Shown: positions 1-26,160 of the stretch, piece by piece
Position numbering within the stretch: the first letter of the stretch is position 1
Layout of the letters: each line of letters begins with the position of its first letter
Virus record (IMG/VR): IMGVR_UViG_3300037261_000006
Coordinates: 1 to 26,160 of that record
DNA length: 26,160 bases
Direction: 5' to 3' (one strand)
From: a virus
Program-made: the position numbers and the translations under genes
Notes under the pieces: generated by a model
The model's input: only the letters and a program-made list of their open reading frames with translations
What the model was told of the DNA's origin: nothing
The model's database searches: none

Positions 1-96
1 TTGATTGTCTTTGAAGTGACCAAGCCCGTGATTGCAGTTGTTGCACAGGATACCGCGAACCTTTCTTGTTTCGTGGTTATGATCGGTCGTTGTCAT
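1..96 (-). CDS. Endonuclease VII-like HNH protein, 5' part only
   Basis: The ATG at 96 opens a frame of 32 codons that runs off the left edge. It encodes DHNHETRKVRG followed by LCNNCNHGLG, the DHxHxTGxVRGxLCxxCN core of the recombination endonuclease VII (HNH, beta-beta-alpha-metal) family. These enzymes cut branched or double-stranded DNA, and free-standing copies in phages often behave like homing endonucleases. Family members normally carry about 40 to 60 residues with a first CxxC zinc pair before this core. Here an in-frame TGA lies 15 bases upstream of the ATG, so that part is missing. The start follows the endolysin stop by 4 bases. It may be a truncated remnant or a minimal HNH protein; the 3' end is not visible. 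Confidence 0.75.
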   Translation of the reverse strand, partial: MTTTDHNHETRKVRGILCNNCNHGLGHFKDNQ

Positions 97-100
97 CTGA

Positions 101-778
101 TTATTTTTCCATCAGCCAGTGAAGGACGCCGCTATTTGCGGGGGCGGGAGTCGCAGGCTTCACAACAGGTTCGGTCAGGTCGATCTTTTTTGCTTCCTTG
201 ACGGCGGTCGCCTGATCGACGTTGACGTGCGCTTCCTTCATAACTTCCGCGTCGGGCAGCGGAGGCTCGCCGACGTTGTAGCACATTTTTCGTTCCGCTT
301 GGCGACGCTTGACGAGGCCCGGCAACACGCGGCCAGCCGCCTTATCGTACAGCAACAGAGCGTCGCAGCCTTTTTCCGGTGAGCCCGCGTTGATGTAGCG
401 CGCGACGCTCGACTTGCACAGGCCGCCGCCGCCGATATTGTAAGTGAATGACAAGATCGCCGCGTGACGATAGCCGGGCATAGGAACGTGGATGCAACGC
501 TCGACCATCTTTTCGTAGCGCGGCAAATCTTTCGCGAGCATTTCCTCGCACTGAATTTTTGTGTACGTGTCGCCGATGTGAACGTCTTCGATGTGGCCGT
601 AGCAAACGGTGTTGACGCCCTTCGGGTCGAAGCTTTGATGCTCCCCGACCGACTTTCCGCCATGGACATTCGTCATGCCCTCGAAGAGAACGAGAACGGT
701 TACAGTCACGGCTACCCACCCGCCGCGACCCTTCGGGTTGATCTTTGTGACTTGTGTATCGAGTTCGACGTTGCTCAT
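101..778 (-). CDS. GH24 phage lysozyme (SAR-type endolysin)
   Basis: A 225-residue muramidase of the T4/P21 lysozyme family that would cleave peptidoglycan in the periplasm. Residues 20-32 form a weak, Ala/Val/Thr-rich hydrophobic segment followed directly by FEG with Glu33. Further on, DPKGVNTVCYGH supplies Asp51 and Thr57, spaced as D-x5-T as in the family. The segment next to the catalytic Glu is typical of signal-arrest-release endolysins, which are exported by Sec and released when the membrane depolarises. Odd points: 17 residues separate Glu33 and Asp51 instead of the usual 8, and the tail from about 170 is Ala/Pro/Glu-rich beyond the catalytic domain. The ATG overlaps the stop of the upstream membrane protein as ATGA, so the two are probably translationally coupled. 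Confidence 0.9.
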   Translation of the reverse strand: MSNVELDTQVTKINPKGRGGWVAVTVTVLVLFEGMTNVHGGKSVGEHQSFDPKGVNTVCYGHIEDVHIGDTYTKIQCEEMLAKDLPRYEKMVERCIHVPMPGYRHAAILSFTYNIGGGGLCKSSVARYINAGSPEKGCDALLLYDKAAGRVLPGLVKRRQAERKMCYNVGEPPLPDAEVMKEAHVNVDQATAVKEAKKIDLTEPVVKPATPAPANSGVLHWLMEK

Positions 779-1086
779 AGGTTAGTGCTCGACTGGTTCA
801 AGAGACGAAAAATTCCGCCGCCGATCACAAGGACACCGACGAGGATGGCGAAGAGGCGAGGCGGCATCCATGACATGAACGCGGGGATTGCCATTTCTGC
901 GGCGACGAGCGCGAGAATAATAATCTGCACTCGCATCGACCACAGCTTGTGGAAGTCGCGCCAGTTAGGATCAAACCACAGCGCTTGTTTCTGTCGAGGG
1001 GTCTCAGCGCCGATTTGCGTCGGCGCGGTCTGCACGACACGCGCTGGCGCAATTTCGGTTACGACTGGGGCGGGTGTGTCGGTCAT
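775..1086 (-). CDS. Putative holin-like membrane protein
   Basis: A 103-residue protein with a polar N-terminus (1-36), a conserved-looking WFDPNWRDFHKLWS stretch at 37-50, and two hydrophobic segments at about 52-70 and 77-95. The NWR...WS motif before two transmembrane helices recalls a family of small phage membrane proteins found next to lysozymes. The ATG at 1086 is chosen over a TTG at 1113 because it sits one base after the upstream stop (TAACATG), a coupling arrangement seen elsewhere in this window. Its own stop overlaps the endolysin ATG. The likely role is a holin or pinholin that triggers lysis, inferred mainly from position and topology. An antiholin or spanin partner cannot be excluded. 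Confidence 0.65.
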   Translation of the reverse strand: MTDTPAPVVTEIAPARVVQTAPTQIGAETPRQKQALWFDPNWRDFHKLWSMRVQIIILALVAAEMAIPAFMSWMPPRLFAILVGVLVIGGGIFRLLNQSSTNL

Positions 1087-1087
1087 G

Positions 1088-1324
1088 TTACGGTTTCGCA
1101 GGGGCCACGACAACGGTCGGGGTCACAGCCGCAACAGCAGCGGCAGTCGAGGCGGCGGCGGTCGCGGTCTTGGCCGCAAGCGCCTTCGCTTCGAGCCCTT
1201 TGAGCGCCGTGCGGACTTCGCTCGGGACGCCTTTGAGGTAGTCGCGCAAAGTCTGCGAATTGCAGAAAAGCCCGGCGATGAAAGACGCCGCGAGCGCGCC
1301 AAGTACGAATATGTCTTTGAACAT
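1088..1324 (-). CDS. Small single-pass membrane protein of the lysis cluster
   Basis: A 78-residue protein. Residues 5-20 are hydrophobic and followed by Cys21; residues 23-48 are polar and probably helical; the C-terminus from about 50 is an Ala/Thr/Val/Pro-rich tail. The ATG at 1324 is chosen because AAGGAG lies 8 bases upstream, the best ribosome binding site in this cluster; a GTG at 1360 lacks one. The gene is first of three in the lysis cluster (this gene, holin-like, endolysin). Its form would fit an i-spanin-like or lysis accessory protein, but there is no recognisable family signature. The function is unknown. Confidence 0.7.
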   Translation of the reverse strand: MFKDIFVLGALAASFIAGLFCNSQTLRDYLKGVPSEVRTALKGLEAKALAAKTATAAASTAAAVAAVTPTVVVAPAKP

Positions 1325-1388
1325 GGGGAAAACTCCTTTTTCAGTCGGTATGTATGCCACCGCGTTAAGCCGGTTGCAACAGGTTTTA

Positions 1389-1973
1389 TCAAGCTCTCTG
1401 GGAGAATGGTTTCGGACGCATGGCCGGGATGTCTATAACGGATTGCATCCACGCGGCGTCGGGGAAGCCAAGTTGTGCTCGCGTCCATCCCGACATGCTG
1501 CGCACACAGGCCGGGAGCGATAGCTCCCCACGTCGGCTCGTCCACGCTCGTTGAAACGCTGTGCAGGCGTTCCATCTTTCCTTGCGTTTGTAGTGCTCGT
1601 CTTCGACGGTCATCGGGACGCCGCACAGAATTATTTTTGAGTAGTCGGTCTGCCGCGCGATCTTGACGGAGAAGAGCCCGACCGAACCCTGGAAGTCGCG
1701 CGTGTAGTCTGTCACAGCGTTGAAGGGCCGGTGACACCATACGACGGGCGGCGCGTTCAAGCCCTTCGAGCCGCGAGCGCCGAGCCAGTCAGAAAGATTT
1801 TCGGGATGCAGCGTGACCGCGTTGTCGATTGCGTCGGGGAAGTCGCCGATCATGGAATTGCAAACGAAGTTCACATGCGGCTGTGCGTACATCGCGCAAA
1901 GGTCGAGCGCGGCGCGGTAGTCTTCGAGCACTTTATTCGCGCCGCCGACGACGAGGGCGATTTCAGGCCGCAT
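1389..1973 (-). CDS. Rossmann-like protein resembling the DUF115/MptE-type group
   Basis: A 194-residue protein. It begins with a beta strand and glycine loop (IALVVGGANKV), has a VCNSMIGDFP stretch and LHPENLSDW near 36-63, and a central SVGLFSVKIA helix leading into the strand KIILCGVPMT at about 112-121. The pattern of a Gly loop, then SG/SVG-x-A-x-x-A, then I-x-L-x-G-V-x-M is that of small Rossmann-type proteins of the 6-hydroxymethylpterin diphosphokinase MptE-like or DUF115 group, which often sit in glycosylation loci. This match is from memory of the pattern and is weak. It is the last gene of the sugar operon and overlaps the preceding small gene by 11 bases. No clear ribosome binding site precedes the ATG. 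It could act in glycan transfer or nucleotide-sugar handling. Confidence 0.7.
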   Translation of the reverse strand: MRPEIALVVGGANKVLEDYRAALDLCAMYAQPHVNFVCNSMIGDFPDAIDNAVTLHPENLSDWLGARGSKGLNAPPVVWCHRPFNAVTDYTRDFQGSVGLFSVKIARQTDYSKIILCGVPMTVEDEHYKRKERWNACTAFQRAWTSRRGELSLPACVRSMSGWTRAQLGFPDAAWMQSVIDIPAMRPKPFSQRA

Positions 1974-2178
1974 ATCTCAGTCGGAAGGTGACATACCTAT
2001 TCCGCCCCCAGTGGATTTCCTCGGCAACGGTCCAATCAATCATCGCACGGACATTGTGGTCAAGTTGAAACTCGATTGCGCGGGTCTTCGCCTCGTCGAG
2101 CGTTGCGACAAGATCGACTTCAACGAAGTCGTCTGTCCGCTCCCATCGCGCTTCAAGTGTGCGGAGTGGGCGCTTCAT
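1963..2178 (-). CDS. Small hypothetical protein in the sugar operon
   Basis: A 71-residue protein rich in charged and aromatic residues, with no membrane segment and no family I recognise. The order is a basic N-terminus, a VEVDLVATLDEAKTRA helix-like stretch and a short beta-like C-terminus (NRYVTFRLRY). Its ATG overlaps the stop of the GT9-like gene as ATGA, and AAGGGG lies about 10 bases upstream. Its 3' end overlaps the next gene by 11 bases. These close overlaps on both sides are the main support that it is real. It may be an accessory subunit of a neighbouring transferase, which is a guess. Confidence 0.6.
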   Translation of the reverse strand: MKRPLRTLEARWERTDDFVEVDLVATLDEAKTRAIEFQLDHNVRAMIDWTVAEEIHWGRNRYVTFRLRYAA

Positions 2179-3233
2179 GCTTTCAGCCCCTTCGGATACA
2201 TCGCGCGCATAAGTCGGTTATGTTGCTCGTTGACTGGCGGCGGCGGGGGCTCGGGCGTAAACATTTCAGTCGTGGGCCGCTTTTCAGCATTTGCTGAAAA
2301 CGCGAGCGAGCCCACGAAGGATAAAATCTTGGAGCGCGCAGCGGGAATGTCGGTTTGTTTCTGACACTGTTTCGAGCATATCGAAGTCGCACACTGGCAC
2401 GGGTTGATCGGCTCGATTGCGAGATAGGGGGCGAAGCGGGCACCACTGGCGCACCATGCGGCCCGCTCATACCCGCCGAGGATTGAGATCACCGGAGTGC
2501 CGACGGCGGGCCCGAGAATGGCCGCGAAGCCACCCGACGTGAAGACGAGATCGGCGACGGCGAAGAGCCCGGCAAGATGCTCGAAGGAAAGCTCGCCATT
2601 GTGCAATTCCTTGTCGGCGATAAGGTGCGGCCCGATGATCCACTCTTTCCCTGGTTCGAGATCGGCGACCGAGATCACAAAGAAACGGTCGCGAATGGTC
2701 GCGAAGAGTTCGGAATAGACCCCTGGGTCCGCGTTGCGCTTTTCGCCGCCGCGCCACTCCGGTCTAGCGGTGAGCGGGCGGTATATCAGCACAGGCTTCC
2801 CCTCAGGGTTAATGCGGGCGAGCAATAGCCGGGCGGGCTCGCGCCATGCGTCGGGTACTGGTAGCCGGTAGTCCGCCGCCTCGTATGTGCAGCCGGGCGC
2901 GCATAGGGTCATAGCTTCGAGGACGGTCTGCGACGGCGTTCGCATAATTCCGTTCGCTCCGTACATCAAGCGGATTGACTGACCGCGCGCCGGAGTTTTG
3001 TTTGTGAAGAGTTTAAGCTCGCTCTCACGCACTTGATTTTTCATTTGAGTGCGCAGCCGCACGGGCCGACGGATCACATGAAGGCCGTCGGCGATCAAGT
3101 CGTGGTACAGAGAAGCCCACGACGAGATTAGCCACACGTCGTGCTCGCGCATTAGCTGGCGCAGGATACCGCGCTGATGCAGGTTGTCGCCCATGCCGTG
3201 CATACCATCGACGAGCAAAAATTCTTTTGTCAT
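2175..3233 (-). CDS. GT9-like (heptosyltransferase-type, GT-B) glycosyltransferase
   Basis: A 352-residue protein with the two-domain GT-B layout. The N-terminal GDNLHQRGILRQL stretch (15-27) corresponds to the acceptor-side glycine loop of ADP-heptose:LPS heptosyltransferases. The C-terminal ADLVFTSGGFAAILGPAVGTPVISILGG (227-254) matches the donor-binding D-x-GxxH/A-AxxGxP region. Residues 279-290 hold an unusual CxCxxxxCxxxC cluster. After about residue 320 comes a proline-rich tail with six consecutive Pro residues. The ATG at 3233 is chosen because AGGAG lies 8 bases upstream and it overlaps the preceding stop as ATGA; a GTG at 3260 is less likely. It probably transfers a nucleotide-activated sugar to a glycan, and the GDP-deoxyhexose made by the neighbouring enzymes is a possible donor. 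Donor and acceptor are not visible from sequence. Confidence 0.75.
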   Translation of the reverse strand: MTKEFLLVDGMHGMGDNLHQRGILRQLMREHDVWLISSWASLYHDLIADGLHVIRRPVRLRTQMKNQVRESELKLFTNKTPARGQSIRLMYGANGIMRTPSQTVLEAMTLCAPGCTYEAADYRLPVPDAWREPARLLLARINPEGKPVLIYRPLTARPEWRGGEKRNADPGVYSELFATIRDRFFVISVADLEPGKEWIIGPHLIADKELHNGELSFEHLAGLFAVADLVFTSGGFAAILGPAVGTPVISILGGYERAAWCASGARFAPYLAIEPINPCQCATSICSKQCQKQTDIPAARSKILSFVGSLAFSANAEKRPTTEMFTPEPPPPPVNEQHNRLMRAMYPKGLKA

Positions 3234-4156
3234 GGCGTGTTCTCCTGAAACCACTCCCACGTCTCGCGCAGTCCGCGATCAAGCGAATAGTCAGGCTCAA
3301 ACCCGAGCGCCGAGAGACGGCTGAGATCAATTGTGCAGTCCATGCGGCCATTTGGTTTCGTTGGGTCGAACATCACGCGGCTCATTGAGACATTGGATAG
3401 CAAGGAAAGTTTTTCGACGACTTCCCTGATACTATGCGTCCTGCCGTTGCCGATATTGATCGCTCCGTGTACTTCGTCCATTGCGAGGCGAACAATTCTC
3501 GCGAGGTCTTTGACGTAAAGAAAATCTCGGAGCGGGGAGCCGTCGCCCCACACATGGACCGGCTTCAAGGACGTGGCCGCTTGATCGAATTTCCAGATTA
3601 GGGTTGGCAGCACATGTCCATTGATCGGATCAAACTTGTCGCGCGGGCCGTAGAGGTTGCCGGAAACCAAATAGGCCCAATCGAGGCTGTAGCTTTCACC
3701 GTAGGCTTCGAGCATCGCGAGCATCCCGCGCTTCGCGTGACCGTATCCGCTTTCCGACGAGTGCGGGCGACCGTTGAAAATGTTTTCCTCTCGGAGCGGA
3801 AGTTGCGGCGGCCACGGGTAGGTCGCGTTCGTTCCCATAACCGTGATCTTTTGCGCTCCCGAGGTTCGGGCCGCGTCCACGACGCTCGTATTGATAAGAG
3901 TGTTTTCGAGATAGGCGCGGCCCTGATCTTTCATGTTGCCGCCAAGGCCGGACACGCGCGCAGCGGCGTGAAAAATGTGAGCGGGTTTTAGTCGAGCGAA
4001 GACTTGTGCCGTTGCGGCGAAGTCGGTCAAGTCGCAGTCGCGATGTCCAAGACCGATCACGTTGGAGAAGCCCTCGGTCTCAAGGTGCTCTACAACGGTG
4101 GAGCCAACGAGCCCGCGCGCGCCCGTCACGATGATGGTGTCTGATTTGTGCATCAT
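3230..4156 (-). CDS. fcl: GDP-L-fucose synthase homologue with Cys-to-Ala active-site change
   Basis: A 308-residue extended short-chain dehydrogenase. GARGLVGS (12-19) is the NAD(P)-binding glycine loop; Tyr138 and Lys142 form the YxxxK pair; NLYGPRDKFDP and NGHVLPTLI (His181) match the GDP-fucose synthase signature; VWGDGSPLRDFLYVKDLA (202-219) matches the substrate-binding stretch. In the family it epimerises C3 and C5 and reduces C4 of GDP-4-keto-6-deoxy-mannose. In the E. coli enzyme the active-site strand reads GSSCIYP with Ser107 and Cys109; here it reads GTNATYP, so Ser becomes Thr109 and catalytic Cys becomes Ala111. His179 is kept as His181. Epimerisation may be altered or lost. The gene overlaps both neighbours by 4 bases, and GGAG lies 8 bases before the start. 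Confidence 0.88.
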   Translation of the reverse strand: MMHKSDTIIVTGARGLVGSTVVEHLETEGFSNVIGLGHRDCDLTDFAATAQVFARLKPAHIFHAAARVSGLGGNMKDQGRAYLENTLINTSVVDAARTSGAQKITVMGTNATYPWPPQLPLREENIFNGRPHSSESGYGHAKRGMLAMLEAYGESYSLDWAYLVSGNLYGPRDKFDPINGHVLPTLIWKFDQAATSLKPVHVWGDGSPLRDFLYVKDLARIVRLAMDEVHGAINIGNGRTHSIREVVEKLSLLSNVSMSRVMFDPTKPNGRMDCTIDLSRLSALGFEPDYSLDRGLRETWEWFQENTP

Positions 4157-5055
4157 GCTTTTTCTCCCCGCATCTGAACCGGGTATAGAGCGCGCGGATG
4201 GCGGCGATTTTGTACGGGCTCGACGACCCCCGCGCGAGCCCGAGCGATTTGTGCCTCTTCACGCATAAGAATGGTTCGTGATCTACTTTGCTCGTCGGTC
4301 CACTTCATCAGTGCGGGCATTGGTGGAGCGGCGGAGTGCGGTGCGCCGCGCAGATAAAGTTCGCGCGCCTGCATCAGCGGTCGCCAAAACTCAGGAGCCT
4401 TGACCGAGTGTATCATAACCGTCCCGCGCTGCGCAGCTTCCCACGCGCGCTCGAAAGATCGGCGGTCCCCAGATATAGGGCCGGTGAAACCATCGGTGAA
4501 ATCTTTCCACGGCACTCCGGCCTTCACCGCAAGCTGCACCATGTAGTGATCTATGAACGGAAGCGTCGGGTTCATGTCGAGATTTTTCTCCGCGACCGGC
4601 GCGAGTAGGCGCTCGATCACTTTCCGACTTAGAAAATACGGCGGCTGAAACGCGAGACGCGGGAAGCCGTCCATATAGAAGCCGCGCTCGCGGCCTGGGA
4701 CGTTATCGACGACAAGGTTTGACCACAGAACGTCCTCGCGATAGAGGTAGTCAGGAATTTTTGGCGAGAGACAAACGCTGTCCGCATCATGCATCAGGAA
4801 AAAATCTTCTGGGTACTCCAAAAGAATTTTCATATGTTCGCGCTGTCGGTCGAGCGAAAGCTGGCCGGTGTATTGCCGCTGGCCACCCGTCCTATTCTCA
4901 ATCCCAGGATGGTCAAGCGTGAAGGGCGCGTCCGTCGGGGATAGAATGACGACGGGGCACTCGTGATGTAACAGAAGCGGAAGCGCTCCGCTTACTTGCG
5001 GAGCGTCGCCAGCGTAGCAGCACACTGCCACCCGAGTGTTTTTATTGAGCGACAT
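4153..5055 (-). CDS. Glycosyltransferase-like protein, paralogue of the upstream gene
   Basis: A 300-residue protein. It opens with a [11 protein letters not shown] strand and loop, followed by HHECPVVILSP and an FFLMHDADS motif with Asp90 and Asp92. A DxD after a hydrophobic strand is the metal and nucleotide-sugar site of GT-A glycosyltransferases. The same order of motifs is found in the gene directly upstream (5042-5761), and residues 1 to about 230 align throughout, so the two are tandem duplicates. This copy has an extra basic C-terminal tail of about 60 residues (from about 240 to 300). It overlaps the upstream gene by 14 bases and the GDP-fucose-synthase homologue by 4. No exact GT family is assigned. 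It probably transfers a sugar in the same pathway. Confidence 0.75.
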   Translation of the reverse strand: MSLNKNTRVAVCCYAGDAPQVSGALPLLLHHECPVVILSPTDAPFTLDHPGIENRTGGQRQYTGQLSLDRQREHMKILLEYPEDFFLMHDADSVCLSPKIPDYLYREDVLWSNLVVDNVPGRERGFYMDGFPRLAFQPPYFLSRKVIERLLAPVAEKNLDMNPTLPFIDHYMVQLAVKAGVPWKDFTDGFTGPISGDRRSFERAWEAAQRGTVMIHSVKAPEFWRPLMQARELYLRGAPHSAAPPMPALMKWTDEQSRSRTILMREEAQIARARAGVVEPVQNRRHPRALYPVQMRGEKA

Positions 5056-5761
5056 GGAATTGATCCTCGATATAGAGCGAGTGCGCGGTCATCAATTGCA
5101 TACAGACTTCGCGAGTTTTTACCGAGTGAACGAAAGTCGTGCCGCGATAGCGCACGGCGTCCCACGCCGCCCCGGCAAAGAACGGGTCGAAAGTTGGATA
5201 GCTGATTGCGTTGGGGAAGCCATGCCACTTAATTCCGGCTTTGATCGCAAGTTGAATGAGCCAGTAGTCGATGAATAGCATGTTCGGATTGACTGTCACA
5301 TCATCCGCGACGGCGAGCAAGCCTTCGATGGTATGTCTGGACATGAACCACGGCGGGTGAAACGCGATGTGAGGGAAGCCCTCGGGATAAAACGCTTGCT
5401 GCTGTGGGCTGTCGTCGATCTTGATGTTTGTCCATAGCAGGTTCGGAGCGGAGTAGAGATACTTCGGAAGCTCGGGCGTGAGACAGAAACTATCGGCGTC
5501 GTGGATTAGAAAATGATTTTCGGGGAACGTCAAAAGAATTTTCATATGTTCGCGCATCCGAGCGATTGCTTTTTCCCCGATGTAGCATCGCTCGCCGCCG
5601 AAACGGTTTTCAAGGCCGGGGACTTCGGCCTTCGCGTCTTCGGGAGAGAGGACAACGACCGGGCACTCGTGATGCAAATAAATATCACGCATCGCGATGA
5701 CTTGGTTCTGATCGCCAGCGTAGCAACAGACTGCCACTCTTGTGTCAGCGTTTAAGGTCAT
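5042..5761 (-). CDS. Glycosyltransferase-like protein with DxD motif
   Basis: A 239-residue protein. The N-terminal [25 protein letters not shown] and [12 protein letters not shown] motifs (Asp88 and Asp90) give a GT-A-like nucleotide-sugar site. [20 protein letters not shown] stretch at about 165-183 and a VHSVKTRE element near the C-terminus are shared with the next gene. It is the shorter member of a tandem pair and stops where the partner's basic tail begins. It starts inside the 3' end of the dehydratase gene (17-base overlap). The shared N-terminus and close overlaps suggest duplication followed by change of acceptor or donor, which is inference. Confidence 0.75.
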
Positions 5762-6755
5762 GGTTCACCATTTCCTTCACAAGCTCGGCAAAGCCGACTT
5801 TTGGTTTCCACCCTAGCACGGTTCGAGCTTTCGTTGGGTCGCCGAGAAGCACGTCAATTTCTGACGGGCGAAAATAATGTGGGTCAACGCACACGACTTT
5901 CTCGTCGGTCCCGGCGCGATAGCCGATCTCGTCAACGCCAGCGCCGCGCCATTCGATCTCTGTGCCGACGTGCGCGAAAGCGCGCTCGACAAACTCGCGC
6001 ACCGAATAAGTTTCGCCGGTCGCCATCACATAATCTCCCGGCTCGGACTGTTGCAGCATAAGCCACATGCCCTCGACAAAATCGCGAGCGTGTCCCCAGT
6101 CGCGTTTCGCATCCAAGTTTCCAAGGTGCAGGGGCGGCTGTGGGCCGCGAAGTGTCGCGGCGACCGCCTGCGTGATCTTGCGCGTGACAAACGTGTGGCC
6201 GCGTCGCGGGCTTTCGTGATTGAAGAGGATACCGTTTGAGGCGTGGAAGCCGTAGGCTTCGCGATAGTTTCGGGTGATCCAGTAGCCGTACAGCTTCGCC
6301 GCGCCGTAAGGGCTACGCGGATGGAACGGCGTCTCTTCGGACATTGGCGTCGGCACGTTGCCATACATTTCGGAAGTCGAGGCTTGATAGAAGCGAGCGT
6401 CGCCCATGCCTAAGAGCCGGATGCCTTCGAGCAAGCGCAGCGGGCCAAGCGCGTCTGAGTTCGCGGTGTACTCCGGCGTCTCGAAGCTAACTTGCACATG
6501 ACTTTGCGCCGCTAGATTGTAGACTTCGGTCGGCTGCACGTCCTGCAAAAGCCGGATCACATTCGTGGCGTCTGTCACGTCGCCGTAGTGCAAGTGAAAT
6601 TGTGAAGAGAGCGGAATGTGGTCTATGCGCGTGGTATTGAATGAAGACGCGCGACGCTTTAGGCCGTGAACCTCATACCCTTTTTCCAAAAGAAGGTCGG
6701 CCAGATAACTTCCATCTTGGCCGGTCACTCCGGTAATCAATGCCACATTTTTCAT
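5745..6755 (-). CDS. gmd: GDP-mannose 4,6-dehydratase
   Basis: A 336-residue extended short-chain dehydrogenase that converts GDP-mannose to GDP-4-keto-6-deoxy-mannose, the entry step to GDP-fucose, GDP-rhamnose and related sugars. Residues 8-17 ([10 protein letters not shown]) are the NADP-binding loop. ASTSEMYG holds Thr127 and Glu129, and [10 protein letters not shown] holds Tyr150 and Lys154, so the catalytic set is complete. [27 protein letters not shown] and [17 protein letters not shown] are family signatures. It is slightly shorter than the E. coli enzyme at the C-terminus. It overlaps the DUF5672 gene by 4 bases and the next transferase gene by 17, within a continuous operon. The donor GDP-mannose is presumably taken from the host. 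Confidence 0.96.
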
Positions 6756-7504
6756 GCCTTGAGTGCTCCGATGCTAGGGGTCGAGCGATGCAAGAGCTTG
6801 AGCTTGCCCGTGCGGCATAGAAATTGATTATTGGAGACGAGATTTGCGCGCTCGCGTAGCTCAGTCGGTGTGAGCATAAATCGCCAGTGGAAAAGCCCGT
6901 GATAGCCGAAGCTCTTCGGGCGTTCGGTCAAGCGCGGGATGCCATCCCATCCTTCAAACGCAAAACGGACTGCGACATCGGCGGGAGCCCACTTTAAATT
7001 TCCCTCGGCTTCGATGGCGGGCCGGTAGCGACACGAAATATGTACATCGGTTGTGATTGGAAACCGATCTCGATTGCGATACACAAAATCTATAAGGCGC
7101 TTCGACTGTAGCATGAAGCCGCCGTTGCCGACTAACCTATTTGGAAATTGACGAGCCATCGCGGCACTCGGCCACGGTGCTCCGATGTAATCATACTGCA
7201 AAAATTCGTCGCTCCACATCGCGGGATCATTCAAGCCTGCGTCCCATTCCATGAGAAGCGCGTGTGATGTCTTGATCTTTGTCGCAGCTTCGGTGTAATA
7301 GAAAAGCCCCGCCGCGAGTTTGTCCGGCCAGTCGATGACCGGAATGTGTGTCGCGCCCGGCACGTCAATGAGTTCGCTGTGATCGGAATAAATCAGAATG
7401 TCGCCAAACTCCACTCGGCTCACAAGATCACAGAGAGTGCGGCGCGCGAGTTCATGTGCCCGAGTTTCTGCGATGACGAGTGTGACCGACGGAAGTTTGA
7501 GCAT
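6752..7504 (-). CDS. DUF5672-type glycosyltransferase-like protein
   Basis: A 250-residue protein. The key segments are MEWDAGLND around Asp88, YDYIGAPWP (104-112) and [10 protein letters not shown] (125-134). The pair IGAPWP and VGNGGFSLRS is the hallmark of DUF5672 proteins, which look like glycosyltransferases and occur in surface-glycan loci of bacteria and viruses. The ATG at 7504 is chosen because all sequence before it reads as an Arg/His-rich shadow of the upstream gene. No good ribosome binding site is seen, and a strong hairpin lies 15 bases upstream of the start. It is the first gene of the sugar operon and its stop overlaps gmd as ATGA. Confidence 0.8.
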
Positions 7505-7518
7505 CACGGGGACCGTAT

Positions 7519-7550
7519 GATTGCGCCGAGCGCCGTAGCGCCCGGCAATC
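7519..7550 (-). other. Stable RNA hairpin with UACG tetraloop before the sugar operon
   Basis: On the minus strand GATTGC pairs with GCAATC, enclosing a seven-pair stem closed by C(UACG)G, an UNCG-class tetraloop. A two-base bulge lies between the stem parts. No T-run follows on either strand, so it is unlikely to be an intrinsic terminator. It lies between the structural gene ending at 7570 and the DUF5672 start at 7504. It could protect the 5' end of a processed mRNA or tune translation of the sugar operon. Confidence 0.6.
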
Positions 7551-7569
7551 AGGAAGGAAAGAACGGGGA

Positions 7570-7947
7570 TTAGCCGTGAGTGATCGACGCCGCCGTGATA
7601 GTCACGGGCTCGCCGGTCACGATAGACGTGCTCGACAAGTTGATGTCGCTGGCCGAAGTGCCGACGGTGAGCCCCGAGATAATCACGGTGGCCGCCGCGT
7701 TGAAGACTTCGGCTGCGGCTGCGGTGCCGGTGGCCGCTGCGCTCGCGCAAGTGAGCGGAGTGCTGCCGAACGTCAGAACGCCGCCCGAGACAGCGCCGCA
7801 AGTCGCGGCGAAATAGATCGTCGCGAGCACAACGGCCATACCGGCTGTAGCAATTTCAAGATAGCCCGGGGGCGATCCCGCATCAATCGCGGTGACGACA
7901 TCCGTCATGCGAGTATTTTTCAGAGTGGTGTTGTAGGTCACAGACAT
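7570..7947 (-). CDS. Small virion-associated protein (hypothetical)
   Basis: A 125-residue protein starting at an ATG with GGGAG six bases upstream. The first 25 residues (YNTTLKNTRMTDVVTAIDAG) resemble the start of a common phage protein that begins with a D/NTTLRNAR-like helix. The rest is a low-charge, Ala/Thr/Ser/Gly-rich beta-type sequence, typical of tail or decoration proteins. Its place directly after the SPRY-domain tail protein supports a structural role. No membrane helix is certain, although residues 30-60 are hydrophobic. Confidence 0.7.
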   Translation of the reverse strand: MSVTYNTTLKNTRMTDVVTAIDAGSPPGYLEIATAGMAVVLATIYFAATCGAVSGGVLTFGSTPLTCASAAATGTAAAAEVFNAAATVIISGLTVGTSASDINLSSTSIVTGEPVTITAASITHG

Positions 7948-7964
7948 GGTGGTCTCCCTTTTGG

Positions 7965-9548
7965 TCAGGTTGTAAAGAAAATTCGGCGTTTGAGCGGTAC
8001 TGGGGCCCCGAACACTACCACCGAGATCGTGTCGATATTTTCTGTCGGGGTGAACGTGCCTACAACGGGGACTTTACCCGCTGCGGCGAAAGTGTCAACA
8101 GGTTCTTGCGATGCCCACGTTCCGTTGATACTGAGCACGGTCCCGGTGAATGAAAGGTGGTCCTTCGCTTCGGTCGGCGTCCATGTTCCTGTGACCGTAA
8201 TTTTGCCGAACGCATTGAACGTATCCGCCCCTTCCGACAAGATCATCGTGGCGGAAATTGTGATGACCATCGTGACCGAGATCACGTCGGTCGCTTCGAT
8301 TGGCGTCATATAGCCGATGATGCCCGAGAATGATCCTAGCGTTCCGGTCGCGACCATAATGTCGGTCGCTTCGGTCGGTGTCCACGTTCCTTGCACTCCC
8401 TCGAAGCCCGCGAAGGACATCGTGTCGATTGCGTCGGTCACAGCCATCGTGCCGGTGTGTGTCCGATGGCCCGTCGCCGCGAATGTGTCAGTCGCTTCGG
8501 TCGCTGCAAATGTGCCGGTGTCCGCCGCGCCTATCCAGTTGTTGAAGCCGCTCGGGGGAGTTTGCGCATACGAAGTCGCGCCGAAGTTTGCCGTTCCTGC
8601 GAACACCGCGTCGGATGAAACAAACGAGGGCGCGACCGGGTGGCTTGCATCCATAAACGAAAGACTGAGGCCGCCCGCTCCGGTCGCCGGGTTGGCGGAG
8701 GCGTCGTTATTCCAGTCGTGACCGTCGAAGCGGAACCATATCAGTTGCGCGCCGATGTCAATGGCGACGCAAAGCACGGTCCCGCTTGTGAGTGTGAGGC
8801 TGGCGTATGAGCCATCCGAATAGACGAAATAGCTATTCGAGACAACTATGCCGGAGTGCGGGTTGGCCGACTGCCCGCCCCTCGCCTGCGGAGTGAACGT
8901 GATGTCCGCGACACCGATGCCGCTGTTATTGTCGTCCATCCCCGTCGGAGTATATTCGTAATAGAATTTCCCCGTCAGCGCGTTGAATGTCGCGATGCTA
9001 GAGCCGGTACCGCTTGTCGAAGAGACTGTCAGATCGCCGCCCGAAAGAGTTGTGATAGAAGGCGTCGCGTAGAGCGGGGACCATGTAGTCGGGCCGGAAG
9101 CGTCGATGCCGCTGATCTTGAAATTGATCTGGCGTGTGTACGGGCTCGACGAGGTTGATCCCCCGGTCTGAGCGAGCCGGTAGTAGCGATAGCCAGTCGA
9201 GTTTGTTACTGCGTGAACGTCGGCTGCGGCGGCGTTGCCGAGATTGATGCCGGTGAGCAAATCGGTCCACGTCGAATTGTCGGGGGAGCCGCTGAATTTC
9301 CAAGTGCCCTGCGAGTGCGAGCCGTCTTGAAACCACGTAAACTCGTCGATGACCGGGGAGTTGCCAAAACCAAAATCGAAAATGAGTGTGGCTGTAGACT
9401 GTCCGCTATTGATCCACGCATCGTTGGTCCCCGTGAGACCGTTTATCATATGCGTTGCATCGCCCGACGCGAACGTCAACGTCCCCGAGGTTGTTACCCA
9501 AGGGCGTCGCTCGCCTGAGCCGCCGATGTTTGCATAGCTAGTCGTCAT
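7965..9548 (-). CDS. Tail/receptor-binding protein: discoidin-like, SPRY-like and repeat domains
   Basis: A 527-residue protein. Residues 1-148 look like an F5/8 type C (discoidin, galactose-binding) fold, with DATHMINGLTGTNDAW, the strand TLIFDFG, WKFSGSPDNSTWT and YRYYRLAQTGG. Residues 150-340 resemble a SPRY/concanavalin-like domain, with GKFYYEYTPTG, a GIGVAD strand, VLCVAIDIGAQLIWFRFDG, ANPATGAGG and NFGATSY. From 345 to the end are eight degenerate repeats built on GTWTPTEATD. The whole protein is probably exposed on the tail and binds surface sugar. It lies between another fibre-like gene and the sugar operon and starts 3 bases after the upstream stop. The assignments rest on motif style and were not searched. 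Confidence 0.8.
   Translation of the reverse strand: MTTSYANIGGSGERRPWVTTSGTLTFASGDATHMINGLTGTNDAWINSGQSTATLIFDFGFGNSPVIDEFTWFQDGSHSQGTWKFSGSPDNSTWTDLLTGINLGNAAAADVHAVTNSTGYRYYRLAQTGGSTSSSPYTRQINFKISGIDASGPTTWSPLYATPSITTLSGGDLTVSSTSGTGSSIATFNALTGKFYYEYTPTGMDDNNSGIGVADITFTPQARGGQSANPHSGIVVSNSYFVYSDGSYASLTLTSGTVLCVAIDIGAQLIWFRFDGHDWNNDASANPATGAGGLSLSFMDASHPVAPSFVSSDAVFAGTANFGATSYAQTPPSGFNNWIGAADTGTFAATEATDTFAATGHRTHTGTMAVTDAIDTMSFAGFEGVQGTWTPTEATDIMVATGTLGSFSGIIGYMTPIEATDVISVTMVITISATMILSEGADTFNAFGKITVTGTWTPTEAKDHLSFTGTVLSINGTWASQEPVDTFAAAGKVPVVGTFTPTENIDTISVVVFGAPVPLKRRIFFTT
8010..8516 (-). repeat. Eight degenerate ~63-bp coding repeats
   Basis: Codons 345 to about 513 of the tail protein hold eight units of about 21 residues with the consensus G-T-x-x-x-T-E-A-x-D-T-x-x-x-x-G. 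Clear units start at GTFAATEATDTF, GTMAVTDAIDTM, GTWTPTEATDIM, GTWTPTEAKDHL, GTWASQEPVDTF and GTFTPTENIDTI; two central units (IGYMTPIEATDVI and ATMILSEGADTF) have diverged. The spacing between units is 19 to 23 residues. Confidence 0.85.
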
Positions 9549-9551
9549 TTA

Positions 9552-10394
9552 TCAGCCCGCGATGTTCGCGACAAGACAGATTGAGAAGTTCGCATGTGTG
9601 TCGTCCGGCACCACGGGAGCGATGATGTCGAGATAGTCGCCTGGGTTCAATGTGACCGCGACGCTGAAATTGATATTGACGACTTGTGAGCCTCCCTCAA
9701 ACAGCAACGCACCGACCGCTGCTCCGTTCTTTTGCAGGATGTAGCTCACGTTGTGAGTTGGCACAGTGCCCGAGCTAGTTTCGGAGCCGGTGAGCCCCGA
9801 CGGAAACGTGATGATGTCGGGCGAGACGTAGCGCACAAGCAATTCGTTTGAAAGCGGTGGCTGCCCGATATAGACCGCGACGTTTCGCGTGTCGTTTTTC
9901 CACAAGGTATCAAAGGCGGTCGCGCTGTTTTTGACGAGCCGCTGCCCCGCCACGCCGCCAGATGGAATGATGTTCGACGGGTTTGCAAGGATCAATCCAT
10001 AGTAGTTATGGCCCATGCCGTCGTTCGCGCCAGCCGAGAATGAAGCCGCCGACGTGTGCGTGATTAGAACGAGGTAGACCGCGCCGCCGTTTGTCACCAC
10101 GTCCATCGGGTTGTACGGGTTTACCGCCGCCCACGCGCCTCGGAAAGTCCACTGCGATGTGGGAATTGTGTAGGGACCGAGCACGGTGTGATCGGTCATG
10201 TGAACGTAAAGGTTCGTTCCGGCGACGGCAAAGTAAGCGATGCCCGCGCCCGCCATAGCCGCGTGATCTTGCAGCGCCTCGATGGCGCTTTCAAGCTCCC
10301 AGAAATTGTCGTCGATTTGCGTCGCGGACAAATCAGAGCCGAGCCCGCCGCCCCACTTCGTGCCGTCTGTCGTTCGGTATGTCAAAAGTGTCAT
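9552..10394 (-). CDS. Tail fibre-like structural protein
   Basis: A 280-residue protein. The N-terminus (YRTTDGTKWGGGLGSDLSAT followed by IDDNFWELESAI) is the short virion-anchoring type found in many phage fibre and tail proteins. Residues 60-125 (GPYTIPTSQWTFRGAWAAVN, then MDVVTNGGAVYLVLITH) resemble carbohydrate-binding 'chitin-binding-like' modules. The C-terminal 100 residues form a beta-rich domain (NELLVRYVSPDIITFPSGL, VTLNPGDYLDIIAP). GAGGG lies 7 bases before the ATG in the form GAGGGCCACCCC. It precedes the SPRY-domain protein. It is likely part of the adsorption apparatus. Confidence 0.75.
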   Translation of the reverse strand: MTLLTYRTTDGTKWGGGLGSDLSATQIDDNFWELESAIEALQDHAAMAGAGIAYFAVAGTNLYVHMTDHTVLGPYTIPTSQWTFRGAWAAVNPYNPMDVVTNGGAVYLVLITHTSAASFSAGANDGMGHNYYGLILANPSNIIPSGGVAGQRLVKNSATAFDTLWKNDTRNVAVYIGQPPLSNELLVRYVSPDIITFPSGLTGSETSSGTVPTHNVSYILQKNGAAVGALLFEGGSQVVNINFSVAVTLNPGDYLDIIAPVVPDDTHANFSICLVANIAG

Positions 10395-10455
10395 GGGGTG
10401 GCCCTCGGTTTGATCTTGAAGCTATACGGCTGAATTTCGCGCTAGGCAACGGGTG

Positions 10456-10686
10456 TTATGGATTGAAGGCATCAGGCGGCCAGCCGACCATGGTCAAGAA
10501 CTTATCCGGCGCGCTTGGGTCGGGATGTTCGGGGAGCGCGGTAGGGGCCGATAGAAGAGGAACCTTGACGCTGTTTATCTTATCAATGAAGTCGAGCATG
10601 TAGAGCGCGCGAGCGTGTTCGCGCGGCGCGAGCTTGCGCGACGCAATCATCGCGGCGAGGTCTGCGCGTTCTATGCGGGCGGCCAT
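10456..10686 (-). CDS. Small hypothetical protein between tail genes
   Basis: A 76-residue protein with a helical, charged N-terminal half (RIERADLAAMIASRKLAPRE) and a Pro-rich C-terminal half. No family is recognised. It starts inside the 3' end of the Cys-rich tail protein (16-base overlap), with a modest GGA-containing site about 7 bases upstream of the ATG. A 61-base gap with nothing recognisable follows before the fibre gene. It could be a fibre-assembly helper or a structural adaptor, but nothing in the sequence decides this. Confidence 0.6.
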   Translation of the reverse strand: MAARIERADLAAMIASRKLAPREHARALYMLDFIDKINSVKVPLLSAPTALPEHPDPSAPDKFLTMVGWPPDAFNP

Positions 10687-12476
10687 GGCTGATCCATCGG
10701 TAAGTTGTCCGGTCGCTTAAGGAGCTTCGGTGTGTCGCCGGACGTGTCCCACACTTTTTTGTCGAGTTGAACGACTGCGATATACATCGCATAAGCCGGA
10801 TGAAAGGCCGTGAGCACGAAGCCCAAGTCCCCGCATGACGGATAAATCGAGTGGCCGAACGCCCATCCTGCGGCAGGAAGGCCGCCGCAAAAATCTTGGA
10901 AGTTCTGCTTATAGTCGGGCCTGCCGAGAGTGTGGATTGCGTCTGAGGGGCCGTCCACAATGGCAACGCCAAATTTCCAGTCCGCCACTTCCGACGGATA
11001 CGTTGGGCCGACCGCGACTGAGTACGGCGTATTTCCGCCTCCGCCCGTCGGGCCTCCGCGCCACTGGCACAAGGTGTACCCGCAATGCTTATCCATCGCT
11101 TTTTCGCCCGCGTCATAGGCCGCGCTCGTATCGTTCCACTGTTGCTCGAAAAGCTTTGCAAGCTCTGTCATCTTTTTTGTGGGCGGGTCGGTGTACTCTT
11201 CCTTGCCCGTGAATTTGTTCGTATGGTGCGGCTGCTGATCGGCCTGCCCGACGATTTGCCACAGGTTCGGATACCATCCACCATAACCAGGATACGTGGT
11301 CAGGCCGCCAATTGGAACGCGGTCGGTCGGCTCTTGATTGAAAACCATTTTCACACACGCGCCCGGGTCTTGCTCTCCGTATTTCCCCGTGCCAGATGCT
11401 TGCGTCGCTGCCTCGTTGTCAGTGGCGAAGCCGCCCTTCGGCAATGTGCCAGTCGGGCTTGGGTCCGCCCCGCCGCATCCGACGGTCACGGCGTGACCGA
11501 TGCAGGGCCAGCGGAAAGTTTTTATCAGACAATCGGGAGCGGCAACGTCGGTCAGAAACTCTTCGCAGCCGCACTCATACGGCGCGTCGCAGTATGGGAA
11601 GCATCGTTCGGCGACGAATGGTGCGACCACGCAATAATTGTATCCCGCGCTCGACCACTCGTAAGGCTGAAACTCTTTCGTATAAATCCACCACGGGCCG
11701 GAGTGCCCATCCGCGTTGACAATTTGCCACAGCGGCCCCATCGCGCATCCGAGTTGCGGGCCTCCGTTGCCGTCTCCGATCTGGACCCACGGCAAATCGC
11801 TGTCGTCTGGAAATTTGATGTAAACGTTCTTGTCGGTGTTGTCGGGCGGAATGTTGTTGCCGTCTTTATCCTGAACGTATTGCGTCGTGTCGATATTGTC
11901 GTAAGTGCTGATGTCGAGAATTTCGTGCTGCCCGTTATCCATGGTGAACGAGATCGCATCCACGGTCAAGGCGCAAAGAAAATCCGTGTCCTCTTGATCG
12001 GGGTTCGGATTGTCGTCCGCGCAGATTTTGTTTGTGGTGCCGTCCCGAGTTTGATTTCCATCCCGACTACTCGTATCGCTGACGCCGAGGCCAGCCGTGT
12101 CGTCAACTCGATAGCCGCAATCCTTGCTCGGGAAATGAAGGATGCCGCGTTTATTGTTTGGGCTTTGAAACGAGCATATGTCGAGCACTTCAACGAAGAG
12201 AGAGATTGTGCTATCGTCGGCGCTCGTAATTTTTTCCATGTGGGATTGGCGCGTTGCGCCTTCGGGGCTGCCCCGCCCGACACCCGCGCCCACTTCGTCG
12301 ATGATGTAGGGCTCTTGCTGCGCGAGCTTGCTAAAATCAATAACCATTAGCGCGCCGTTCGGGCCAGTGAACGAAATGGCATCCGTGACTTCAACGTCCA
12401 CGAATGTCTGATCGTTCACCTGATCGGTGCCCATGTCTTTTTTGCAGCGGACTTGATGTGTGTAGCGAGTGCCCAT
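10671..12476 (-). CDS. Large Cys-rich tail-associated protein with internal repeats
   Basis: A 601-residue protein that I do not recognise. It holds 19 cysteines, including RCFPYCDAPYECGC (Cys292, 296, 302, 304) and HCGYTLC, which is unusual for a phage structural protein assembled in the reducing cytoplasm. Three related segments occur in the first third: TDAISFTGPNGALMVIDFS (31-49), LDICSFQSPNNKRGILHFPS (98-117) and VDAISFTMDNGQHEILDIS (172-190). This suggests a triplicated domain of about 70 residues. The middle is rich in Gly, Pro and aromatic residues, like an adhesin or distal tail protein. It lies directly after the tail-tip gene pair, so a virion role is likely. It starts 3 bases after the upstream stop, without a strong ribosome binding site. 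Confidence 0.75.
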   Translation of the reverse strand: MGTRYTHQVRCKKDMGTDQVNDQTFVDVEVTDAISFTGPNGALMVIDFSKLAQQEPYIIDEVGAGVGRGSPEGATRQSHMEKITSADDSTISLFVEVLDICSFQSPNNKRGILHFPSKDCGYRVDDTAGLGVSDTSSRDGNQTRDGTTNKICADDNPNPDQEDTDFLCALTVDAISFTMDNGQHEILDISTYDNIDTTQYVQDKDGNNIPPDNTDKNVYIKFPDDSDLPWVQIGDGNGGPQLGCAMGPLWQIVNADGHSGPWWIYTKEFQPYEWSSAGYNYCVVAPFVAERCFPYCDAPYECGCEEFLTDVAAPDCLIKTFRWPCIGHAVTVGCGGADPSPTGTLPKGGFATDNEAATQASGTGKYGEQDPGACVKMVFNQEPTDRVPIGGLTTYPGYGGWYPNLWQIVGQADQQPHHTNKFTGKEEYTDPPTKKMTELAKLFEQQWNDTSAAYDAGEKAMDKHCGYTLCQWRGGPTGGGGNTPYSVAVGPTYPSEVADWKFGVAIVDGPSDAIHTLGRPDYKQNFQDFCGGLPAAGWAFGHSIYPSCGDLGFVLTAFHPAYAMYIAVVQLDKKVWDTSGDTPKLLKRPDNLPMDQPWPPA

Positions 12477-12479
12477 GGA

Positions 12480-12692
12480 TTAGCCGTTCTCTGCTGCGAC
12501 GCTCGCGCTCTCTCTGTGTATGCGGATCATATAGTTCGTCTGCGTCCCGCTGCCGCTCCACGAAAATGTCTTCGAGCCGCCCTTCAATCCGACTTGAAAC
12601 TTGACGAGAGGCGTTCCCTTTTGGCCGGGCGGATGAAACGGAAGAGGGTCGGTGCCCCCGAGAAATGGCCGGATGATGGTTTCAATTGTCAT
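12480..12692 (-). CDS. Small tail-module protein (hypothetical)
   Basis: A 70-residue protein, polar and beta-like, with FHPPGQKGTPLVKFQVGLKG in the middle. Its ATG overlaps the stop of the 852-residue tail protein as ATGA, and it ends 3 bases before the next gene. No family is recognised. Its strict coupling to the tail-tip gene suggests a small structural or chaperone partner of that protein. Confidence 0.65.
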   Translation of the reverse strand: MTIETIIRPFLGGTDPLPFHPPGQKGTPLVKFQVGLKGGSKTFSWSGSGTQTNYMIRIHRESASVAAENG

Positions 12693-15247
12693 GGCGACGA
12701 CGAAGCCTCTAGGTTGATGCCCTTCGGAAATTCTAGCGGAGTGGTGTGGATATTGTACGAGCCGTTGAACGGACCATTTGTTACGGGCTTGATAAAAGCT
12801 TCATACGAGACCGCGCACGACTGCATGATATATTGAATGGTGCCGGAGTTCATAACTCTTTGTGCAGTCTCAATTGCCCACGCTCCGTTGAACGAAATTC
12901 CGGTCCCTGGAAAAATAGGATTTTCCATTTGCGATAAGGTAGCCGAGACAGGACACGCGCACTCGATTGCTGCCGCCTGCGCGGCTGCGGTATTGCTGAG
13001 ACCGTCGCCTGCGTTGGCTTCTTTTGCTTTAGTAATCGGAAACTGGATGCCGTCGTCGAACGCGAGAAACGCGGGCGGCGTGTAGCCGATGTCGGAGTTG
13101 TCTGTCGGCGTCACGATGCTGCTGACGACTTGCTGGTATCCGCTCTGCATGTATCCGCTCGAAGCGTAGTCTCCGGTACCCGCATCCGCGTTCACAGTGC
13201 CCGCGTAGCCAATGCTGCACCCAACTTCGACTTTCCCAAACCATTTTCCGCCCGGGTCCATGTGAAGCTCATAGGCGATCACCTTGCCTGTCGCGGTGCC
13301 GCCCGGTATACGCGGGTCTTGTATGCGAGCGTCAACTCGGCATGACAGGCCGAGGCATTGCTCGAAGGGTGCTTCCCACCCGACCGTGATTGCGCGGGCT
13401 CGCTTGCGCATCCGAGCGCGAGCTTTGCAAATCAAGTGCTCGACACTCATATGACCGCGCGGCGTCGGAAAGAAACAACGCGCGCCCAGTCTGAGCGGTG
13501 TGCCGCCGAGCGGTGTGCTCAGTGAGACCGGGAATGTCCCGAGACACAGCCACGTCACGGTCCCGTCTAAAACTGTTGCTCCCGGGGTCGCGGTGAATGT
13601 CGGGTCTTTGATATAGGTGATCTGTGCGGGGACCGGAGTAAATTCGTCGTTCGATATGACCGTTGGGATGTAGACGAAACTTGAGAAGACCGAGTTCGTC
13701 ACGCCCGCGCCGATGCAAAGGAAGTACGCGAAATTAGTTGCGTCGGGCTCGAAGTTTCCAGCTTGTGTATTGAAGAGCGCTTGCTGGTACTGGGGAACGA
13801 AGAGAATAATTTCTCCGAGCGGAACGGGAGACGAGTTCTCCCAATTCGGACAATTCGTGAGAGGGGTATCCCCCATGCTTGACCATCGCACGGTACCGTC
13901 GTTCGTGACCGTGCCGGGGATGTCGCTGAATACCGGCTCCGTTGCGCCCGCTGTGCCCGCCGTGATGCAAACTTGATACGAGAGGCCGCCCGGTGTGTGC
14001 GGGTCGTTCGGGTAAATCATCGTCGCGACGGGGACTGCCTTTCCTTTGAAGTCCGACCACGCTTCCATGATCTCTAGCGGCTCTCCGACATCCGCGCCGG
14101 AGATTTTCATTAGTTCGGTATTTTGAGAAACTGTCGGCGACGTGATGACGCCCTGCGTGTTGCCCGTGAGGTTGAACGACAACTCTTCGGTAAATTCGCG
14201 CTTCGCGTCATAGCGCAATTGCATATCGCACGAAAGAAACCACAGCGGAATGATGACACCCGAGGCTTCGGCGTGAGCCGCGATATTTGTGGGCGGGTCG
14301 GAGTATGGGTCGCAGACGCCGGAGTTTCCTTTCCCGAGCAACGTGCAAGTGATCGGGGCTGGCGATAAAAGCGCGGGACCACTCGAAGAGACTTCCACAC
14401 TCTCGGGCGCGCAATTTAGTTTTTCGTTATCGGTGTTTGTCCACGAATAGTGGTAGTTGGTCATCGGCGTTATCCCGACCATGTAGACATCGTTCACAAA
14501 ACTATCTTCAACTCTCCACCCACCGCCGAGAGTAGCGCCGCCCTTCGGCCAGTCAGACATGAAGCCGTCGCCTGTGTAGGTTGCAAGGCTAACAGTCGGC
14601 CATTGTAGCAATCCTTCATAGCGCTGCGTCCACCGAACGTTCGCTTCGACTTTGATGTTCGTGAGCGGGGCTTCGCCGACTTTGAGACTAAGGCTTCGAT
14701 AAAAAGCATGGGTCGTGGTCGGGTCTCCGAAGTCAATCAACCCGTCTTCGCCGGTCAGGATGTCGGACGCTGTGACAACGTGTGTCACGCGGTCAACGTG
14801 ATAGAGCGCGGACCACCCTTCGAGAATTGCGTCGGGATCATCGCGGTGAGATTTGTCAATCCAGATTGGATCATAGTATGGCCGCGTTTTCAGCGTCTCG
14901 GCGACAGCCTGCTTGTCTTCGATATACGTGGTCGGGCGCGCGTGGAATTTTAGCGTGACGAGTTCATCGAACAAGTTTGTCGGGAGGCCGACAAGCTCCC
15001 CAAAAAAGATCGGGATGACCGCGCCGCTCGGCGGTCCATACGAAAGCCACGCCCACACCTTGCGCGTTCCGTGCAGCAAGCCGATACGTGGATTTCGTAG
15101 CGTTATTTCTAGGTCGGGGATTTGACCCTCTTCGTGGTGAACGACAAATGAAAAAATGTCTTCGTCCACGACTTCAAACTGCGAGCCGAACGTCGTGTCC
15201 GTCGCATCTGCCCACGCAAAATAAAAGGGGTACTTAGGGCTTGGCAT
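12689..15247 (-). CDS. Large tail-tip/baseplate hub-like protein
   Basis: An 852-residue protein downstream of the tape measure gene. The N-terminus (FEVVDEDIFSFVVHHEEGQI, LEITLRNPRIGLL, KVWAWLSYGP, IFFGELVGLP) is a beta-rich layout of the kind found in tail hub proteins such as the gp27-like and late-control D group. It continues with ARPTTYIEDKQAVAETLK, VDRVTHVVTASDILTGEDG and a long Gly/Pro/Thr-rich middle with repeated immunoglobulin-like strands (for example GTVTNDGTVRWSSMG and GATVLDGTVTWLCLG at about 465 and 560). I infer a central tail-tip protein from size, place and style; no specific family match is claimed. It shares the A of TAATG with the upstream stop, which implies coupled translation. 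Confidence 0.75.
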   Translation of the reverse strand: MPSPKYPFYFAWADATDTTFGSQFEVVDEDIFSFVVHHEEGQIPDLEITLRNPRIGLLHGTRKVWAWLSYGPPSGAVIPIFFGELVGLPTNLFDELVTLKFHARPTTYIEDKQAVAETLKTRPYYDPIWIDKSHRDDPDAILEGWSALYHVDRVTHVVTASDILTGEDGLIDFGDPTTTHAFYRSLSLKVGEAPLTNIKVEANVRWTQRYEGLLQWPTVSLATYTGDGFMSDWPKGGATLGGGWRVEDSFVNDVYMVGITPMTNYHYSWTNTDNEKLNCAPESVEVSSSGPALLSPAPITCTLLGKGNSGVCDPYSDPPTNIAAHAEASGVIIPLWFLSCDMQLRYDAKREFTEELSFNLTGNTQGVITSPTVSQNTELMKISGADVGEPLEIMEAWSDFKGKAVPVATMIYPNDPHTPGGLSYQVCITAGTAGATEPVFSDIPGTVTNDGTVRWSSMGDTPLTNCPNWENSSPVPLGEIILFVPQYQQALFNTQAGNFEPDATNFAYFLCIGAGVTNSVFSSFVYIPTVISNDEFTPVPAQITYIKDPTFTATPGATVLDGTVTWLCLGTFPVSLSTPLGGTPLRLGARCFFPTPRGHMSVEHLICKARARMRKRARAITVGWEAPFEQCLGLSCRVDARIQDPRIPGGTATGKVIAYELHMDPGGKWFGKVEVGCSIGYAGTVNADAGTGDYASSGYMQSGYQQVVSSIVTPTDNSDIGYTPPAFLAFDDGIQFPITKAKEANAGDGLSNTAAAQAAAIECACPVSATLSQMENPIFPGTGISFNGAWAIETAQRVMNSGTIQYIMQSCAVSYEAFIKPVTNGPFNGSYNIHTTPLEFPKGINLEASSSP

Positions 15248-15705
15248 TAAATTTCCTCAGCTTCAAGCGTCCATCCGTTCACGGCTTTCCATTCGTCGAA
15301 ATGTTGCGTGACACTTCTAACGAGACAGACGAGCACGGGCCGATAGAATGTGTAAGCGCCCTGTACCCATGACGAGCCGCTGACTTCCGCTCGCGCTGGC
15401 GAGCCGGGATTTCCCGTCGCGTATGCGAGCGAACACGCGCAGTAGATTGTAACGGTCATGCCCGGCCACACGTTGTCGAGCGGCGGAGCGTCCACATCGC
15501 TTGCGGAAATGTGCGTAATATATTTGCGAAACTGCGGGGCACTCACGTCGATCAACGTGCCATTGATTGTCCGCTCCATGTGTACGCTGTCTTGGATCAC
15601 TTGCAAAGATTGAGTGAGACCGCGCGCCTGATAGAGCATCGTCCCCATGGACGAGATCGACAAGAGCGTGTCGGCGTTTGCTGGCAGTAGGTTCTCAATT
15701 GGCAT
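15247..15705 (-). CDS. Tail protein following the tape measure gene
   Basis: A 152-residue protein from the ATG at 15705, which shares a base with the tape measure stop (TAATG), the same junction as at its own 3' end. Another ATG at 15717 would add four residues (MGAL) and cannot be excluded; neither has a clear ribosome binding site. Visible features: a helical start (IENLLPANADTLLSIS), a RTINGTLIDVSAPQFRKYIT strand pair, a WPGMTVTIYCACSLAY segment and a C-terminal VLVCLVRSVTQHFDEWKA. No family is assigned. Genes in this place usually encode minor tail or distal tail components. Confidence 0.75.
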   Translation of the reverse strand: MPIENLLPANADTLLSISSMGTMLYQARGLTQSLQVIQDSVHMERTINGTLIDVSAPQFRKYITHISASDVDAPPLDNVWPGMTVTIYCACSLAYATGNPGSPARAEVSGSSWVQGAYTFYRPVLVCLVRSVTQHFDEWKAVNGWTLEAEEI

Positions 15706-17618
15706 TAGCGCACCCATGATGGTCTGCGACCAGTCGAGCCCATTTGCCGACTGACTGCGAAGTTTTGGAGTTCACGCGCGACGCCCTGCGCCGCTCGCAT
15801 TTGGAAAGTGTTGCCGTCGATATGCAAGTTTACCGGATGGCCGCCGCCGCCCGCGCCCACGAGACCGCCGTCGGCGAAGCGCGCCGGGCGGAAGCTCGAC
15901 ACGTAGCCGCCCATCGAGAAGCCGTTCGCGGCGAGATCGTTGATTGAGTGCATGAAGTCGGTGCCGTAAGCGCGCACTGCCGCCGCCTTCATAACAAATT
16001 CGCCGTTTGAGAGATTGGCGGGGATGCTGTCGGACGTTGCCGAGCCCGGGCCCGTGACGTAGCCGCCGCCCGCGCGATCCTCTTTCGGCGGGAGCGGCCT
16101 ATTGCTCCAATCATAAGCCGCTGCTAGTGCAGCGGTAAGCTTGTGGAAGCCATCGACCACTTCGTCGATTACCGATTTAACTTCACCCGCCGTCTTTTTT
16201 ACGTCGTCCGTGACGGCCTGCGTTCCGCCGAGCGCGACATCATGTGTGACGCGCGAAGCCGTTCCTGAGATTTCGCCTTCCGTCTGTTTGATACCGTGTG
16301 CAGTATCTAGCTGCTGTTGACTGATGGCCTTTGCAAACTTTTCGATGAGGGCTTTAAGGTCCGCCCCCGATGCAGTTTTTATTTTCTCTAGCATGTCGGC
16401 TACTTCGCGCGGTCGCCCGCCGAACATATCGCGTCCGACGGCCTGCTGCTGCGCGCCGGTCATTTGATCGCCAAACTTCCGAATGAAGTCAAAAAATACT
16501 TTGAGGCTATCCGGCACTTCCGGCGTTCCGGTTTTGCTTTCCTGCCCGGCCTTCAATTCGAGGGCCCGCGCAACGGCCTGTGGGGCCGCCCTGAGGGCCT
16601 GCTGTATATTCCCTTGATTGATCGCGGCGAGAATGTTCTGCAAATCTTTGGTATTCGTACTAGCTAATTTGTTGATGGCTTCCGCCGCCGAGTTCTGCGC
16701 TTTCTGTACGCCGAGATCGGCGCGGTCCAGCGCAGTCCCAGCCCCGGCCCTATCCCTGGCTTGTTTTAATTCGGCTTCGCGAACGGCGAGCGCGTCCTTC
16801 TTCTGTCTATCAGCCTGATCCCGCGCATCATTCGTCTCTTTATTCTTCGCATCGGTGATCCGCTGCTTATCGTCTTCAACTTTTTGATATTGCTGTAGGG
16901 TCTCGCGGTTAATTTTCTTTTGCGGGTCTTCCTTTTCGCCAGTTCTCAGTTCGCGAAGCCGAGCCTCGTCAGCGGCGAGAGAAAACTCGGCGCTCTTCAC
17001 GCTCGAAGCATCGTGCTCGGCCTGAGACGAAGCATCAGAGCTTTCTCGCGCGACTTTCTTGTACGCATCGGCGACGGCGAGCGCATCGCTTTCGAGCTTG
17101 TCTTTCCATTCTGCCGATGCAAACTGTGCGCGCTGCATCGCCTCTTCGACGGCAAGGTGGCTCTCTTTGACTTGTATCTGAGCGCCCTCAATCTTTGTCG
17201 CGCTGTTAGTGACTTCCTCTTGTATATTTTCCCACCCTTGCGCAATGCGTTGCGCGCCGCGCTCCATCATGCGCGCGAAGCTCTCAAATTCGATGCCGAC
17301 TTCCTTGAACGCTTGAGAGAGACCTTGCGCCGATCCCGCCGAAACTCCCATGGCGCTGCCGAGTGCTTCGAACGAGATCACAGCATCGGCGGAGCTATCG
17401 ACAAGCTTCGCGAGTGTCGCCACTACGGCGATGATCGCGCCGATGACCGCGAGAGTGCCGCCGCTCATAAGGGAGAAAGCGCCATTCGTCGCCGTCGCGG
17501 CTACTTCGATGGCTTCGAACGCCGCCGCGCCAATGCGGCCAAGCTCTTCTAGAGTAGCCCCGGCTTCGCCAGTTCCCTCGACTACAACTCGCTGTACGAT
17601 GTCGTCTAGGTTGGACAT
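15705..17618 (-). CDS. Tail tape measure protein
   Basis: A 637-residue protein that sets tail length and is ejected during DNA entry. Residues 20-80 include a hydrophobic stretch at about 52-72 (TLAVIGAIIAVVATLAKLV). Residues 120-330 are a long charged helix and coiled-coil region rich in Lys, Glu, Ala and Gln. The C-terminal part carries GGGYVTGPGSATSDSIPANL followed by SNGEFVMKAAAVRAYG, the signature at the end of many tape measure proteins. The length suggests a fairly short tail of roughly 95 nm if the usual 0.15 nm per residue holds. The ATG lies 6 bases after the upstream stop, and GGTGGGG in the end of that gene is the likely ribosome binding site. Confidence 0.93.
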   Translation of the reverse strand: MSNLDDIVQRVVVEGTGEAGATLEELGRIGAAAFEAIEVAATATNGAFSLMSGGTLAVIGAIIAVVATLAKLVDSSADAVISFEALGSAMGVSAGSAQGLSQAFKEVGIEFESFARMMERGAQRIAQGWENIQEEVTNSATKIEGAQIQVKESHLAVEEAMQRAQFASAEWKDKLESDALAVADAYKKVARESSDASSQAEHDASSVKSAEFSLAADEARLRELRTGEKEDPQKKINRETLQQYQKVEDDKQRITDAKNKETNDARDQADRQKKDALAVREAELKQARDRAGAGTALDRADLGVQKAQNSAAEAINKLASTNTKDLQNILAAINQGNIQQALRAAPQAVARALELKAGQESKTGTPEVPDSLKVFFDFIRKFGDQMTGAQQQAVGRDMFGGRPREVADMLEKIKTASGADLKALIEKFAKAISQQQLDTAHGIKQTEGEISGTASRVTHDVALGGTQAVTDDVKKTAGEVKSVIDEVVDGFHKLTAALAAAYDWSNRPLPPKEDRAGGGYVTGPGSATSDSIPANLSNGEFVMKAAAVRAYGTDFMHSINDLAANGFSMGGYVSSFRPARFADGGLVGAGGGGHPVNLHIDGNTFQMRAAQGVARELQNFAVSRQMGSTGRRPSWVR

Positions 17619-17624
17619 GACATG

Positions 17625-18164
17625 TTACCCCACCGCGCGGAAAGCATGATCGAAGAGCGAACGGAAATTCTGCATGACACGAAGTTGAATTTCTCTCAAG
17701 TGCCACTTCGGGGGGATAGTCACGCTTGCGACGCCAAAAAACTTTGGTCGCTTGTCAGACATCGAAAAGAGTAGCGGAGTTCCTTTAGAGCTTTTTCCCG
17801 AGAAGAGTTGATCGCCGTATGATCCGATTGGAACGCGCTCGGCGTCGGTGCCGCTGATACCAATCCACATCAACGGTTTTCCTCTGATTGTGCCGCCCGT
17901 CTCGAAAATTCCTGCGTAGTCGATGTCATGCGTCATGCTGATACGCATATTTTTGATCGAGCCCTCGACTGCGACGTGCAGACCGCCCGTCCACTCTCCG
18001 CCGAAGTTGCCGCCTGCCGCGATGTCTGCCCGCGCTTCGGCTTCGATCATTGACGCGGCCATGTTTGTCGCCGCCGTCAACGCTGCGTCCATTCGGTCGC
18101 CGAGCCCCGCAAGGTTCTGCTTAAATTTTTGTGCAGGGACTTTACTGTCGGTGACTACTCTCAC
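17625..18164 (-). CDS. Minor tail protein between chaperone and tape measure
   Basis: A 179-residue protein from a GTG at 18164, chosen because GGAG lies 8 bases upstream and because the GTGA overlaps the stop of the tail-chaperone extension. A GTG at 18179 is the other option. The sequence has a helical N-terminus (FKQNLAGLGDRMDAALTAA), then HDIDYAGIFETGGTIRGKPL, an LLFSMSDKRPKFFGVASVTI stretch and IPPKWHLREI near the C-terminus. The pattern H-x-I-x-Y-A-x-I-F-E-x-G recalls HK97 gp10-like minor tail proteins. Its position between the chaperone and the tape measure gene supports a tail assembly role. The family match is tentative. Confidence 0.75.
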   Translation of the reverse strand: MRVVTDSKVPAQKFKQNLAGLGDRMDAALTAATNMAASMIEAEARADIAAGGNFGGEWTGGLHVAVEGSIKNMRISMTHDIDYAGIFETGGTIRGKPLMWIGISGTDAERVPIGSYGDQLFSGKSSKGTPLLFSMSDKRPKFFGVASVTIPPKWHLREIQLRVMQNFRSLFDHAFRAVG

Positions 18165-18457
18165 TGGTCCTTCTCCCACTCGTCGATTTGCTTTTTCACT
18201 GCCTTCGCGTCGCCGTTCGTTGCCAGAAACCCGACTGAGAGTTTCGCTGCAAGCTCACGCTCGGCTCGCCGCTCGGCGAGAAACAAGAAAGCATTTATCT
18301 GGCGAGGGGTCAGTTTCCAGATGGTTGCAAGGTCGTGTCCGCGTCCGACGAGTTGTTCGATGCTGGCGGCGAGATCGTAGCCGGTGCCTTTCCAGAGTTT
18401 TCGGATACGGCTAACCGGGCGAGGGCGGCCAGCCGACTGACGAAAGGGCCGAAGCCA
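18161..18457 (-). CDS. Tail assembly chaperone T-like extension, -1 frame, no start codon
   Basis: This open frame runs from just after a TAG at 18460-18458 to a TGA at 18163-18161 and overlaps the chaperone gene in the -1 frame. It encodes TIWKLTPRQINAFLFLAERR followed by a Lys/Glu-rich helix ending EWEKDQ. In the -1 frame there is no ATG, GTG or TTG before the conserved-looking LTPRQI motif, so it cannot start by itself in the usual way. In lambda-like phages the G gene shifts -1 into T to make the longer G-T chaperone that loads the tape measure protein. Place (between tail tube and tape measure), frame and size fit this. The fusion product would be 209 residues. The stop overlaps the GTG of the next gene. 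Confidence 0.82.
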   Translation of the reverse strand, partial: WLRPFRQSAGRPRPVSRIRKLWKGTGYDLAASIEQLVGRGHDLATIWKLTPRQINAFLFLAERRAERELAAKLSVGFLATNGDAKAVKKQIDEWEKDQ

Positions 18458-18789
18458 CTACGGAATGTTAATCTCCCTATCGCTTCGAGGATGTCGAGTT
18501 GTTCCTCGACTGAGAATTGACCGGCGCGCTCTTCTGCTTTTGGATTTCCGCACTCGCGACACGCCGCCGCGATGACTGCTTTAATCCCGTCCGGCGCTGT
18601 AGCCGCCAGCGCCTTGATGTCGATCTTGCCGCCGCCGAACCAATTCCTGCTTTCGGGGAAACGCTGGAATAGGGCAATCACGTCTTCGGATGTGATGCCA
18701 TAGACGCGGAGCATGTGATCGGCGACTGGAACGTCTTCGTAAGATGGCGCGATGTCGAGTAGACCTAAACCTTGTTCGACTTGTGTCAC
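18310..18789 (-). CDS. Tail assembly chaperone (G-like, short form)
   Basis: A 159-residue protein from a GTG at 18789, chosen because AAGGA lies 8 bases upstream; the frame before it reads as Pro/Arg/Lys-rich non-coding sequence. Residues 22-50 (VADHMLRVYGITSEDVIALF) and 90-125 are helical, followed by a low-complexity linker (GKAPATISPPASNNSSDADT) such as ends lambda gpG. It binds the tape measure protein before tail tube polymerisation. It contains two possible slippery sites before the -1 extension: C-CCT-TTC at codons 115-116 and T-GGA-AAG at codons 133-134. Genes in this position almost always encode this role. Confidence 0.82.
   Translation of the reverse strand: MTQVEQGLGLLDIAPSYEDVPVADHMLRVYGITSEDVIALFQRFPESRNWFGGGKIDIKALAATAPDGIKAVIAAACRECGNPKAEERAGQFSVEEQLDILEAIGRLTFRSGFGPFVSRLAALARLAVSENSGKAPATISPPASNNSSDADTTLQPSGN
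18388..18394 (-). promoter_or_regulatory. Candidate -1 frameshift site T-GGA-AAG
   Basis: The minus strand reads T GGA AAG in the chaperone frame (codons Gly133-Lys134) and TGG AAA GGC in the extension frame. It differs in one base from the lambda G-T site G-GGA-AAG. The A-site AAG to AAA slip is perfect, but the P-site Gly tRNA would face a first-base mismatch. It lies at the start of the low-complexity linker, the usual place for the shift. Confidence 0.5.
18442..18448 (-). promoter_or_regulatory. Candidate -1 frameshift site C-CCT-TTC
   Basis: This is the only perfect X-XXY-YYZ heptamer in the zero frame within the stretch where the -1 frame is open (18457-18310). Pro115 and Phe116 tRNAs could both re-pair in the -1 frame (CCC TTT). 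It lies in the last helix of the G-like domain, earlier than is usual. Confidence 0.45.
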
Positions 18790-18808
18790 TGGGGACTTCC
18801 TTTTCGAG

Positions 18809-18964
18809 TTAGGCTCTCCCGGCTGTCGGGACTTCGCCTTGATGTGTGGGCCGAGACGCCACGGGGGGAGTGCTGCCGTCTGGCGAAGCGGACTTCGAGA
18901 CGTAGTTTTTGACCATGGCGTGATCGTTGATCCCAATCGTCGGGGGTCGATCAAGCTCGGCCAC
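18809..18964 (-). CDS. Small hypothetical protein upstream of the tail chaperone
   Basis: A 51-residue polar protein, with LDRPPTIGINDHAMVKNYVS in the first half and a Ser/Pro/Thr-rich second half. The GTG at 18964 lies one base after the upstream stop (TAACGTG), with AAGG six bases before it. This is the same stop-start arrangement as at the holin-like gene. An internal ATG at 18916 lacks a ribosome binding site. No family is recognised. Its position between the tail tube gene and the chaperone suggests a tail-related role, and short size lowers certainty that it is translated. Confidence 0.55.
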   Translation of the reverse strand: MAELDRPPTIGINDHAMVKNYVSKSASPDGSTPPVASRPTHQGEVPTAGRA

Positions 18965-18965
18965 G

Positions 18966-19187
18966 TTACACCTTCGTCGGCAGGCCGACCACGGTCGCCG
19001 GAATTTTGGCAACTTCGACGGCGAGCGCGGCCTCGGCGGCTACAAGATCGGCCTGCGCGGTCTTCAAGTGCTCTTCGGCGCGGGTCTTGCGAAACTTGTC
19101 AACCTCGGCTTCGATTTGTGTGATCTTGTGCGCGATGACTTCCTTGATCGCGGCGACGATGGCCTGTGCTTTGACTGCCTCAGACAT
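18966..19187 (-). CDS. Small helical protein downstream of the tail tube gene
   Basis: A 73-residue protein, almost entirely Ala/Glu/Lys/Val-rich helix (AQAIVAAIKEVIAHKITQIE, then EEHLKTAQADLVAAEAALAV), probably a coiled coil. AAGGA lies 8 bases before the ATG. It follows two hairpins that separate it from the tail tube gene, so its level may be set apart from that of the tube protein. No family is recognised; it could be a tail assembly factor. Confidence 0.7.
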   Translation of the reverse strand: MSEAVKAQAIVAAIKEVIAHKITQIEAEVDKFRKTRAEEHLKTAQADLVAAEAALAVEVAKIPATVVGLPTKV

Positions 19188-19219
19188 GGCGGTGATCCTT
19201 TATTCGGTGTGAGGGGGGT

Positions 19220-19237
19220 ATTCACTGCGCAGTAAAT
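19220..19237 (-). other. Hairpin 2 after the tail tube gene
   Basis: The minus strand reads ATTTACTGCGCAGTGAAT, an inverted repeat complete except for one T-G wobble pair, flanked by GG(C) and (A)CC. It starts 2 bases after the first hairpin. No T-run follows. Confidence 0.6.
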
Positions 19238-19239
19238 GC

Positions 19240-19261
19240 CGGCACTTGCGCGCAAGTGCCG
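19240..19261 (-). other. Perfect 22-bp palindrome after the tail tube gene (hairpin 1)
   Basis: The arms CGGCACTTG and CAAGTGCCG surround CGCG, a perfect palindrome over 22 bases, 13 bases after the tail tube stop. As RNA it gives a very stable hairpin. There is only a short ATTTA after it, so it may act as a weak terminator or a 3' stabiliser of the tail tube message. As DNA it could also be a dimeric protein-binding site. Confidence 0.75.
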
Positions 19262-19274
19262 ACATCTAGTTAGG

Positions 19275-19835
19275 TTACGGCGAGTTCGGGAGCGTCACGA
19301 CGGCGGTGCCGAACGTGCCGGTCGCTTGATCGAAAAGCACATCGCCTTCGAGGTCGATGGTGCCCCAGGTGTTGCCGATAAGCGAGAGAGCTTTGTTCGG
19401 AGAGAGTTTGACGAGCGGGAAGTTCACGGTCCAGTTTGGGCCGATGTCATTCGCGCCGACAAACTTCACCGCCCCATAAACCACAGGGCTCGCGAAAATG
19501 TCGATGGTGTCTGGCGTCGGCGACGGGCCGCCAGTCGGCAGGCCGAGAAGAGCAAAGCCCAGGTTGCGGGCGGTAAACTCTTCGAGCACCATGGTCAGAA
19601 CGCCATTCAATTCGATCACGGCGGTGAAGTCTTTCACCTTCACGCCGGTCATCGAAGAGTAGTGATCGAGTTGTGTGACTTTCGCCTGAAACTCGAACAT
19701 CGGGCAGTTGCCCACGTCTGTGAAAACGCTTTCGCCAAGAAGCTTGACCGAGACCAAGCCTTTGCCGACGTAGTAGTTGCCGATATTGGGGCTCGTCAGC
19801 GAGCCTTCAATCGCGAATTGTCCTGGGCCAGTCAT
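19275..19835 (-). CDS. Major tail tube protein
   Basis: A 186-residue protein that polymerises into the tail tube. It has a beta-rich layout with YVGKGLVSVKLLGESVFTDV at 22-41, CPMFEFQAKVTQLDHYSSMT at 44-63, and a VKVKDFTAVIELNGVLTMVL strand followed by EEFTARNLGFALLG. The Q-L-D-H-Y/F-S-S-x-x-G-x-x-x-K-D pattern followed by EE-x-T-A-x-N is shared by many siphovirus tube proteins. GGGAG lies 8 bases before the ATG. It precedes the small helical gene and chaperone and follows the tail terminator. The two hairpins after it suggest a distinct transcript end. Confidence 0.85.
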   Translation of the reverse strand: MTGPGQFAIEGSLTSPNIGNYYVGKGLVSVKLLGESVFTDVGNCPMFEFQAKVTQLDHYSSMTGVKVKDFTAVIELNGVLTMVLEEFTARNLGFALLGLPTGGPSPTPDTIDIFASPVVYGAVKFVGANDIGPNWTVNFPLVKLSPNKALSLIGNTWGTIDLEGDVLFDQATGTFGTAVVTLPNSP

Positions 19836-19847
19836 GGGTCTCTCCCT

Positions 19848-20357
19848 TTACACGTATTCGAGTTCCTGCGGAAACAACGGGTACACAAACGAAATGCTGA
19901 TCCCGAGTTGACCTTTCATGGTCCGGTTGCGCGCGAGATCGGTCACACACCCGTCGTAAACTACCGTGCCGTTCGAGCCGCAAATATCCGAAAGCGTTTC
20001 ATCGTGATAGACCGCCGTCAGTATCGCAGCCCGCATCAAGTTCAAATCCTCGCCGATGTTTTTGTTGTTCGGTATCCGAACATCAAGCACGGCGTAAATC
20101 TCGGGCGTCATCCGCATCAGCTTCGCGCCCATCGGCAGTTGTCGGCCTGCCACCGCGCGCAGCGTACTCGGGTCGCTCACTTCGTCTGCGTCGAGCAAGA
20201 TGATGCCCGGCACTTTGTCGGCGGGAAGCTCGTTTCGGTTATGGACAAACTTGCCCGTGACCGTGCTCCCGTCGGAGAGCTTGATTGAAAGCGCTGAGAG
20301 TAGCACATCCAATCTCGCCAAAATCTTTGCCCGTCTGTCGTTGACCAAAACTGTCAT
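19848..20357 (-). CDS. Tail terminator/completion-like protein
   Basis: A 169-residue protein. It starts with a helix (RRAKILARLDVLLSALSIKL), followed by VPGIILLDADEVSD, an MTPEIYAVLDVRIPNNKNIG strand region, helix LNLMRAAILTAVYHDETLSD and a C-terminal strand (ISISFVYPLF). A helix-strand order with a minor-tail-U-like middle, ending in a paired beta strand, is typical of tail terminator proteins that cap the tube at the head end. Its place directly upstream of the tube gene is the usual one. It overlaps the gene before it as ATGA. The family match is inferred from place and fold pattern. Confidence 0.75.
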   Translation of the reverse strand: MTVLVNDRRAKILARLDVLLSALSIKLSDGSTVTGKFVHNRNELPADKVPGIILLDADEVSDPSTLRAVAGRQLPMGAKLMRMTPEIYAVLDVRIPNNKNIGEDLNLMRAAILTAVYHDETLSDICGSNGTVVYDGCVTDLARNRTMKGQLGISISFVYPLFPQELEYV

Positions 20358-20722
20358 CGCCGCACCGTACTTTCGAAAGCGACCGTGATGCCAGCCGGTG
20401 CATACTTTTTCACTGGGCTAGTGAAAGGCAGCACTTCGTTTTGTATCGTGCCACCCGGTTGAATGAACGTGACGAGCGTGTCATATTCCTTATCGGGCGG
20501 CTTCGCTTCGATCTCAGGTCCAACTGCCGACAAGATCACCCGTCGGTCGGTCGGGTTCGTCAATTCAGTTTGCGCGTCGCGCGGCATTTCGTCGATGACG
20601 ACTACCCAACAGGGGCGGTCGGTCGGCGTGTCCGTTGTCCGTCGCAGCACCGCTTTCATGCCGAATTTTCTAATCAGCTTGTCGGCGGTAGCTTTGGACT
20701 TCAAGTAGTCGAACCCGGCCAT
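20354..20722 (-). CDS. Head closure/neck-like protein
   Basis: A 122-residue protein. It begins FDYLKSKATADKLIRKFGMK, matching the phage head-closure pattern of a short helix then xLIxxFGxxAxLRR. It continues with beta strands including VILSAVGPEIEA, DTLVTFIQPGG and a C-terminal GITVAFESTVRR. AGGA lies 8 bases before the ATG. In siphoviruses the head closure protein sits between the head-tail adaptor and the tail terminator, as here. It ends in ATGA overlap with the tail terminator. It probably seals the portal and attaches the tail. Confidence 0.75.
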   Translation of the reverse strand: MAGFDYLKSKATADKLIRKFGMKAVLRRTTDTPTDRPCWVVVIDEMPRDAQTELTNPTDRRVILSAVGPEIEAKPPDKEYDTLVTFIQPGGTIQNEVLPFTSPVKKYAPAGITVAFESTVRR

Positions 20723-20741
20723 AATACTTTCCTCACGCGCT

Positions 20742-20761
20742 TTAGCAACAGGGAATTAGCG
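20742..20761. repeat. 20-bp direct repeat, copy 1
   Basis: TTAGCAACAGGGAATTAGCG is identical to 24369-24388, 3.6 kb away, in the same orientation. This copy spans the stop codon of the adaptor gene and the gap before the head-closure gene. No third copy is seen in the window. Confidence 0.8.
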
Positions 20762-21634
20762 GATCACTGTGCGCCCGCCACCCGCGAGCAATAGGCCCGC
20801 TTTTGCCAGCATCCGGTCCACTTGCGGGAATGGCGCAAAGAAACCGATGCCAAGTTTTGTGTCGTATGTGATGCTGTGCTTGATCGGCCCAACGTCATCC
20901 GTGATTGAGGATACAACGCCGCCCGCGCTGACAAGTTCGGGATCATAGTCCGGCTGCAAGATTGTGCCGTTCAAGGCCCGATATGCAAGCTCAGAACACG
21001 CGGCTTTGAGCACGTTCGGAACGCCCATAATCTTATCGCCACTGAGATCGGTCGCGCCTTGACGCGGCCATTCGGTTGACTGTGAAGACGTGGCCGGGGC
21101 CATGAACGGAATTGAGCCGACGCTGAATGGCGAGAAGAACGGGTCAAGAAACTCCATCGTCGGGTCGATGATCGGGTCGCCGAGCCGCTGCACATTCTTG
21201 ATGCCACGATACCGATATTTCTGATCGAGGTAATCAGTCGCCTTCACGATGGCGAACATGATCGGATCGAATGGCGACGCGGCGTACAGATTGCCGCGAC
21301 TGTCGTGGTACGACATAAACTCGGCCACGGTCTCGTAAGCGTTCGCGCCGTGTCGCACAGTGAGCGCCGACGTTGTGGCCGCGTTCGAGCCGGTCTTCCA
21401 TGTGATCGTGCCGGTGCGCGGCCAATTCGCCGCCGAGAGAATACCTGTCCCGACACCGAAGTTTTCAGCGTCGAGCACTTGCTCCACCGTGAAGTCGAGC
21501 GGCGAGGTATTCCAGGCGTCTGTTCCGGCAACCGTGCCAGTGTCGCCGACGAGAATTGCATGGGATGGAGCGGAGGCGATAGTGAACATCGCCGCTGTGC
21601 CGAGATAATTCTGTACGCAAAAGATCGCTGTCAT
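20756..21634 (-). CDS. Head-tail adaptor-like protein with DnaT-like (PF20557-type) domain and extra N-terminus
   Basis: A 292-residue protein. Residues from about 91 onward read LTVRHGANAYETVAEFMSYH, DYLDQKYRYRGIK, EWPRQGATDLSGD and VPNVLKAACSELAYRAL, which is the order seen in the phage 'DnaT-like ssDNA-binding' family (ANSY...YLDxxYRWxGxR...WPRxGxxDxxG...VPxxVxxAxxELAxRAL), usually a head-tail connector. Between about 151 and 188 is an insertion rich in Phe, Pro and Ser. Residues 1-90 are an additional N-terminal domain (AILVGDTGTVAGTDAWNTSP, then WPRTGTITWKTGSNAA) not usual for the family. The place between capsid and closure genes fits an adaptor. It overlaps the upstream gene by 4 bases. 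Confidence 0.75.
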   Translation of the reverse strand: MTAIFCVQNYLGTAAMFTIASAPSHAILVGDTGTVAGTDAWNTSPLDFTVEQVLDAENFGVGTGILSAANWPRTGTITWKTGSNAATTSALTVRHGANAYETVAEFMSYHDSRGNLYAASPFDPIMFAIVKATDYLDQKYRYRGIKNVQRLGDPIIDPTMEFLDPFFSPFSVGSIPFMAPATSSQSTEWPRQGATDLSGDKIMGVPNVLKAACSELAYRALNGTILQPDYDPELVSAGGVVSSITDDVGPIKHSITYDTKLGIGFFAPFPQVDRMLAKAGLLLAGGGRTVIR

Positions 21635-22026
21635 AGCGCGGCCCTCGCAGTGATCGTCGGAAGTTTCAACGTGCTATGCGACACAGTGCCCGCGCTCGCG
21701 ACAAGCGTGAACGTCTCGTCGCCCGGCGTCTTCGATGTAACTTCAAGCGCCGAGCCCTCGACTGCGTACACGCATTTGACGATGTTTGCGTCGGCGGAGC
21801 CGGTGAGCGTGACAAGCAAAGCCGCCAAAGTGGCGGCTAGGTCTGCACCGATTGAAAGATTGACGAGAGTTCCGCCAAGCGTAATCGACTGAGCGGAGTT
21901 CGCCGAGAATGTAATCGAGCCCCAAGCATAAGCCGCAAGGTTAGAGACTGGCGCGGATTGCCGCGCCAGTCGATTGCGCTTACGCGCGAAGTAGCTGCCC
22001 GCTTGCTGTGTCGCTGTCAATCCCAC
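21631..22026 (-). CDS. Small head-region structural protein
   Basis: A 131-residue protein from a GTG at 22026 with AGGAG six bases upstream. After a basic start (ARKRNRLARQS) the rest is beta-type: an ITFSANSAQSITLGGTLVNL strand set, helix ADLAATLAALLVTLTGSADA and KCVYAVEGSALEVTSKTPGD. The order of a Gly-Thr strand, a Leu/Ala helix, SADANIV and LxITSKTPG is common in a group of small phage structural proteins and in tail proteins with a similar fold. It stops in an ATGA overlap with the adaptor gene. It may be a head decoration or neck protein. Confidence 0.7.
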   Translation of the reverse strand: MGLTATQQAGSYFARKRNRLARQSAPVSNLAAYAWGSITFSANSAQSITLGGTLVNLSIGADLAATLAALLVTLTGSADANIVKCVYAVEGSALEVTSKTPGDETFTLVASAGTVSHSTLKLPTITARAAL

Positions 22027-22042
22027 GGGCCGCTCCTATCGG

Positions 22043-22681
22043 TTAAGCCTTTACCGCTGCCGCCGCCATCGCTGCCGCCGCTGCCCTCGGGTCAATTCGG
22101 CCCCGCTGGCGCACGTTGCTCGTATAGCCGAGCGGAGACTTTCGATGTGACAGTACGCGGTCGAGAGTTGAAGCAAACGGAACGCCCGCCGCTTCGTGTC
22201 GCTTGCGCGCTTCGCTTTCGAGGTAATGCTGGATATTTTCAGCCGCCGACATTGGCGGGAATTTTGCGTGGAGCAATAGAAGCGCAGCATCTTTCGCCCT
22301 GACCGCTTTCACAAGATCGGTCTGCCGAGCGTGGATTTCTTTTTGAAGGGCTTCCACGGCGGCGACTTTCTGCGAGAAGTCGTCTTCGAGTTGCGGGCGG
22401 AGAATAGCGCCGTCATTCTCCGCATTATCTGCGGAGATTACAACACCCGTAACCGGGTCAGTCTCTGAGACCGAGCCAGTTTCGTCGGATTGTGCTTGCA
22501 GGGTATCGCGCGCGAAGCCGGGGGCCACGTCGGTGATGTCCGACCGCTTGATGCTTTCGTCTCCGGCAAAGCCCTGCACGACTTTTGTAACCGGAAGCCC
22601 GTCGTCAGTCCAGTGCTCGGGATTGTTCGGATCAAGTTGATTGAGCGCGTCGATGATCGTCTCTTTTGCTACGTTTGCCAT
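22043..22681 (-). CDS. Head-module protein with LDPNNPEHWTDDGLP motif
   Basis: A 212-residue, mainly helical protein. The LDPNNPEHWTDDGLPVTKVV segment (16-35) followed by KRSDITDVAPGFARD is a recurring motif of a phage protein found near capsid genes of alphaproteobacterial phages and is usually left unnamed. Residues 100-160 form a helix with a Lys/Ala pattern (SQKVAAVEALQKEIHARQTD), and the C-terminal end is an Ala-rich stretch. GAGG lies 6 bases before the ATG. It may be an internal head or assembly protein. Nothing in the sequence shows catalytic activity. Confidence 0.75.
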   Translation of the reverse strand: MANVAKETIIDALNQLDPNNPEHWTDDGLPVTKVVQGFAGDESIKRSDITDVAPGFARDTLQAQSDETGSVSETDPVTGVVISADNAENDGAILRPQLEDDFSQKVAAVEALQKEIHARQTDLVKAVRAKDAALLLLHAKFPPMSAAENIQHYLESEARKRHEAAGVPFASTLDRVLSHRKSPLGYTSNVRQRGRIDPRAAAAAMAAAAVKA

Positions 22682-22711
22682 TGTATCCTCTTTGGTTCGG
22701 GTGGGGGACTA

Positions 22712-22755
22712 TCGGGCCCGTGCGCCGCCTTTCGGCTTCACTCACACGGGCCCGA
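22712..22755 (-). other. Long hairpin with nested GAAA tetraloop in the head-gene gap
   Basis: TCGGGCCCGTG (22712-22722) and CACGGGCCCGA (22745-22755) are perfect 11-base arms. Inside the 22-base loop the minus strand has GCC-GAAA-GGC, a small GNRA hairpin. No T-run follows. It lies upstream of the LDPNNPEHW gene and may be an RNA element that protects or separates messages. Confidence 0.65.
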
Positions 22756-22759
22756 CGAT

Positions 22760-22823
22760 GTTCGGCGGCTAACAGGGCGAACCGGAAGTCCCCCCTCTGG
22801 ACCGCGATGTTCATCCGCCGAAC
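22760..22823 (-). other. Second inverted repeat in the same gap
   Basis: GTTCGGCGG (22760-22768) and CCGCCGAAC (22815-22823) are perfect 9-base arms separated by 46 bases. Together with the adjoining hairpin they make most of 22683-22830 potentially structured. No gene is supported in this 148-base gap. Confidence 0.45.
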
Positions 22824-22830
22824 AAACTCT

Positions 22831-23034
22831 TTACGAAAGGTCTCCGATGGTCGCAGCCAGTGAGACTTGCCGAGCGGTATACTTTTTGAGCTTCGTGGCG
22901 ATAACCGCTGACGTGCTCGACAAGCGTGTCGCCTGCGCGGCGAGAAACGCGGCGCGCTGCGTGTTTGCCTTGCGGTCCTTCGCGGTGTTTCGGTGACGCT
23001 CATGCGCGTCATATTCGCGGGGAGATTTTGCCAT
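22831..23034 (-). CDS. Small basic protein downstream of the capsid gene
   Basis: A 67-residue, strongly basic protein. The start is SPREYDAHERHRNTAKDRKA and the middle is an Ala/Thr/Ser/Lys helix (NTQRAAFLAAQATRLSSTSA). GAGG lies 9 bases before the ATG. It follows the terminator after the capsid gene and is followed by the structured gap, so it probably has its own expression level. No family is recognised; a nucleic-acid-binding or head-associated role is possible from its charge. Confidence 0.65.
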   Translation of the reverse strand: MAKSPREYDAHERHRNTAKDRKANTQRAAFLAAQATRLSSTSAVIATKLKKYTARQVSLAATIGDLS

Positions 23035-23061
23035 TGTCGTGATCCTCTGTGGGCCCTAGAG

Positions 23062-23089
23062 AAAAAGGGCCGGGCTCGCGCCCGGCCCT
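23062..23089 (-). terminator. Intrinsic terminator after the capsid gene
   Basis: On the minus strand GGGCCGGGC and GCCCGGCCC form a perfect stem closed by the GNRA loop GCGA and are followed directly by TTTTTCTC. The stem extends by one A-T pair. It lies 28 bases after the major capsid stop. This is the only classic rho-independent terminator seen in the window. Confidence 0.92.
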
Positions 23090-23116
23090 CTATCCGATAA
23101 GTGCGAACGCTAGGCT

Positions 23117-24211
23117 TTAGCTTTCGCGGGTAATCAGCCGAGCGAGCTTGATCTGCTTGCGCTCGGGGAACACGCGGACCCAAGAACCGCCTGCCGAGAG
23201 GTTGTTCGTGGTCGCGGCGTTGGTCGGGCCACCTTCGCTCGCCGGGCTGCCGATGTAGGCATGACCGACGGGATGGATCGTCCATTCGACGCGATTGTAG
23301 AGCACATCGCTGCCCGAGCCGTTGCCCTTATTCGGGTAACGGAACACTTCGGTCGGCACGATTGGGGTGCCCACGCCGAGCCGGAAGGCCGACGGGCCAA
23401 CGAGCCAAGTGTGATAAATGCCCGCCGCCGTCTGCGCGCCGTTTGAGACATCGCCAGCCGGGTTAGGCATACCGTCGTCCACGATCACGCGCCGACCGAG
23501 GAAGGTCGGGATGTTGATTTCGCCGCGAGCATCGGGGATGAAGTCGATCAGGTTGTTTTTCTGAGCGCGCGAGTAAACAACCGAGTGCATGAACACGGCG
23601 GTCACGTCAGCAGCGGCATCGCCGAGCAACGTGGTCGTGTCGATGAACGCCGCCGCCGAGAAGTCGGTGACGCCAGCGGTGTAACCCGAAGAGATAATCG
23701 AGTTGGTCAGATCGTTCTGCTTGCCGTACGCGGCTTGCAGACCGATGTTGCCGGAGCGACCGATGGTCGGGTCGGCCAGGGCATTGCCCGCGAATACACC
23801 GTTCGCAACGGCCACGACGGCGCGCTGTAGACGGCGGACCCAGTAATCGGACACGCGAGCCGCGATGCTCTGCATCGGGTCCGCGCCCGCAAGGGCAGTG
23901 GCGAGGCGCATGGTGGACCACGAAGCGTTGCGCGAAAGTCGGACGGCGACTTCGGCGCTGGCCTGTGTGGCGTTGTCGCCGGACATAGAGTTCGGGTCAT
24001 CGTTCGACACGTTTTCGGCGGGATCGCCGATGTCCTGCCAGCTTGGCACGGTGAACGTGAGACCGCCGCCCGCGAGCAAGTTGTCGAGGAAGTCGTCGCG
24101 AGCCGCGACGCCTGACTGCACGATGGCAGTCTTTTCCATGGTGAGTTGCTGAGTGTACGGCGTAAAGATTGCCGGGACGATTACGTCGGCGATTGTGGTG
24201 GGTCCAGTCAT
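23117..24211 (-). CDS. Major capsid protein
   Basis: A 364-residue protein that builds the icosahedral head, probably with an HK97-like fold. The N-terminus (TTIADVIVPAIFTPYTQQLT) is followed by GLTFTVPSWQDIGDPAENVS and SRNASWSTMRLATALAGADP. A helix (SDYWVRRLQRAVVAVANGVF) is followed by GDAAADVTAVFMHSVVYSRA and FLGRRVIVDDGMP, typical of the capsid family in which a spine helix and P-domain strands alternate. The C-terminal GVGTPIVPTEVFRYPNKGNG and HPVGHAYIG also fit. GAGGG lies near the ATG. The gene is preceded by a possible promoter and followed by an intrinsic terminator, as expected for a highly expressed gene. Confidence 0.93.
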   Translation of the reverse strand: MTGPTTIADVIVPAIFTPYTQQLTMEKTAIVQSGVAARDDFLDNLLAGGGLTFTVPSWQDIGDPAENVSNDDPNSMSGDNATQASAEVAVRLSRNASWSTMRLATALAGADPMQSIAARVSDYWVRRLQRAVVAVANGVFAGNALADPTIGRSGNIGLQAAYGKQNDLTNSIISSGYTAGVTDFSAAAFIDTTTLLGDAAADVTAVFMHSVVYSRAQKNNLIDFIPDARGEINIPTFLGRRVIVDDGMPNPAGDVSNGAQTAAGIYHTWLVGPSAFRLGVGTPIVPTEVFRYPNKGNGSGSDVLYNRVEWTIHPVGHAYIGSPASEGGPTNAATTNNLSAGGSWVRVFPERKQIKLARLITRES

Positions 24212-24346
24212 GGCTTCCCTCTTTGGGTTTGAACGAAAAAACTTATGACCGTCGCCCCACCCATGTGAGATCGCGGGTACTTCCGGCTTTTGCTTCGAGC
24301 ACTCCGCATGGGGCTCAAGTCACAAAACCGTTTCAAGTGTCCGCAT

Positions 24347-24375
24347 GTTTTATCGTACAAAAATGCGGTTAGCAA
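24347..24375 (-). promoter_or_regulatory. Possible promoter upstream of the capsid gene
   Basis: In the 188-base gap 24212-24399, TTGCTA (24375-24370) and TAAAAC (24352-24347) on the minus strand lie 17 bases apart, with four of six matches each to TTGACA and TATAAT. The gap is AT-richer than the genes around it. The -35-like box falls inside the 20-bp direct repeat. A capsid-only transcript from here to the terminator would make sense. The match is weak. Confidence 0.35.
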
Positions 24376-24388
24376 CAGGGAATTAGCG
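24369..24388. repeat. 20-bp direct repeat, copy 2
   Basis: TTAGCAACAGGGAATTAGCG, identical to 20742-20761, lies in the gap upstream of the capsid gene, 12 bases after the end of the secreted ClpP-like gene. The flanks differ on both sides. Confidence 0.8.
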
Positions 24389-24399
24389 AGCACGAAAAA

Positions 24400-24864
24400 T
24401 TACGGCTTACACTTCGGGAGAACGCCCAACTGAATAGCCTCTTCGCCCGTCAAATAGATAGGCGCAGCTTGCAGCGGCCCGTGGATTTTGATCCACTCTA
24501 GTACCTTCAATGGATAAAATCGGTCGTTGATTTGCTTCGTGATTTCTGGATCATCAATCCCGTTCAAGTTTGCCAGATGAAACCCGAGACGGCCATATGG
24601 AAAGATACACACTTGGCTCGCGGGGAGTGTCAGAACGAGGGTGCAAGCGGAAACGCAATCTCCGTCTATCTGCACGGGGACATCCGCTTCCCTGATATAC
24701 CGAAAAAACTTTAGGTGGTCGCCGACGTTGCCGCCGCCGTCAAAGTGCAGCCGGATTGCATAGCTCGGCGGGGCAGCCGGGACAGGCCTTGTCCAGCCGA
24801 CTGCGCCTAGCGCTGCGAGCGCGGCGATAAAGATTGACATCAGGATGTTCATGGACGCGACCAT
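24400..24864 (-). CDS. Secreted ClpP/crotonase-like protein (COG3904-type)
   Basis: A 154-residue protein. The first 30 residues form a signal peptide (LMSIFIAALAALGAVG, then PVPAAP as a likely cleavage region). The mature part has FDGGGNVGDH, DGDCVSACTLVLTLP with a Ser72 in the SACT motif, FPYGRLGFHLA with His96, and YLTGEEAIQLGVLP near the end, which is the C-terminal signature of ClpP-like folds. These match periplasmic ClpP-like proteins common in alphaproteobacteria. It would act in the periplasm or cell envelope. The start is uncertain: ATG at 24864 or 24852, neither with a good ribosome binding site. It lies between a GT4 gene and the capsid gene, away from the core head order, so it looks like an acquired cargo gene. 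Confidence 0.8.
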   Translation of the reverse strand: MVASMNILMSIFIAALAALGAVGWTRPVPAAPPSYAIRLHFDGGGNVGDHLKFFRYIREADVPVQIDGDCVSACTLVLTLPASQVCIFPYGRLGFHLANLNGIDDPEITKQINDRFYPLKVLEWIKIHGPLQAAPIYLTGEEAIQLGVLPKCKP

Positions 24865-24883
24865 AGCGCGTCGAGGGCTAGGG

Positions 24884-26011
24884 TCAACGGGTATTAAAGC
24901 AATTGAAGTCGAGGTTTTCCCGCTCGGGAGATTTTGCGTACCATCCGCCATTTTTTGACTTCGCGACCGACGAGAAATATTCGTCATAGAGCGGCCCGAT
25001 GTTTTCGAGCGAGAATTTTTCTCCCCAGGCCCGGCACTCGGTGGGGTCAATCTTTTGGATGTTGCGCGCGGCCCACTCGAATTGCTCGAATGTCTTGCAC
25101 CGATAGCCGGTCACACCATGCTTGTTGTATTCAGTGAACGAGCCCCAGTCGGATGATATGACCGGAGTACCCGAGAGCATACTTTCGATTTGCGTTCCAC
25201 AAAACGGTTCGAGGAACGTCGAGGCGCAAATCGTCGCTCGGGCGCGCGAGAGAAGTTTCCGGCGTTCGGAGGGCCCTACCACGCCGACAAGCTCGACGTT
25301 TTTTGGTGGCGGGTCGAAGTCATATTTCCCCTGCCCAGCGACAATCAGCTTGACGCCCACGGCGTCGGCGATCTGTGCGGCGATGTGGACGCCCTTGCCA
25401 GAATTGACGCGGCCAAGGAACAGGAAGTAATCATCCTTCTCGGATGAATACTCGAAGTCTGATAAATCAAAGTAGTTCGGGATCACCGCGTCGTACCAAA
25501 AATCATTTTTCGCTGTTTCAATTGCCGAGTTTCCTTGATAGGCATGAAGCGCCGCGTAGCTTTCAAACACGCGATAAGGTGCGAAGCTCCCGCTCGGGTA
25601 TCCGATGCCGGGCTCGACCACGATCATATCTGGGTGCGCGTCTGCAATCACTTTATGCGCGCTGCCGAACGAGCATAGCAGAAAGTCCCCGGGCTGCTTG
25701 CGCTCTTCGATTTCGATATTAGCGCGTGAGTAGAAAACTTTGTAGGCCCAGTCCGTTGTCGCGTATGGCGGCCAGCCGTCTTTGCGCCAGTCGTGATCGC
25801 CGTATGATTTCGAGAGATCATATCGTTTTGTCACCACGACGTTTTCGTCGCACTCGACAACGCTGTCTTGATGACCATAGTGGATCACGGTGTGCCCGCG
25901 CATTTTGAGAAGCTTGCAAAGCTTCACGACTTTTTGCGTGAACGCGCATGTCGAATATTCGGGCGTGGAGATTGTATGGGGTATTCCCAAAATATGAAAC
26001 CGAAACGGCAT
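24884..26011 (-). CDS. GT4-family glycosyltransferase
   Basis: A 375-residue GT-B glycosyltransferase. The N-terminal domain opens with a FRFHILGIPHT strand. The C-terminal domain begins FLFLGRVNSGKGVHIAAQIA, continues with KLIVAGQGKYDF, and has EPFCGTQIESMLSGTPVISS at 268-287, in which Glu268 and Glu276 form the EX7E nucleotide-sugar site. These enzymes use a nucleotide sugar and keep the anomeric configuration. AGGA lies about 8 bases before the ATG. It lies in front of the capsid gene, 17 kb from the main sugar operon, together with the ClpP-like gene and the HNH gene, so this three-gene group looks like inserted cargo. Donor and acceptor are not evident. Confidence 0.88.
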   Translation of the reverse strand: MPFRFHILGIPHTISTPEYSTCAFTQKVVKLCKLLKMRGHTVIHYGHQDSVVECDENVVVTKRYDLSKSYGDHDWRKDGWPPYATTDWAYKVFYSRANIEIEERKQPGDFLLCSFGSAHKVIADAHPDMIVVEPGIGYPSGSFAPYRVFESYAALHAYQGNSAIETAKNDFWYDAVIPNYFDLSDFEYSSEKDDYFLFLGRVNSGKGVHIAAQIADAVGVKLIVAGQGKYDFDPPPKNVELVGVVGPSERRKLLSRARATICASTFLEPFCGTQIESMLSGTPVISSDWGSFTEYNKHGVTGYRCKTFEQFEWAARNIQKIDPTECRAWGEKFSLENIGPLYDEYFSSVAKSKNGGWYAKSPERENLDFNCFNTR

Positions 26012-26013
26012 GT

Positions 26014-26160
26014 TTATTTTCCTCTCAGGTATTTCAAGGTTGCGAGCAATCCTTCTTCGTTATCGCCAAGCATTCCTAATCCATGATTATGACGATGGCA
26101 GAGAAGGCCGCGAACTTTACCCGTAGCATGGTCGTGATCGACATGCAACTTTCCAGTTCG
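26014..26160 (-). CDS. Endonuclease VII-like HNH protein, 3' part only
   Basis: The 48 codons visible inside the right edge encode LHVDHDHATGKVRGLLCHRH followed by NHGLGMLGDNEEGLLATLKYL and a stop. This is the HNH core and C-terminal helix of the endonuclease VII family. The usual CxxCN pair reads CHRHN here, so the second Cys is replaced by His. The C-terminal GMLGDN...LLxTLKYL helix is intact. The stop lies 2 bases before the GT4 start. The 5' end is beyond the window. It may be a homing-type nuclease. Confidence 0.85.
   Translation of the reverse strand, partial: RTGKLHVDHDHATGKVRGLLCHRHNHGLGMLGDNEEGLLATLKYLRGK

Follow-up and report, generated by a model that had tools for sequence, protein, structure and literature searches.

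Organization of the G/T locus

The whole stretch of DNA that was analysed (26,160 nucleotides of a virus record, hereafter the window) contains a set of tail genes on the minus strand in the order tail tube, G/T, 179-aa ORF and tape measure. The position of G/T is that of tail chaperones. Table 1 lists the features of the locus.

Table 1. Features of the G/T locus and the adjoining tail genes
Feature	Position	Strand	Details
Major tail (tube) protein, upstream of G	19275..19835	minus	phrog_807, E=2.8e-24; NCBIfam NF052337 tail_tube_6XGR, E=7.5e-26
G, predicted short tail assembly chaperone	18310..18789	minus	ORF of 159 aa; GTG start at 18789, TGA stop at 18310
Putative slip site C_CCU_UUC (CCCTTTC)	18442..18448	minus	In register X_XXY_YYZ of the G frame
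Second candidate T_GGA_AAG (TGGAAAG), rejected	18388..18394	minus	In register X_XXY_YYZ of the G frame
Dual-coding stretch, 3' end of G over 5' end of T	18310..18441	minus	Flat substitution rates by codon position, both frames
T, -1-frame extension that would follow slippage	18161..18442	minus	93 codons plus TGA; open frame, no start
Next ORF after T	17625..18164	minus	179 aa; GTG start overlaps the T stop (GTGA)
Tape measure protein gene	15705..17618	minus	637 aa; phrog_25241 and phrog_3547 (tail length tape measure), E about 1e-14

The GTG start of G comes after AAAAGGAAG. On the minus strand, the -1 frame is open from 18457 to 18161 (98 codons plus TGA), with no ATG, GTG or TTG ahead of the LTPRQI motif. 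The first such codon stands 27 bases past the Leu codon of LTPRQI, as seen in L018, a contig identical to the window in the G/T stretch. A preliminary description of this DNA had reported the same open frame and the same lack of start codons, and all coordinates agree. It had also given a length of 209 residues for a G-T fusion from either of two candidate slip sites, CCCTTTC and TGGAAAG. This length was reproduced (116+93 or 134+75 codons). Both heptamers were likewise placed and found in register; however, they are not equal, as only CCCTTTC is conserved. In the window, CCCTTTC sits in LTFRSGFGPF, just after the LTF motif of G.

G matched PF23789 (Pre_tape_measure) with E=1.9e-13 and 50.9 bits (cut-off: 27), and it also matched phrog_5260 (tail protein). 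When G was compared with three chi-like G/pre-tape-measure proteins using hhalign, the probability was 97.5 and the E-value 5.9e-12. A fold search of the predicted G model against the PDB gave no significant match, and profile searches of the 179-aa ORF (Pfam, PHROGs) gave no confident family. As in pairs of the G/GT type, the two ORFs overlap, the second is in the -1 frame without a start, and the pair lies between tube and tape measure, here with one extra ORF. Scanning the window for Rfam families and tRNA genes returned no match.

The tail_tube_6XGR match of the tail tube protein agrees with the chi-like affinity of G. Further observations concern other parts of the minus strand. The C-terminal part of an ORF among the head/tail connector genes (20756–21634) matches PF20557, 'putative DnaT-like ssDNA binding protein' (5.6e-17); going by its position, this ORF more likely encodes a structural or connector protein. 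A group 1 glycosyltransferase (PF00534; 24884–26011) adjoins the head genes. Two genes at 3230–4156 and 5745–6755, for a GDP-mannose 4,6-dehydratase (PF16363, 3e-147) and another NAD-dependent epimerase resembling GDP-fucose synthase, lie beside uncharacterised ORFs, and this pair suggests a phage-borne GDP-sugar pathway.

Conservation of the putative slip site in relatives

The G-seeded search found 14 viral contigs. As its seeds included one peptide spanning CCCTTTC, a second search was run on viral contigs with T-frame peptides downstream of both heptamers only (alignment A3). This T-seeded survey covered 80 of 147 confirmed relatives and gave 66 distinct T ORFs. Of these, 65 were testable and one was cut by the contig end.

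The codons GGC CCT TTC were kept in all 14 G-seeded contigs. In the T-seeded survey, an in-frame X_XXY_YYZ heptamer was present in the G/T overlap of 63 of the 65 testable loci (among 80 of 147 relatives). The chance expectation was ~0.07 in-frame XXX(AAA/TTT)N heptamers per overlap, based on the density measured in these loci. Most loci had C_CCU_UUC, a few had C_CCU_UUU/A, one divergent clade had C_CCA_AAC and one locus had A_AAA_AAG. The Pro codon at the slip site was CCT in 37 of 37 distinct CCCTTTN flanks, compared with 15% elsewhere in these genes.

The loci with CCCAAAC form one branch on the T tree (support: 99). In this clade, the heptamer lies five codons upstream within the same motif (LTFPNGIG vs LTFRSGFGPF). 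The residues have thus changed from Pro-Phe to Pro-Asn, and the predicted slipperiness of the X_XXY_YYZ pattern is kept.

Two of the 65 loci (among 80 of 147 relatives) had no canonical heptamer, namely L063 and L065. L063 has CCCTTCAAAC, with T_TCA_AAC in register. These exceptions leave the frameshift reading unchanged. L065 has no canonical heptamer and may re-initiate at TGAGCGAATTG, with a TTG shortly past its G stop.

Substitution rates by codon position

Substitution rates were calculated from the four ungapped relatives (L018, L019, L020 and L024). Upstream of the heptamer, the rates at G-frame positions 1/2/3 were 0.33/0.20/0.54. They were 0.28/0.38/0.36 between the heptamer and KG and 0.24/0.41/0.31 between KG and the G stop. 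Past the G stop, the rates at -1-frame positions 1/2/3 were 0.29/0.20/0.63. The codon-position rates hence switch from a third-position excess in the G frame to a flat distribution and then to a third-position excess in the -1 frame, meaning that a segment coding for G alone is followed by a dual-coding segment and then by one coding for T alone. By these rates, dual coding starts at CCCTTTC, ahead of the second candidate site. T is also conserved at the protein level, in 66 distinct viral ORFs (among 80 of 147 relatives), and its residues RKLW, 5' of the second site, are conserved.

Choice between the candidate slip sites and other explanations

Slippage at T_GGA_AAG instead of C_CCU_UUC would be suggested by its difference of one base from the lambda site G_GGA_AAG and by the tendency of A_AAG to shift in E. 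coli (general knowledge; PMC5009743). The preliminary description had proposed an alignment of both sites across related phages as a check. CCCTTTC was conserved in nearly all relatives and T_GGA_AAG was not: the codons at the second site in the G-seeded relatives were GGA AAG, GGA AGG, GGC GTG, GGC GCG or GGC AAG. What is invariant there is the T-frame W of RKLWKG (alignment A2). The apparent conservation of TGGAAAG comes from the T-frame Trp-Lys codons TGG AAG, and this candidate was rejected. Moreover, RKLW is conserved 5' of T_GGA_AAG and the rates by codon position already indicate dual coding in the interval that separates the two sites, which argues against a slip this far downstream. 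A slip at T_GGA_AAG would also force the P-site tRNA-Gly to re-pair on UGG. We therefore consider this site very improbable, and the ambiguity is almost certainly settled in favour of CCCTTTC as the predicted slip site.

Similarly improbable is a separate T protein from ribosomes that re-initiate at the G stop or close to it, where an NTG overlaps the TGA and no fusion would arise. The G stop is indeed part of ATGA in 20 of 56 relatives and of GTGA in 9 of 56, and L065 combines a missing heptamer with a TTG soon past its G stop. However, a TGA in frame 0 always makes an NTG in frame -1, so ATGA needs nothing more to explain it. The overlap codon of the window is CTG, and there is no usual start ahead of LTPRQI. 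A start in that region would drop the conserved GxGYExAA...GH...W part of T. According to the preliminary description, related phages with a conserved start codon of the T-like ORF, or with neither heptamer conserved, would refute frameshifting. A T-frame ATG, GTG or TTG between the heptamer and the conserved domain of T was found in none of the 56 distinct flanks, and one of the two heptamers is kept in nearly all relatives; the frameshift reading stands. Re-initiation also leaves the conserved heptamer unexplained. Re-initiation at ATGA/GTGA was thus rejected: these sequences are present in relatives, are a by-product of TGA stops and are absent in the window.

A sequencing error or decayed gene, conceivable for a single metagenomic virus record in which one indel would fuse both frames, is refuted because relatives share the split (dozens of independent contigs have identical split and overlap arrangements, and both the G and the T frame are constrained), which makes this explanation negligible.

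Elements that may stimulate slippage

A Shine-Dalgarno sequence about 10 bases ahead of the heptamer is an arrangement known from dnaX. The window has CGTAGT there, which gave no signal (duplex energy: -2.8; p=0.63 vs codon-resampled controls). Six relatives (L022, L023, L032, L033, L039 and L055) carry AGGAGT about 9–15 bases 5' of CCCTTTC. It arises from the uncommon Arg codon AGG in the FRSG peptide of these relatives. The predicted pairing of AGGAGT with the 16S tail was -7.6 to -7.7 kcal/mol (p: 0.003–0.02 vs codon-resampled controls), where a combined p-value would be too strong, as the sequences are related. AGGAGT is an apparent internal Shine-Dalgarno stimulator of a sub-lineage only and is not found in the window.

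No conserved RNA structure was detected downstream of the heptamer in the CCCTTTN relatives, as there was no consistent excess of fold energy (z scattered around 0, for folds free of pseudoknots). The window alone gave a z of -1.9 for a single fold. In part of the CCCAAAC clade (L079, L084, L091, L092 and L095), the downstream RNA was more stable than shuffled sequences (z: -2.5 to -4). These low fold energies possibly reflect a stimulatory structure.

The window therefore differs from frameshifting of the dnaX type, with neither an upstream Shine-Dalgarno sequence nor a conserved downstream stem. Because both the AGGAGT and a conserved downstream structure are missing, the slippage rate in the window may be low. 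A bare heptamer is nevertheless plausible, since lambda-type chaperone frameshifting needs a low rate only.

Proposed mechanism and its meaning

Taken from the sequence, it is very likely that a programmed -1 ribosomal frameshift at C_CCU_UUC yields two tail assembly chaperones from one start. We infer both the slippage and its rate. The majority of ribosomes would read G to its own stop at 18310 and produce the 159-aa protein. A minority would slip back by one base at 18448–18442, with the P-site tRNA-Pro paired to CCU and the A-site tRNA-Phe to UUC. The tRNAs would re-pair on CCC and UUU, and reading would continue to the TGA at 18161, giving the 209-residue G-T fusion. If the analogy with lambda gpG/gpGT holds, G would coat the tape measure protein, and the tail tube protein would be recruited by the T part of the fusion. 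In E. coli, UUY is shift-prone as an A-site codon, and all-pyrimidine heptamers are among the better shifters (PMC4066793).

Ordinary annotation would miss the T extension. The heptamer CCCTTTC, together with CCCAAAC in the sister group, is a searchable signature for an uncultured group with chi-like tail genes. The same heptamer occurs in relatives with and without a Shine-Dalgarno sequence, so stimulated slip sites can be compared with bare ones in a natural setting.

Frameshifting is regarded as the route to G and G-T in nearly all long-tailed phages, and the case itself is expected. An evenly balanced proposal goes further. A large, mostly uncultured group of chi-related phages would use C_CCU_UUC (Pro in the P site, Phe in the A site); the slip site would have moved by five codons and become C_CCA_AAC; and the internal Shine-Dalgarno sequence would have been gained or lost between lineages. 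If true, this is a natural series for the replacement of slip site and stimulator under a kept frameshift. Among the openly available papers searched, none describes CCCTTTC/CCCUUUC as the slip heptamer of a tail chaperone, and the heptamer may be new in this role.

Comparison with known phages

Searches of G and T of the window against annotated phages (tblastn) gave no match, and two bacterial genome scans found no relative. The divergent relative L055 led to chi-like phages in tblastn with weak E-values, and the profile comparison agrees. A profile comparison of T with chi-like T gave no significant match (probability: 5.8, GH motif region only) because the T parts are too diverged.

The preliminary description had called the system lambda-like. 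Mechanism and gene order fit this term; the relatives that can be recognised, however, are chi-like phages (Casjensviridae) and not lambda. In Proteus phage Saba (CPT_Saba_054/055) and Serratia phage Smarc5, G belongs to PF23789, as in the window. Both have a -1 ORF extension with an annotated frameshift product (in Smarc5, a pre-tape measure frameshift protein). Their heptamer is A_AAA_AAG, compared with C_CCU_UUC in the window. Rhizobium phage RHph_X2_30 has A_AAA_AAC, and the frameshift is not annotated there. In all three phages, the slip heptamer is located just past LTF, close to where the folded part of G ends, as in the window. The tape measure gene directly follows T in Saba and Smarc5, whereas the 179-aa ORF lies between them in the window. 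Burkholderia phage AH2 gp55/gp56 is also among the closest systems (PMC3483164).

In lambda, low-level -1 slippage makes a short and an extended chaperone (PMC5009743). The lambda gpG/gpGT pair resembles the proposed system in its -1 slippage, in the short and extended chaperone and in its position between tube and tape measure. It differs in the slip heptamer, which is G_GGA_AAG, and no sequence family common to lambda gpG/gpGT and the window proteins was found. KL1 uses the slip sequence GGGAAAC, unlike the window, and the protein family of the HK97-type and KL1 chaperones is also different. In these systems, as in the window, one more gene separates the frameshifted pair from the tape measure gene (PMC3483164). 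A -1 frameshift between the tube and tape measure genes is classical in long-tailed phages, according to PMC3483164 and PMC5009743, which cite Xu, Hendrix and Duda 2004.
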